Assembly (NCBI GenBank): GCA_019166125.1
Contig: JAHTBO010000009.1
Location: 62,001 to 126,000, forward strand
Source of the DNA: Alcaligenaceae bacterium CGII-47
Lineage (GTDB): Bacteria; Pseudomonadota; Gammaproteobacteria; Burkholderiales; Burkholderiaceae_B
DNA length: 64,000 bases
Reading direction: 5' to 3'
This document shows, one piece after another, positions 1-64,000 of the stretch (position 1 is its first letter; every line of letters starts with the position of its first letter). The position numbers and the translations under genes are program-made. Below the pieces are notes generated by a model that saw only the letters and a program-made list of their open reading frames with translations, was not told where the DNA came from and ran no database searches.

Positions 1-580
1 ATTCCACGCATCGGTGGGCAATGTGGCAGATTGGGCCTCGACGGTCGAGGCTTTCGAACGGGTAAAAAAAGACCTGGGTCCGGTGGATGTTCTGGTCAAT
101 AACGCCGGGATTACGCGTGATGGTGTGTTTCGCCGAATGAGCGAGGAGGATTGGCGTGCCGTGATTAATACCAACCTCAATAGCTTGTTTAATGTGACTA
201 AGCAGGTCATTGACGGGATGGTTGATCGGCAATGGGGGCGGGTCATCAATATCAGCTCTGTCAACGGCCAAAAAGGACAATTCGGTCAGACCAACTACTC
301 GACTGCTAAAGCCGGCATTCATGGCTTTACCATGGCGTTGGCCCAAGAAGTTGCAAGTAAGGGTGTGACCGTCAATACCGTCTCGCCTGGCTATGTCGGC
401 ACCGAAATGGTCCGCGCAATTCGTCCTGATGTCCTGGAAAAAATCATTGCAACCATTCCGATCAAGCGTCTTGGTACGCCCGAGGAAGTTGGGTCCATGA
501 TTGCCTGGCTGGCCTCCGATGATTCAGGATTTGCGACCGGGGCGGATTTTTCGCTTAACGGCGGCTTGCACATGGGTTGA
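1..580 (+). CDS. phaB: Acetoacetyl-CoA reductase PhaB (5' truncated by window edge)
   Basis: NADPH-dependent reductase that turns acetoacetyl-CoA into (R)-3-hydroxybutyryl-CoA, the monomer for polyhydroxybutyrate. About 192 residues are visible, in frame from base 2; the family is about 246 residues, so the N-terminal Rossmann fold with its nucleotide-binding glycines lies outside the window. Visible short-chain dehydrogenase marks are NNAGITRDGVF, the catalytic serine in INISSVNG, the YSTAK active site (Tyr-x-x-x-Lys) and the C-terminal SLNGGLHMG ending typical of PhaB. An in-frame GTG at 14 is internal and not the start. It lies 6 bases before phaR, the PHB regulator, which supports the assignment over a FabG-type reductase. 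Confidence 0.9.
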   Translation, partial: FHASVGNVADWASTVEAFERVKKDLGPVDVLVNNAGITRDGVFRRMSEEDWRAVINTNLNSLFNVTKQVIDGMVDRQWGRVINISSVNGQKGQFGQTNYSTAKAGIHGFTMALAQEVASKGVTVNTVSPGYVGTEMVRAIRPDVLEKIIATIPIKRLGTPEEVGSMIAWLASDDSGFATGADFSLNGGLHMG

Positions 581-586
581 TGGGGC

Positions 587-1144
587 ATGTCACCAAAACA
601 GAATCCTGATCGACTGATCAAAAAATACCCCAATCGGCGCTTATATGACACACAGACAAGCGCCTACATTACACTCGTCGATGTCAAGCAACTGGTGCTG
701 GGCGATGAGGCCTTTCGGGTTGTGGATGCCAAGTCCGGAGAAGACCTGACGCGCAGTATCCTGCTGCAGATCATCCTCGAGGAAGAGTCGGGCGGTATGC
801 CGATGTTCTCGGCGACGGCTTTGTCGCAGATTATTCGATTCTACGGCCATGCCATGCAAGGCGTGATGGGCTCTTTTTTGGAAAAGAATATCCAGGTACT
901 TATGGATATTCAGGATCGCATGGCCGACCAGTCCCAGAGCGTCTACAGTAAGCAGTTCGGGCCCGAGGTCTGGGCTCAACTGATGAACGTGCAAACGCCA
1001 GCACTGCAAAACATGATGAATAGTTATGTTGAGCAAAGCAAGAACCTCTTCGTGCAGATGCAGGACCAGGTTCAGGACCAGACGCGCAATATGTTTTCGA
1101 CTTTCCCCTTTACGGGCACCCCCGAGGATCCAAAAAAGAAGTAG
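587..1144 (+). CDS. phaR: Polyhydroxyalkanoate synthesis repressor PhaR
   Basis: 185-residue DNA- and PHB-binding repressor that senses the polymer and controls phasin and PHB genes. The N-terminal PHB accumulation regulatory domain is clear in residues 8-70 (IKKYPNRRLYDTQTSAYITL), followed by the second conserved domain around residues 75-115 and a C-terminal helical, Gln-rich tail with the proline/lysine ending. It starts with ATG six bases after the phaB stop, so the two are probably co-transcribed, and it is followed by a strong intrinsic terminator at 1174-1215. Confidence 0.93.
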   Translation: MSPKQNPDRLIKKYPNRRLYDTQTSAYITLVDVKQLVLGDEAFRVVDAKSGEDLTRSILLQIILEEESGGMPMFSATALSQIIRFYGHAMQGVMGSFLEKNIQVLMDIQDRMADQSQSVYSKQFGPEVWAQLMNVQTPALQNMMNSYVEQSKNLFVQMQDQVQDQTRNMFSTFPFTGTPEDPKKK

Positions 1145-1173
1145 ATCCCTACGCACCGAGCACCGCGATAAGC

Positions 1174-1215
1174 AAGACGAAATTCAGCAGAAAATGCTTA
1201 ATTTCGTCTTTTTTT
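1174..1215 (+). terminator. Intrinsic terminator after phaR
   Basis: An 11-bp perfect stem (AAGACGAAATT / AATTTCGTCTT) with an inner AGCA/TGCT extension is followed directly by a run of T. It ends the phaB-phaR transcript and isolates it from the iron operon. Confidence 0.9.
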
Positions 1216-1235
1216 GCGCCTCTAGTCATGGTAAA

Positions 1236-1258
1236 GTAACGAGAATCAATCTCGTTAC
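1236..1258. promoter_or_regulatory. Fur-like palindrome upstream of the iron operon
   Basis: A 23-base palindrome has perfect 9-base arms (GTAACGAGA / TCTCGTTAC) around ATCAA. Its core GAGAATCAATCTC differs at one position from GAGAATCATTCTC, a common form of Fur box. It sits about 80 bases before the first gene of an iron uptake operon, so regulation by Fur is the natural reading. I could not place convincing -35/-10 hexamers around it. Confidence 0.5.
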
Positions 1259-1336
1259 CAGTCTTGTATTCATTGCTGTAGGTGCCAGCGTAACGGCTTC
1301 TATTCACCCATTCAGGGAATTAACGGAGAACGCAAT

Positions 1337-1873
1337 ATGGTTAATAAACTGCTCATCTCGTTGGCGGGTCTAGGTCTGGCTACGTCGGCACTGGCTGCAG
1401 AATATCCGATAGGCCAACCTGCCCAGTTGCATGGGCTCGAGGTGGCAGCAGTTTACCTCCAGCCCGTTGAGATGGAGCCAGCAGGCATGATGCGTGAGGC
1501 CAAAGATTCGGACATCCATCTAGAGGCCGATATCCACGCAACGGCGGATAATAAAAATGGCCTGCCCGAAGGTGCCTGGGCGCCTTATTTGAATATCCAG
1601 TACGTACTTCAGAAGCACGGTAGCGATCAGGTTCAAAAGGGCGATCTTATGCCGATGGTTGCCAATGACGGCCCGCATTATGGTGATAACGTGAAGCTCG
1701 ATGGCCCAGGGAAATATGCCCTGACGTTTATCGTTGGTTCACCCGAGACGGCCCCCATGAATCATTTTGGCCGCCATGTAGATAAGGAAACCGGCGTGGC
1801 ACCCTGGTTCAAGACCTTTGAGGTCAAGTACGAGTTCGTTTACGCGGGTACAGGTAAAAAGGGCGGTTATTGA
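1337..1873 (+). CDS. P19/FtrA-like periplasmic iron-binding protein
   Basis: 178-residue exported protein of the P19/Tp34 (FtrA) family, a copper- and iron-binding dimer of the periplasm used with FTR1-type permeases. Residues 1-20 form a signal peptide with an ALA-A cleavage site. Metal-ligand candidates are conserved: the Glu/Met-rich EMEPAGMM segment near residue 45, HLEADIH near 60, and MNHFGRH near 142. ATG follows an AACGGAGAA ribosome site at good spacing. It is the first gene of a four-gene operon (TGATG overlap with the next gene) of the same order as Bordetella ftrABCD. Confidence 0.88.
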   Translation: MVNKLLISLAGLGLATSALAAEYPIGQPAQLHGLEVAAVYLQPVEMEPAGMMREAKDSDIHLEADIHATADNKNGLPEGAWAPYLNIQYVLQKHGSDQVQKGDLMPMVANDGPHYGDNVKLDGPGKYALTFIVGSPETAPMNHFGRHVDKETGVAPWFKTFEVKYEFVYAGTGKKGGY

Positions 1874-2220
1874 TGATGCGGTCCTGGTTCGTTGCCCTCG
1901 CACTCGTGTTTGGTACTTTGCTTATCCCGCTTAGCCAGGCCTGGGCGGATACGCCGACGTTTACCTTGACCTTCAAGGCTGATGGGACGTTTGAGCCAAC
2001 TCGTCTGGAAGTGCCTGCTGGTCGCTTTAAGCTGGTGCTGGTGAACGACAGCACAGAGGCGGTCGAGTTCGAGAGCCTGCCCCTGCGCAAAGAGAAAGTC
2101 CTCGGGCCTGGTGTGACCTCCTTTGTTGTGCTGACCATTTCGCGTCCCGGAGAATATCCATTCTTTGACGATTTTCACCCTAAGGTCAAAGGCACGCTGG
2201 TGGTGGTGCCCAAGCCTTAA
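1873..2220 (+). CDS. Periplasmic cupredoxin-like protein (FtrB-like)
   Basis: Small exported beta-sandwich protein of about 115 residues. A signal peptide ends near residue 26 (QAWAD) and the remainder resembles the cupredoxin domain of EfeO and FtrB (FEPTRLEVPAGRFKLVLVN, then SRPGEYPFFDDFHP). In FtrABCD-type systems this component is thought to oxidise or hand over ferrous iron before uptake by the FTR1 permease. Its start ATG overlaps the previous stop (TGATG); a second ATG follows at 1876. Canonical blue-copper Cys is absent, as in related FtrB/EfeO domains, so the metal site must be of another type. Confidence 0.8.
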   Translation: MMRSWFVALALVFGTLLIPLSQAWADTPTFTLTFKADGTFEPTRLEVPAGRFKLVLVNDSTEAVEFESLPLRKEKVLGPGVTSFVVLTISRPGEYPFFDDFHPKVKGTLVVVPKP

Positions 2221-2238
2221 CTTCTATCCGAGACGATT

Positions 2239-3090
2239 ATGGATCAAGTCATTTTCATCGTCTGGCGAGAGAGCGTCGAAGCCCTGCTGGTCGTCGGTAT
2301 TCTGTACTCCTGGTTAAGTGCTTCGCCAGCGGGGCGTCGAGGCTTGCCCTGGTTGTGGGGAGGGGTCGCTGCGGGCTTGCTGTTTGCGGGCCTGTTTGCG
2401 CTGGTGCTCCTGGGGTTGGCCACCTGGCTGGCCGACACAGGCCAGGAGTGGTTCCAGGCCCTGATGGGTCTGGCTGCCTGCGCACTGGTTGTGCAGATGG
2501 TGATCTGGATGCGCCGGCATGGCAGAGGGCTACAGCGTGAGCTCGAGTCGGGGGCACAGTTGCATGTGAGCAATGATCATTGGTGGGGGCTGTTGGTGCT
2601 TGTCATGATTGCCGTTGGACGTGAGGGCAGTGAGACGGTGGTGTTTTTATATGGAACCATTCTCTCAGCGCAGCACGCAGGCGAAGTCTGGCCCATGGTC
2701 GGTGCCGCCCTTGCCGGTTTCGGCGTGGCATTAGTGACGTTCTGGATCTTGCAGTTGGGCGGTCGTTTGCTTACCTGGCGGCGGTTCTTTCGGTTTACTG
2801 AGATTCTGTTGTTGCTGCTCGCTGGCGCCCTGTTGGTCGCTGCGACTGATCGCCTGATCTCGCTGGGTGTTTTGCCTACCCTTGTCGATCCGGTCTGGGA
2901 CAGCTCGTGGCTGATCAATACCGAAGATGGCTTGGGTAAGATACTGGCGGACTTTGCCGGTTATCGCGCCTATCCAGCCTTGTCCCAGGTATTGATTTGG
3001 GGCGGTTATTGGGTGGTTGTGGTCTGCTTGTTGCACCGCTCGTCGCGCGTCGGGCGTGAGCCCCGGCCGGTTGTTACCCAGGTGGCTTAA
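2239..3090 (+). CDS. FTR1-family iron permease (FtrC-like)
   Basis: 283-residue inner-membrane permease of the FTR1/EfeU family with about seven transmembrane helices. Both diagnostic REXXE iron-coordination motifs are present: RESVE at residues 10-14 and REGSE at 128-132. Family knowledge says it moves ferric iron formed from periplasmic ferrous iron. Third gene in the operon, 18 bases after the cupredoxin gene and overlapped by no other real gene; the next gene starts 10 bases downstream. Confidence 0.92.
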   Translation: MDQVIFIVWRESVEALLVVGILYSWLSASPAGRRGLPWLWGGVAAGLLFAGLFALVLLGLATWLADTGQEWFQALMGLAACALVVQMVIWMRRHGRGLQRELESGAQLHVSNDHWWGLLVLVMIAVGREGSETVVFLYGTILSAQHAGEVWPMVGAALAGFGVALVTFWILQLGGRLLTWRRFFRFTEILLLLLAGALLVAATDRLISLGVLPTLVDPVWDSSWLINTEDGLGKILADFAGYRAYPALSQVLIWGGYWVVVVCLLHRSSRVGREPRPVVTQVA

Positions 3091-3100
3091 GGTGTCGAGT

Positions 3101-4516
3101 ATGCCTGGTTCATTTCGCTCTGGGGTCTCTCATGTGGGGGATTTCCTCAGGGATCATCAGCGTGCGCTGCGCCGGATGCAATGGGTGATTGTGGGGTTCT
3201 ACATCACCTTGCTCGTCGTGCCATCGGTCTTGCCTTTGCCTGATCGCACCGCGTCCGTTTTCAATAATCTGACGGTCTTTGCTCAGTTTGCTTTTTGGGG
3301 GGTGTGGTGGCCGTTCGTGCTGGTCTCTATTCCTTTGTTTGGGCGCGTCTGGTGTGGTTTGTTTTGCCCTGAAGGTATGTTGACTGAGTGGGCGAGCGAG
3401 CATGGTCGAGGCGGCGCGATCCCAAAATGGATACGTTGGGGGGGATGGCCGTTTGTCGCTTTTGCGCTGACGACCATTTATGGTCAGTTGGTCAGCGTCT
3501 ATCAATATCCATGGGCGGTTGCGGCGGTGCTTGGGGGTTCAACCATCGCAGCGATCATCATAGGCTGGCTGTATGGGCGGGAAAAGCGGGTGTGGTGTAA
3601 ATACCTTTGCCCTGTCAGTGGGGTATTCAATTTGCTGGCCAAGCTGGCGCCCGTATATTACAAGGTGGACGTCGAGGCCTGGCGCCATCCTGTGCGCCGC
3701 ACCGAGTCGATCAACTGTGCGCCGTTGCTGCCGTTGCGCCATATGCAAGGGGCGGCGGAATGTCATATGTGCGGTCGATGTAGCGATTATCGCGGTGCGA
3801 TTGCACTGAGCATGCGTTCGCCAGAGGCGGAGGTGGTGTATATCGCCGAGGGGAATGGCTGGCAGACGACGTTGATTGTGTTTGGCATGCTGGGGCTGGC
3901 CGTAGGCGCCTTTCTATGGAGCGCCAGCCCCTGGTATGTGACGATCAAGCAGGCGCTGGCCGAATGGCTGGTGAATCGGGATATTTATTGGCCGCTGATG
4001 GCCAATGCACCCTGGTTCCTCCTGACGCACTATCCAGAGGTCAACGATAGCTTTAGCTGGCTGGATGGCTCGGTGATTCTAATGTTTATTGCTGCGGCTG
4101 CCATCTGTGTGGGCGGACCGGTGTTCCTGGGTTTGTGGCTGGCGGATCGTCTCTTGCCCCCGTTGCAGCGGCCAGGTGTGCGGGATGCGTCCGGGCACGT
4201 GCTGCGCAGCCGACTCGAAGGTGTTCATAAGTTGGCCCAAGGCTTGATCCCTGCTGCGGGGATCGGGGTGTTTTTGGGTTTATCCGCCACGACCTTGACC
4301 TTGTTGCAGCACGAAGGGGTGTCGACGCTGGACTGGGCCAATGCCCTGCGTTTTGCCTTGCTCGGGCTCGCCTTGGCCTGGAGCTTGCGTTTTGAGTGGC
4401 GCCTGACGGGGCTGCGCTGCCACTATGCGCTAGTCAGGATAGGTGCTGTGGTGTTGATCGCGCTCGGCCTAGTGCCGTTTTGTGGCGCGTGGGTGCTGTT
4501 TTTTGTAGTTTGGTAG
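3101..4516 (+). CDS. Membrane polyferredoxin (NapH/CcoG-like, FtrD-like)
   Basis: About 471 residues; membrane protein with several helices and ferredoxin-type cysteine clusters: CGLFCPEG, CKYLCPVSG and CHMCGRCSDYRG. This matches the FtrD component of FtrABCD, believed to carry electrons across the membrane to close the redox cycle of the permease. I chose ATG 3101 because AAGG lies about 10 bases upstream; GTG 3092 in the same frame is possible but has the ribosome site directly against it. It is the last gene of the iron operon. The second ferredoxin motif (ECHMCGRC) is incomplete compared with a textbook 4Fe-4S motif, so the number of clusters is uncertain. Confidence 0.86.
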   Translation: MPGSFRSGVSHVGDFLRDHQRALRRMQWVIVGFYITLLVVPSVLPLPDRTASVFNNLTVFAQFAFWGVWWPFVLVSIPLFGRVWCGLFCPEGMLTEWASEHGRGGAIPKWIRWGGWPFVAFALTTIYGQLVSVYQYPWAVAAVLGGSTIAAIIIGWLYGREKRVWCKYLCPVSGVFNLLAKLAPVYYKVDVEAWRHPVRRTESINCAPLLPLRHMQGAAECHMCGRCSDYRGAIALSMRSPEAEVVYIAEGNGWQTTLIVFGMLGLAVGAFLWSASPWYVTIKQALAEWLVNRDIYWPLMANAPWFLLTHYPEVNDSFSWLDGSVILMFIAAAAICVGGPVFLGLWLADRLLPPLQRPGVRDASGHVLRSRLEGVHKLAQGLIPAAGIGVFLGLSATTLTLLQHEGVSTLDWANALRFALLGLALAWSLRFEWRLTGLRCHYALVRIGAVVLIALGLVPFCGAWVLFFVVW

Positions 4517-4605
4517 GGCAGTGCATTGCCATGACAGGCATGGGATGCTGTAATGACAACATCCAGCCTGGGGGCACAAGGCCGCCTCAGATCACATAAG
4601 ACAAG

Positions 4606-4641
4606 AAAATGGGCCGAATGCTGATGCAATCGGCCCATTTT
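4606..4641. terminator. Terminator between iron operon and tRNA-fMet
   Basis: A 12-bp perfect inverted repeat (AAAATGGGCCGA / TCGGCCCATTTT) with a 12-base loop. It lies just 3' of the convergent tRNA-fMet on the minus strand and 90 bases after ftrD on the plus strand, and the A/T-flanked stem could terminate in both directions. Confidence 0.8.
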
Positions 4642-4646
4642 AAATC

Positions 4647-4723
4647 TGGTTGCGGGGACAGGATTTGAACCTGTGACCTTCGGGTTATGAGCCCGACGAG
4701 CTGCCAGACTGCTCCACCCCGCG
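4647..4723 (-). tRNA. Initiator tRNA-fMet (CAU)
   Basis: 77-nt cloverleaf including encoded CCA. Read on the minus strand it begins CGCGGGGTGGAGCAG and ends CCCCGCAACCA. The C1 x A72 mismatch at the acceptor end and the three consecutive G-C pairs next to the anticodon loop (GGG-CTCATAA-CCC) are the marks of the initiator, not the elongator, tRNA. Anticodon is CAU. Its own promoter lies upstream (4737-4765) and a terminator follows at 4606-4641. Confidence 0.97.
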
Positions 4724-4736
4724 TCTGAAGAACAGA

Positions 4737-4765
4737 ACTATAGCAAATAATAGCCGCATATGCAA
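4737..4765 (-). promoter_or_regulatory. Sigma70 promoter of tRNA-fMet
   Basis: On the minus strand TTGCAT (4760-4765) and TATAGT (4737-4742) are separated by exactly 17 bases, and the -10 box lies 13 bases before the tRNA 5' end. Confidence 0.65.
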
Positions 4766-4790
4766 GCAAACTTGCCGAGTACAATATAAA

Positions 4791-5360
4791 ATGATTGAAA
4801 CAGACATTGTGCGTGTGTTGGAAACAGCACTGCTGTGCGCAGATGAGCCTTTAGCATTGACAGATCTGTGCAAACTATTCGATGATGCGATAGATACAGG
4901 CGATGTGCGTCGCCATCTAGCAACCTTACAGCTGGATTGGAATGACCGCGGCCTGGAGCTTGTGCGGCTCTCTACTGGATGGCGTTTTCAGAGCCGTCCG
5001 AGCATGCAGCGCTATCTGGGACGCCTGAACCCTGAAAAACCTCCCCGTTATTCACGGGCTGTACTGGAAACGCTGGCGATCATCGCTTGGCGTCAGCCTG
5101 TGACACGTGGTGATATCGAGGATGTGCGCGGCGTGACAGTCTCGACACAAATCGTGCGTACGCTCGAGGAACGTGGTTGGATTGAAGTGTTGGGGCATCG
5201 TGATGCCCCAGGGCGGCCAGCGCTGTTTGGGACGACGCGTCAATTTCTGGATGATCTGGGTCTGAGGACACTGGATGAATTGCCTGGGCTGGATTCCTCT
5301 GAGGCTGAGAGCATGCTCGATGCCTTGGGTCTGGAGTCGGTTGGGGCAAGTGCCACTTAA
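4791..5360 (+). CDS. scpB: Segregation and condensation protein B (ScpB)
   Basis: 189-residue kleisin-binding partner of the SMC-ScpAB condensin. Two winged-helix domains are recognisable, with the conserved [20 protein letters not shown] and [19 protein letters not shown] segments in the middle. The gene precedes rluB, a widespread scpB-rluB pairing. No ribosome site is visible before the ATG, and a TACAAT box ends only five bases before it, so the message might be leaderless. scpA is not in this window. Confidence 0.93.
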
Positions 5361-5363
5361 AAT

Positions 5364-7163
5364 ATGAATATCACGGAGCACCTGAATTACATGAGTGAAG
5401 ACATCGAAGCTGTATCGCCGCGCGTAGACGCCAAGCCAGCCAAACCCGCTAAACCGGCCAAAGCCGCAAAGCCAGCTAAGCCAGCTAAGCCAGCTAAGCC
5501 AAGTCAATCGGTCCAGCCAGCTCAATCGGCCCAACCGGTCCAGCCGGTCGAACCGGCCGTTTCAGCGCAGGCAGCGCCCAGCGAAGGCGCAGAGCCGCCC
5601 AAGGGTCAGGCACGTAATCGTGGCCGTAAGCTGCGCACACCGTTTCGGCGGCGCAGGAGCGATGCCCCCGTTGTCTCTGCTGCACCCGACAGCCTGGCCT
5701 CCGACGACGAGGTGCTGTCTACCATCGATCCCGGCTCTGCCGAAGAGGCGGATCAGGCCTTGTCCTATCTGGATCGTTCCGAGAAAATGGCGCAACGCCT
5801 GGATAAGTATCTCAATAGTGATACCTTGATGCCTAAATTGCACAAGGTTTTGGCCGAAGCTGGCGTGGGTTCCCGCCGGGACATGGAAGAGTTGATCATC
5901 GCTGGGCGGGTGTCGGTCAATGGCGAGCCCGCACATATCGGTCAACGCGTGGGCCCCGAGGACAAGGTTCGCATCAATGGCAAGCCCGTCAGCCGCCCCA
6001 AGGCGAATAAGTTACCGCGCGTTATTCTTTATCACAAGCCTGCAGGCGAGATCGTCAGCCATGACGATCCGGGTGGTCGGGCGACCGTATTCACGCGTTT
6101 GCCCAGCATCCGCACAGGCAAGTGGCTGTCAGTAGGCAGGCTGGATCTTAATACCGAGGGCCTATTGATTCTCACCACCTCGGGTGACCTGGCGAATCGT
6201 CTGACCCATCCCCGATATGGCGCAGAACGCGAATACGCCGTGCGCGTATTGGGCGAGCTCGGGCCCGAGCAGCAGGCGCGACTGACCTCAGGCATCCAGC
6301 TCGAGGACGGAATGGCTCAATTTGGCTCCTTGGAGTTCCTGGGGGGTGAGGGCAGTAATCGTTGGTATCGTGTCACGCTTGCCGAAGGTCGTAATCGTGA
6401 GGTGCGGCGTATGTTTGAGGCGGCGGGTGTCACCGTTAGTCGTTTGATCCGTACACGTTTTGGCGACGTGGTGCTGCCCCCTGCGCTGCGTCGTGGTCGT
6501 TGGGAAGAGCTCGATGCTGACTTGGTCAGTGCGCTGATGCTGCACCTTGGGCTGATCCGCGATGAAGCTGCCGGTGCACACAAAGAGCAACCCGAGCAGC
6601 AACCGACATCACACGCCAGCGCCTTGCCTCCAGGCTACGGTACCCCTGCACAAAACGGCCAGCATGGTGCACGCATCAATCGTCGCGGTCGACTTGCTGG
6701 CGGACGCGGCGTTGCGCTCGATCCTTTTACACCCGGTTTAATGATTAGTGGGGGCTTGGCCAATGGTCATCCCGATGGCACCAAGCCCAAGCCCGGCGGG
6801 CGGCGTAAGCCTAGCCAAGGCGCCCGTGCCAATCCCAAGCAAGGCAATGCTGCTCAGGGCAATACTGGTCGTGGCGGTGTCGGTCGCGGTAATGCCAAAC
6901 CCGGTGGCCAGCCCAATACGCGGCGTGGGCCGCAGGATGAAGCGGGTGCCGCGCCAAGGCCTGCGCACCCGGGCGGGCATAAAAAGCGCACAGGTAAACC
7001 AGCGGGTGATCGTGCCGCCAAGCCTGCCGGCGAATCTGCCCGATCTGGTGATCGTTCAAAGTCCTCGGGCGAGCGCGCAGCAGGGCGGGGCGCTCAGGGC
7101 GAGCATCAGCCGCGTGGCGCACATGCGCATGAATCCCACCTTGGCCGATTAGGGCGCCGGTAA
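5364..7163 (+). CDS. rluB: 23S rRNA pseudouridine(2605) synthase RluB with long disordered tails
   Basis: RsuA-family pseudouridine synthase that modifies helix 89 of 23S rRNA. The central part (about residues 150-400) carries an S4 RNA-binding domain ([16 protein letters not shown]) and the catalytic [13 protein letters not shown] motif with its aspartate. The protein is 599 residues against about 290 in E. coli: the N-terminal 140 residues are rich in Lys-Pro-Ala with a tandem repeat, and the last 200 are Gly/Arg/Lys/Pro-rich. Such basic tails are common in Burkholderiales RluB and probably bind RNA. ATG 5364 lacks a clear ribosome site; ATG 5391 is an alternative start that removes nine residues. 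Confidence 0.92.
5469..5500 (+). repeat. Tandem 9-bp repeat in rluB
   Basis: The 9-base unit AAGCCAGCT is repeated three times head to tail, with degenerate copies either side, coding for Lys-Pro-Ala. It stays in frame on gain or loss of units, so the tail length is likely to vary between strains. Confidence 0.85.
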
Positions 7164-7193
7164 TTTATCATCTACGGTAAATAGCACATTTTC

Positions 7194-7202
7194 TGTTATG
7201 AT
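7194..7202 (+). promoter_or_regulatory. Extended -10 promoter of the rimP-nusA-infB operon
   Basis: TGtTATGAT is an extended -10 element (TG-N-TATGAT) 30 bases after rluB and 123 bases before rimP. No good -35 is visible at the expected distance, which fits extended -10 promoters. It would give a leader of about 115 bases. Confidence 0.5.
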
Positions 7203-7291
7203 ATAGGGCTTTACAGCGCTGTGCGTACTGCGGCGCTGTGACTGGTAGCCAGTGGCTGGATGTTATTGGCGGATGGCGGGCTGGAAGTAAT

Positions 7292-7317
7292 GGGCTGGAA
7301 TAAGGCCCTTTTTTTTT
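7292..7317 (+). terminator. Terminator-like hairpin just upstream of rimP
   Basis: GGGCT and GGCCC pair across a short loop and are followed by nine consecutive T, eight bases before the rimP ATG. The stem is only five pairs, so it may act as a weak attenuator in the leader and not as a full stop. The rimP ribosome-binding region lies inside or next to it. Confidence 0.5.
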
Positions 7318-7324
7318 GGATTTT

Positions 7325-7807
7325 ATGGCAGATATCTTGGCAGTCGCTCAGCAGGCTATGCTGGGGCTGGATGTAGAATTAGTGGACGTAGAACGCGCGC
7401 CGCTTGGGTTGTTACGCGTCACCATTGATCGCCCTGAAGGGGTGAGCATCGAGGATTGCGAGCAAGTCTCCAAACAGCTGTCACGGGTATTCGAGGTCGA
7501 AGGAATTGACTACAAACGCCTAGAGGTCAGCTCGCCGGGCGTCGATCGACCCTTGTTGCGCGCTGGCGACTATATACGTTTTGCCGGGGCGCGCATCGAG
7601 TTGCGATTGCGCGAGGCGGTGGGAAATCGCAAGGTTTTTTCGGGTGTACTCCGCGCGCCCGAAGGTGATGTGGATCCTGTCTTGGCCCAGTTCGGCCTCG
7701 AATATGAGGCGCAACCTGGGAATGTCCAGGTATTGGCGTTCTCTTTTGATGATGTGGATCGGGCCAAACTGGATCCTGTTCTTGATTTCAAGGGTAAGAA
7801 GCGATGA
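7325..7807 (+). CDS. rimP: Ribosome maturation factor RimP
   Basis: 160-residue factor needed for 30S subunit maturation. It shows the N-terminal alpha/beta domain ([16 protein letters not shown]) with the conserved [10 protein letters not shown] (seen as [18 protein letters not shown]) and the C-terminal SH3-like domain. ATG 7325 is chosen over a TTG at 7316, which lies inside the T-run. First gene of rimP-nusA-infB-rbfA-truB-typA; its stop overlaps the nusA start (ATGA). Confidence 0.93.
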
Positions 7808-9288
7808 GTCGCGAAATTCTTTTGCTGGTTGACGCCTTGGCGCGTGAAAAAAACGTTGAACGCGAGGTCGTCTTTGGCGCCCTGGAGAGCGCCCTGGCGT
7901 CTGCCATGAAAAAGCGCTTCAAAGAAGACGCCGATATTCGCGTGTCCGTTGACCGTCAGACCGGTGAGCACGAAGGGTTTCGTCGTTGGCTGGTGGTTCC
8001 GGATGAGGCCGGCTTACAAGAGCCTGATCAGCAAGAGCTCTATTCCGAAGCCCAAGAGATCGTCCCTGGGATCGAGGTGGATGCCTATATAGAAGAGCCG
8101 CTCGAGCCCCTCGAGTTCGGACGAATTGGTGCGCAGGCTGCCAAGCAAGCTATTTTGCAAAAAATTCGTGATGCCGAGCGCGAGCAGGTGTTGAATGACT
8201 TCCTGGATCGTGGCGAGAGCATCGTCTCGGGCACAGTCAAGCGCATGGATAAGGGTGACATCATCATGGAGATCGGCAAGGTCGAGGCCAGGTTGCCGCG
8301 TACCGAGATGATCCCCAAGGAAAACATTCGTTCAGGTGATCGGATTCGTGCCTGGGTACTGAAGGTCGATCATACGCTGCGTGGTCAGCAGGTTATCTTG
8401 TCGCGCACGGCGCCTGAGTTCATCCGCGAACTATTTGAAAACGAAGTGCCCGAGATCGAGCAGGGCCTGCTCGAGATCAAGGCGGCGGCACGCGATCCTG
8501 GCGTGCGTGCCAAGATCGCCGTCGTAGCCTACGATAAACGTATCGATCCGATCGGTACCTGCGTGGGGATGCGCGGTTCACGCGTGACAGCCGTGCGCAA
8601 TGAGTTGGGCGGCGAGCAGGTGGATATCGTCCTGTGGGCGGATGACCCGGCGGAATTTGTGATCGGTGCGCTGGCACCGGCGCACGTCGAATCAATCCTG
8701 GTAGATGAAGACAAGCACGCCATGGATGTCGTGGTCGATGCCGAAAACCTCCCCAAGGCCATCGGTGCGCGCGGTCAAAACGTTCGGCTGGCCTCAGAGC
8801 TGACAGGCTGGCAGATCAATATCATGACGCCCGAAGAGAGCCAGAGCCGCCATGACGAAGAGCGTGGTGCCTTGCGCCACACCTTTATTACCCGTCTGGA
8901 TGTGGATGAGGAAGTCGCCGACATCCTCATCGACGAGGGCTTTACCGGCCTCGAAGAAGTTGCCTACGTACCCATGCAGGAACTGCTCGAGATCGAGGCC
9001 TTTGACGAGGAGACGGTCAATGAGTTACGTGCTCGTGCACGCAACGCGTTACTGACCGAAGCCATAGCCCAAGAAGAACTCGTGCAGACAACGCCACATG
9101 ATCTGCTCGAAGTACCAGGGATGAATCCCGCCCTGGTGACTGCTTTGGCTGAAAATAACATTGTGACGCTGGATGATTTGGCCGAACTGGCTGCAGACGA
9201 ACTGGCTGAAATCGCTGGGCTCGAGCAGAACGTGGCCAGCGAGATGATCATGCAGGCACGCGCCCACTGGTTTGAAGATGAGGCCTGA
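7804..9288 (+). CDS. nusA: Transcription termination/antitermination factor NusA
   Basis: 494-residue RNA polymerase-binding elongation factor. Domains in order: N-terminal polymerase-binding domain (1-125), S1 domain (about 135-200, [18 protein letters not shown]), two KH domains (about 230-345, with [11 protein letters not shown] and [15 protein letters not shown]) and two C-terminal acidic helix-hairpin-helix repeats (about 370-490), the full-length proteobacterial form. Overlaps rimP by four bases and is followed 66 bases later by infB, the classic order. Confidence 0.96.
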
Positions 9289-9354
9289 TATGGCCTGCTC
9301 ACCGATCGTGGTTCATTGTCCGAATATTAGTAGTGATAAGCAAGAGAGAGTCGA

Positions 9355-12294
9355 ATGCCCAGTAACACAGTCGCCCAGTTCGCTGAAGAACTGAAAATGC
9401 CCGCCGATGTCCTGCTTGAACAATTCCGTTCAGCAGGCGTTGAGCTTGGGTCGGTGGACGCTGGCGTGACCGATGCGGATAAGGCTGCCTTGCTCGAAGC
9501 GCTGCGCCGCTCGCATGGCACCAATCAGGGCAAAAAGGTCACGCTGACACGCCGTCAAACGTCAGAGATCCATCAGGCTGATGGTTCCGGACGCTCACGC
9601 ACCATCCAGGTTGAGGTTCGCAAAAAACGCGTGTTTGTCAAACGCGATATCGCCGAACAGCCAGTGGATGCTTCGCGCCCCGAGGAAGGGGTGATCGAAC
9701 CCACCGACGTGCCAACGCCCAAGGCGCATGATGCCTCGACCCAGGCACCCAGCGTCAGCGTCACGCCCGAGCCTCTCGAGGCCTCCGTACCTGAGGCGAC
9801 TCGTGTCGTGGATACAGATGTTGCGCCGGCCGTTCAGGCCGAGACGGTGCCTGCTGATGCCACCCCAGATACCGCCTCGCCTGTCCCGGTCGAATCTGCG
9901 GCATCCGGCACCGATCCTGTTTCTGCGGCGCCAGCCGAGCCAGTGGTGGCAGAGCCAGCCGTCACCGAGCCAACAGCAACTGAGCCAACAACAACCGAGC
10001 CGGCGATAACCGAGCCGGCGGCGGTAACGCCTCAGGCCGTCGCCGCGCATGAGACGCACAAGGCTTCAGCAACGAGCACGCCGACGGCACCACCCGCGCC
10101 ACGCGCCGGTACCAAGGTTCGCCGTGCCGCGCCTACTTTATCACCCGAACATGAAAGCAGTACCAACCGCGACCATGCTCGACGTGCGGCCGAGGCCGAG
10201 GCCGCTGCGTTGCGTGAGATGCTCAGTCGTCCACGCAAGGTGTTGCGTGCGCCCGAGCCCGAAGAGGCCAAGGCGGGTACGCTGCACAAACCAGCCGGTG
10301 CCAAGGGCGCTACCAAAAAAGATAGCGAAGGCAAAAAGACGATCAAGACCGCAGACGTATCCTCGTCCTGGGCCGCAGATGGCCGCAAAAAGAGCCCCTC
10401 CAAGGCCGAGACACTCTCGCCGGGTGCGGGACGCGATGCGTGGCGTGCCGGGGGCAAGGCAGGTGGCCGCGCTAAGTCCGGCCGTGGTCGTCAAGGCCGC
10501 CATCAGATGGCACACAATGAGCCCCAACATGTGGAATTCATTGCGCGTGAGGTGCACGTACCCGAGACCATATCGGTGGCTGATCTGGCACACAAGATGT
10601 CCGTCAAGGCCGCTGAGGTGATCAAGCACCTGATGAAGCTCGGTCAGATGGTGACGATCAACCAGATCCTGGATCAGGAAACGGCCATGATTGTTGTCGA
10701 GGAATTAGGTCATACCGCGATCGCCGCTAAGCTGGACGATCCCGAGGCCTTCCTCGATATCATGCCCGATACGAGCGAGGCCGAGGCGCTGCCGCGTGCG
10801 CCGGTCGTCACGGTCATGGGTCACGTTGACCACGGTAAGACCTCCTTGCTCGATTACATCCGTCGCGCCAAGGTCGCAACGGGTGAGGCGGGTGGCATTA
10901 CCCAGCATATCGGCGCGTATAACGTCGAGACCGAGCGCGGTACGGTGACGTTCCTGGATACGCCGGGGCACGAGGCCTTTACGGCCATGCGCGCACGCGG
11001 TGCCCAGGCGACAGATATTGTCATCCTGGTTGTGGCGGCTGACGACGGCGTCATGCCCCAGACCAAGGAAGCCATTCACCACGCCCGAGCGGCCAATGTG
11101 TCCCTGGTGGTGGCGATTAACAAAATCGACAAACCCGAGGCGAACCCCGAGCGTGTCAAACAAGAGCTCGTCGCCGAGCAGGTGGTGCCTGAGGAATATG
11201 GCGGTGATGTGCCCTTTATTTCAGTGTCGGCCAAGACCGGCCAGGGCATTGACGAGCTGCTTGAAAACGTCTTGCTGCAGGCCGAGATTCTCGAGCTTAA
11301 GGCACAGGTTGATGCGCCGGCCAAGGGCGTCGTGATCGAGGCCCGTCTGGATAAGGGGCGCGGCCCGGTTGCCACGATCCTGATCCAGAGCGGTACGCTA
11401 CATCGTGGTGATGCGGTCTTGGCTGGTGTAAGTTATGGTCGTGTGCGTGCGATGCTCAATGGTGCGGGTAAGCCCGTCCAGAGCGCAGGCCCATCGACAC
11501 CGGTAGAGATCCAAGGCTTGACCGAGGTGCCTGCGGCGGGTGACGAGGTTATCGCCTTGACCGACGAGCGCAAGGCCCGCGAGATCGCGCTGTTCCGTCA
11601 GGGCAAGTTCCGCGATGTCAAGCTTGCGCGCCAACAAGCCTCCAAGCTCGAGTCGATGTTCGACAATCTGGGCGAGGGCATGCAAACGCTGGCCTTGATC
11701 GTCAAGACCGACGTGCAAGGCTCCCAGGAAGCCCTGGTGGCCTCTCTGGTCAAGCTCTCCACCGACGAGGTGAGGGTGCAGGTCGTGCACAATGCCGTCG
11801 GGGGGATCTCCGAGAGCGACGTGAATCTGGCCATTGCATCCAACGCCGTGGTGATCGGCTTTAACGTGCGTGCTGACCAAAGCGCCAAGAAGGTTGCCGA
11901 GGCCAATGGGATTGATTTGCGCTACTACAACATCATCTATGATGCGATTGATGATGTACGCAGCGCCATGTCTGGCATGCTCGCACCCGAAAAACGCGAG
12001 GAAATTATCGGCTTGGTCGATATTCGCGAGGTCTACACAATCTCCAAGGTCGGCGGTATTGCAGGGTGCATGGTGGTCGAAGGTGTTGTACGTCGTGACG
12101 CTCAGGTACGCCTATTGCGCAACCACGTCGTCCACTGGACTGGGATGATTGATTCGTTGCGTCGCTTCAAGGATGACGTCAAGGAAGTCAAGACCGGCTT
12201 TGATTGCGGGATTACACTCAAGAACAATAGCGATATCGAGGTTGGCGACCAGCTCGAGATCTTTGAGGTCAAGGAAGTCGCCCGGACACTGTAA
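9355..12294 (+). CDS. infB: Translation initiation factor IF-2
   Basis: 979-residue GTPase that brings fMet-tRNA to the 30S subunit. An N-terminal IF2 domain (1-55) is followed by a long disordered linker (about 100-385) with a short Thr-Glu-Pro repeat near residues 200-225. The GTPase core has the G1 motif GHVDHGKTS near residue 487, G3 DTPGHEAF and G4 NKID; domains II to IV ([10 protein letters not shown] near the end) complete it. ATG follows AGAGAGAG at usable spacing. It lies in the rimP-nusA-infB-rbfA-truB run. Confidence 0.97.
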
Positions 12295-12296
12295 TC

Positions 12297-12707
12297 ATGG
12301 GTCGACATAAATCAAAACCTAATCCCGGACGCAATATGCGTCTGGCCGACCAGATCCGCAAGGATCTGGCTGGACTCGTGCAGCGCGAGATCGAAATGTC
12401 TCGCGTCGGACTGGTGACGCTCACCGATGTCGAGCTGTCGGCGGATTATGCCCACGCCAAGGTCTATTTCACCGTGCTGGGCGCCGAGCCTGAGCTTGTA
12501 GGCGAGGTGCTCAACGATAAAGCAGGCTGGTTGCATTCCCAGCTCTTTAAGCTGCTGCATATCCATACGGTTCCGACTTTGCGCTTTATTCATGATCCGC
12601 AGATTGCGCGGGGCATCGAGTTATCGCAATTGATTGATCGTGCCAACCGTCCTCAGGCGGGTGTGGCAGAGATCCCTGAGCTCGAAGACCCGGACGAACA
12701 GCCCTAA
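12297..12707 (+). CDS. rbfA: 30S ribosome-binding factor RbfA
   Basis: 136-residue KH-fold factor for late 30S maturation and cold adaptation. The conserved core is present from [18 protein letters not shown] to [20 protein letters not shown]. Starts with ATG two bases after infB, so it is translationally linked with it; followed by truB. Confidence 0.95.
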
Positions 12708-12744
12708 GGGCTGTCGTATCCACTCTATCTGGACGGATTAAACG

Positions 12745-13500
12745 ATGGCTTCCCGACGCGGGCAGATGCTCGATGGTGTCTTGTTGCTGGACAAACCTGA
12801 GGGCTTGTCGAGCAACCATGCCTTGCAGCGCGCCAAGCGCGCGGTCGATGCACGCAAGGCCGGACATACCGGCACGCTCGACCCCTTTGCGACCGGCTTG
12901 TTGCTGTGCTGTTTTGGGCGCGCAACCAAGATCTCTGCCGCCATGCTTGAGGCCGATAAGATGTATGTGGCCACCCTGGCGTTTGGTGTCGAGACCGACA
13001 GTGGCGATCTGACCGGTAATATTGTCAGCCAAGCCGCAGACGACTTTGAGGGCGTAACCGCAAGTCAGCTTGAGGCCGTTTTGCCCTCTTTCAGAGGTGA
13101 GATCGAGCAGATTCCGCCTATGTATTCCGCGCTCAAGCGCGATGGCAAGCCCCTGTACGAGTATGCTCGCCAGGGTATTGTGCTAGAGCGCCCGCCACGC
13201 AGTCTTACTATTTACGCGCTGGATATTCTATCGTGCTCAGCGCATGAGGCGCAGATCTTCGTGCATTGCAGCAAGGGTACGTATATCCGTACGCTCGCGC
13301 AGGACATCGGCCGCAGTCTGGGTTGCGGTGCACACCTCAAGGCCTTGCGCCGTACGCGTGTCGGGCCATTTGATTTAGACGATGCTGTTGGGCTGGAAGC
13401 CCTACAAGCCATGGAGGCGCCCCAAACGGCGCTGATTCCCCTACATAAGCTACCGGCCACGTTGCAGCCGGCGGTCATTACACAAAAGGACCAAATATGA
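12745..13500 (+). CDS. truB: tRNA pseudouridine(55) synthase TruB
   Basis: 251-residue enzyme that makes pseudouridine 55 in the T-loop of tRNAs. It has the [12 protein letters not shown] opening and the catalytic aspartate in [14 protein letters not shown], plus the [16 protein letters not shown] segment. There is little C-terminal extension, so a full PUA domain is not evident; short forms occur in the family. Its stop overlaps the typA ATG. Confidence 0.95.
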
Positions 13501-15317
13501 ATCGCGCTTTGCGTAACGTGGCCATTATTGCTCACGTGGACCACGGTAAGACCACACTCGTTGACCAGTTGTTGCGTCAGTCGGGCACGTTCCGAGAGCA
13601 CCAGCACCTCTCTGATCGGGTGATGGATTCCGGCGATATCGAACGCGAACGCGGGATTACGATTCTCGCCAAAAACTGTGCAGTCGAGTACGAAGGCACC
13701 CACATCAATATTATCGATACCCCGGGACACGCCGACTTTGGTGGTGAGGTCGAGCGCGTATTGTCGATGGTCGATGGGGTGTTGTTGCTGGTTGATGCCG
13801 TCGAAGGGCCCATGCCTCAGACGCGTTTTGTCACACGTAAGGCTCTGGCGCTTGGCCTAAAGCCTATCGTCGTAGTCAACAAGGTGGACCGCACCGGCGC
13901 ACGCCCGGATTTCGTCGTCAATGCGACCTTTGATTTATTTGATAAGTTGGGCGCGACCGAAGAGCAACTGGATTTCCCCGTAATTTACGCCTCGGGCCTG
14001 GCGGGTTATGCTGGATTGACCGACTCTGTGCGCGAGGGCGATATGCGTCCCTTGTTTGATGCGATTTTGCAGTATGTACCCCAGCGCGAAGATGATCCTG
14101 AAGGGCCGCTGCAAATGCAGGTTATTTCCCTGGATTACAGCAGCTACGTGGGCAAGATCGGGGTGGGCCGCATCAACCGGGGGCGCTTGCATGCGGGCCA
14201 GGACGTTGTGGTTAAATTCGGCCCTGAGGGCGAACCAATTAAAGGACGCGTCAATCAGGTGCTGAAGTTCAAGGGTCTAGAGCGCGAGATCGTGAGTTCG
14301 GCGCAGGCCGGCGATATTGTGTTGATAAACGGCATTGAGGACATCGGAATCGGCTGCACCTTGGTCGATCCCTTACGACAGGACGCCCTGCCTTTGCTGC
14401 GTATCGATGAGCCAACGCTGACCATGAATTTTATGGTGAACACTTCGCCGTTGGCGGGCCGCGAGGGCAAGTACGTGACAAGCCGTCAGTTACGGGACCG
14501 TCTGGATCGCGAACTGAAGTCCAACGTTGCGCTGCGGGTCAATGATACCGATGATGACAAGATATTCGAGGTGTGTGGTCGGGGTGAATTACACCTGACT
14601 ATTCTGCTAGAGAACATGCGTCGCGAAGGCTATGAATTGGCCGTGTCCCGCCCTCGGGTCCTCTATAAGGATGTCGATGGGGTGCGTATGGAACCTTATG
14701 AACTGCTGACGGTTGATGTCGAGGACAGTCACCAAGGCGGTGTGATGGAAGAGTTGGGCCGACGCAAGGGCGATTTGCAGGATATGCAGGCGGATGGCCG
14801 AGGCCGCACACGCCTCGAGTATCGTATTCCAGCGCGTGGCTTGATCGGCTTTCAGGGTGAGTTCATGACCCTCACACGGGGCACAGGTCTGATGAGCCAT
14901 ATTTTCGATAATTACGCCCCCTTGCGTGAGGGCGGCGTGGGTGAGCGACGCAATGGCGTACTAATCAGCCAGGATAACGGCACGGCAGTGGCCTATGCCA
15001 TCTGGAAGTTGCAAGAGCGTGGGCGTATGTTCGTCTCGCCGCAAGATCCGGTCTATGAGGGAATGATCATCGGTATCCATTCCCGTGACAATGATCTGGT
15101 CGTCAACCCAATTCGGGAAAAAAAGCTCACCAACGTGCGCGCATCGGGTAAGGACGAGCATATCGATCTGGTACCGCCCATCGAGATGTCGCTAGAGTAT
15201 GCGGTGGACTTTATCGCCGACGATGAGTTGGTGGAGGTCACGCCCAAGTCGATTCGACTACGCAAGCGCTATCTGCTCGAACACGAGCGCCGCCGCAGTT
15301 CGCGCGAAACGAACTAG
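13497..15317 (+). CDS. typA: Ribosome-associated GTPase TypA/BipA
   Basis: 606-residue translational GTPase involved in 50S assembly and stress or cold growth. The GTPase domain shows [34 protein letters not shown] and NKVDR; EF-G-like domains II, III and V and the BipA-specific C-terminal domain follow ([20 protein letters not shown]). Four-base overlap with truB puts it in the rimP-truB operon; a strong hairpin lies after it. Confidence 0.96.
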
Positions 15318-15401
15318 TGGACGCGTGCAGCTGAACTAGGCGGGTTGGCCGGGTTGATGAGGCATGAGGCCGTCACGAGGCGGCATCAGATCAGGTCAGT
15401 A

Positions 15402-15441
15402 AAGGGCCTGCTGGACTGAAAGACCGGTCCAGCAGGCCCTT
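15402..15441 (+). terminator. Terminator hairpin after typA
   Basis: A perfect 15-bp inverted repeat (AAGGGCCTGCTGGAC and its complement) with a 10-base loop, 85 bases after the typA stop. The T-run after it is interrupted (TCTATTTGTT), so termination strength on the T-tract alone is uncertain. Confidence 0.75.
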
Positions 15442-15462
15442 CTATTTGTTCATGTACGGGTA

Positions 15463-17082
15463 ATGTGGCATCATCCATTTACATTCGTAACATTATTTAT
15501 CGCATTGTCCCCCAATTTATCCTTTCTTCGTCGGCTTCCTGGCCTGGTTCGCATGCTTGTTGCCTGGTTTCGATCGGCGTGGGGCGCCTGGCTGGATGGG
15601 GACGACAGCACACACTGGCCCGCGTTATTGGTTTCGTTTCTCGTGCTGTGTCTGGCCTCTTTTGTCATGCTCTGGGTGGGTGATCAGTTCAATGCCCAAG
15701 GGGCTGCAGTAACGCGATATCTGGCACGGGTACAGGCCCCGTTGACGGCCGGGTTCTATCCGACGGATTCACGTCAGCGGATCACGGTCATTACCTATGA
15801 CGATGAATTTTTACAGCGTATCCATGGCGCCTGGCCGATTTCGTATGCCGAGCACGCCGTTTGGCTGGAACGTCTGGTCGCCGATCCCGAAGCTCGGCCC
15901 AAGGCGATTTTTCTAGACATTACCTTTGGCCAAGAGCGTGATGACGTCGGTGTGGAAGAGCTGCGTGACGCGCTGTGCCATATTCATAGTCAAGGCATCC
16001 CGGTGTTTTTGGCTGCACTGGCCTCTAGAGTGGATGGCGTGCTGTATGTGCGCCCGGGCCTGCAGGCCAAGACCCGAGAGGGCATCCCATGCTTTACCTT
16101 GGTCGGTGTGCGCCATGTGGTCGATCCCGTGGATGGCATGACCTGGAGCTATCCCTTGACCTCGTATGCCGCAGCCGGCGCATGGCACTCTGGTCCAGCG
16201 CCGGCCCTGCGTATGCCCAATTATCGCAGCGCGGCAATGGCGATTGCGCAGGACGCGGCAGGCATTGATCTGGGTGAAGAGCGAGAACCTATGTCGCTGA
16301 TCTGGGGGGCACGTAGTCAGCCTCCGAGCCATTCGTCTCAGGGTCCGGGCGCGTGCCAGCCCGTCAGCTCCGTATACAGGCAGTTAAGCATCGATTTGTG
16401 GCGCCAGGTCGTAGGCGCCCGTTCGTCGAGCCCCATCTGTCCGTTTCATTCAACCCTGTCTATGGCGCAAATTGGAGACATGGATGAGGCCGAGCTGGCC
16501 CCGTATCTGACGGGCACCTATTTGATGATCGGTGCGGCGGTTGACGGCCAAAACGATTTCGCCATGTCACCGGTTCAGGGGCGCTTGCCGGGCGTATTTG
16601 TGCACGCTATGGCGCTGGATAATTTCCTCGTCTATCAAGACAGCTATAAACGCCACAGCTCGTGGAGCCTGCCGCCGTCGTCGGACTTGTTCGTCGCAGG
16701 CCTGCTTGCGATGGCAGCGGTGTTTGGCGTGCATATTGCGTTTAAGCGCACCGTGCATCGTGCGGCGTCTAGGTTTCTGCGCACGCATTGCTCGCAACGA
16801 GCCTGCTGGTTTTGGTGGGATACGCGCACTGGCGCGCCGCTGTGGCAGCGTGTCCTGTGGCTGCCGCTGCGCCTGCTCCTCTGGGCGCTGCGTCTATCGT
16901 TTCAAATTATCGCGGCGATGTTGTTGATCGTCGTCCTGCAGAAGTTTTTTCGCATCGGCATGTTGCCGGTGGTCGATTTGATCGGCATGACGGTTTTAGC
17001 CGAAGGGCTGGGCTATCAAGACAAAATCCGCACTTTTTTTGCGCTGGATCACGCCACATCGCGTGACCGTTCTGAACCCTAA
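15463..17082 (+). CDS. CHASE2-domain membrane protein without a recognised output domain
   Basis: 539-residue membrane protein. A transmembrane helix near residues 53-72 is followed by a large periplasmic CHASE2-type sensor region (about 75-400; ITVITYDDEFLQRIHGAWPI, then AIFLDITFG) and by two or three C-terminal helices. CHASE2 domains usually sit on adenylate cyclases, kinases or FecR-like proteins; here none follows, so what it signals to is unknown. The gene is 17 bases before a small exported protein and then an M48 protease, which suggests an envelope function. CHASE2 assignment is by motif reading only. Confidence 0.7.
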   Translation: MWHHPFTFVTLFIALSPNLSFLRRLPGLVRMLVAWFRSAWGAWLDGDDSTHWPALLVSFLVLCLASFVMLWVGDQFNAQGAAVTRYLARVQAPLTAGFYPTDSRQRITVITYDDEFLQRIHGAWPISYAEHAVWLERLVADPEARPKAIFLDITFGQERDDVGVEELRDALCHIHSQGIPVFLAALASRVDGVLYVRPGLQAKTREGIPCFTLVGVRHVVDPVDGMTWSYPLTSYAAAGAWHSGPAPALRMPNYRSAAMAIAQDAAGIDLGEEREPMSLIWGARSQPPSHSSQGPGACQPVSSVYRQLSIDLWRQVVGARSSSPICPFHSTLSMAQIGDMDEAELAPYLTGTYLMIGAAVDGQNDFAMSPVQGRLPGVFVHAMALDNFLVYQDSYKRHSSWSLPPSSDLFVAGLLAMAAVFGVHIAFKRTVHRAASRFLRTHCSQRACWFWWDTRTGAPLWQRVLWLPLRLLLWALRLSFQIIAAMLLIVVLQKFFRIGMLPVVDLIGMTVLAEGLGYQDKIRTFFALDHATSRDRSEP

Positions 17083-17098
17083 GCAAGGAGAACATATC

Positions 17099-17458
17099 GT
17101 GAAGTCAATCGCTGGAATATTGATGGCCACCCTGGCCTTGTCCTGGCCCGTGGCCGGCATCGCTGCCGATGCGGTGATCGGACTCAGCCCAAGTGGCAGT
17201 GAACATATCACGGCGTATGCCGAGCCGAATGCGAAGTCCGCCACAGAGCAGATGCCCGTGAGCACGCTCATTTTTCCGCTGCCTATCCTTCAGACCAAGA
17301 GCGGCTTTTTGGCGGTGCAGCTCAATGGCCAGAGTTACTGGTTACGCGCAGCAAAGGTCCGAGTTAAACGCGACTCCAGCGCAAAATGCAGTGAGCTGAT
17401 TGCGTCGGCCACCCCCACCAATGCGACGCCGGGCGTTGGCGGCACAGGGTGCCGCTAA
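17099..17458 (+). CDS. Small exported protein of unknown function (possible SH3-like fold)
   Basis: 119 residues. GTG 17099 is chosen because AAGGAG lies eight bases upstream and the first 23 residues form a clean signal peptide (ILMATLALSWPVAGIAADA). The mature part is a short beta-rich region (ITAYAEPNAKSATEQMPV, then GFLAVQLNGQSYWLRAAKVRV) that resembles a bacterial SH3-like domain, with one pair of cysteines near the C-terminus (AKCSELI and GGTGCR) that could form a disulfide. It lies between the CHASE2 protein and the M48 protease, one base before the likely start of the protease gene. Function not recognised. Confidence 0.6.
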   Translation: MKSIAGILMATLALSWPVAGIAADAVIGLSPSGSEHITAYAEPNAKSATEQMPVSTLIFPLPILQTKSGFLAVQLNGQSYWLRAAKVRVKRDSSAKCSELIASATPTNATPGVGGTGCR

Positions 17459-17459
17459 G

Positions 17460-19100
17460 ATGGCCCCGATGCATCGTCACCACCGCGTCCTTACGAGTAT
17501 GCGTTTGAGTCTGATTGTGCTGAGCGCAACGTTATTGAGCGCTTGCCAGAACCTGCCTACCTTGCCCTTTGTCCCAGACAGTGCTGCCGATGCCCGTGAG
17601 CTGACAGACGCGCTGCCCGCCCCCGAGGCGCGACAATGGCCGCATGCCGGTGACGATGTACTGAACCAGCGTGCTCGGGCCTATGGCCTGGTTCGTATGC
17701 CTGAGATGCAGGCTTATCTGGATGGCTTGTTGGCGCGTATCAAGCGCCAGGCCGGAGTGCCGGAGTGGCCGGGCTCGGTATATATCCTCGCCTCCTCGAC
17801 GCTGGATGCCTACACGACTGCCGCGGGAAATATTTATATTTCCCAGAGCTGGTTGTCATCAGCGACCAGTGAGGATGAGATCGTCGGCGTCCTTAGCCAT
17901 GAGTTCGCGCACGTTTATCTGCACTACCATAAGCTGGACGAGGTGGTGCCGGCGACCGATAAGGCTGCCCAGCTTGCATCGGCGGGCGCGACGCTCGTCA
18001 TGCAGATGACGGGTACGGGCGCCCAGGGCTGGACCGATGTCGACAGCCTGGTTGCGGGCTACACGGTGGGCCGTGATTTGTTGTCCACCGCGTGGGGGCG
18101 CTCGCAGGAATCCAGTGCCGATTTGCTGGGCCTGAATATTTCCCTGCAGCTCGGCTATTCCTATGATGCGGGCTATAAGGCGTTTCTAGAGCGTCTGGCG
18201 AGCTGGCAGGAGGACCATGCTGCGCACCAGGCACAACTCGAAAAAGAAATGCTGGATCAGGTGATGCAGCGCGCATCAGCCGCCGTCGAGGCGGGTAACG
18301 ATACGCCCAATAGCGAGGTCTCCAAGGCCATGTTCAAGCCTCTGTCTGCGCTGGCGGGAGGCATTGCAGGGCTGATGCACCTGGGACAGACGGGCGTGGA
18401 AAAGCTCTGGAGTGCTTCAACCTCCAGGCATCCCGATACCATCGCGCGTCTGGATCGGCTGACCATGGCCATCGATGAGTTACCCCTTGAGGATCTGCAG
18501 TTCGATGCCACAACCAAGCCTTGGCGCCAGGCACGGGCCCAGCGACGCACCGCTGCGACGCTCAGGAATTACCAGATGGCCGTTCAGGCTGTGACGCAGC
18601 TGGATCATCCTAAAGCCTATACGTGGGCCCGACAGTCTGCCGCGGGCGTCACCGCCACCCATGCCTTTCCGCTCGATGTCCTGGTTAAGGCCCAGATGGC
18701 CCGTGGCGCGGCGCAATCCAGAGCGATGAACCCCGCGACGGCCAGTGCCGTATTGGATCGTAATATCGCAGCGCCATCGGATCGCGCCTGGATCAGCTAT
18801 GCCACGCGCAGCCAAGCATTGTTGAGGGCAGGGCAGACTGCGCGCGCACAGGCGATCATCAATCAGGGTTTTAATTATTTTAATGACGCACCCGAGGTCT
18901 GGCCTGCGACGATTGCGATGATGGCCGCAACGCAAGGCGTGGACGAGGCCAAACGCCTGGCCCAGACATGTGCCCAACGCTTCCCGAATATCGGAGGCGC
19001 CTGCCAAATGGCGGCCCGTAGTCCGGCTGAAAAGGCCGCCGCCGACCGCCAAGCCGAGCAAAAGGCCGAGGCGCTCCTGAATCGGATTATGAATAAATGA
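17460..19100 (+). CDS. M48-family periplasmic lipoprotein metalloprotease with TPR-like C-terminus (BepA-like)
   Basis: About 546 residues from ATG 17460; ATG 17499 would still keep the lipoprotein signal. The lipobox LLSAC places the lipidated cysteine after a short hydrophobic stretch. The zinc protease motif is in LSHEFAHVYLH (HExxH) and the third ligand region is ESSADLLGLNI. The C-terminal half is helical and TPR-like. BepA-type proteins repair or degrade stalled outer-membrane proteins; this role is inferred from domain order. It is the third gene of the CHASE2 - small exported protein - protease run, and the last 300 bases before a major porin gene. Confidence 0.83.
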   Translation: MAPMHRHHRVLTSMRLSLIVLSATLLSACQNLPTLPFVPDSAADARELTDALPAPEARQWPHAGDDVLNQRARAYGLVRMPEMQAYLDGLLARIKRQAGVPEWPGSVYILASSTLDAYTTAAGNIYISQSWLSSATSEDEIVGVLSHEFAHVYLHYHKLDEVVPATDKAAQLASAGATLVMQMTGTGAQGWTDVDSLVAGYTVGRDLLSTAWGRSQESSADLLGLNISLQLGYSYDAGYKAFLERLASWQEDHAAHQAQLEKEMLDQVMQRASAAVEAGNDTPNSEVSKAMFKPLSALAGGIAGLMHLGQTGVEKLWSASTSRHPDTIARLDRLTMAIDELPLEDLQFDATTKPWRQARAQRRTAATLRNYQMAVQAVTQLDHPKAYTWARQSAAGVTATHAFPLDVLVKAQMARGAAQSRAMNPATASAVLDRNIAAPSDRAWISYATRSQALLRAGQTARAQAIINQGFNYFNDAPEVWPATIAMMAATQGVDEAKRLAQTCAQRFPNIGGACQMAARSPAEKAAADRQAEQKAEALLNRIMNK

Positions 19101-19234
19101 GGGGGACGTTTAGGGGCATATGTTGCACATACCCAACACACCTGCCTCAAAGTCAAGGCTTTACACAGCTTAACGTAGCCATGGCCGGTGAATTTTGATG
19201 CAATAGCTACAACTTCCCATCGCGGAGTTAGAAG

Positions 19235-19266
19235 GAGCAGCAGCACCGGTGGTTGTTGGGCTGCTC
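19235..19266 (+). promoter_or_regulatory. Stem-loop in the porin 5' untranslated region
   Basis: GAGCAGC pairs with GCTGCTC across an 18-base loop, 30 bases before the porin ATG. No T-run follows. Porin mRNAs often have structured leaders that affect stability or small-RNA control; that role here is a guess. The rest of 19101-19296 holds no gene. Confidence 0.35.
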
Positions 19267-19296
19267 TGATTTACTCAATCTACGGAGATTTCTTAC

Positions 19297-20442
19297 ATGA
19301 AAAAGACTCTGCTCGCTGCTGCTCTGATCGTTGGCTTTGCCGGCGTCGCTCAAGCAGAAACTTCGGTCACGCTGTACGGTATTTTGGATACCGGCTACGG
19401 CTATCAACATTACAAATATGACAACAATAACGTCAACATCAAGGCGACATCGTCCGGTTTGCGTGATGGTACTGTTAACGGCTCGCGTTGGGGTATGAGG
19501 GGTTCCGAGGATCTGGGTGATGGCCTGCGCGCTATCTTTACCCTGGAAGCTGGTATCAATCTGGGTACCGGCACCAGTGCCTCTTCCAAGATGTTCCATC
19601 GTTCAGCCTTTATCGGTCTGGCCAGCGATAGCTGGGGTACGTTCACCATGGGCCGTCAGTATTCGCCTTCCGTCACTACCAACGTAGCAAACGCGGGTGT
19701 GAACATGGCCGATATGGATAAGGCCTTTGGCGGTGTCGGTTACGGCAATCGCATGGACAATAGCTTCAAGTACACAACGCCTAATTTCTCGGGCTTTGAG
19801 GCGGCAGTTGCCTACGGCAGCGCCAACACAACAGTCCTGCGTGGTCAAAATGACACCGTATCCGGCTGGAAGATTGACAGTACTGGGGCAATCGTCCCAG
19901 CTACCACTCGCACCGACACTGATCGTGCAAACTGGGTGTCGGCTGGTTTGAAGTATGCCAATGGCCCGATCGGTGTTGGCCTGAGCTATGATCGTTCTAA
20001 CAATAGCTACGAGTCAGCAATTACAAACTGGGCAGTAACCGGCGCGTATGACTTCGAGGTCGTTAAGTTGTCCTTGGCTTACGGTCAGGACCGCAATGGC
20101 AAGCTGGGCTGGGGTAACCTTGATGGCATCAGCGATAGCCTGGGTGGTTACATGAGCAGCGCAACTCATGATTTCAAATCGCATAATTACTATGTTGGCC
20201 TTTCCGCTCCGCTGGCTAGTGGTAGGTTGTCTGCATCATGGAGCCGTTCCTCGTCCAATCTGGATGATGCAAGTGCTCTGGGCGATCGTGCCAAGAACCA
20301 GAATATTTACGGTGTGAATTACGTATACCCCTTGTCCAAGCGCACTTCCGTTTATGCTTATGGCAGCTACGGCACAGGCATTGGTTACTTGGACGGCTTG
20401 AAGGGTCAAGAAGCTGGTGTTGGCCTGAACGTCAAGTTCTAA
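19297..20442 (+). CDS. General outer-membrane porin (betaproteobacterial type)
   Basis: 381-residue trimeric porin. A signal peptide (MKKTLLAAALIVGFAGVAQA) is followed by the family opening SSVTLYGxxD (here TSVTLYGILDTGYGY), the conserved RWGMRGSEDLGDGLRAIFTLE and GRQYSP segments, repeated amphipathic strands, and the C-terminal GVGLNVKF with terminal Phe needed for outer-membrane insertion. It resembles Bordetella porins. Strong ribosome site (ACGGAGA). Its own terminator follows at 20531-20559. Confidence 0.93.
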   Translation: MKKTLLAAALIVGFAGVAQAETSVTLYGILDTGYGYQHYKYDNNNVNIKATSSGLRDGTVNGSRWGMRGSEDLGDGLRAIFTLEAGINLGTGTSASSKMFHRSAFIGLASDSWGTFTMGRQYSPSVTTNVANAGVNMADMDKAFGGVGYGNRMDNSFKYTTPNFSGFEAAVAYGSANTTVLRGQNDTVSGWKIDSTGAIVPATTRTDTDRANWVSAGLKYANGPIGVGLSYDRSNNSYESAITNWAVTGAYDFEVVKLSLAYGQDRNGKLGWGNLDGISDSLGGYMSSATHDFKSHNYYVGLSAPLASGRLSASWSRSSSNLDDASALGDRAKNQNIYGVNYVYPLSKRTSVYAYGSYGTGIGYLDGLKGQEAGVGLNVKF

Positions 20443-20530
20443 TCGTATCGCATGGCTTGTCCATGCCGCACGATGCTGCTTGATTCGTCGAGCGGCTCAG
20501 AACTAAGGGAGGGGCTTCGATCCTTTCCTG

Positions 20531-20559
20531 AAAAAGCCACCCCTCGGGGTGGCTTTTTT
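20531..20559 (+). terminator. Intrinsic terminator of the porin gene
   Basis: AAAAAGCCACCCC and GGGGTGGCTTTTTT form a long stem with a very short loop followed by T. The putative group II intron remnant begins exactly at the end of the T-tract. Confidence 0.92.
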
Positions 20560-20850
20560 GTGTGCGCCCAGCATGGGCGCACTCCTGGAGGTGCAAGTCC
20601 TCCCGTAAGTTGGTCACAGCAAACGAAGTGAAGCGCAACTGCATGAGCGCGACCGAGTGTAGGAAGAAAGCGTGGAGCATAAGCTGAGAGCCGATGAACA
20701 AGAATCGGATAGAAGGCGCTGCCGAGCAGGGCGCGCGGCCCGCGCTGGACATCGACCAGACGTCCCGGCATCTAGCCACGGCGTGGCCCGCCTTGCGTGA
20801 ATAACTGTTATCAGGGACGTACCGACCAAGGCCGGTACGTCGGATGATGA
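20560..20850 (+). mobile_element. Probable group II intron 5' remnant (no reverse transcriptase)
   Basis: The stretch opens with GTGTG/GTGCG, which fits the group II intron 5' end rule GUGYG, then a hairpin (GTGCGCCC/GGGCGCAC) and a GGAGGTGCAAGTCCTCC stem typical of domain I. A series of small hairpins follows (for example CCGATGAACAAGAATCGG and an ACGTACCG/CGGTACGT pair at 20818-20841). No maturase gene and no domain V are visible, so at most the first 250-300 bases survive. It starts directly after a terminator T-tract, a favoured landing site for some bacterial introns. The call is from pattern memory and needs a covariance search; the right boundary is approximate. Confidence 0.45.
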
Positions 20851-20865
20851 TCCCTAAACCCAAGC

Positions 20866-21273
20866 TCAGATCACTGCATGGTATGCCGCTTGGACAGCGG
20901 GGACCAGGGATGGGTGCAGCGTGCCAAGTCTGGGTGTCTGGCCATGCGGCGCAGCAGGCGGTACAGAGAACCACTCGGTGGTGTAGGGCAGATCGATTGC
21001 CTGCTTGAGATCAAACTTGGTGTCGTAGCTCAGTCCAGCCGCTTCGTAGGCGGTCGGATTGAGCGCATGCAAGATTGAAAATTCGCCACGATAGAGCGTC
21101 GTGGTTCGTTGACTGGTACCGTAAGCGACGCGGACGTGAAATTGTGACGCGTCATCATCGAAAACCGCGATGATGAGCGCTGGTCGGGGCTTGGGATGTG
21201 GGCGGATGTGATCAGGAAAGTGACACCAGACAATCTCTCCGGCAGTAGGCTCCGCCCACCATACGGGTGTCAT
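20866..21273 (-). CDS. PemK/MazF-like toxin-family protein, no antitoxin seen
   Basis: 135 residues. The N-terminal GEIVWCHFP followed by KPRPALIIAVFDDDASQFHVRVAYGTSQ resembles the start of PemK/MazF ribonuclease folds (GDIVWxxxP, RPxLVI). The second half is less typical and longer than MazF. No MazE- or PemI-like gene of 60 residues or more lies on either side on its strand, so it is an orphan, a PemK-like protein of other function, or it has a very small partner. It stands between the intron remnant and nuoA, an accessory patch in otherwise core sequence. Confidence 0.55.
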   Translation of the reverse strand: MTPVWWAEPTAGEIVWCHFPDHIRPHPKPRPALIIAVFDDDASQFHVRVAYGTSQRTTTLYRGEFSILHALNPTAYEAAGLSYDTKFDLKQAIDLPYTTEWFSVPPAAPHGQTPRLGTLHPSLVPAVQAAYHAVI

Positions 21274-21462
21274 GGGGTCTCGGTGTCAAACAGACTCGAA
21301 CGTACCGAGTGCTTGTCTCGCTTACCAACATGGTTTCTCCGGGTACGGTGTGCATTTCAGTGGTCGCGTCGTACACTGGGGAGAGTAGCTAAGGGCTGTC
21401 GAAAAGCGGAATCCGGAATATGCTTTATCCCAGGGTTAGCCCGCTGATGTCGCGCTCCAAAA

Positions 21463-21471
21463 TGCTACAAT
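21463..21471 (+). promoter_or_regulatory. Likely promoter of the nuo operon
   Basis: TGcTACAAT is an extended -10 box 34 bases before nuoA. The -35 region is weak (CTGATG at 16 bases spacing). The preceding 21274-21462 holds nothing I recognise apart from the toxin gene's own upstream region. Confidence 0.45.
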
Positions 21472-21505
21472 CCGATAGTTTAATTTTCGTAGCTGGATGC
21501 TTGGC

Positions 21506-21865
21506 ATGAATTTAGAACAGTACTTCCCTGTCTTGCTATTTATTGTGGTGGCAACGCTTATCGGTGCTGCGCTGCTGGCAGCGGGGCGTGTGCTTGGGCC
21601 GAATCGGCCTGATCCTGAAAAGCTCTCGATCTATGAGTGCGGGTTTGAGCCCTTTGGGGACTCGCGCATGAAGTTCGATGTGCGCTACTACCTGGTGGCC
21701 ATGTTGTTCATTATGTTTGATCTAGAGATCGCGTTCCTGTTCCCTTGGGCGATCGCCAGTGGCGAGGTAGGTATGGTGGGCTTTTGGACGGTTGCGATAT
21801 TCCTCGCCATTCTGACTGTCGGCTTTATTTACGAATGGCGTCGCGGCGCGCTGGACTGGGAATAA
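21506..21865 (+). CDS. nuoA: NADH-quinone oxidoreductase subunit A
   Basis: 119-residue membrane subunit of respiratory complex I with three helices and the conserved [20 protein letters not shown] loop and FLFPWA. ATG 21506 ([10 protein letters not shown]) matches the usual Burkholderiales start; an ATG three codons upstream is possible. First of fourteen nuo genes in the standard order. Confidence 0.95.
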
Positions 21866-21890
21866 CTCCTGTTGGACAAGAGGCAATATT

Positions 21891-22367
21891 ATGGCAATCG
21901 ACGGTGTACTCAATGAAGGCTTCATCACGACCAGTGCGGACAAGTTCCTGAACTGGGCTAAGACAGGTTCGATGTGGCCAATGACTTTTGGCCTGGCCTG
22001 TTGCGCGGTCGAGATGATGCATGCCGGTGCAGCACGCTACGACCTGGATCAGTTCGGTATTATTTTCCGCCCGAGTCCTCGGCAGTCCGATCTGATGATC
22101 GTGGCAGGCACGCTATGCAACAAAATGGCGCCCGCCCTACGCAAGGTCTACGACCAGATGCCCGAGCCGCGCTGGGTGCTGTCCATGGGGTCCTGTGCCA
22201 ATGGGGGGGGCTACTATCACTATTCGTATTCGGTGGTGCGCGGGTGTGATCGCATTGTGCCGGTGGATGTCTACGTGCCGGGCTGCCCGCCAACCGCCGA
22301 GGCGCTGGTCTACGGTTTGCTACAGATGCAAAACAAGATCCGCCTGACCAATACCATTGCCCGCTAG
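21891..22367 (+). CDS. nuoB: NADH-quinone oxidoreductase subunit B
   Basis: 158-residue subunit that carries the terminal 4Fe-4S cluster N2 next to the quinone site. The adjacent cysteines C37-C38 ([10 protein letters not shown]), GSCANGG and [11 protein letters not shown] supply the four ligands. AGAGG lies before the ATG. Confidence 0.97.
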
Positions 22368-22406
22368 GCTTGCCTGGTGTTCTGTTGAATTGACGAACGG
22401 TTGTTT

Positions 22407-23021
22407 ATGACACGGCTCGATACCTTACATACGAATTTGCGCAGCGTCCTCGGCGAGGAAGTTGACCTGACCGAGGCGTTGGGGGAACTCACCTTGCAGG
22501 TGTCTGCTGACGCCTGGATAGAGACCTGCCGGGTGCTGCGCGATGATACCCGCTTGTATTTTGAGTCCTGTATGGACTTGTGCGCGGTAGACTACTCGGG
22601 CTGGAAGGCACCGACCTATGGACCGGAACATGCGCCACATCCTCACCGCTTTGCCGTGGTGGTGCATTTGCTTTCAGTGCGCCATAACTGGCGCCTGCGT
22701 GTCCGCGTCTATACGGCAGACGATGAGTTCCCGGTCCTGCACTCCTTGGTCGAGGTCTGGCCGGTCGTGAACTGGTTCGAGCGCGAGGCCTTCGATCTAT
22801 ATGGTGTCGTCTTTGAGGGGCACCCGGATTTACGTCGGATCCTGACTGACTATGGCTTTATCGGCTATCCCTTCCGTAAGGATTTTCCGATCTCAGGGCA
22901 TGTGGAGATGCGCTACGACGCCGAGCAAAAGCGCGTTATTTATCAACCCGTCACGATCGAGCCGCGTGAGATCACGCCGCGCGTGGTGCGCGAGGATCAT
23001 TACGGAATAGAGCGTTACTGA
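22407..23021 (+). CDS. nuoC: NADH-quinone oxidoreductase subunit C
   Basis: 204-residue hydrophilic subunit of the connecting arm. The C-terminal signature [22 protein letters not shown] appears as [18 protein letters not shown] followed by the [12 protein letters not shown] motif. ATG 22407 is preferred to a TTG two codons upstream. One base separates it from nuoD, so it is a separate gene and not a NuoCD fusion. Confidence 0.95.
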
Positions 23022-23022
23022 T

Positions 23023-24276
23023 ATGGCAGAGATCCAGAATTACAACCTGAACTTTGGGCCCCAGCATCCGGCTGCGCACGGTGTGCTACGCCTGGTGCTA
23101 GAGCTCGATGGCGAGGTAGTGCAGCGCGCTGACCCGCATATCGGGCTGCTGCATCGGGCGACTGAAAAGCTCGCCGAGCATCGTACTTATCTGCAGGCCT
23201 TGCCCTATATGGACCGCCTGGACTATGTGTCGATGATGTGCAACGAGCACGCCTATGTCCTGGCGATTGAAAAGCTCCTGGGCGTCGATGTGCCCTTGCG
23301 CGCCCAATATATCCGGGTGATGTTCGACGAGATCACGCGTGTGCTCAATCACCTGATGTCGCTGGGTTCGCACGCGCTGGATGTGGGGGCGATGGCGGTA
23401 TTTCTGTATGCCTTTCGCGAGCGTGAAGACTTGATGGACTGCTACGAGGCCGTGTCGGGTGCGCGCATGCATGCCGCCTACTATCGCCCGGGCGGCGTGT
23501 ATCGTGATCTGCCCGATACGATGCCGCAATACGCGCCCAATAAGTATCGCAGTGCCAAGGAAATGAGCGCAATGAACGAGGCGCGCTCGGGCTCCCTGCT
23601 CGATTTCATCGAGGATTTCACCAATCGGTTCCCGGCCTGTATCGATGAGTACGAGGTCTTGCTTACTGATAACCGAATCTGGAAGCAGCGTTTGGTGGAC
23701 GTCGGGATCGTGACGCCGGAACGGGCGCTGGCACTGGGCTTTACCGGTCCGATGCTGCGTGGTTCGGGTATCGAATGGGATCTGCGCAAGCACCAGCCCT
23801 ACGAGGTCTATGATCGTGTGGATTTTGATATTGCTGTGGGGGTGAATGGCGATTGCTACGATCGTTATTTGGTGCGTATCGCCGAGATGCGCGAGTCAAA
23901 TCGCATTATTCGCCAATGCGTCGAGTGGTTACGCAATAACCCAGGCCCGGTGATCACCGGCAATCACAAGGTTGCACCGCCTACCCGTGAACGCATGAAG
24001 ACCGGGATGGAGGACATGATTCACCACTTCAAGCTCTTTACCGAGGGCATGCATGTGCCTGAAGGCCAGGCTTATGCGGCGATTGAGCACCCCAAAGGCG
24101 AGTTCGGCATCTACCTGATCTCGGACGGGGCAAATAAGCCCTATCGTCTCAAGATCCGCGCGCCGGGCTTTGCCCATTTACACGCGCTCGAAGAGATGTC
24201 GCGCGGCCACATGATCTCTGACGTGGTGACGATAATTGGCACCCAGGACATCGTGTTTGGCGAGATTGACCGCTAG
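23023..24276 (+). CDS. nuoD: NADH-quinone oxidoreductase subunit D
   Basis: 417-residue 49-kDa-type subunit that forms the quinone-binding pocket with NuoB. Starts with the signature [15 protein letters not shown] and ends with DIVFGEIDR; the [12 protein letters not shown] and [10 protein letters not shown] segments are conserved. No gap with nuoC. Confidence 0.97.
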
Positions 24277-24305
24277 TCGGCCCCCAAGGAAATTACGGAT
24301 TCGAT

Positions 24306-24797
24306 ATGTTGCTCTCCGAACAAGCCTACAAACAAATCGACCAGGAACTCACTAAGTTCCCGGCAGATCAAAAGCGTTCTGCTGCCATGGCAGCGCTGAC
24401 GATTGCGCAGGATGAAAAGGGCTGGTGTTCGCCCGAGGTCATCCGTGATGTGGCAGATTATCTGGGTATGCCGCCGATTGCTGTCCAGGAAATCGTGACG
24501 TTTTACAATATGTATAACAGCAAACCGGTTGGGCGCTACACGCTCACGATTTGCACGAATCTGCCCTGTGCCTTGCGTGACGGCGTGCGCTCGGCCGAGC
24601 ATATCAAGGCTCGTCTGGGCATCGATTTTCATGAAACGACTGCTGATGGGATGTTTACGCTAATCGAGGGCGAGTGCATGGGTGCCTGTGGCGATTCGCC
24701 TGTGATGCTTGTCAACGGTAAGCACATGTGCTGCCGCATGCAGCCCGAGCGTATCGATGCGTTAATCGAGGATCTCACTCAACAGGAGTCGGCATGA
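24306..24797 (+). CDS. nuoE: NADH-quinone oxidoreductase subunit E
   Basis: 163-residue thioredoxin-like 2Fe-2S subunit (24 kDa type) of the NADH-oxidising module. The four cysteine ligands lie in CTNLPC (residue ~84-89) and [10 protein letters not shown] (~125-130). Its last bases overlap the nuoF start as ATGA. Confidence 0.96.
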
Positions 24798-26164
24798 TCG
24801 CGACGGATGTTTTATGTAAATACTCGGTTGATGCGTTGTCTGCTGATCCGGGCAATGATCTGTCGCGCAGCATGAGCTTTCACGGCCGTCATATCCAGCC
24901 GCAGATCCTCGCAGGTCTGGATGGTGATAATTGGGGTATCGATGGCTATATCGCGCGCGGGGGCTACGAGGGCCTGCGCCGTATCCTCACAACCGGGATG
25001 AAACCCGAAGAGGTGATAGCCGAGGTCAAGGCTGCCAGCCTGCGCGGACGCGGGGGCGCGGGTTTCCCGACCGGGCTCAAATGGAGTTTCATGCCGCGCA
25101 ATCTGCCTGGTCAAAAATACCTGGTCTGCAACTCTGACGAGGGCGAGCCAGGGACCTTCAAGGATCGCGATATCCTGCGCTACAACCCGCATTCGGTGAT
25201 CGAGGGCATGATCATCGGTGCCTATGCCATGGGGATCAGCGTGGGCTACAACTATATCCACGGCGAGATCTTCCAGGTTTACGAGCGGTTTGAACAGGCC
25301 CTAGAGCAGGCGCGTGCGGCCGGGTTCCTGGGCGAAAATATCCTGGGTTCGGGCTTTGGTTTTCAGCTCTATGCCTTTCATGGCTATGGCGCTTATATCT
25401 GCGGCGAAGAGACCGCGCTGCTAGAGTCCCTCGAGGGTAAAAGAGGCCAACCACGCTTTAAACCTCCCTTCCCGGCAAGCTATGGTCTGTACGGTAAGCC
25501 AACGACGGTGAACAACACCGAGACCTTTGCGGCAGTGCCATGGATTTTTCGCCATAGTGCGCAGGAATACCTGGAGGCCGGTGTGCCCAATGCGGGCGGC
25601 ACCAAGATCTTCTCTATTACGGGTGATGTCGAGTTGCCCGGCAATTACGAGATCCCGTTGGGCACGCCCTTTACCAAGCTGCTAGAGCTCGCGGGCGGTA
25701 TGCGTGGTGGTCGCGCCCTTAAGGCCGTGATCCCGGGTGGATCAAGCGCACCCGTGCTGCCTGCACAGATCATGATGCAGACAAATATGGACTACGATTC
25801 CATCGCCAAGGCGGGCTCTATGTTGGGCTCTGGGGCGGTGATCGTGATGGATGAGACGCGCTGCATGGTTAAATCCCTCATGCGTCTGTCCTACTTTTAC
25901 ATGGAAGAGAGCTGTGGTCAATGCACGCCTTGCCGTGAGGGCACAGGTTGGCTGTATCGCATGATGTATCGGGTCGAGCATGGCCAGGGGACGATGGAGG
26001 ACATCGAGACGCTGGACTCTGCGGCACACAATATGATGGGACGCACGATTTGCGCCCTGGCCGATGCGGCCGCTATGCCGGTGCGTAGCTTCATCAAGCA
26101 CTTTCGCGACGAATTCGTACACCACATCGAGCATAAAAGCTGTGTGGTGTCCAAGTACCTGTAG
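24794..26164 (+). CDS. nuoF: NADH-quinone oxidoreductase subunit F
   Basis: 456-residue NADH- and FMN-binding subunit. The nucleotide site [13 protein letters not shown], the FMN-linked [15 protein letters not shown] and the 4Fe-4S motif [15 protein letters not shown] are all present. ATG 24794 overlaps the nuoE stop; compared with relatives it adds about 25 residues before the conserved [16 protein letters not shown], so ATG 24872 could be the true start. Confidence 0.96.
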
Positions 26165-26179
26165 GATCGGGGCATACTC

Positions 26180-28507
26180 ATGGTAGAACTCACCATTGAT
26201 GGCATCAAGATTGAAGCCACTGAAGGCAGCATGGTTATTCAGGCTGCCCATAATGTCGGTCTGTACATTCCTCACTTCTGTTATCACAAGAAGCTGAGCA
26301 TCGCGGCGAATTGTCGGATGTGTCTGGTCGAGATTGAAAAATCCCCCAAGGCACTTCCCGCATGTGCCACACCGGTCACCAACGGCATGGTGGTGCATAC
26401 GCGTTCAGATAAGGCTGTCGCCGCCCAGCGCGCGGTGATGGAGTTTCTGCTCATTAATCACCCCTTGGACTGCCCGGTGTGCGATCAGGGGGGCGAGTGC
26501 CAGTTGCAGGATCTGGCCGTGGGTTACGGTGAGTCGGCATCACGCTATAAGGAACCCAAGCGTGTGGTCTTTCACAAGCCCATGGGCCCCTTGATTTCCG
26601 CCGAGCAGATGCAGCGTTGTATTCACTGCACGCGGTGCATTCGGGTCGGTCAGGAGATCGGCGGCATCATGGAAATCGGCATGCTTAACCGTGGCGAATG
26701 GGCCGAGATCACGACCTTTGTCGGTGAGGCAGTCGAGTCCGAGCTCTCGGGCAATATGATTGATGTGTGCCCAGTGGGTGCGCTGTTGTCCAAGCCCTTT
26801 ACTTTTAACGCCCGTACCTGGGAACTGGCGCGACGCCGATCAGTCAGCCCCCATGACAGTCTGGGCGCGAATCTGGTCGTCCAGGTCAAGATGGATCGTG
26901 TGCTGCGGGTGGTGCCATTCGAGAACGAGGAGGTCAACGAGTGCTGGATCAGTGATAAGGATCGTTTTTCCTACACTGGCCTGTATACCGATGATCGACT
27001 GGCCCATCCAATGGTTAAGGGCTGCGACGGACAATGGCATGAGGCCTCCTGGAGCGACGCCTTGCAGGTGGTGGTGGATGGCATTAATAAGGTTCGTGAA
27101 GAGTCCGGCCCCGCTCAGATCGGTGCGATCGGCGCCGAGACAGCAACGCTCGAAGAGCTCGCCCTGCTTGCACGCCTGATGCGTGCACTGGGTTCCGAGA
27201 ATATTGATTTTCGTCTGCGCCAGAATGATCCGGCGTTCGATACCGCCTTATCTGGCGTGCCTTGGCTGGGGTTGCCGGTAGCTGAACTGAATCAGCTGGA
27301 TCGCGTATTGGTGGTGGGCTCGTTCCTGCGCAAGGATCATCCGTTGATGGCGCAACGCCTGCGTCAGGCCGCCAAGCACGGCATGCAACTGAGCCTGATC
27401 GATTCGGTTGCTGTGGATCCGCTGGTGCCCGTGACGCAGCGTATGACGGTAGCGCCTAGTGCGTTGGCCAATGCACTGGCAGAGGTTGCCGTGGCGTTGG
27501 CCGTGCAAGCCGGTCAGGCTATCCCTGATGCCTTTGCTGGTGTCCAGGCGGGCGAGGCGGCGCAACAGATTGCCCAAAGCCTGGCCTCGGGCGAACGTGT
27601 CGCGGTGTTCCTGGGAAATATGGTGACTGCCTCCGAGCAGGCTTCGCTGATTGCGGCCAATGCTGCAGCGCTCGCGCAGGCCTGCGGGGCCAAACTTGGC
27701 TTTTTGACTGCGGGCGGCAATACGGTCGGTGGTTATCTGGCCGATGCGATTCCCGGGCAAGGTGGCCTGGACGCCTCGCGTATGCTAAGCGAACCCCTCC
27801 AGGCATACTTTGTGTTGCACGCTGAACCGGGCCTGGACAGCGATCTGGGCGAGCAGGCTGTGCAGACGCTGCGCCAATCCGGCTTGGCGGTGGCGCTGAC
27901 CTCCTTCCGTTCGGCGGCTGAGGACTGGGCTGATGTCATGCTGCCGATCGCACCCTTTACCGAGACCTCGGGGACCTTTGTTAACGCAGAGGGACGCGCA
28001 CAGAGTTTCAAGGGGACGGTAGCGCCCCATGGTGATACCCGGCCTGCCTGGAAGGTGTTGCGCGTGTTAGGTAATTTATTTGATCTGCAGGGCTTCGATG
28101 ACGAGACCTCCGAGTCGGTGCGTGATACCGTGATGGTCGCCGGCCTGGAAGGGCGTTTGTCCAACAGCATCCAGGCTGCGGCGGGCCTGTCTGTTCCCGC
28201 TAGTGGCCTCGAGCGGGTGCCTGAGGTGCCGATTTATCGGACGGATGCGCTGGTGCGCCGTGCGCAGCCGCTCCAAGACCACGTGAACTCGGCCGCGCCG
28301 TGCGTCGGTATGAATGCAGTGACCCTGAAGTCCTTGGGCCTGCATGATGGCGAGATCGTTCGGGTCGGCGGGCCGCAGGGCACCATTGAATTGCAGGCCG
28401 TGCTGGATGCCGGCGTCGCGGATCGTACCCTGCGAATTGCCGCAGCCTTTACTCAGACGGCAGCGCTCGGGCGCGGTCATGGCCAACTCACCGTGGAGCG
28501 GCTCTAA
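26180..28507 (+). CDS. nuoG: NADH-quinone oxidoreductase subunit G
   Basis: 775-residue 75-kDa-type subunit with several iron-sulfur clusters. The N-terminal 2Fe-2S domain ([16 protein letters not shown], then CATPV), the His-Cys region [18 protein letters not shown] and the [16 protein letters not shown] cluster are clear. The C-terminal molybdopterin-oxidoreductase-like domain is present but has no cofactor role in complex I. Stop overlaps the nuoH ATG (TAATG). Confidence 0.96.
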
Positions 28508-29580
28508 TGGATTGGCTAACTGTCCTCAATACCTATGGCGTTGATCTGATTGGCGAGACCCCCTGGCTCGTTGTCTGGACACTGATCAAAATCGTTGTCA
28601 TCGCGGTCCCTATCATTCTGTGCGTGGCTTATCTCACCTACTGGGAGCGCAAGATGATCGGTGCGATGCACGTGCGTCTGGGACCGAATCGTGTGGGCTA
28701 TCGTGGTTTGTTGCAGCCGTTTGCCGATGTGTTCAAGCTGCTGACAAAAGAGCTGATCGTTCCGACCAAGGCCAATCCAGCCTTATATTTTATTGCGCCA
28801 ATGGTGACCTTGATGCCAGCGTTGGCAGCTTGGGCGGTGATTCCGTTTTCACCAGAGATGGTTCTCGCGAATGTGAATGCGGGTCTGCTGTTAGTCATGG
28901 CGCTGACCTCGGTGGGCGTGTATGGTGTGATTGTCGCGGGCTGGGCATCAAACTCCAAATACGCACTGTTGGGCGCATTGCGTGCGGCCGCGCAAATGGT
29001 GTCCTACGAGCTGGCGATCGGTTTTGTCATGGTCACCGTGCTGTTGGTATCGGGCACCTTGAACTTGGGCGGGATCGTTCAGGGCCAGGACCTCGGTTGG
29101 TTTGCTTCGCGTGGCATATCGTTTATGTCGTGGAACTGGTTGCCACTGCTGCCGCTGTTCATCATTTATGTGGTGTCCTCGGTGGCCGAGACCCATCGTC
29201 ACCCCTTTGACGTGGTCGAGGGTGAGTCCGAGATTGTGGCGGGGCACATGGTCGAGTATTCCGGCATGGGCTTTGCGCTGTTTTTCCTTGGCGAGTACGC
29301 CAATATGATTTTGCTCTCGGCGGTCGCCTCGATCATGTTCCTGGGGGGCTGGTTGCCACCGCTGGATTTCGCACCGTTCACCTGGGTTCCGGGCTGGTTG
29401 TGGTTGGGCATTAAAACGTTCGTCGTGGTGTCCATGTTTATCTGGTTTCGCGCGACGTTCCCGCGCTATCGCTATGATCAGATCATGCGTTTGGGCTGGA
29501 AGGTCTTTATTCCGCTCACAGGCGTATGGCTGGTGGTGGTGGCAATCTGGATGCAGACACCCTGGAACATCTGGCACTAA
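28507..29580 (+). CDS. nuoH: NADH-quinone oxidoreductase subunit H
   Basis: 357-residue membrane subunit with eight helices that anchors the arm and lines the quinone tunnel. Marker segments are [20 protein letters not shown] and the acidic loop [25 protein letters not shown]. Overlaps nuoG by one base. Confidence 0.97.
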
Positions 29581-29592
29581 GAGGCACTGATA

Positions 29593-30081
29593 ATGGAAGC
29601 AATCAAGGATTTCTTTGGCAGTCTGATGCTCAAGGAGATGTTCGAGGGCATGCGCCTGACGGGCAAGTATTTCTTCAAGCGCAAGATCACACTGCGCTAT
29701 CCGGTCGAAAAGACACCGGCCTCGCCGCGCTTTCGCGGGCTGCATGCGCTGCGCCGCTATGACAACGGCGAAGAGCGTTGCATCGCCTGTAAGCTGTGCG
29801 AGGCGGTTTGTCCGGCACTGGCGATCACGATCGAGTCAACAGAGCGCGAGGACGGTACGCGTCGTACCACACGCTATGACATTGACCTGGCCAAGTGCAT
29901 TTTCTGTGGTTTCTGCGAAGAGAGCTGCCCAACCGATTCGATCGTCGAGACGCATCTGCACGAATACCATGGCGAAAAGCGCGGTGACCTGTACTACACC
30001 AAGGACATGCTCCTGGCGGTAGGCGACCGCTACGAGCCCGAGATCGCCAGCCGTCGTGCTGCCGATGCGCCTTATCGTTGA
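29593..30081 (+). CDS. nuoI: NADH-quinone oxidoreductase subunit I
   Basis: 162-residue ferredoxin-like subunit with two complete 4Fe-4S motifs, [12 protein letters not shown] and [12 protein letters not shown], that pass electrons from NuoG to NuoB. Good ribosome site (AGAGGCACTG). Confidence 0.97.
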
Positions 30082-30097
30082 TGCCGGAACCGACACT

Positions 30098-30715
30098 ATG
30101 ACGTTTGATACTGTTTTGTTTTATATCCTGGCTTTGGTGCTGTTGGTTGCGGCTTTTCGCGTGATCACGGCTACCAGCCCCGTTACCGGGGTGTTGCACC
30201 TGATTCTGACCTTTTTTACCGCGTCGATGATGTGGATGCTGATTCAAGCCGAGTTCCTTGCGCTCGTGCTGGTGCTGGTCTATGTGGGCGCGGTGATGGT
30301 GCTGTTTTTGTTTGTCGTCATGATGCTCGATATGCGCCTCGAGAGCCTCAGGGAAGGCATGCGTGTCTACCTGCCATTGGGCCTGGGTATTGGAATCATC
30401 ATGGTGCTAGAGATGGCCTTTGTATTGTTCAAGACTTGGGGGCACGCGGTGCCGCCTGCGGCGATTGCTGATGATTTTGACAATACGCGCGCCCTGGGTA
30501 TTGCGATGTATACAGATTATGCGTATGCGGTGCAGATTGGTGGCTTGGTTCTGCTGGTCGGCATGATCTCGGCGATTGCGCTCACGATGCGTCAGCGCTC
30601 TGACTACAAACGAACCAATCCATCCAAACAAGTGCGTGTGCGTGCTGCTGATCGCGTCCGCCTGGTCAGCATGCCGGCTCAGGTCGAGCAGCCCACCGAA
30701 GGAGAAGAAAAATGA
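30098..30715 (+). CDS. nuoJ: NADH-quinone oxidoreductase subunit J
   Basis: 205-residue membrane subunit with five helices, including the conserved third helix [23 protein letters not shown] 30098 is chosen because it gives the normal N-terminus; an upstream in-frame start would overlap nuoI. The stop overlaps the nuoK start. Confidence 0.95.
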
Positions 30716-31020
30716 TCTTGGGTCTGGCGCATTACCTCATTGTTGGTGCGATTCTGTTCGCCATGGGTGTGTTTGGTTTCTTTTTAAACCGACGCAACCT
30801 GATTGTGCTGTTGATGTCGATCGAGTTGATTCTGTTGGCTGCGAATATGAACTTTGTCGCGTTCTCTGCCTGGTCTGGCGATCTGGCCGGTCAGGTATTC
30901 GTGTTCTTTGTCCTGACGGTAGCCGCCGCTGAGGCGGCTATAGGCCTCGCCATTTTAGTGCTGCTGTTCCGTAACCTGAGCACGATCAATGTCGATAAGC
31001 TCAACCAGCTCAAGGGTTGA
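30712..31020 (+). CDS. nuoK: NADH-quinone oxidoreductase subunit K
   Basis: 102-residue, three-helix membrane subunit with the proton-path glutamates in [17 protein letters not shown] and in helix 3 ([13 protein letters not shown]). Preceded by GAAGGAGAAG; overlaps nuoJ by four bases. Confidence 0.97.
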
Positions 31021-31031
31021 TAAGGTCCATC

Positions 31032-33032
31032 ATGAATGCAATAAACCTTTATCTATTAATCGCCCTGGCACCGCTGGCCACCGCGCTGGTCGCGGGCCTG
31101 TTTGGTACGGGCTTTTTGGGCCGACAGATCGGGCGCCGCCTCTCGCATGTGATCACTATCCTTGGGGTGGGTGTTTCGTTTGTGGGTTCGTTGCTGGTTC
31201 TGCAGCAGGTGCTCGACGGACAGACCTTCAATGGCACGGTCTACGTCTGGAGCATGATCGGCGAGGCGCGTTTTGAGGTGGGCTTTTTGATTGACTCGCT
31301 CACCGCGCTGATGATGGTGGTGGTGACGGGCGTATCGCTTATGGTTCATATCTACACCATTGGCTATATGGCGGATGATCCGGGCTATCAGCGGTTCTTT
31401 TCGTATATCTCCTTGTTCACCTTCTCGATGCTGATGCTGATCATGTCCAACAACATGTTGCAGCTGTTCTTTGGCTGGGAAGCCGTGGGCCTGATGTCGT
31501 ATTTGCTGATTGGCTTTTGGTATGACCGACCCAGTGCCGTGTTTGCCAATCTCAAGGCGTTCATGGTCAATCGCGTCGGTGACTTTGGCTTTGTGCTGGG
31601 TATTGGCCTGCTGTATGCCTATACGGGCAGCTTGCAGTATGCCGATGTGTTCGCGCAGGCGGATCATCTGGCGACTTTGGTTTTTCCGGGTACCGACTGG
31701 CAGATGCTGACGGTTGCATGCCTGGCCTTGTTCGTTGGTGCAATGGGTAAGTCCGCGCAAGCACCCTTGCACGTCTGGTTGCCTGATTCCATGGAAGGCC
31801 CAACGCCGATTTCGGCACTGATTCACGCAGCAACGATGGTGACAGCGGGCATATTCATGGTTGCGCGTTTCTCGCCCATTTACGAGCATTCGGACACCGC
31901 ATTGTCGTTCATGCTCGTGATTGGTGCGATTGGTGCGTTGTTCCTCGGAATTCTCGGCGTTGTTCAAAGCGACATCAAGCGCGTGGTCGCCTATTCGACG
32001 CTCTCGCAATTGGGTTATATGACGGTAGCGCTGGGCGCGTCTGCGTATTCGGTGGCGATCTTTCACCTCATGACACACGCCTTTTTCAAGGCACTACTGT
32101 TTTTGGCGGCTGGCTCGGTCATCATTGCCATGCACCACGATCAGGACATGCGCAATATGGGTGGCTTGCGTAAGTACATGCCGATCACCTGGATCACCAT
32201 GTTGATCGGCACGTTGGCCCTGGTGGGCACGCCGTTCTTCTCGGGCTTCTACTCCAAAGAGAGCATTATCGGTGCGGTGGGTGCGACCCATATCTGGGGG
32301 GCAACCTTTGCCTACTACGCGATCAAGATCGGCGTCTTTGTGACGTCTCTGTATTCCTTCCGCCTGTATTTCATGGTGTTCCACGGTAAGGAGCGATTCA
32401 ATACTGATGCGCATGCGGTGACGCACGATGCGCACGGCGCGCACCATGGTGGCCTACCAAAGGAATCACCCTGGGTGGTGACGGTGCCGCTGATTATCCT
32501 GGCGATTGCCTCGGTCGTGACGGGTGCCTGGTTCGTCGATCCCTTGCTGTTTGGCGGCTATTTCGGCGAGGCGATTACGGTGCTGCCTCAGCATCCAGCC
32601 ATGGCGGCGATTGCCAGTGAATGGCATGGCTGGATGGCATTTGCCTGGCATGGCTTTACGGCTTTGCCCTTCTGGCTGCTTATCGCCGGTTTTGTGACCG
32701 CCTGGTACTGCTACCTGATCAATCCAAGCGTGCCTGCCAAGCTCGCCCGCACCTTCTCGGGCATCTATCGGGTGCTGGACAACAAGTACTACGCAGACTG
32801 GTTTAACGAGCAGATAATCGCGCGTGGCGTGCGTCTGCTTGGCCGGGGCCTGTGGAAGGGCGGTGATGGCGGAATCATAGACGGTATGATCGTCAATGGC
32901 AGCGCGCGCATGATTGCCCTGGCTGCGGCGACGGGTCGTCTCGTTCAATCGGGCTACATCTATCACTACGCCTTTGCCATGATTATCGGCATCATGGTGT
33001 TTCTAACGTTTTTTGTGCTGATGGTTCACTAA
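31032..33032 (+). CDS. nuoL: NADH-quinone oxidoreductase subunit L
   Basis: 666-residue antiporter-like subunit with the long lateral helix at its C-terminus. Conserved parts include MMVVVTGVSLMVHIYTIGYM, the lysine/glutamate sites in GWEAVGLMSYLLIGFW and the APLHVWLPDSMEGPTPISALIHAATMV segment. ATG 31032 gives the normal N-terminus; the stop is shared with the nuoM ATG (TAATGG). Confidence 0.96.
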   Translation: MNAINLYLLIALAPLATALVAGLFGTGFLGRQIGRRLSHVITILGVGVSFVGSLLVLQQVLDGQTFNGTVYVWSMIGEARFEVGFLIDSLTALMMVVVTGVSLMVHIYTIGYMADDPGYQRFFSYISLFTFSMLMLIMSNNMLQLFFGWEAVGLMSYLLIGFWYDRPSAVFANLKAFMVNRVGDFGFVLGIGLLYAYTGSLQYADVFAQADHLATLVFPGTDWQMLTVACLALFVGAMGKSAQAPLHVWLPDSMEGPTPISALIHAATMVTAGIFMVARFSPIYEHSDTALSFMLVIGAIGALFLGILGVVQSDIKRVVAYSTLSQLGYMTVALGASAYSVAIFHLMTHAFFKALLFLAAGSVIIAMHHDQDMRNMGGLRKYMPITWITMLIGTLALVGTPFFSGFYSKESIIGAVGATHIWGATFAYYAIKIGVFVTSLYSFRLYFMVFHGKERFNTDAHAVTHDAHGAHHGGLPKESPWVVTVPLIILAIASVVTGAWFVDPLLFGGYFGEAITVLPQHPAMAAIASEWHGWMAFAWHGFTALPFWLLIAGFVTAWYCYLINPSVPAKLARTFSGIYRVLDNKYYADWFNEQIIARGVRLLGRGLWKGGDGGIIDGMIVNGSARMIALAAATGRLVQSGYIYHYAFAMIIGIMVFLTFFVLMVH

Positions 33033-34531
33033 TGGCTAGCGAAATGGCGTCTTCTACACTCCCCTGGCTGACACTCTCGATATTTGTCCCGATTTTCTTT
33101 GGTCTGCTGGTGCTTCTGATCGGGCGCGATGATAATCCGCGTCCGGCACGTATCCTCGCTCTGGTGGGGTCTATCGCTGGACTGCTGGTGACCATTCCCT
33201 TGTATTTGGGCTTTGATCCGAGCTCGGCGCAAATGCAGTTTGTCGAAAACGTGCCCTGGGTCGAGACCTTTTCGATGAACTATCACCTGGGCATCGATGG
33301 CATATCAATCTGGTTCCTGCCCCTGACGGCCTTTATCACCATCATGGTGGTGTTGGCAGGCTGGGAGGTCATCAAAAAGCATGTTGCGCAGTATATGGCG
33401 GCGTTTTTGGTGCTATCGGGCTTGATGATTGGCGTGTTCTCGGCGCTGGACGGCATGCTGTTTTATGTGTTTTTCGAAGCCACCTTAATCCCGATGTATA
33501 TCATCATCGGTGCCTGGGGCGGGCCGAATCGCGTGTATGCGGCCTTTAAGTTTTTTCTGTATACGCTGATGGGCTCTTTGCTCACGCTGATTGCTTTTAT
33601 CTATCTGTGGCATGCCTCGGGCGGCTCCTTCGATGTGGCAACCTGGCACAAGGTGCCGCTCAACTATAGCGAGCAGGTTTTTATCTTTGTGGCCTTGCTT
33701 GCCGCCTTTGCCGTCAAGGTGCCGATGTGGCCGGTGCATACCTGGTTGCCTGACGCGCACGTCGAGGCGCCCACGGGGGGCTCGATTGTGCTGGCAGCAA
33801 TCATGCTGAAGTTGGGGGCCTATGGCTTTTTGCGTTTTTCGCTTCCAATCGCACCGGACGCCTCGCACGGTCTGGCCGGACTGATGATTGCGCTCTCGTT
33901 GATCGCGGTAATCTATATTGGCCTGGTGGCAATTGTCCAGGATGACATGAAAAAACTCGTCGCCTATTCATCGGTGGCGCACATGGGGTTCGTCACGCTG
34001 GGCTTTTTCGTATTCAACATCACGGGGCTGGAAGGGGCGATCATTCAGATGATCTCGCACGGCTTTGTATCGGGGGCGATGTTTATGTGTATCGGCGTGA
34101 TGTACGATCGCCTGCATACCCGCCGCATCGATGCCTATGGCGGGGTGATTAACCGCATGCCACGCTTTGTGACCTTTTTCGTGCTGTTTTCCATGGCCAA
34201 TGCAGGTCTGCCTGGCACGAGTGGGTTTATCGGCGAGTTCACGGTGATTCTGGGTGCGGTGCAGTACAACTTCTGGATCGGCCTGCTCGCAGCATCCGCC
34301 TTGATCTGGGGCGCAGGCTACTCATTGTGGATGGTCAAGCGCGTGGCCTTTGGGCCGGTCGCCAATGAGCAGGTCGATGGCATGTCCGATCTGTGTAGCC
34401 GTGAATTCGTGATCCTGGGCTTGCTCGCGATCATGGTCTTGTTTATGGGCTTGTATCCCAAGCCCTTTACGGATCTCATGCATCCATCGGTGCAGGCCTT
34501 ACTGCAACATGTATCCATCTCGAAACTGTAG
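33032..34531 (+). CDS. nuoM: NADH-quinone oxidoreductase subunit M
   Basis: 499-residue antiporter-like proton-pumping subunit with about 14 helices. It shows LGIDGISIWFLPLTAF, the functional glutamate in FYVFFEATLIPMYIIIGAWG and the lysine helix WPVHTWLPDAHVEAPTGGS. Overlaps nuoL by one base. Confidence 0.96.
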   Translation: MASEMASSTLPWLTLSIFVPIFFGLLVLLIGRDDNPRPARILALVGSIAGLLVTIPLYLGFDPSSAQMQFVENVPWVETFSMNYHLGIDGISIWFLPLTAFITIMVVLAGWEVIKKHVAQYMAAFLVLSGLMIGVFSALDGMLFYVFFEATLIPMYIIIGAWGGPNRVYAAFKFFLYTLMGSLLTLIAFIYLWHASGGSFDVATWHKVPLNYSEQVFIFVALLAAFAVKVPMWPVHTWLPDAHVEAPTGGSIVLAAIMLKLGAYGFLRFSLPIAPDASHGLAGLMIALSLIAVIYIGLVAIVQDDMKKLVAYSSVAHMGFVTLGFFVFNITGLEGAIIQMISHGFVSGAMFMCIGVMYDRLHTRRIDAYGGVINRMPRFVTFFVLFSMANAGLPGTSGFIGEFTVILGAVQYNFWIGLLAASALIWGAGYSLWMVKRVAFGPVANEQVDGMSDLCSREFVILGLLAIMVLFMGLYPKPFTDLMHPSVQALLQHVSISKL

Positions 34532-34543
34532 ACCTGAAACACT

Positions 34544-36028
34544 ATGCTAAATCCATTTGACTTCGCTTTGGCTACACCCGAGATCGTCTTGCTCGTCCTC
34601 ACCGGTGTGGTGTTGATGATTGACGCCTTTAGCAGTGGGGCGACACGGCGTATGACCTTCGCGCTGACGATGGCCACCTTGTTTGTCCTGACGCTGGTGT
34701 CCTGGGGGCAATGGAGTGAAGGGGTTGCGGGGCGTACCTTCAGCGGCTTGTATGTCACCGACTCTTTTGCGCATTTCCTCAAAATCCTGTCCTATATCGC
34801 GGTCGCGGTCACGTTGATATACGGGCGCGCCTATGCCGAAAATCGCGAGATGGTAGAGCGTGGCGGCGAGATGTATTCGCTTACGTTGCTGGCCTTATTA
34901 GGCGAATTGATCATGATCTCGGCGGGCAGCATGCTGACGGTCTATCTGGGCGTGGAACTGATGTCATTCGCCCTATATGCCTTGGTTGCCCTGCGCCGTG
35001 ACCACCTGCCCGCCACCGAGGCGGCCATGAAGTATTACGTGCTGGGCTGTCTGGCCTCTGGCATCTTGCTCTATGGTATGTCCATGATTTACGGGGCGAC
35101 CGGCCATCTAGAGCTCGATAAGATTGCCGACATCATCCGTGATGGCCAAGCCGCGCGCTTGCCCCTGGTCTTTGGTGTCGTATTCATTATTTCAGGCCTC
35201 GCATTCAAGTTGACCGCCGCGCCATTCCATATGTGGACGCCAGATGTTTACCAAGGCGCACCGACCACGGTGACCTTATTGGTCGGGGCTGCCCCCAAGT
35301 TCGCTGCGTTTGCCATCATGATCCGCTTACTGATCGAGGCGTTGCATGGGGTGGCGATCGACTGGCAGCCGATGCTGCTTATCATGGCGGTGCTCTCTTT
35401 GGCGGTGGGCAATATCGTGGCCATTGCGCAGACTAACTTCAAGCGCATGCTGGCCTATTCGACGATCTCGCATATGGGCTTTATCTTTTTGGGCCTGCTC
35501 TCGGGCGTGCTCGATGGTCAGGCAAACGCGACGGGCCAGGCGTATGGCGCATCGCTTTTTTACGTCGTTATTTATGTACTCACCACGCTCAGTACATTCG
35601 GTTTGATCTTGCTGATGAGCCGTCAAGGCTTTGAGTGCGAAGAGATCTCTGACCTCAAGGGCTTGAATCGGCGTAACCCCTTGCTGGCGGGCGTGTTGAT
35701 GCTGTCAATGTTTTCTCTGGCAGGCATTCCACCGCTCTCTGGCTTCTATGCCAAGCTTGCGGTCTTGCAGGCATTGGTTGGGGCGGGACACGTGGCGGTT
35801 GCCGTGATTGCCGTGATGTTCTCGTTGATTGGCGCATTCTATTATTTGCGTGTCGTCAAGATGGCTTATTTTGATGAGCCGGACAGCGATGTGACGCTGG
35901 GCTCAGGGACCGTGGTGACACGCAGTGTGATGTCGCTCAACGGTTTGCTGGTGATCGGCCTGGGGATCCTGCCAGGCGGCCTGATGGCGCTATGCGTGCA
36001 GGTGATCAATCAATCGTTGACGTTCTGA
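34544..36028 (+). CDS. nuoN: NADH-quinone oxidoreductase subunit N
   Basis: 494-residue antiporter-like subunit, last of the complex I genes. Conserved segments are [41 protein letters not shown] and [16 protein letters not shown]. Followed one base later by the DUF2818 gene. Confidence 0.96.
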
Positions 36029-36029
36029 C

Positions 36030-36560
36030 ATGGGTTTGTCCGCAGCGGTCTGGACCTTGATTGTGCTGGCCTTGTTCAGTGCAAACCTGCCCTTTGTGCT
36101 CGATAGGCCGCTGGTGGCGTTTCCATGGCGTTTGCCGGGCGAGGCGCAACGCTCGGCCTCAACGCAGTGGCTGCGCAGCATTGTGTTTTTTATATTATTT
36201 GCAGCCTGGATTTGGCTGACCCATAAGTTGGTGGGTGAAGCATTTGCGGGGGGCGCTGCGACCGCGCTATTGTCCGTGGTAAAGGTGCTCTTGATGTGTG
36301 CGCTGGCGGTGGGCCTACTGCTTTACCCAGGTTGGCACGCACCTGCCGTCGATAAGCCGTTCATTGTGTGCTTGCTAGAGCTGATTGTCGGGTATGCGCT
36401 GGTGGGAACCTTGGGTTTTGCTCTGGAACTGAATATCGGCAATGCCTTTGCGCAGCGCTGGGAATTTTATGCGGTGACGCTGAGCTTGTTTTTCGTGCTG
36501 GGATATCCTGGGTTTGTGTATCGGTATATGCTGCGACGACGCCGACGGGCAGCACGATAA
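36030..36560 (+). CDS. DUF2818-family membrane protein
   Basis: 176-residue membrane protein of about four helices. The first (AVWTLIVLALFSANLPFV) and last parts (RWEFYAVTLSLFFVLGYPGFVYRYML) match the DUF2818 pattern; the gene is found after nuoN in many Burkholderiales. It is one base after nuoN, so it is probably the last gene of the operon and may help complex I assembly or stability. That role is inference; the family has no assigned function that I know. Confidence 0.8.
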   Translation: MGLSAAVWTLIVLALFSANLPFVLDRPLVAFPWRLPGEAQRSASTQWLRSIVFFILFAAWIWLTHKLVGEAFAGGAATALLSVVKVLLMCALAVGLLLYPGWHAPAVDKPFIVCLLELIVGYALVGTLGFALELNIGNAFAQRWEFYAVTLSLFFVLGYPGFVYRYMLRRRRRAAR

Positions 36561-36627
36561 AAGTGGCTCACGTACATATGAGGCGATCGCTGGCTATCCA
36601 TCCCTCAATCGGCCGACTTCAGTTCCT

Positions 36628-37266
36628 ATGATCCTCTACCTGCACGGTTTCCTATCCTCGCCTGACTCCTTTAAAGCCCGTGTGATGGCGGCTGCACTCG
36701 TCGATCGCGGGCTCGGGCATATGTGGTGTTGCCCGCAATTGCCCGCCAGTCCCCGTGCCGCCATGGAATTGGCCCTCAGGCACGCGAACGAGTGGCTCGA
36801 AACTGGAGGCGATGCTCGGGCGCTGACCGTGATGGGTTCCTCTTTGGGGGGCTTTTATGCGACCTGGCTGGCGCAGCGTCTTGGGTGCCGCGCGGTCCTG
36901 TTGAATCCGGTCGTCCATGCCGCGCGCGACCTTGCTACGCGGGTCGGTTCACACCGCATGTTTCATTCCGACGAATCATTCGAGTTTCTTCCTGAATACG
37001 TCGAGGAACTGGCGGCAGCCGAGTGCAGCACAATCACCGACCCTAGCCGCTATTTTTTGATTGCTGCCACCGGTGATGAGGTGCTCGATTGGCGAGAAAT
37101 GCGTGACTATTATGCAGGGTGTCGCCAGCTCATCATCCAAGGCAGCGACCATGGGATTTCCGATTTTCCCACCTACGTGCCCGAGGTTCTGGATTTCGCC
37201 CTTGATGTTTCCCGTATGATGTCCGAAGCACAAGGAACAGCAACAATGAATGCAAACTCAGGTTAA
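36628..37266 (+). CDS. YqiA/YcfP-type alpha/beta-hydrolase
   Basis: 212-residue single-domain esterase-like protein. It opens with MILYLHGFLSSPDSFKA (oxyanion HGF) and has the nucleophile elbow GSSLGGFYATWLA, an acid in ATGDEVLDW and the catalytic histidine in GSDHGISDF. ATG 36628 is chosen because it starts at the first strand; an upstream in-frame start overlaps the DUF2818 gene. Substrate unknown. The next gene starts 17 bases later. Confidence 0.85.
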   Translation: MILYLHGFLSSPDSFKARVMAAALVDRGLGHMWCCPQLPASPRAAMELALRHANEWLETGGDARALTVMGSSLGGFYATWLAQRLGCRAVLLNPVVHAARDLATRVGSHRMFHSDESFEFLPEYVEELAAAECSTITDPSRYFLIAATGDEVLDWREMRDYYAGCRQLIIQGSDHGISDFPTYVPEVLDFALDVSRMMSEAQGTATMNANSG

Positions 37267-37283
37267 GGGGATATCCACTTTTT

Positions 37284-38228
37284 ATGGGGAAAAAGCCTTT
37301 TCATACCTTCGAGGACCTCTATCGATTGGTTTCAGATGTACTCAGGCGACACGGCCTATCCGACGATCAAGGCGCAATCATTGCCCAGGCGATTGTCAGT
37401 GGTGAGCGCGATGGTTGCGATGCGCATGGTTTGTATCGCACGCTCTCGTGCGTGGAGGCGATGCAGCGCGGGCAGGTCGATGGACAGGCTCAGCCTGAGG
37501 TCCACGACCATGCGCCAGGGATTGTTCGCGTCGACGCGAAGCGCGGTTTTTCCCTATTAGCATTTGAGCGTGGCTTGCCCATGCTTGAACAGAAAGCCCA
37601 TGTGCAGGGGATTGCAGTTATGATGATTAATCATTGCTATCACTTTTCAGCGTTATGGTTCGAGTTGGAAAAACTCACCGAGCGCGGCTTGGTAGGGCTT
37701 GCGATGAATCCAAGTCATAGCTGGGTTGCCCCGGCCGGGGGGACAAATCCGGTATTTGGCACGAACCCCATTGCCTTTGGTTGGCCGCGGCCCGGGTCAC
37801 CTCCGTATATATTTGATTTTGCAAGCAGTGCGATTGCTCGTGGGGAAATAGAATTGCATCGGCGACGGGGTGAGCGCTTGCCAGCAGGGGTGGCGATCGA
37901 TGCCCGAGGACAGGCCACACAGGACCCAGTCGCCGCTATCTCGGGCGCCATGCTGACATTCGGGGGCCATAAGGGGTCGGCTTTGGCGACGATGATCGAG
38001 CTGCTGGCCGGGCCATTGATTGGGGATCTCACCAGTGCGGAGTCGCTTGATTTCGACCAGGGGGCACAGGTCGTTCCTTATCATGGAGAGCTGATTCTGG
38101 CGCTCGATCCCGAGGTGTTTTTGGGGCCGGCAAAGGATGCACATTGGTCACGCGCCGAAAAGCTATTTGACCCAGTGCGCGGCAAGCCTCGGCCTTCAGG
38201 CCGGGGAAGGATAGCGCGGACGGCGTAG
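37284..38228 (+). pseudogene. Malate/L-lactate dehydrogenase-family (Ldh) oxidoreductase, 5' part, broken by an IS element
   Basis: Residues 1-296 are genuine Ldh family: GERDGCDAHGLYR near residue 43, INHCYHFSALWFELEKLTE near 115 with the family's catalytic histidine region, GTNPVFGTNPIAFGWPRPG near 158 and TFGGHKGSALATMIELLAG near 230. The reading frame leaves its own sequence at Asp296 (codon 38169-38171) and runs 18 foreign residues into the element before stopping at 38228. The missing C-terminus lies at 39942-40079. Family members are NAD(P)H-dependent dehydrogenases of malate, L-lactate, sulfolactate or ureidoglycolate; the substrate cannot be told. The product is probably inactive, since the C-terminal arm is part of the dimer. 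Confidence 0.9.
38167..38171 (+). other. IS insertion site TTGAC (probable target and TnpB TAM)
   Basis: The element starts directly 3' of TTGAC. IS200/IS605 elements insert 3' of a short fixed motif without target duplication, and the same motif is the TAM used by TnpB. Its identity as the specific motif rests on this one copy. Confidence 0.7.
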
Positions 38229-38243
38229 CCGTCCTTTTGGTGG

Positions 38244-38660
38244 TCAGTGTGGCGTTTGCTGCTGTTCGATGTACTGGCGAATGATCTCGATAGGCGCACC
38301 ACCGCAACTACCAGCAAAGTAGGAAGGTGACCACAGGGCACCCGCCCATAGTTTCTTGCTGATGCTTGGGTAGTTCTTCTTTCGGATCATGCGACTGGAC
38401 ACACCCTTGAGGCTGTTCACTAGGTTGGAGACGGCCACCTTCGGCGGATAGTTCACCAGCAGGTGAACGTGGTCGTCCTCGCCGTCGAACTCCACCAATT
38501 CGGCCTCGAAGTCGGCGCAAACACTGGCAAAGATACTGCGCAAATCGTCGAGGACTTCCCTCGTGAATACCTCACGTCGATACCTGGTCACGAAGACCAA
38601 GTGGACGTGCATGAGAAAGACACAGTGACGACCGTGTCGTATATCATTGTTATTGCTCAT
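38244..38660 (-). CDS. tnpA: IS200/IS605 transposase TnpA (HUH/Y1)
   Basis: 138-residue Y1 single-strand transposase that cuts and joins the element ends as ssDNA, usually at replication forks. The HUH metal motif is His64-Val-His66 (DDHVHLLVN) and the catalytic tyrosine is Tyr130 (EIIRQYIEQQ) on the C-terminal helix. Length and both motifs are intact, so it is predicted active. Divergent from tnpB with 23 bases between starts. Confidence 0.94.
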   Translation of the reverse strand: MSNNNDIRHGRHCVFLMHVHLVFVTRYRREVFTREVLDDLRSIFASVCADFEAELVEFDGEDDHVHLLVNYPPKVAVSNLVNSLKGVSSRMIRKKNYPSISKKLWAGALWSPSYFAGSCGGAPIEIIRQYIEQQQTPH

Positions 38661-38683
38661 AGACCAAGAGTATAATCTGCGAT

Positions 38684-39898
38684 ATGCGACGCCTCCAAGC
38701 CTTCAAGTACGAACTTCGGCCCGATGGCCAGCAGCAGCGCCAGATGCGCCGCTTCGCGGGTTCCTGCCGTTTTGTATTCAACAAGGCGCTGGCGTTGCAG
38801 AAAGCGCGTTACGAGCAAGGTGAGAAAAAGCTCGGCTATGCCGGGTTGTGCAAGGAACTCACCGCGTGGCGCAATGGGCCTGAAACGCCGTGGCTCAAGG
38901 ATGCACCCGTGCATCCGCTGCAACAGACGCTCAAGGATTTGGAGCGCGCCTACGCTAATTTCTTCGCCAAGCGGGCCGACTTCCCGCGCTTCAAAAAGAA
39001 AGGCCAGTCCGACAGCTTTCGTTATCCCGACCCCAAGCAAATCAAGCTCGATCAGGGCAATGCTCGAATCTTCCTGCCCAAACTCGGCTGGCTACGCTAC
39101 CGCAACAGCCGAGAAGTGCTCGGCACGGCGAAGAACGTCACAGTGAGCCTATCAGGCGGTAAGTGGTTCGTTTCGATCCAGACTGAGCGCGAGGTCGATC
39201 AACCCCTACCGCAGTCCACGACGGCAGTGGGTATCGACATGGGTATCGCCCGCTTTGCCACCCTTTCGGATGGCTCTCATCTCGAACCGCTCAACAGCTT
39301 CAAGCGGCATGAATCCGCCTTGCGCAAGGCGCAACAGGCCATGAGCCGCAAGACCAAGTTCAGCAACAACTGGAAGAAGGCCAAAGCCCGCGTCCAGCGC
39401 ATCCATTCCCGCATCGGCAACACCCGCCGCGACTACCTGCACAAAGCCACGACCACGATCAGCCAAAACCACGCGATGGTGTGTATCGAGGACTTGCAGG
39501 TGCGCAACATGAGCAAGTCGGCGGCGGGCACAACCGAAGTGCCCGGCAGAAACGTTCGGGCCAAGTCCGGCCTGAACAAAGCCATCCTCGATCAAGGCTG
39601 GTTCGAGTTTCGTCGCCAACTGGACTATAAGCTGGCGTGGAACGGGGGCTATCTTATTGCGGTGCCGCCACAGAACACCAGCCGCACCTGTCCGGCGTGC
39701 GGTCATGTGTCGAAGGACAACCGACAGACGCAAGCGCAGTTCGCCTGCGTGGAATGCGATTTCGAGGAAAACGCCGATCTGGTCGGCGCGATGAATGTTT
39801 TAAGGGCGGGACACGCCCGGTTCGCCTGTGAAGTGAGTGGTGCAGCAAGGTCGCCAGCAGCAGGAACTCGCCGAGGTGAGTCAGTCCATCCGGGCTGA
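38684..39898 (+). CDS. tnpB: RNA-guided endonuclease TnpB
   Basis: 404-residue TnpB of the IS605 group, ancestor type of Cas12. It has an N-terminal helix-turn-helix region (RRLQAFKYELRPDGQQQRQMRR opening, given here as positions 2-23), the RuvC residues Asp185 (VGIDMGIARF), Glu269 (CIEDLQVRN) and Asp365 (ENADLVGAMN), and a zinc ribbon with CPAC and CVEC. All three acidic residues are present, so cleavage activity is expected. It helps the element persist by cutting the empty donor site. The overlapping 3' end and right end of the element should give its guide RNA. Confidence 0.94.
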   Translation: MRRLQAFKYELRPDGQQQRQMRRFAGSCRFVFNKALALQKARYEQGEKKLGYAGLCKELTAWRNGPETPWLKDAPVHPLQQTLKDLERAYANFFAKRADFPRFKKKGQSDSFRYPDPKQIKLDQGNARIFLPKLGWLRYRNSREVLGTAKNVTVSLSGGKWFVSIQTEREVDQPLPQSTTAVGIDMGIARFATLSDGSHLEPLNSFKRHESALRKAQQAMSRKTKFSNNWKKAKARVQRIHSRIGNTRRDYLHKATTTISQNHAMVCIEDLQVRNMSKSAAGTTEVPGRNVRAKSGLNKAILDQGWFEFRRQLDYKLAWNGGYLIAVPPQNTSRTCPACGHVSKDNRQTQAQFACVECDFEENADLVGAMNVLRAGHARFACEVSGAARSPAAGTRRGESVHPG

Positions 39899-39941
39899 AC
39901 ACGGTAGGAATCCCCTCACTTTAGGGAGGGGAGGATGTCAA
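39780..39941 (+). ncRNA. Predicted TnpB guide RNA (omega RNA) scaffold
   Basis: In IS605 elements the guide RNA is processed from the 3' end of the tnpB message through the right end. The terminal hairpin CCCCTC-ACTTTAGG-GAGGGG then GGATGTCAA is the expected end of the scaffold. The guide would be the following host bases from 39942 (TCGATTACTGCTAAGG). The 5' limit is approximate. Confidence 0.5.
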
Positions 39942-40079
39942 TCGATTACTGCTAAGGGGGCACGTCTGCCCTCACAGCGTCGATACGCAAAACGAGAGCA
40001 TAGTCGACAGCATGGTATCTCGGTAGACCCTAAGCTATATGCAGATGTTTTGGCCCGCCTTCATCCCGAAGATCAATGA
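39942..40079 (+). pseudogene. Malate/L-lactate dehydrogenase-family (Ldh) oxidoreductase, 3' part
   Basis: The last 45 codons of the interrupted gene. Read on from Asp296 of the 5' part they give EKLFD-SITAKGARLPSQRRY and then a helical end with YADVLARL, which is the normal Ldh-family C-terminus, and a stop at 40077-40079. Total reconstructed length is 341, the usual family size. Both halves appear undamaged otherwise, so precise excision would restore the gene. Confidence 0.9.
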
Positions 40080-40100
40080 GTTGATGCGCTTGGGCGTCAT

Positions 40101-40121
40101 CCTAGGTGCATTCCCTAGGTG
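40101..40121. repeat. Direct repeat CCTAGGTG x2
   Basis: Two copies of CCTAGGTG at 40101-40108 and 40114-40121, 13 bases apart, each with a palindromic CCTAGG core. They lie just upstream of, and touching, the -35 region of the candidate small RNA, so they may be an operator. Confidence 0.5.
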
Positions 40122-40147
40122 TGACATTACGAAACCTCGTGCATAAT
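40121..40147 (+). promoter_or_regulatory. Possible promoter of the candidate small RNA
   Basis: GTGACA (40121-40126) and CATAAT (40142-40147) are 15 bases apart, a little short of ideal. Start would be near 40154. Confidence 0.4.
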
Positions 40148-40153
40148 CTCGGC

Positions 40154-40267
40154 ATGCAGGTGAGGAGACAAGCCCAACATGGGCAGCGCCGATATACGGC
40201 ATTTCATCCGCTGTAACATAGAATAAAATCAAACGAAAGGGCCGACGACACAATCGTCGGCCTTTTT
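40154..40267 (+). ncRNA. Candidate small RNA upstream of the SMR efflux gene
   Basis: No reading frame fits this stretch, but it has the layout of a trans-acting sRNA: possible promoter, two small hairpins (GCCCA/TGGGC near 40172 and GCCG/CGGC near 40187), an A-rich single-stranded part (40216-40238) and a strong terminator. About 114 nt. I do not recognise it as a known family. Confidence 0.4.
40236..40267. terminator. Bidirectional terminator
   Basis: GGCCGACGA/TCGTCGGCC with a 5-base loop flanked by A and T runs. It ends the candidate sRNA on the plus strand and, read the other way, can end the minus-strand SMR gene, whose stop is 19 bases away. Confidence 0.85.
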
Positions 40268-40285
40268 CTTGTGCAAGAAATCTAA

Positions 40286-40611
40286 CTAGTGTGCGCTTGA
40301 TTTTGAAAAGATATTCAGCACCAGCACGCCGGCGACAATCAATCCGATGCCAATCAGGGCAGGCGTGTCCAGTGTCTGTTTAAACCAAAAATAGCCAATC
40401 AGCGAAATAGCGACGATACCGGCGCCTGACCAGATGGCGTAGGCGATGCCGACAGGAATGGTGCGTAGTGTGAGTGCCAGGCAATAGAAGGCGATGCCGT
40501 AGCCCACGATGGTTAGCAGGGCAGGGGCCCAGCGTGTAAATCCCTGAGAAGCTTTGAGTGCACTCGTGGCCACCACCTCTGCGGCGATGGCAATCGATAG
40601 ATAGAGCCAGT

Positions 40612-40615
<4 letters not shown>
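40286..40615 (-). CDS. Small multidrug resistance (SMR) efflux protein, EmrE-like
   Basis: 109-residue, four-helix proton-coupled exporter of the SMR family. The essential membrane glutamate is Glu13 ([14 protein letters not shown]), and [13 protein letters not shown] and the [12 protein letters not shown] ending are very close to E. coli EmrE. Likely substrates are quaternary ammonium or other lipophilic cations. Its ATG overlaps the stop of the upstream Smr-domain gene (ATGA), so it is the last gene of trxB-smr-emrE-like on the minus strand. Confidence 0.9.
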
Positions 40616-44567
<3,952 letters not shown>

Positions 44568-44578
<11 letters not shown>

Positions 44579-45191
44579 ACGATGGATGTGTGCGCTACTA
44601 ATTGCCTGTCTGCCTATTGGCGTGTGGGCGGCTGATGCGCGCAGCCAGTTGAATGATTTTGTCACCCAGGTGCATCGTGCAACCGGCGCCTTCGAGCAGG
44701 GCACACTTGATAAGCAAGGCCAGGTCCAGCGGCCGCAACAGGGTGAATTTTCATTTGAGCGCCCTGGCAAGTTTCGCTGGGCGGTGCAAAAACCTTATGC
44801 ACAATTGATTGTCTCGGATGGTCAGTTTGTCTTCCAATATGATCCGGATCTGGCGCAGGTGACTCAGCGCGATGCACGGGCATCGATTGGCACCTCACCC
44901 GCCGCTTTATTATTTGGCTCGGGCTCTTTGGATGAAGCGTTCAATTTGCAATCCCAGCCCGAGCGTGATGGCATGCAATGGTTGCGTGCGGTGCCCAAGG
45001 GGGCAGATGCAGGGTTTTCTTATGTTGATATTGGTTTCGCCCAGGGCCTACCCAGGCAAATAGAGTTACTGGACGCTTTTGGGCAAACGACACGCATCGT
45101 TCTGTCCAATATTCAGTCTAATCCGACCATCCCGGCTGCTCAATTCACGTTTACCGTGCCGGCAGGCGTCGATCTGGTTCGTATGCCCTGA
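44568..45191 (+). CDS. lolA: Outer-membrane lipoprotein carrier protein LolA
   Basis: 207-residue periplasmic chaperone that carries lipoproteins from LolCDE to LolB. A signal peptide ends near residue 22 (WAADARSQL); the mature protein has the LolA fold with [15 protein letters not shown] and ANFIVSDG-like strands. ATG 44568 or the adjacent 44571 is inside the end of ftsK; the overlap suggests translational coupling. Its stop overlaps the rarA ATG by one base. Confidence 0.92.
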
Positions 45192-46522
45192 TGGTCTCGC
45201 ATCGTGACCTGTTTGGTGAGGCGGCCGCTGCGCCAGCGCTGGAGGCCTCGGCGCCTCTGGCCGAGCGGCTGCGCCCGCGCACACTCGACGAGATGGTCGG
45301 GCAGCAGCATCTGTTTGGCCCGGGCAAGCCGCTGCGCCTGGCGTTCGAGTCCGGGATGCCGCATTCGATGATTTTGTGGGGGCCGCCAGGGGTAGGCAAG
45401 ACCACGCTTGCGCGCCTCACGGCGCGTGCGTTTGATTGTGAGTTTATTGCGCTTTCGGCCGTGTTCTCTGGGGTGAAGGATATTCGTGCGGCGATTGATC
45501 TGGCGGGGCAATATCGCACAACGGGACGGCGCACGATTTTGTTCGTCGACGAAATTCATCGTTTTAACAAGGCGCAACAGGACGCCTTATTGCCTTATGC
45601 CGAGTCGGGCCTGGTAACTTTTATTGGCGCGACGACCGAGAATCCCTCCTTTGAAGTCAACGCCGCGCTGCTGTCTCGCGCGCAGGTGTACGTACTGAAG
45701 TCCCTGGGCGATGAGGACCTGCGGGCCTTGTCTACGCGGGCGATCGAGGTTGATTGTGCACACCTGCGATTTGACGAGGCAGCGATTGATACCCTGATTG
45801 GCTACGCTGATGGCGATGCCCGCCGCTTGCTCAATTTATTGGAGCAGACACATACGGCAGCACGTGCGGCCGATACCGTTCGCATCACGCCTGAGTTCAT
45901 CGAGAATGCGCTGACCTTGAATGCACGCAGATTCGATAAGGGGGGCGACAATTTTTATGATCAGATTTCGGCCCTGCATAAGTCTGTGCGCGGCTCAAAC
46001 CCGGATGCCGCCCTCTACTGGCTGTGTCGGATGCTCGATGGGGGGGCGGATGCGCGTTACTTGTCGCGTCGTATTGTGCGCATGGCTTGGGAGGATATCG
46101 GCTTGGCCGACCCCCGTGCGCTGCAAATTGCCAACGATGCGGCGACAACCTACGAGCGCCTAGGCTCACCCGAAGGTGATCTGGCGCTTGGCCAGGCGGT
46201 TATCTACCTGGCCGTCGCACCCAAGAGCAATGCGGGCTACAAGGCCTTTAATCAGGCCATGGCCTTTGTGAAGCAGGACAAGTCCCGTGAGGTGCCGGTG
46301 CATCTGCGCAACGCCCCCACCCGGCTGATGAAGGAGTTGGGCTACGGGCATGACTATCGCTATGCCCATGATGAGCCGCATGCGTACGCCGCCGGTGAGA
46401 CTTATCTGCCCGATGGCATCGCTGACCCGGCCTGGTACCAACCCGTTGCGCGCGGCCTGGAGACCAAGATCGCCGAGAAGTTGGCGTTTTTGAGAAAACT
46501 GGATGAGGATGCGGACAACTAG
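45191..46522 (+). CDS. rarA: Replication-associated recombination protein RarA
   Basis: 443-residue AAA+ ATPase (MgsA) acting at stalled forks. Walker A is GPPGVGKTT, Walker B FVDEIHRF; the C-terminal tetramerisation region with RMAWEDIGLADP and SNAGYKAFNQAM is present. ftsK-lolA-rarA-serS is a gene order found in many proteobacteria; here serS lies 12.3 kb downstream. Confidence 0.96.
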   Translation: MVSHRDLFGEAAAAPALEASAPLAERLRPRTLDEMVGQQHLFGPGKPLRLAFESGMPHSMILWGPPGVGKTTLARLTARAFDCEFIALSAVFSGVKDIRAAIDLAGQYRTTGRRTILFVDEIHRFNKAQQDALLPYAESGLVTFIGATTENPSFEVNAALLSRAQVYVLKSLGDEDLRALSTRAIEVDCAHLRFDEAAIDTLIGYADGDARRLLNLLEQTHTAARAADTVRITPEFIENALTLNARRFDKGGDNFYDQISALHKSVRGSNPDAALYWLCRMLDGGADARYLSRRIVRMAWEDIGLADPRALQIANDAATTYERLGSPEGDLALGQAVIYLAVAPKSNAGYKAFNQAMAFVKQDKSREVPVHLRNAPTRLMKELGYGHDYRYAHDEPHAYAAGETYLPDGIADPAWYQPVARGLETKIAEKLAFLRKLDEDADN

Positions 46523-46532
46523 GCGCGATGCG

Positions 46533-47162
46533 TCAGTCCGGTGATGTAATACCGAGGAATAAATTCACCCGCGCATCGATCAGACAAGCATCAGCCGTCT
46601 CTGGCATGATATCCAGCGTAAAAGACGGGATATAGTCCAGGCTCAGCCATAGCGTGTCGCCCGTATCGAGTGTGCGCAGGCCACCCAGCCGCTCGGGTAA
46701 GCGAGCGGTAAAATGGCCTTCCGTGCAGTGTAATAAGGTCTCGCCAGGCCGTAGCGGCAGTTTTTGGGCCGCGCGTCGCATGTCCACGCAGCCGTGCGCC
46801 TGTTTACGCCGCAGCATCAGATTGAAATCCCGGGTGGGCCCATCAGGGAGGGCTGCGTCAAAGGGCGTCTCGCCTGCAAAGTAGATGCGCTCGCCGCGCA
46901 CAAGGCGCTGCTGTTGTCCCGTCTCGGTACGGGTTAATTGGATGGACTCACCCGCTGTGAGGATCAGGATGCGGTCGATGTCTGGCCAGATTGAAAATGA
47001 CCCAGGCTGCGTTAGATCGGCCGCACTGATACGCCAAATAAAATCATCCAGCGTGGCGTGCTCTGGATAGATGGCGAGCTGGCGGGTGATACCGCCGCCA
47101 TTTTTCCAGGGGAGCGGGTGTAAGTCAGCGGCAGGGATGTAGCGGATCGTATCGTGCATCAT
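46533..47162 (-). CDS. hutD: HutD-family protein
   Basis: 209-residue cupin-like protein of the HutD family, with the marker PWKNGGGITRQLAIYP near residue 18 and WRISAADL near 43. HutD is found in hut loci of proteobacteria and is thought to limit the rate of histidine breakdown; its ligand is unsettled. Start is ATG 47162 or the adjacent 47159, without a clear ribosome site. Divergent from hutI across a shared operator at 47220. Confidence 0.88.
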   Translation of the reverse strand: MMHDTIRYIPAADLHPLPWKNGGGITRQLAIYPEHATLDDFIWRISAADLTQPGSFSIWPDIDRILILTAGESIQLTRTETGQQQRLVRGERIYFAGETPFDAALPDGPTRDFNLMLRRKQAHGCVDMRRAAQKLPLRPGETLLHCTEGHFTARLPERLGGLRTLDTGDTLWLSLDYIPSFTLDIMPETADACLIDARVNLFLGITSPD

Positions 47163-47219
47163 GTAATCATCGTATCAGGATTCAGGCGCCTTGCCGCCTA
47201 AAGGCCCGACAGGCATAAT

Positions 47220-47229
47220 TGTCTATACA
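47220..47229. promoter_or_regulatory. HutC-like operator between hutD and hutI
   Basis: TGTCTATACA, inside the palindrome TTGTCTATACAA. It is identical to the sequence before hutU and close to the one before the ABC importer. HutC of other bacteria binds TGTA-N2-TACA-type sites. Confidence 0.6.
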
Positions 47230-47268
47230 AGTTGTGATTTCATGCTTAATCAGAGGGAGTGCTGATGT

Positions 47269-48507
47269 ATGACAAAACCTGTGCTGTGGAAAAACATGCG
47301 GCTCTCTGTGGATGGGCAATCATCCGCTTTGATTGAGTCTGCAGCGTTGCTGGTGGTGGACGGGCGCATCGCCTGGCTGGGGCCCGGCAATGCCTTGCCT
47401 GCGGCTTTGGTGCGGGACGTCTCTGAAACGCATGATCTGCAGCAAGCCATCGTGACGCCTGGATTGATTGATTGCCATACGCACTTGATCTTTGGTGGCG
47501 ATCGGGCTGAGGAATTTGCCTTGCGTCTGGCCGGAGCGAGCTATGAGGAAATAGCCCGACGCGGGGGAGGGATCGTTTCCAGCGTGCGAGCGACGCGCAC
47601 AGTGAGCGAGGATGAACTGTTTGGCTCAGCCCTGCGGCGCCTGGACGCCATGATTGCCCAGGGGGTGAGCGCAGTCGAGATTAAGTCCGGCTATGGTCTG
47701 GATTTGGCGACAGAGCGCAAGATGTTGCGGGTGGCGCGACGTCTGGGCCAAGTCCGCAATGTCACGATATCCACCACATTTCTGGGTGCCCATGCGGTGC
47801 CGCTTGAATATGCTGGGCGCGCCGATGCTTATATCGATCTCGTGTGCGAGCAGATGCTGCCTGCCTTGCATGACGAGGGGCTGGTGGATGCCGTCGACGT
47901 GTTTTGCGAGAGCATTGGATTCAGTCTGGCCCAGTCCGAGCGGGTGCTCCAGGCGGCTCAGCGCTATGGCTTGCCGGTCAAGATGCATGCCGAGCAGCTA
48001 TCCTTAATGGGCGGGACTGCCTTGGCCGCGCGTTATCACGCTTTATCGGCTGACCATCTGGAGTACCTGGATGAGGCAGGCGTGCACGCGATGCGTGAGG
48101 CGGGGACCGTCGCCGTATTATTGCCTGGTGCGTTTTATTTCTTGCGTGAAACAAAAACGCCACCTATCGCGCTGCTGCGCGAGTACGGCGTCCCGATTGC
48201 GATCGCTACAGATTGCAATCCGGGTACTTCACCCAGCACATCCTTGCTCCTCATGCTGAATATGGCTTGCACCTTGTTTCGTTTGACGGTGGACGAGGCC
48301 TTGGCAGGTGTAACCAGGCACGCAGCAAAGGCGCTGGGTCACGCCGATGTCACAGGGCGGTTGGCGGTGGGTGATTATGCTGATTTTGCGGTGTGGGAGG
48401 TGGCTTCGGTGGCCGAGCTGGCTTATTGGACGGGTCTGCCGCGCTGTCGCCAGTTGGTGCGCCATGGTGAGCTCGATCTTAAAACGCGTCCAGCTCGGGC
48501 TGATTGA
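47269..48507 (+). CDS. hutI: Imidazolonepropionase HutI
   Basis: 412-residue amidohydrolase, third step of histidine breakdown: 4-imidazolone-5-propanoate to N-formimidoyl-L-glutamate. The metal-binding [10 protein letters not shown] and the family segments [26 protein letters not shown] and [13 protein letters not shown] are present. ATG follows GAGGGAG. Transcribed away from hutD; its last 29 bases overlap the convergent hutH. Confidence 0.95.
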
Positions 48508-50020
48508 TCGTCAAGGCACCATCCAGCACCCGTTCGGCCATCAGGCTGATATCCGGCGCGAGCAGGCGGTCCTTATCGTAAAACGGCACCTCGCTGCGGA
48601 TTCTGGCGTGTAGGGTTTGAAGCGCCTGCGAGGTTTTTAGCGGGGCGTGAAAATCAATGCCTTGCGCCGCGCACAACAATTCGATACCAACGATGGTCGC
48701 GGTGTTTTGTGCCATGTCGATCAGGCGGCGTGCGGCAAACGTTGCCATGCTGACGTGATCCTCCTGATTGGCCGACGTGGGTAGGCTGTCCACGCTGGCC
48801 GGATGCGCCAGGGATTTATTCTCTGAGGCGAGTGCTGCTGCGGTGACGTGAGCGATCATGAACCCCGAGTTCAAGCCCGGTGCCGGGACGAGAAAGGGGG
48901 GCAGGCCTGAGATGCTGGCGTCGATCAGCAAAGCGACGCGCCGCTCGGCCAGAGCGCCGATTTCGGCGATCGCCAGTGCCAGGATATCTGAGGTGAACGC
49001 GATCGGTTCAGCGTGAAAATTACCGCCCGAGATCACTTGCCCGGCTTGGCCATCCAGGCCCGGAAAGACGAGCGGATTGTCGGTGACCGCGTTGGACTCT
49101 GTGAGCAGGGTGCGCCTTGCCTGGTTCATTAAGTCAAGGATGGCGCCCATGACCTGGGGTTGGCAACGTAGGCTATAGGGATCCTGAACCTTATTGTCGT
49201 GCAAGCGATGAGACTGGCGGATCGCGCTGCCTTTGAGCAATGCCCGATAGACATGCGCGGCCAGAATCTGCCCGGCTTGCCCACGAATTTCGTGGACTCT
49301 GGGATCAAAGGGCGCATCGCTGCCCTTGGCTGCGTCCACGCTTAGCGCACCCGCCAGGATTGCGGTTTTGAATAAGGCTTCAGCCTGAAATAGACCGTTA
49401 AGCGCCAAGGCGGTGGAGACCTGGGTACCGTTGATGAGTGCCAGGCCTTCCTTGGCCGCCAGACGGATAGGGGCGACGTCTGCCTGGCGTAGTGCCTCGT
49501 CAGCCTTTATCCAGGCGCCATTGAACCAGGCCTGGCCCTGACCGATGAGGGTGAGGGTCATGTGCGCGAGTGGGGCAAGGTCTCCCGAGGCGCCCACGGA
49601 ACCTTTTGCCGGGATATGCGGGATGATGCCTGCATTATAAATATTGAGCAGAGTTTGAACGACAGAGGGCCGTATGCCGGAGTAGCCGCGTGCCAGGCTG
49701 TTGATCTTTAGTGCCATGACCAGGCGTGCGATGGGTGCGGATAGAGGCTCGCCCACACCGACCGAGTGCGAGAGGATCAGGTTCTCTTGGAGTTGCTCTA
49801 GGTCCTCGTCGGGGATTCGTGTCTGGGCGAGCTTGCCAAAGCCGGTGTTGATACCGTAGGCGGGTGCACCCTTATCGATAATCGCCTTAACAATGGCTGC
49901 TGAGGCCCCCATGGCCGCATGCGCCTGCTCGGGTAATGTCAGGATGAGGGGTTCGCGCCAGATCTGGCGGATCTGTGCCAGAGTCATTGCGCCGGGCTCG
50001 ATCATGAGGGTGGATGCCAT
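48479..50020 (-). CDS. hutH: Histidine ammonia-lyase HutH
   Basis: 513-residue enzyme that deaminates L-histidine to urocanate, the first step. The MIO cofactor triad is Ala144-Ser145-Gly146 in [15 protein letters not shown]. Residues [11 protein letters not shown] and [14 protein letters not shown] are conserved. Second gene of hutUH, 22 bases after hutU, on the minus strand; the 3' end overlaps hutI. Confidence 0.96.
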
Positions 50021-50042
50021 GAATATTCCTTCGCTGGAACGC

Positions 50043-51746
50043 TTATTTGATCATCGGTAGATTCAGGCCGAATGCGTGGGCGGTCTCGATCGCTTGTTCG
50101 TAACCCGCGTCGGCGTGGCGCATGACGCCACTTCCACAATCGTTGATGAGCACGCGTTCGAGGCGTTGGGCGGCGGCATCTGACCCATCAGCCACAATCA
50201 CCATGCCGGCGTGCTGGCTGTAGCCCATGCCCACGCCTCCGCCGTGGTGTAACGATACCCAGCTTGCGCCGCCTGCGGTATTGAGCAGGGCATTAAGCAG
50301 CGGCCAATCCGATACGGCATCTGTGCCATCGCGCATGGCCTCGGTCTCGCGATTGGGGCTGGCGACCGAGCCGGTATCCAGATGGTCGCGGCCGATGACA
50401 ATCGGGGCCTTGAGTTCCCCACTATGCACCATGTCGTTAAAGGCTAGCCCGGCGAGGTGGCGTTCGCCCAGACCCAGCCAGCAAATGCGCGCTGGCAGGC
50501 CCTGAAAGACGATGCGCTCACGTGCCATGTCGAGCCAACGGTGCAAGGCTTGCTTATCGGGAAATAGCGCCTTGAGTTTGCGGTCGGTCTTGTAGATATC
50601 CTCTGGGTCGCCCGAGAGTGCCACCCAGCGAAATGGCCCCTTGCCCTCGCAAAAGAGTGGGCGGATATAGGCGGGAACGAAACCTGGGAAGTCAAAAGCG
50701 TTCAGTACGCCTTCGTCGTAGGCGACCTGACGGATATTATTGCCATAGTCCACCGTGGGGATGCCCATCGCATGAAAATCCAGCATGGCTTGCACATGGC
50801 GGGTGCAGGATTTGGCCGCAGCCGCTTGTAGGGCGGCGTGTTGGCTGGGGTCGTTTTGTGCCGCCTTCCATTGCGCGACGCTCCAGCCCGAAGGCAGATA
50901 GCCATGGGTCAGGTCGTGCGCCGAAGTCTGATCGGTCACCAGGTCAGGCCGGATGCCACCTTGGCGGGCGCGCTCGACCAATTCCGGGACGATATCGGCG
51001 GCATTTCCCAACAACCCGATGGACACGGCCTCCTTGCGCGAAGTGTGATGCAGGATCATCTCCAGGGCTTCATCGAGCGAGTGTGCCTGTTTGTCCAAAT
51101 AGCGGGTCTTGAGTCGGGAATCGATGCTGGATTGCTGGCATTCTATGGTGAGCGAGCAGGCGCCAGCAAAGGTCGCTGCCAGCGGTTGCGCGCCGCCCAT
51201 GCCGCCCAAGCCGGCAGTCAGGATCCAGCGCCCGGCAAGTATGCCGCCGTAGTGCTTACGGCCGGCCTGCGCAAAGGTCTCGTAGGTCCCTTGCACAATG
51301 CCCTGGCTGCCAATGTAGATCCAGCTGCCAGCGGTCATCTGCCCGTACATAAAGAGCCCGGCCTGATCCAGTTCATTGAATTTTTCCCAGGTTGCCCACT
51401 TGGGGACCAGGTTTGAATTGGCGATGAGTACGCGCGGTGCGTCGACGTGGGTTTTGAACACGCCGACCGGCTTGCCGGACTGGACCAGCAAAGTTTCATC
51501 CTCACCCAGGGCCAGTAGGCTACTTAGGATCGCGTCATAGCAGGCCCAGTTGCGCGCCGCCCGGCCGATCCCGCCATAGACCACGAGATGCTTGGGATTT
51601 TCTGCAACCTCGGGGTCAAGATTATTTTGGATCATTCGATAAGCCGCCTCAATCACCCAGTTTTTACAATGTAGGGTCGAGCCGGTTGGCGCATGGATGT
51701 TGCGGCTGGCATCGTAACGGGGGTCATTTTGCTGAGTGGGGGCCAC
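50043..51746 (-). CDS. hutU: Urocanate hydratase HutU
   Basis: 567-residue NAD+-dependent hydratase, second step: urocanate to 4-imidazolone-5-propanoate. The NAD-binding [18 protein letters not shown] and the C-terminal [18 protein letters not shown] are present. Start is GTG 51746, with AGGAGA six bases upstream. A HutC-like operator lies 56 bases before it. Confidence 0.96.
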
Positions 51747-51802
51747 TTCGATCTCCTGGTGTCTGGGAATTCAAACCTTAATGTAGTGCTGAATAATTAA
51801 GT

Positions 51803-51812
51803 TGTCTATACA
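51803..51812. promoter_or_regulatory. HutC-like operator before hutU
   Basis: TGTCTATACA, a base-perfect copy of the hutI/hutD operator, between the acyl-CoA dehydrogenase gene and hutU. Confidence 0.6.
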
Positions 51813-51853
51813 TTTAGATTGGAGCGTGTCTGTGCGCGTGACGGCGTGGGCGT

Positions 51854-52993
51854 TCAGCCCAGTAGCGTGCGGGCGATGATTGTGCGTTGAATTTCCGAGG
51901 CGCCCTCATAGATACGTAGAATGCGCGCGTCACGCACATAGCGTTCCAATGGCATGTCCCGGGTGTAGCCGTAGCCGCCATGAATTTGCAGTGCAGCATC
52001 AGTGATAAATCCGACGGCTTCCGAGGCGTAGAGTTTGGCCATGGCAGACTCCATCGAGAAGCGTTCGCCTGACAGGCGCTTGGCTGTGGCCTGCAGGGTC
52101 AGTGCCCAGGCGGCTTCCAGCCGTAGCTTCATATCGGCCAGCATCCACTGAATCCCTTGCTTGGAGGCAAGTGGTTCACCGCCTACTTGACGTTGTTGTG
52201 CCCACGATACGGCTGCTTCCAGCGCAGCCTCGGAGATGCCCAGGCTGGTGGCAGCCACATCCAGGCGGCTGTTGTCCAGAACCTTCATGGCCGTGCGAAA
52301 ACCGCTGCCCTCTGCACCCAGGCGTTGTGTTGCCGGGATCGTACAATCGAGCGAGACCTCGAAGGCATGGCCGCCACGTATACCCATCAATTTTTCAGAC
52401 GTCGATACAGATAAGCCGGGGGTGTGCCGGTCGACGACGAAGGCACTGATGCCGCGATGCCCCGCAGCCGGATCGGTCTTGGCATAGACAACGATAAAGT
52501 TGGCCTCGGCGGCGTTCGAGATAAAGTGCTTGACCCCACTCAGGTGATAGACATCGTCCTTGCGCAGGGCGCGAGTCGCCATGTCAGCCGGGTTGGAGCC
52601 CGCGCGCGGTTCAGTGAGCGCGAAGGCACCCAATGCCTGGCCTGACGCCGCTGCAGGCAGGTAGCGTGCGCGAATCGTATCGTCTCCGCCTATCAATATC
52701 GAATCGGTCGCGAGGTATTGTGCACCAATCATCGAGGCGGTTGCGGCGCAGTGGTGCGCGATCTCTACGAGCGAGAGGATGAGTGCTGTCGGGCTGATGC
52801 CCGGCCCACCCCATTTCTCAGGCAGGTTCATGCCCATGACGCCCAGTGCAGCCAAGCCGGGGACGTAACGCACAACCGATATCTCGTGCTCATCGACTTC
52901 GTGGGCATGCGGCCCCAGTTCAGCCGCAGCATAGCGGCTGATTGCTGCGGCAATTTCCAGGTCTTCGTCGGTAACACCAAGCCGTTTTTGCAT
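51854..52993 (-). CDS. Acyl-CoA dehydrogenase
   Basis: 379-residue FAD enzyme of the ACAD family that puts a 2,3-double bond in an acyl-CoA. Conserved: FALTEPRAGSNPADMAT and YHLSGVKHFISNA for FAD and substrate, and the catalytic glutamate in LRIYEGASEIQRTIIAR (residue ~363). It is the last of seven tightly spaced same-strand genes starting with an amino-acid-type ABC importer, and it comes directly before hutUH. Substrate unknown. I infer a short, possibly imidazole-bearing acyl chain such as imidazolepropionyl-CoA, because of this setting. Confidence 0.9.
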   Translation of the reverse strand: MQKRLGVTDEDLEIAAAISRYAAAELGPHAHEVDEHEISVVRYVPGLAALGVMGMNLPEKWGGPGISPTALILSLVEIAHHCAATASMIGAQYLATDSILIGGDDTIRARYLPAAASGQALGAFALTEPRAGSNPADMATRALRKDDVYHLSGVKHFISNAAEANFIVVYAKTDPAAGHRGISAFVVDRHTPGLSVSTSEKLMGIRGGHAFEVSLDCTIPATQRLGAEGSGFRTAMKVLDNSRLDVAATSLGISEAALEAAVSWAQQRQVGGEPLASKQGIQWMLADMKLRLEAAWALTLQATAKRLSGERFSMESAMAKLYASEAVGFITDAALQIHGGYGYTRDMPLERYVRDARILRIYEGASEIQRTIIARTLLG

Positions 52994-53009
52994 GAGAACT
53001 CCGGTATGG

Positions 53010-54209
53010 TCAGCGCCCCAGTGCGCCGAGTTCGCGTAGGGCTTGGATGCGATCTGCTGCCAAACCTAATAAGTCGTGCAGGATCGCGTCGGTATGTTCG
53101 CCCAGTGCGGGCGCCCGTTTTGTCGGCTGGGTAGGCCAGGCCGAAAATTTGATAGGTTGCCTGGGTAATTGCATGCCTGGCAGGCGTGAATCATCGATAG
53201 GCGTGAGGAATTCTCGATACCGAGATTGCTCGCTCTCTAGTGCCTGGCGCACGTTCCAGATTGGGGCGCCGGGCACTGCGCCGGCCTCTAATCGTTGCAT
53301 CACGTCTTCTACGCTGAGGTTCTGTGACCAGGCTTCGATGCGTGCGCGCAGCGCGGGCTCGTTTTCAGAACGCAGCTCGTCGCTGGTAAAACGTGGGTCA
53401 GCGGCAAGCCCTTCCTCTGCCATGAGGTTCGCCAATTGGGCGAATAATTTATTGTTCAGAACTGCCAATACGTAGTAGCCGTCCTGCGCACGAAAGGCGC
53501 CAAAAGGGGCCGAGAGCGGATGGCGGTTGCCCACGCGCGGCGCATCCCGACCGGTAAACAGATAGCGCGCCACGGCGGTGACGGTAAAGGCCAACGTCGC
53601 GTCAAACATGGATGTATCGACGTGGGTGCCCTGGCCGGTTTGCTGGCGGCCGTAGAGCGCCGCCAAGGTGCCCCATGAACCAAACAGGCCCGAGAGCACA
53701 TCGGTGATGGCCTCGCCCACGAGGGTGGGCGGGCCTTCGGGAAAGCCGGTGGCATTCATGATGCCGCTCATGGCCTGGATGACGATATCGTAGGCTGGCC
53801 GATGCGCGGCCGGGCCATCCTGACCAAAGCCCGATATGCTGGTATAGATGATGCGTGGATTGAGAGCCTTAAGCGTGGCGTAGCCAATACCCAATTTATC
53901 GGCGACCCCGGGACGGAAATTTTCGACCACGATATCCACCTCTGGCATCATGTCATGGATCAGGGCAAGCGCTGCGGCTTGCTTTAGATCCAGCACGATG
54001 CTTTTCTTATTGCGGTTCATGACCGTGAACAAAGCGCTTTCACCATTTTTCATCGGGCCGATAGCGCGGTAATCATCGCCGTGAGGCGGCTCGATTTTGA
54101 TGATTTCAGCGCCCAGATCGCCGAGTAGCGCCGTGCAAAACGGCCCGGATAATACCCGGGTGAAGTCTAGTACGCGTAGGCCAGAGAGGAGGAAGGGTGC
54201 TTGTGCCAT
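53010..54209 (-). CDS. CaiB/BaiF class III CoA-transferase
   Basis: About 399 residues. The N-terminal LRVLDFTRVLSGPFCTALLGDLGAEIIKIE and NRNKKSIVLDLK are the family's CoA-binding start, and the nucleophile aspartate is in RPAYDIVIQAMSG (residue ~164). Class III enzymes move CoA between carboxylic acids. ATG 54209 is chosen; GTG 54224 adds five residues. Spaced 16 bases from the acyl-CoA dehydrogenase and 17 from the FAD oxidoreductase. A transferase plus an acyl-CoA dehydrogenase can oxidise a saturated acid to its 2-enoate with CoA recycled; next to hutU the obvious enoate is urocanate. That is inference. Confidence 0.88.
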   Translation of the reverse strand: MAQAPFLLSGLRVLDFTRVLSGPFCTALLGDLGAEIIKIEPPHGDDYRAIGPMKNGESALFTVMNRNKKSIVLDLKQAAALALIHDMMPEVDIVVENFRPGVADKLGIGYATLKALNPRIIYTSISGFGQDGPAAHRPAYDIVIQAMSGIMNATGFPEGPPTLVGEAITDVLSGLFGSWGTLAALYGRQQTGQGTHVDTSMFDATLAFTVTAVARYLFTGRDAPRVGNRHPLSAPFGAFRAQDGYYVLAVLNNKLFAQLANLMAEEGLAADPRFTSDELRSENEPALRARIEAWSQNLSVEDVMQRLEAGAVPGAPIWNVRQALESEQSRYREFLTPIDDSRLPGMQLPRQPIKFSAWPTQPTKRAPALGEHTDAILHDLLGLAADRIQALRELGALGR

Positions 54210-54226
54210 GTCAGGGTGATCCACGT

Positions 54227-55609
54227 TCAGAGGTCGAGCAGTCGCTGGCGATTGAGCAATTCGTCACCGTCGAGCAGACGCTTGATATCCGCCATCAATG
54301 CGAGCTCGTCAGCGCTGCGGCTGTGGTGTAAAAAAGGCTTTTTGATGCGGCCTATACCGTGCTCGGCAGATATGCTGCCGCCCACGCGTTCGACCTCTTG
54401 GTAGACCGTGGACTCGACGGCATACAGATCGGATTGCGCATGAGGCCCTGTCGATAAGTGCAGGTTGCCATCGCCCAGATGGCCGAACAGCAGGTTTTGT
54501 GCCTGCGGCCAAGTCTGGGTGAGGCGGGCGGTGACGCGTTCGATGAAGCCCGGTAATTCATGTAAGGGTATGCCCACATCAAAGGCGACATAAGGTTGCA
54601 TCGTGAGCAGGATCTCGCCGATTGCATCGCGCAATTTCCACAGCTGTGCTGCCTGCTCGTGGGTTTGCGGCAAAATGACGTCGCGCGCGAGCCCAGTATC
54701 GATCAAACCAGAGAGAAAAGCCTCTAGCTCGTGGCGGGTCGTGCCCGACTCCATCCCTTCGGTCTCAATCAGCACATAGAGCGCATAGGCACCGTCAAAC
54801 GGCGCGGGCTTGTGTAGCACGCGCGCCGCCGCCTGCAGATAATTGTTCCACATGACCTCGAATGAGGAGAGCGATGGCAAGTGTGCACGCGCCGCTTTCA
54901 GCAGGGAGGTGAGTTGATCAAAGCTATCCAAAGCGACCAGGGCACTGTCGCGCCGGTCGGGTTTGGGGAACAGGCGCAGAACCGCACGTGTAATGATGCC
55001 CAATGTTCCTTCAGTACCGATAAACAGGTGTTTGAGGTCCAGGCCCGTATTGTTTTTTAAACCCTTGTTCATCATTGAAAGCACCGTGCCGTCCGCCAAT
55101 ACGACCTCTAGGCCCAGCACCAGTTCGCGCATGGTGCCATAGCGCAAGACGCGGTTGCCACCCGCATTGGTGGCGATGTTGCCCCCGATCTGGCAGGAAC
55201 CGCGAGCGCCACAATCTAGCGGAAAGTACCAGCCTTGTTCCTCGACCTGGCGACAGAGCGCCTCAAGGATGACGCCCGCCTGCACTGTGACGGTGCCGCC
55301 CAGCGTGTCCAGTGCTTCGATGCGGTTCATGTGTTCCAAAGAGAGCACCACGTCGCCTGCGTTTGGAACGGCTGCCCCGGCCATGCCCGTGCGCCCACCT
55401 TGTATGGTGAGCGATCGGCCTTCGTGGTGACAGGCACAGACGATCTCAGATACCTCGGCAGTGTTTCTGGGGCGTAGTACCAGTGCCGGTTTGCCACTGG
55501 CCGTCAGGCCGCTCGCGTCTTGGCAGTAGCGCTGCAGATCGTCGTTGGGTGTCAGGCTGGACAGGGTGTCTGCCAGGGTATCTAGCTTGCGAAGTGGGGT
55601 GGAAATCAT
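54227..55609 (-). CDS. FAD-binding 2-hydroxyacid oxidoreductase (GlcD/D-LDH type)
   Basis: About 460 residues. The vanillyl-alcohol-oxidase-type FAD domain shows TIQGGRTGMAGAAVPNAGDVVLSL and GGNIATNAGGNRVLRYG; the C-terminal domain has HLGDGNLHLSTG and SAEHGIGRIKKPFLHHSR. Such enzymes oxidise D-2-hydroxyacids (D-lactate, glycolate, 2-hydroxyglutarate). ATG 55609 is chosen over a TTG four codons earlier. Eight bases after the ABC ATPase gene. In this setting imidazolelactate is a candidate substrate, without direct support. Confidence 0.88.
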   Translation of the reverse strand: MISTPLRKLDTLADTLSSLTPNDDLQRYCQDASGLTASGKPALVLRPRNTAEVSEIVCACHHEGRSLTIQGGRTGMAGAAVPNAGDVVLSLEHMNRIEALDTLGGTVTVQAGVILEALCRQVEEQGWYFPLDCGARGSCQIGGNIATNAGGNRVLRYGTMRELVLGLEVVLADGTVLSMMNKGLKNNTGLDLKHLFIGTEGTLGIITRAVLRLFPKPDRRDSALVALDSFDQLTSLLKAARAHLPSLSSFEVMWNNYLQAAARVLHKPAPFDGAYALYVLIETEGMESGTTRHELEAFLSGLIDTGLARDVILPQTHEQAAQLWKLRDAIGEILLTMQPYVAFDVGIPLHELPGFIERVTARLTQTWPQAQNLLFGHLGDGNLHLSTGPHAQSDLYAVESTVYQEVERVGGSISAEHGIGRIKKPFLHHSRSADELALMADIKRLLDGDELLNRQRLLDL

Positions 55610-55617
55610 GGTCGGCC

Positions 55618-56445
55618 TCAAGGGGTGTTGCCACTCTGATCCCAGAATGCGTTGCGATCCAGGTAGTTTTGCAGGAACTGTTGCAGGCGTGGATTTTTGC
55701 TGCCATGAAATAACGCCTGAGGTGGGCCGCTGGCAGCAATTTCCCCCTTGTCGAGAAAAATCACCTGGTCTGCCACCTGCGCAGCAAAGCCCATCTCGTG
55801 GGTGACGACCACCATGGTCATGCCCTCATGGGCCAGCGCCTTCATGACCTGCAGAACTTCACCCACGAGCTCCGGGTCCAGGGCGGAAGTTGGCTCATCA
55901 AACAGCATGATGTGGGGCTCCATCGCCAGTGCCCGTGCAATCGCGACGCGTTGTTGCTGGCCTCCGGATAGGCGGATGGGATATTCGTTGGCCTTGTCCG
56001 CCAGACCCACTTTTTCCAATGTCTCTAGTGCGCGTGCGTGTGCCTGGCTGCGCGGCAGACGTTTGACGCGCATCAGTGCCTCGGCGACGTTGCCTAGCGC
56101 AGTCATATGGGGCCATAGATTAAATTGCTGGAACACCATGCCGACATGTTGTCGTACCCGGTTCAATTCTGCTAATGGCGCCTTGCTGCGGATATTGTCA
56201 TGATCAATATAACCGAGCAGCTCGCCCTCGATATATACCTCACCGCTGTCGTATTCCTCTAGAAAAGCCAGCGTGCGTAGCAGCGTGCTTTTGCCCGAAC
56301 CTGACGGTCCGATGATGCACGTCACCTCGGATTTACGCACGCCGAGCGAGACATTGTTGAGGACACGATTCTGTCCATAGGCTTTGCTGATGCCGCGCAC
56401 ATCGACGAGCAGATCGCTTTTAGGGGCGCAGGAAGGTGGGGGCAT
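55618..56445 (-). CDS. Amino-acid ABC transporter ATP-binding protein
   Basis: 275 residues from ATG 56445. Walker [10 protein letters not shown], signature [14 protein letters not shown], Walker [14 protein letters not shown] and the H-loop [10 protein letters not shown] mark a polar amino-acid-type (GlnQ/HisP) ATPase. Works with the two permeases and the binding protein upstream in the same operon. Confidence 0.95.
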
Positions 56446-56465
56446 AGTCTGAGTCTCCAGGACCG

Positions 56466-57128
56466 TTAGCGAGCCAGGTAGTGGCTGACCTTGCGCTCTG
56501 CCCACCTGCCCAACTGTTCGGTGGCGGCCACCAGGATCAGGTAGCACACCGACAGGACCAGCATGGTTTGCACATAGATGTACTGCTCGGACCCGATCTG
56601 GGTAAGGACAGCAGTCAGCTCAGGGATCGTCACGATGGATAACACAGAGGTTTCCTTGCTGAGGATGATGATTAGATTGATCAATGCCGGGGTAATAATG
56701 ACCAGCATCTGGGGCATTAGGATGCGCCAGACAATATCCAGGCGCGACATGCCCAAACACTGTGCTGCCTCGATGTGCCCACGTGGCACCGACATAAAAC
56801 CCGCACGAAAAACTTCAGCAAAATAGGCGCTGCCATAGATTGCGAGTGCAAGCACGCCTGCCGCGAGTGCCGAGAGTTCAATACCCAGCGCCGGACCGCC
56901 GTAATACAGAATGAATAGCTGGACGAGAAAAGGTGTTGTACGCAATATTTCAATATACACACGCAGCAAGGCGCGTAGCCAGCGACCTCCATAACGTTGC
57001 AAGACAGCAATGACGAAACCAATGGTGATGCCCAACAGGACGGCGCCCAGCCAGGTCATAATGGTCATGCCAAAGCCGCTGAGGACTTGCATGCCGTATT
57101 GGGAGATCAGCGCGAGGTTCTGGTCCAT
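56466..57128 (-). CDS. Amino-acid ABC transporter permease (second)
   Basis: 220-residue HisM/GlnP-type membrane protein with about five helices and the EAA loop [21 protein letters not shown] for ATPase contact. Four bases after the first permease. Confidence 0.93.
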
Positions 57129-57132
57129 GGCG

Positions 57133-57783
57133 TTAAGACCTCCCGAACCGGCGTTCGGCGTAGTGCCCGAATAGCGAAAGCATGCCGTTGATCACCATGT
57201 ACATCAAACCCGCTGCAACATAGGTCTCTAGGGGCATAAAGGTGCTGGCAGCGATATTCTGTGCGGTACGGGTGATCTCGGCGACGCCCACCACCGAGAT
57301 AAGCGAGGAAGCCTTAACCAGCAGGATCATTTCATTGATCAAAGAAGGTGTGGTGAGTTTGAGGACTTGCGGCACCTGAATGCGTGTCAGCGTATCGAGA
57401 CGCGAAAATCCCAACAATTGGGTCGCTTCGAGCTGACCGTGCGGAATCCCCAAGAAACCGCCACGCAAAATTTCACCCAGATAGGCGCCTTCACATAGGG
57501 AAATAGCCGTAATTGCGGCGACCAGTGGTGGGACGTTGATCCCTAGCGTAGGCAGAAAGTAATACGCCAGCATAAGCTGGACGAGCAGAGGGATCCCTCG
57601 GAAGATGAATACATACAGATTGCCGAGTCGTCGCAATGCCCGAGAGCGTGACAGGCTGGCCGAGGCCACGGTCAGCGCGATGACGAAGCCGATCAGTAAA
57701 CCCATCACTGATACGAGAATCGTCATCTCTGCCGCCTGCGCGAGCAGAGGCAGCGCCTGGAGGATTGCGTCCAAATCGAACAT
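57133..57783 (-). CDS. Amino-acid ABC transporter permease (first)
   Basis: 216-residue partner permease with the EAA loop LEATQLLGFSRLDTLTRIQVPQ (positions ~131-152) and RGIPLLVQLMLAYYFLP. Two different permeases plus one ATPase are the standard layout for polar amino-acid importers. Confidence 0.93.
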   Translation of the reverse strand: MFDLDAILQALPLLAQAAEMTILVSVMGLLIGFVIALTVASASLSRSRALRRLGNLYVFIFRGIPLLVQLMLAYYFLPTLGINVPPLVAAITAISLCEGAYLGEILRGGFLGIPHGQLEATQLLGFSRLDTLTRIQVPQVLKLTTPSLINEMILLVKASSLISVVGVAEITRTAQNIAASTFMPLETYVAAGLMYMVINGMLSLFGHYAERRFGRS

Positions 57784-57812
57784 CGTGCGCGCCCAGGCTT
57801 GGGTGGATCTGC

Positions 57813-58637
57813 TTAGACGTTAGGCACGAAGTCGGCGATCGGAACCTCCATTTCCATACCAAACCATTTCTTCTGCAAAGCAGCCAGGCGACCGTCCTTA
57901 TGCATGGTCAGGATCACGTCGTCGATCGCCTTGATAAGCGAGTCGCTATCCGCGCCCTGGTGGCCCATAAATGCAAAATAAACCTTCTTGCCGATGCTGG
58001 GCTGGACGACGGCAAACTGCTTGGGGCGCTCTTTGGCGGCAACAGCGATATTGGTGATCGAGTGTCCGACCGCCATAATACGGCCGGTGGCCAGGTCAGC
58101 ATAGGCTTGATTAAAATCGACGTATTCTTTGATCTCTGGGGGCGGGTTGAGTGTTTCGGCATAGGCCTTCATCTGGGCGAGCTGCGATGAGCCACGCTGG
58201 CTGCCGATGACTTTTCCGGCGACCTGCTCGGGTTTGGTGAAATCCGTATCCTTGGCGTTCTTGAGGAATGCCACCGTACCGTCAGCGATCGGCAGGGTAA
58301 AGTGGTAGCGATCTTTACGAGCCTGGGTGACGTTCAGTGGACCGGCGACCAGATCGAATTTTTTGGCATCCAGACCTGGCAGCACGCTTGCCCAGGGTAG
58401 GTCGATGAAGCGGATCTTGACGTTGAGAGCCTTGCCGACATCGGCAAAAAATTCCTTATTGAAACCTTCCTGTTTACCGTCCTTCAGGAAATCGAAGGGC
58501 GCAAATTGCATCTCTGTGCCGATAACCAGCTCGCCTGCCTTTTTGACCTGATCAAGCTGATCTGCGTGTGAGGGGAGAGCAACCATCGCCAGGCAGGCCG
58601 ATGCCAGTAGTAACTTAAAAGTAGAAGCGATACGCAT
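57813..58637 (-). CDS. Amino-acid ABC transporter substrate-binding protein
   Basis: 274 residues from ATG 58637, with GAGGAG nine bases upstream. Signal peptide to about residue 25 (ALPSHADQL). Family 3 binding fold: GTEMQFAPFDFLKDGKQEGF, PWASVLPGLDAKKFDLVAG and IGSQRGSSQL. It heads the operon, and a promoter with an overlapping HutC-like operator lies before it, so histidine or a related imidazole acid is the likely ligand. Ligand inferred from context only. Confidence 0.92.
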   Translation of the reverse strand: MRIASTFKLLLASACLAMVALPSHADQLDQVKKAGELVIGTEMQFAPFDFLKDGKQEGFNKEFFADVGKALNVKIRFIDLPWASVLPGLDAKKFDLVAGPLNVTQARKDRYHFTLPIADGTVAFLKNAKDTDFTKPEQVAGKVIGSQRGSSQLAQMKAYAETLNPPPEIKEYVDFNQAYADLATGRIMAVGHSITNIAVAAKERPKQFAVVQPSIGKKVYFAFMGHQGADSDSLIKAIDDVILTMHKDGRLAALQKKWFGMEMEVPIADFVPNV

Positions 58638-58669
58638 ACGTGTACTCCTCGGTGAATTGGCTATCAAAA

Positions 58670-58697
58670 GGTATATACATTTGACCCTCTCTGTCAA
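58670..58697 (-). promoter_or_regulatory. Promoter and HutC-like operator of the ABC importer operon
   Basis: On the minus strand a perfect -35 TTGACA (58692-58697) is 16 bases from TATACC (58670-58675). The operator-like TGTATATACC (58670-58679) covers the -10 box and differs from the hutI and hutU sites at two positions (TGTCTATACA read in its other orientation is TGTATAGACA). Binding here would block transcription. Confidence 0.6.
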
Positions 58698-58800
58698 TCA
58701 ATTTTCCCTTTTATTGGACGCTATAACATGGAATTAGGGGTAAATACGGGGTGCAGCGTCATCCATGAAACACGCTGATTCCTTTGTAGCCTGGTTTTAA

Positions 58801-60183
<1,383 letters not shown>

Positions 60184-60222
60184 GCACGAGGACACTGAGC
60201 ATATGGCGATGAGCATGCGACG

Positions 60223-61164
60223 ATGAGCAATCTACAGGGACTCTGGCAAGGCCGCGATGACCGCGCCGAGCAGGGCGATACGCGTCGGCTGTTTCAGATC
60301 GTGCGTCACGACGAGGCCTATGCCTCGGGGGATGCGGTGTTGTGTGGGTTTGCTAGCGACGCAGGCGTGCGGCGTAATCATGGTCGCCCGGGAGCCCGCG
60401 GAGGACCTGTGGCCATGCGCCGTGCGCTGGCGGGGTTGCCGGCGCATGGCCTGGACGCCGTGTGGGATGCCGGAGATATCGCGTGTGAGGGCGATGAGTT
60501 AGAGGCCGCGCAGGCGGCGCAGGGGCGCCGCGTCGCGGATATTCTGAGGCGAGGATCCCGTTTATTTGTAATGGGAGGCGGCCATGAACTTGCGTGGGCG
60601 GATTTCCAGGGCCTGCGCGAGCATCTGTATACGACCGATGCGCCCCGAGGGGGGTCTTTGCTTATTGTTAATCTGGATGCGCATTTTGATCTGCGTAGCA
60701 GCCGCCCAGGCAGCTCAGGCACCCCTTTTGATCAGATTCTGCAGGACAGCCGTGAGCGCGGGCTGCCTGTACGCTATGCGTGTTTTGGTGTTTCGCGACT
60801 GGGCAATACCGCGGGTCTGTACGCCCATGCACAGGCCCTGGGTGTGACCTACGTCGAGGACATGCAGATGCAGGAGCGCGATCTGACTCAGCGTCTATAT
60901 GAGCTGGATGACATGATCAGTAGTGTTGATCATGTTTATCTGACGATTGATCTGGATGTGCTGCCTGCATCCGTCGCACCAGGCGTCTCGGCGCCAGCGC
61001 CCTTGGGTGTGCCGCTGTCCGTGGTCGAGGCCTTCGTGCAACGTATCAAGGGCTCGGGTAAGTTACGCCTGGCCGATATGGCAGAGTTCAATCCCGAGTT
61101 CGATTGCGACCAGCACACTGCACGTGTGGCGGCGCGCTTGGCCTGGACCTTGCTACAACCCTGA
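60223..61164 (+). CDS. hutG: Formimidoylglutamase HutG (arginase family)
   Basis: 313-residue manganese enzyme of the arginase/ureohydrolase family, last hut step: N-formimidoyl-L-glutamate to glutamate and formamide. Metal-ligand motifs GGGHE ([10 protein letters not shown]), DAHFD ([10 protein letters not shown]) and DLDVLP with the following PGVSAPAP are present. Together with HutH, HutU and HutI it completes a four-enzyme route to glutamate; the alternative HutF deiminase is not seen. 39 bases after serS and perhaps read through from it. Convergent with hutC. Confidence 0.9.
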
Positions 61165-61169
61165 GCCGT

Positions 61170-61898
61170 TCAAATTTTTCCGGCAAGTTTATAGCGATTG
61201 CCCGGATACCACATCACTGCCTGAGACGCGAATGCGCCGCCCGAAAATGTCGTGCGATCCAGCACCAGACAGGGCTGCGAGAGTGGAATATCCAGTCGGG
61301 TGGCGATCTCTTGCACGGGCAACATGACTTCGATCGTGTAGTGGCCCGTAGGCGCTGGCGCCGTATGCATCAAATATTCATTAGGCGTCGTGCGCGACCA
61401 ATCCTGCTCAAGGTAGCCTGGAATGCGCTCGGCATCCACGAACCGGTCCTCCATCTGGATGGGGGCGGCGTTCTCGAAGTGGATGATAATGGAATGGAAG
61501 AGGGGGGCCTGTGCCTTGAGATGGAACCGCTGCGCCTGCGCAGGACTTGCCTTGGTGCGTTCGAGCAGCAGCACCTCGCAGGAATGCGTGTGTCCGCGAT
61601 CACGAATATCCTGGGCAATGCTACGGATCTCGATCAGGGTAGACTGGATTTTGGATGGTGCAACGTAGGTGCCTGAGCCCTGGTAACGCACTAAAACTTG
61701 ATCTGTCGTGAGCTCGCGCAAGGCACGATGCACCGTCATGCGCGATACCTGAAACTGCTCGCACAGTGCCAACTCGGTCGGGATAACGTCCCCTTCTCGC
61801 CAGGTACCATTGCCGATATTTTCCAGCACGAAATCCTTGATTCTCTGGTAGGCGGGTAGAGCAGAACGATTCTTATTGGCCAGTGCGGCGTCATGCAT
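61170..61898 (-). CDS. hutC: Histidine utilisation repressor HutC (GntR family)
   Basis: 242 residues. The N-terminal GntR winged helix-turn-helix (about 15-80) has YQRIKDFVLENIGNGTW and QFQVSRMTVHRALRELT; the UTRA ligand domain (about 95-235) has AQDIRDRGH and RTTPNEYLM. In other proteobacteria HutC is released by urocanate. Transcribed opposite to hutG with five bases between stops. I see no HutC-like site before its own start. Confidence 0.93.
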   Translation of the reverse strand: MHDAALANKNRSALPAYQRIKDFVLENIGNGTWREGDVIPTELALCEQFQVSRMTVHRALRELTTDQVLVRYQGSGTYVAPSKIQSTLIEIRSIAQDIRDRGHTHSCEVLLLERTKASPAQAQRFHLKAQAPLFHSIIIHFENAAPIQMEDRFVDAERIPGYLEQDWSRTTPNEYLMHTAPAPTGHYTIEVMLPVQEIATRLDIPLSQPCLVLDRTTFSGGAFASQAVMWYPGNRYKLAGKI

Positions 61899-61982
61899 GG
61901 TGGGGTTCCTGATGAGCGTTTTGTTAAATCCGCCTTGATGATAAACCTAGACTTGGGGGAGGATGAATTTCCTTGGCTGTGC

Positions 61983-62011
61983 CAGACAGGCCGCGCCATT
62001 CGTGCTAAGAT
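61983..62011 (+). promoter_or_regulatory. Promoter of tRNA-Ser(CGA)
   Basis: CAGACA (61983-61988) and TAAGAT (62006-62011) are 17 bases apart, giving a start about 25 bases before the tRNA. Confidence 0.45.
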
Positions 62012-62042
62012 GCGCGCCTCGACTCGCTTACTCGGCGAACCC

Positions 62043-62133
62043 GGACAGGTGGCAGAGTGGTCGAATGTACCTGACTCGAAATCAGGCGTACGGTTTCCCC
62101 GTACCGTGGGTTCGAATCCCACCCTGTCCGCCA
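62043..62133 (+). tRNA. tRNA-Ser (anticodon CGA)
   Basis: 91 nt with encoded CCA. Acceptor GGACAGG pairs with CCTGTCC, the anticodon loop is ACTCGAAAT with CGA, and a long variable arm (GTACGG/CCGTAC) marks a class II tRNA for serine. T-arm GGTTCGAATC-like (GTGGGTTCGAATCCCAC) is intact. Confidence 0.97.
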
Positions 62134-62285
62134 ATGAAAGCAAGAGCCACTCTACAAGCATTTCCATTTTAATGTGGAAGTCTTCCGTAATCCCTTCTGA
62201 TTCAGAGAAGCACCGATTCTCATCCATGTCGTGCAAGGCGTGACTCGTGCACAGGTGCGCCGACGATCGACACACAGGAACAAAT

Positions 62286-62588
62286 ATGAGCCAGGAATCC
62301 ATCAGGGTCAAAGAAGCCGTCGCTCTCGGTAAACGACGCTTTTTCGAACAACATCCGCAATTGCTGGCCGAGGCCGATGCAGCGGCCGACCAGGAGGCTG
62401 CGATTCGGGACTCTGGCTTGGCTGATTTGCGCGAGGTCGCCAGATATCGTGTGATTGCGTCCTTTGCCAAGGGGCACAATCAAGACAGCTTTGCAATGCT
62501 GCTAGAGCTGGGTACGGATTCACCCGAGCAGTTTCAGCAGTTGATCGCTGCGCAGAATACGCATATCAAAAAATCGATCGGCATGTGA
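62286..62588 (+). CDS. Small protein of unknown function
   Basis: 100 residues, acidic and helical, no signal peptide, cysteines or membrane segments. ATG 62286 has AGGAA at good spacing. The sequence (ESIRVKEAVALGKRRFFEQHP, DLREVARYRVIASFAKGHNQ) does not match a family I know. It stands alone between tRNA-Ser and bdhA. Coding is supported by ribosome site and codon use only. Confidence 0.65.
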   Translation: MSQESIRVKEAVALGKRRFFEQHPQLLAEADAAADQEAAIRDSGLADLREVARYRVIASFAKGHNQDSFAMLLELGTDSPEQFQQLIAAQNTHIKKSIGM

Positions 62589-62688
62589 GCCGGTCTGACG
62601 TGGTGCTTAGCCGCTCTTAAGCAAGCCGTCATCTCCCCCGCGTTACACTGATTCTGTCTTATTCATGTGTACCAAGGAGTCTGTGATC

Positions 62689-63471
62689 ATGCTAAAAGGA
62701 AAAAAAGCGGTTGTTACCGGATCAACCAGTGGCATTGGCTTGGCGATTGCGCGGGAATTGGCGCGTAATGGTGCAGACCTTATCATTAACGGTTTTGGTG
62801 ATGCGCAAGCCATCGAGCAGGAGCGCACCGGGCTAGAGCGCGAGTTTGGCATCAAGGCCACCTATCTGAATGCCGATATGATGCAGGCCGATGCGGCGCG
62901 CGCTTTTATTGGTGAGGCGATAAAGGCATTGGGCGGTATCGATATCTTGGTGAATAATGCCGGTATTCAGCATGTCGATCTGATCGAGGACTTTCCGATC
63001 GATAAGTGGAATGCCATCATTGCGCTAAACCTCTCGGCGGTCTTTCATGGCACCGCCGCAGCGCTGCCTTCTATGAAGCAGCAAAAATGGGGGCGCATCA
63101 TCAATATCGCCTCGGCTCATGGCTTGGTTGCCTCGGTACAGAAGTCCGCCTATGTTGCGGCCAAGCATGGTGTGGTCGGCCTCACGAAAGTCACGGCGCT
63201 GGAAAACGCGGGTTTAGGCGTGACGTGTAATGCTATTTGTCCGGGTTGGGTGCGCACACCTCTAGTCGAAAAGCAGATCCAGGCCATGGCCAAGGATAAG
63301 GGCCTGAGCGTCGAGGATGCCGCGCGCGAGTTGCTGTTTGAAAAGCAACCCTCGCTTGAGTTCGTCACGCCAGAGCAGTTGGGGCAGGCCGCTGTGTTTC
63401 TCGCCTCTGATGCAGCGGCGCAAATGACCGGTACGACCTTATCCATTGACGGCGGTTGGACCGCTCGTTAA
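62689..63471 (+). CDS. bdhA: 3-hydroxybutyrate dehydrogenase
   Basis: 260-residue NAD-dependent short-chain dehydrogenase that oxidises (R)-3-hydroxybutyrate to acetoacetate in PHB turnover. GSTSGIGLAIA at the nucleotide site, NNAGIQHVDLIEDFP, IASAHG (Ser) and YVAAKHG (Tyr-Lys) are conserved, as is the CPGWVRTPLVEKQI segment specific to this family. ATG 62689 is chosen because AAGGAG lies nine bases upstream. It complements phaB-phaR at the other end of the window. Confidence 0.93.
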   Translation: MLKGKKAVVTGSTSGIGLAIARELARNGADLIINGFGDAQAIEQERTGLEREFGIKATYLNADMMQADAARAFIGEAIKALGGIDILVNNAGIQHVDLIEDFPIDKWNAIIALNLSAVFHGTAAALPSMKQQKWGRIINIASAHGLVASVQKSAYVAAKHGVVGLTKVTALENAGLGVTCNAICPGWVRTPLVEKQIQAMAKDKGLSVEDAARELLFEKQPSLEFVTPEQLGQAAVFLASDAAAQMTGTTLSIDGGWTAR

Positions 63472-63493
63472 TTATCCTACGCAGCGTTGACCT

Positions 63494-63536
63494 ATGCTGC
63501 TATCGCGTCCGAGTGGGACGCGGCGGCAGCATTTTT
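63494..63536 (+). terminator. Terminator after bdhA
   Basis: Two stacked stems, ATGCTGC/GCAGCAT outside and GCGTCC/GGACGC inside, followed by TTTTT. Confidence 0.8.
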
Positions 63537-63547
63537 GTGGAGTTCCG

Positions 63548-64000
63548 ATGTTGACTGTCCTGTCGCCGGCCAAGAAGCTGGATTACGATTCGCCTGTACG
63601 CACCGCCTTGTATACCGAGCCAATATTTGTCGACCAAGCGCATGCGCTGATTCGCGTCATGCGGCAAAAATCAGTATCCGATATCGCGCAGCTTATGAAA
63701 CTCAGTGAGCCCTTGGCGCGCCTGAATGCAGACCGTTATGCCGCCTGGGCACCGCGCTTTGGTCTGGACAATGCTCGCCAGGCGGTGTTGGCTTTTAATG
63801 GTGATGTCTATGCGGGCCTGCAAGCGACGGAGCTATCCGATGCACAATTGGCTTGGGCCCAGGATCATTTGGCTATTCTCAGTGGTTTGTATGGCGTGTT
63901 GCGGCCGCTTGATCTGATGCAGGCGTATCGACTGGAAATGGGCACGCGTCTGACGACGGATCGGGGTGCAAATCTTGTTGCGTTCTGGGGTTCGACGATT
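63548..64000 (+). CDS. yaaA: YaaA-family peroxide stress protein (3' truncated by window edge)
   Basis: 151 codons are visible, open to the last base; the family is about 255 residues. The start MLTVLSPAKKLDYDSP is the DUF328/YaaA signature, and the segments FNGDVYAGLQA and LSGLYGVLRPLDLMQAYRLEMGT follow in family order. YaaA lowers free iron and limits oxidative DNA damage during peroxide stress in E. coli. GGAG lies five bases before the ATG. Separated from bdhA by a terminator. Confidence 0.93.
   Translation, partial: MLTVLSPAKKLDYDSPVRTALYTEPIFVDQAHALIRVMRQKSVSDIAQLMKLSEPLARLNADRYAAWAPRFGLDNARQAVLAFNGDVYAGLQATELSDAQLAWAQDHLAILSGLYGVLRPLDLMQAYRLEMGTRLTTDRGANLVAFWGSTI

Follow-up and report, generated by a model that had tools for sequence, protein, structure and literature searches.

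A complete IS200/IS605-type element, lying 3' of a TTGAC word, truncates an Ldh_2-family dehydrogenase gene in the 64,000-nucleotide stretch of Alcaligenaceae bacterium CGII-47 DNA analysed here (the window), and the best explanation, which we consider very probable, is that it forms a knock-out held in place rather than a reversible switch. The boundaries of the element are exact, the tnpA and tnpB coding sequences are intact, the empty site gives a clean reading frame, and the conserved C-terminal 45 residues of the enzyme are lost.

The interrupted dehydrogenase gene

Joining positions 37284-38171 of the window to 39942-40079 gives an uninterrupted frame of 341 codons plus a stop, and the segment removed, 38172-39941 (1770 bp), is the exact extent of the element; the original prediction of a continuous Ldh-family frame from 38171 to 39942 was right to the base. 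The 5' part of the gene (37284..38171, + strand) encodes residues 1-296, as assigned from the join, the Pfam profile and the solved relative 1wtj, and the 3' part (39942..40079, + strand) encodes residues 297-341 and the stop, including a conserved GARLPSQRR stretch, as assigned from the join and alignments. Comparison of the reconstruction with the Ldh family, which had been proposed as a check, gave a match to Ldh_2 (PF02615) over residues 9-331 with 305.7 bits (curated cut-off 38.8). The frame as interrupted comprises 314 residues, the last 18 of which are encoded by the left end of the element, and it matches the Ldh_2 profile only to position 303 of 333. There is no target duplication, TTGAC (38167..38171, + strand), i.e. 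the target and left cleavage site, being kept in the left flank only, with TCGATT in the right flank.

A chance reading frame across the junction is rejected, because the GARLP block continues gap-free through the joined residues in an alignment with three relatives, and because all 83 homologous dehydrogenase loci are continuous over residues 280-310, a count that includes the best-scoring 80 of at least 585 confirmed stretches, a choice favouring unbroken genes. Relatives with the same two separate pieces, which would have spoken against a once continuous gene, were not seen among these 83 loci.

The element, its genes and its ends

To judge from its sequence, the element (38172..39941, + strand) is a complete one of the IS200/IS605 type, as its profile matches and ends indicate, with the coding capacity of divergent tnpA and tnpB genes intact. 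tnpA (38244..38660, - strand) encodes a Y1 HUH transposase of 138 residues, with both the HUH motif (HVH, residues 64-66) and the catalytic tyrosine (Tyr130) present; it scores 149.5 bits against Y1_Tnp (cut-off 23) and is the sole full-length one of two Y1_Tnp matches in the genome. tnpB (38684..39898, + strand) encodes an RNA-guided endonuclease of 404 residues, with the RuvC residues D185, E269 and D365 and zinc-ribbon cysteines, which scores 371.5 bits against the guided TnpB profile (cut-off 100), above the cut-off of NCBIfam NF040570, but short of those of the more specific NCBIfam models for TnpB, NF038281 and NF038280. Over nearly its whole length TnpB aligns with the structure 8bf8 (195.7 bits), and TnpA is related to the solved transposase 2xm3 (82.6 bits), both alignments running through the catalytic residues; both structures are of ISDra2 proteins.

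Subterminal hairpins are present at both ends in place of terminal inverted repeats. At the left end, the guide tetranucleotide CAAG (38183..38186, + strand), the expected partner of TTGAC, is followed by a hairpin with an 8-bp stem and a 4-base loop (38187..38206, + strand; from the fold of the first 70 bases). At the right end, the guide tetranucleotide GAAT (39908..39911, + strand) is followed by the second hairpin (39912..39931, + strand; from folding and the right-end alignment) and by the cleavage site TCAA (39938..39941, + strand). The ends recur unchanged in another copy within this genome (TTTGAC/.../TCAA). The earlier description of IS200/IS605 ends, no target duplication and complete tnpA and tnpB is borne out.

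Comparison with other copies, drawn from at most 30 loci per search rather than from all matching genomes (38 right ends and 25 left ends), supports these boundaries. All 38 distinct right ends read across genomes, that of the window element included, terminate in TCAA. Part of this agreement follows from the selection, since a match had to extend into the final 3 bases of the element to be taken; some of the 38 rest on matches of just 31-40 bases, and one (L137) is a palindrome matching both strands that may lie outside this family. The left-end comparison is independent of this selection. It excluded copies with a left end or guide that could not be read from the locus, and the dropping of L143, a 28-bp match, reduced it from 25 rows to 24. 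In 19 of these 24 copies among the matches listed, which come from many genomes, the exact predicted target word is found at an offset of -2 to +1 bases from the left junction. No label shuffle out of 20,000 reached this agreement (mean 5.2, maximum 14), a test that is descriptive since these 24 copies themselves contributed to deriving the guide-to-target code. The exact word is absent in L119, L129, L145, L146 and L178, of which L129, L145 and L178 are one base off. At least four different target words are in use within the family, an AAAG guide occurring with a TTAC target in the relatives L120, L127, L171, L176 and L181. The agreement of guide and target words in these natural copies neatly follows the pairing rule published for IS608, and a boundary lying elsewhere was not seen in the 38 right ends and 24 left ends among the matches listed.

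With respect to known systems, the element is like ISDra2 of Deinococcus radiodurans in having tnpA and tnpB of similar size, and in insertion 3' of a TTGAY word with no duplication. It differs in that the two genes are divergent, whereas those of ISDra2 partially overlap (PMC8612924), and in its TTGAC rather than TTGAT target. At its right end, the guide GAAT and the cleavage site TCAA are shared with IS608 of Helicobacter pylori (PMC5934647), as is the logic of a left-end guide pairing with the target; by contrast, the left guide and target are CAAG/TTGAC here and AAAG/TTAC in IS608.

The predicted guide RNA and its target

The right end of the element (39792..39941, + strand), which includes tnpB coding sequence up to 39898, is a predicted omegaRNA scaffold based on an alignment of 28 copies. 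Both sides were changed with pairing kept, in at least one of the 28 copies, for 20 of 28 predicted pairs, and for 13 of the 19 pairs not belonging to the last hairpin, these being counts of sequences rather than events in a region that is partly tnpB coding sequence; no Rfam match at gathering score was found on the right end. For ISDra2, the flank-derived guide is 16 nt and the transposon-associated motif is the transposition target, according to PMC8612924. By this rule the predicted guide segment consists of the 16 nt directly adjoining the right end of the element (39942..39957, + strand), inside the dehydrogenase gene, and the inferred transposon-associated motif of the empty site is TTGAC. 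The predicted guide (39942 onward) and TTGAC together match the empty site, besides which a search of the genome with TTGAY and 13 guide bases gave no site at two or fewer mismatches. Five sites lie at three mismatches, the occupied site among them; there the guide match is preceded by GTCAA, so that the occupied allele would be expected to be spared, and cutting of the occupied site by TnpB was considered and is not expected.

The published mechanism (PMC8612924, PMC5934647 and PMC2806898) suggests the likely course of events. TnpA would strip the element out of single-stranded DNA and rejoin its flanks precisely; TnpB, with an omegaRNA guide corresponding to the right flank, would be expected to cut that empty site, because it has TTGAC followed by the guide sequence; and the sister chromosome would then serve as the template for restoring the element. 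The occupied allele, with its GTCAA, should escape cleavage. In the published model for ISDra2, TnpB cuts excised alleles and the element is reinstated.

The enzyme

The best solved relative of the joined protein is 1wtj (232 bits; next 124), a ureidoglycolate dehydrogenase/delta1-piperideine-2-carboxylate reductase, and the gene, as its two halves, is the only Ldh_2-family match in the genome. The gene belongs to the NAD(P)H-dependent oxidoreductases of the Ldh_2 family, and its product is probably akin to delta1-piperideine/pyrroline-2-carboxylate reductases; its exact substrate would be a guess. The likeness to DpkA and delta1-pyrroline-2-carboxylate reductase lies in this best solved relative and in an arginine pair in the split-off part. 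The differences are the Ala for Ser before the catalytic His, the interruption of the gene, and the finding of no hydroxyproline-type genes among the typed neighbours.

Alternative explanations

The proposal that the host may toggle the dehydrogenase by precise excision has points in its favour. The element does appear mechanistically excisable with clean boundaries, as had been claimed, joining of the flanks restores the exact frame, and tnpA appears intact; further, in D. radiodurans, ISDra2 derivatives that lack tnpB are excised at a rate of ~2e-3 per cell, restoring a tet gene, but the published rates come from elements from which tnpB had been removed (PMC2806898). In the window element tnpB appears intact, and toggling is disfavoured because TTGAC followed by the predicted guide is the very sequence of the restored gene. 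Apart from TnpB-driven repair, we know of no way for such an element to regain its former position, which also counts against a switch. None of the titles listed by a literature search concerned phase variation by precise excision of IS200/IS605 elements. Overall, a reversible switch seems very improbable, and an ordinary knock-out is preferred over it, because the putative RNA-guided cutter would target the restored gene and because the active site has an unusual residue.

That residue bears on a quite different possibility, i.e. that the element landed in a gene already inactive or functionally diverged, such that the cost of insertion was small. The original prediction held that the gene halves have no other damage; this is so with respect to stops and frameshifts, which are absent, but not with respect to residue 47, where Ala replaces the Ser of the Ser-His pair before Gly-x-x-Arg, His48 and Arg52 being kept. 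Ser is present at this position in 82 of 82 close relatives (from an 84-sequence alignment comprising these and the query, L078 being left out as it reads past a stop near its end), and in 29 more diverse relatives, three of them also in the set of 82, the column has 22 Ser, 6 Thr and 1 Gly, so a Ser appears common rather than strictly defining for Ldh_2 oxidoreductases. In Escherichia coli AllD, the equivalent S43A substitution costs the enzyme ~400-fold in kcat/Km, which for ureidoglycolate falls from 54.3 to 0.13 (PMC3527362). The gene also looks orphaned, with no Pro_racemase-family match anywhere in the genome, no pathway gene among its four typed neighbours, and a homologue of the 51-52% identity kind missing in 8 of 9 congeners. 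Set against this, the protein deviates at just 5 of the columns with 95% or higher conservation, a number equalled or exceeded in 16 of the 82 relatives; the frame is free of stops and frameshifts; Ala in place of Ser may be acceptable in an enzyme acting on a different substrate; and one diverse relative has Gly at this position. We regard prior inactivity or divergence as possible, if somewhat short of an even chance. It is very unlikely that the truncated protein, with its 314 residues, retains enzyme function and that the insertion is nearly neutral. The truncated protein keeps residues 1-296, with the N-terminal catalytic His and the central domain, but residues 297-341 are gone, and Arg304, Pro306, Arg309, Arg310, Arg314 and Gly321 therein are identical in all 82 relatives. 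The C-terminal region of AllD is part of its Domain I, and the lost arginine pair aligns, via the solved relative, with Arg314/Arg315 of DpkA, which bind the NADPH phosphate (PMC3527362, as above).

Within the preferred reading of a knock-out held in place, it may be that the knock-out is self-enforcing, a stronger proposal that we make tentatively and put at only just under an even chance. TnpB would be programmed by the very gene that its element interrupts, so cells restoring the gene would be cut until the element was recopied; tnpA would mobilise, in trans, a short derivative found on contig C38; and the process would be one-way with tnpB and reversible only after its decay. The locus is a clean natural case, in that precise excision should restore the enzyme frame while the element itself encodes the means of undoing this, and for that reason it could be used to test TnpB locking of IS-made null chromosomal alleles. 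Apart from the question of such a lock, the insertion is an ordinary one.

Relatives and genomic neighbourhood

A pattern scan with the single protein for an intact close allele returned 32 stretches and no confirmed relatives in the named genome collection, which may omit records of the window's own genome. A four-row alignment scan confirmed at least 585 dehydrogenase stretches, the best 80 at 56-62% identity; none of these 80, nor any homologue in the nine congeners, is close enough to date the insertion. Homologues occur in two of these congeners, in G005 with 51-52% identity and in another genomic location, and in G006 with 31% identity, a distant relationship.

The neighbours of the dehydrogenase include a UPF0227 esterase and an SMR transporter and indicate no pathway. 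The upstream esterase gene is found in all nine congeners, and tblastn with nine other window proteins found none within 5.5-6.5 kb around the congener esterase genes; with no shared genes there, the neighbourhood is uninformative as to gain versus loss of the dehydrogenase. Longest-ORF calls around named relatives gave many antisense frames, and their use was limited to five Pfam-checked proteins. In the relative from Microvirga makkahensis (L041), an aconitase X gene lies directly after the dehydrogenase.

An Ldh_2-Family Dehydrogenase Gene Interrupted by an IS200/IS605-Type Element

The Ldh_2-family gene is present in two parts (37284-38171 and 39942-40079), separated by an IS200/IS605-type element of 1770 bp (38172-39941); with 38171 joined to 39942, the reading frame runs through 341 codons to a stop. 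The joined protein matches Ldh_2 (PF02615) over residues 9-331 with 305.7 bits, and its closest solved structure is 1wtj (232 bits; the next 124), which is named ureidoglycolate dehydrogenase/delta1-piperideine-2-carboxylate reductase. Within the element, the minus-strand gene is assigned as Y1_Tnp by Pfam and as an IS200/IS605 transposase by NCBIfam (153.5 bits against a cut-off of 55), and the plus-strand gene as HTH_OrfB_IS605, OrfB_IS605 and Cas12f1-like_TNB by Pfam and as RNA-guided TnpB by NCBIfam (371.5 bits against 100). TnpA retains the HVH motif (64-66) and Tyr130, and the alignment of TnpB with a solved TnpB, 8bf8, runs through the RuvC residues D185, E269 and D365 and the zinc ribbon. 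The G+C contents of the element (58.2%), window (57.4%) and dehydrogenase gene (56.2%) are alike. The element is an ordinary IS200/IS605 insertion of an already known kind, and the original prediction of a 341-residue gene interrupted by it, with these boundaries, is confirmed and well bounded.

Relatives carrying the gene as two separate pieces were looked for and not found: residues 280-310 are in one piece at all 83 homologous loci, 80 of which are the best-scoring of at least 585 confirmed matches, a choice that favors unbroken genes. Among the loci examined, therefore, this genome is the only one with a split gene. The insertion had been proposed to be recent; no close allele for dating was found among nine congeners and the 80 best-scoring named relatives, identity being 62% or less in the latter, and only one of the nine congeners having a homologue of this dehydrogenase subfamily (51-52% identity). 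The local gene order (window 36030-41328: DUF2818, UPF0227 esterase, dehydrogenase, small multidrug resistance protein, Smr-domain gene) is absent from the 5.5-6.5 kb around the esterase in all nine congeners. In Microvirga makkahensis (L041:6993-8750) an aconitase X gene directly follows a relative of the dehydrogenase.

Consequences for the Dehydrogenase

The interrupted frame ends with 18 element-derived residues and lacks residues 297-341, including Arg304, Pro306, Arg309, Arg310, Arg314 and Gly321, which are identical in 82/82 relatives. Arg309/Arg310 align with Arg314/Arg315 of the solved relative DpkA, which are reported to bind the NADPH phosphate; Domain I of E. coli AllD is described in the same report as including the C-terminal region (PMC3527362). 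Without these invariant C-terminal residues, the arginine pair among them, the truncated enzyme very probably has no activity. PF02615 matches the genome at one place, the interrupted gene itself, and the joined protein, searched against the whole genome, matched nothing beyond its own two halves.

The gene halves had also been thought to carry no other damage, which holds for stops and frameshifts but not for residue 47, because Ala47 occupies a serine column and the equivalent substitution in AllD is costly. Ala47 precedes His48 and aligns with DpkA Ser53; the column is Ser in 82/82 close relatives and, in a diverse set of 29 (three common to the close set), Ser in 22, Thr in six and Gly in one. 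The Ser-His-x-x-x-Arg spacing agrees with AllD Ser43, His44 and Arg48, and for (S)-ureidoglycolate the kcat/Km of AllD S43A is reported as 0.13, the wild-type value being 54.3 (PMC3527362). By analogy, the dehydrogenase with Ala47 may be weak or altered. Overall, the joined protein has five departures at columns at least 95% conserved in the other sequences, Ala47 being the conspicuous one; 66 of 82 relatives have fewer than five and 16 have five or more, these relatives being best-scoring and mostly from few genera, which lowers their own counts.

Element Ends and the Predicted TnpB Target

Element DNA was searched for in overlapping sets from the class (369 genomes, 27 matching), order (399, 68 matching) and genus (10, four matching), each including the window's own genome. 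All 38 distinct right ends readable in the retrieved loci terminate in TCAA, partly by construction, as only matches extending into the last three bases were considered; some of these matches span 31-40 bases and may come from neighboring groups, and one (L137), a palindrome, matches on both strands. The element's GAAT and TCAA are the words reported for IS608 of Helicobacter pylori as right guide and right cleavage site, respectively; in IS608 the target word is reported to pair with the word preceding the left hairpin (PMC5934647). Across 24 copies (L143 being left out) the left guide words are CAAG, CAAA, AAAG/AGAG or AAAA, and in 19 of them the expected partner word (TTGAC, TTGAT, TTAC or TTAT) lies, within -2 to +1 bases, at the aligned junction. 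Label shuffles (20,000) averaged 5.2 and never exceeded 14; the partner list derives from published IS608 and ISDra2 words and the same table, so this agreement is descriptive rather than an independent test. The predicted word is missing in L119, L129, L145, L146 and L178, though L129, L145 and L178 are one base off. The window copy combines a CAAG guide with a TTGAC target.

The original prediction raised the possibility that the host toggles the dehydrogenase by precise excision. ISDra2 of Deinococcus radiodurans is reported to excise precisely by means of TnpA, and an element lacking tnpB restored a reporter at ~2e-3 per cell (PMC2806898). ISDra2 TnpB is described as cutting the empty site, using 16 nt of the right flank as its guide and a motif equal to the target; reinstatement of the element from a sister copy is the proposed outcome (PMC8612924). 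A preprint describes gene-drive behavior of TnpB in plasmids (PMC11870625). In the present case an empty site would consist of TTGAC and, directly after it, the flank that starts at 39942, so that predicted guide and motif together describe the restored gene, and toggling appears improbable. A genome search with TTGAY and the first 13 flank bases, allowing three mismatches or fewer, gave five places, all at three mismatches and one being the occupied site with GTCAA in the motif position (a reversed-pattern control gave four); the 18-base flank occurs once in the window. Because of these matches, the arrangement is that expected of a TnpB predicted to target only the restored gene. Our favored reading is of a knock-out held in place by TnpB, the activity of which is predicted.

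The right ends of 28 copies share a common predicted fold, in which two-sided changes keep the pair in at least one copy at 20 of 28 pairs (13/19 outside the last hairpin, 7/9 within it). Because the last hairpin also serves TnpA, part of the region overlaps the end of the TnpB coding sequence, and the counts ignore relatedness, the fold supports, but does not prove, a predicted RNA. Rfam, at gathering scores, identified two tRNAs and nothing else in the window.

Other Copies and Relics

The sole other Y1_Tnp match in the genome is a fragment (profile 66-121) in a 989-bp non-autonomous derivative on contig C38 (L217, G000:C38:1-4500, 1260-2248), 97.3% identical to the element over the aligned part. 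Both its ends are retained, with the left flank word TTTGAC and right end TCAA as in the window copy, whereas both tnpA and tnpB are broken; the copy has lost four internal segments (287, 116, 297 and 81 bp), and 9-bp direct repeats flank at least one of these deletions. A shorter relic in a congener (L214, G004:C10:48500-51500, ~1735-1967) has the same deletion junction (element 1568-1648 absent), and no similarity was found between its flanks and those on C38; the derivative line may therefore predate this species, or the 9-bp repeat may have given rise to the junction more than once. TNB-domain matches in the genome number five: the window tnpB, the C38 fragment, two near contig ends (C1, C12) and a short one on C24. 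The matches near the two contig ends (L008, G000:C1; L007, G000:C12) represent the 3' portion of a different tnpB whose right end is similar (GAAT, hairpin, TCAA). An internally deleted copy from a further genome of the class (L121/L146, G211:C69) lacks element bases 725-1362 but retains both ends.
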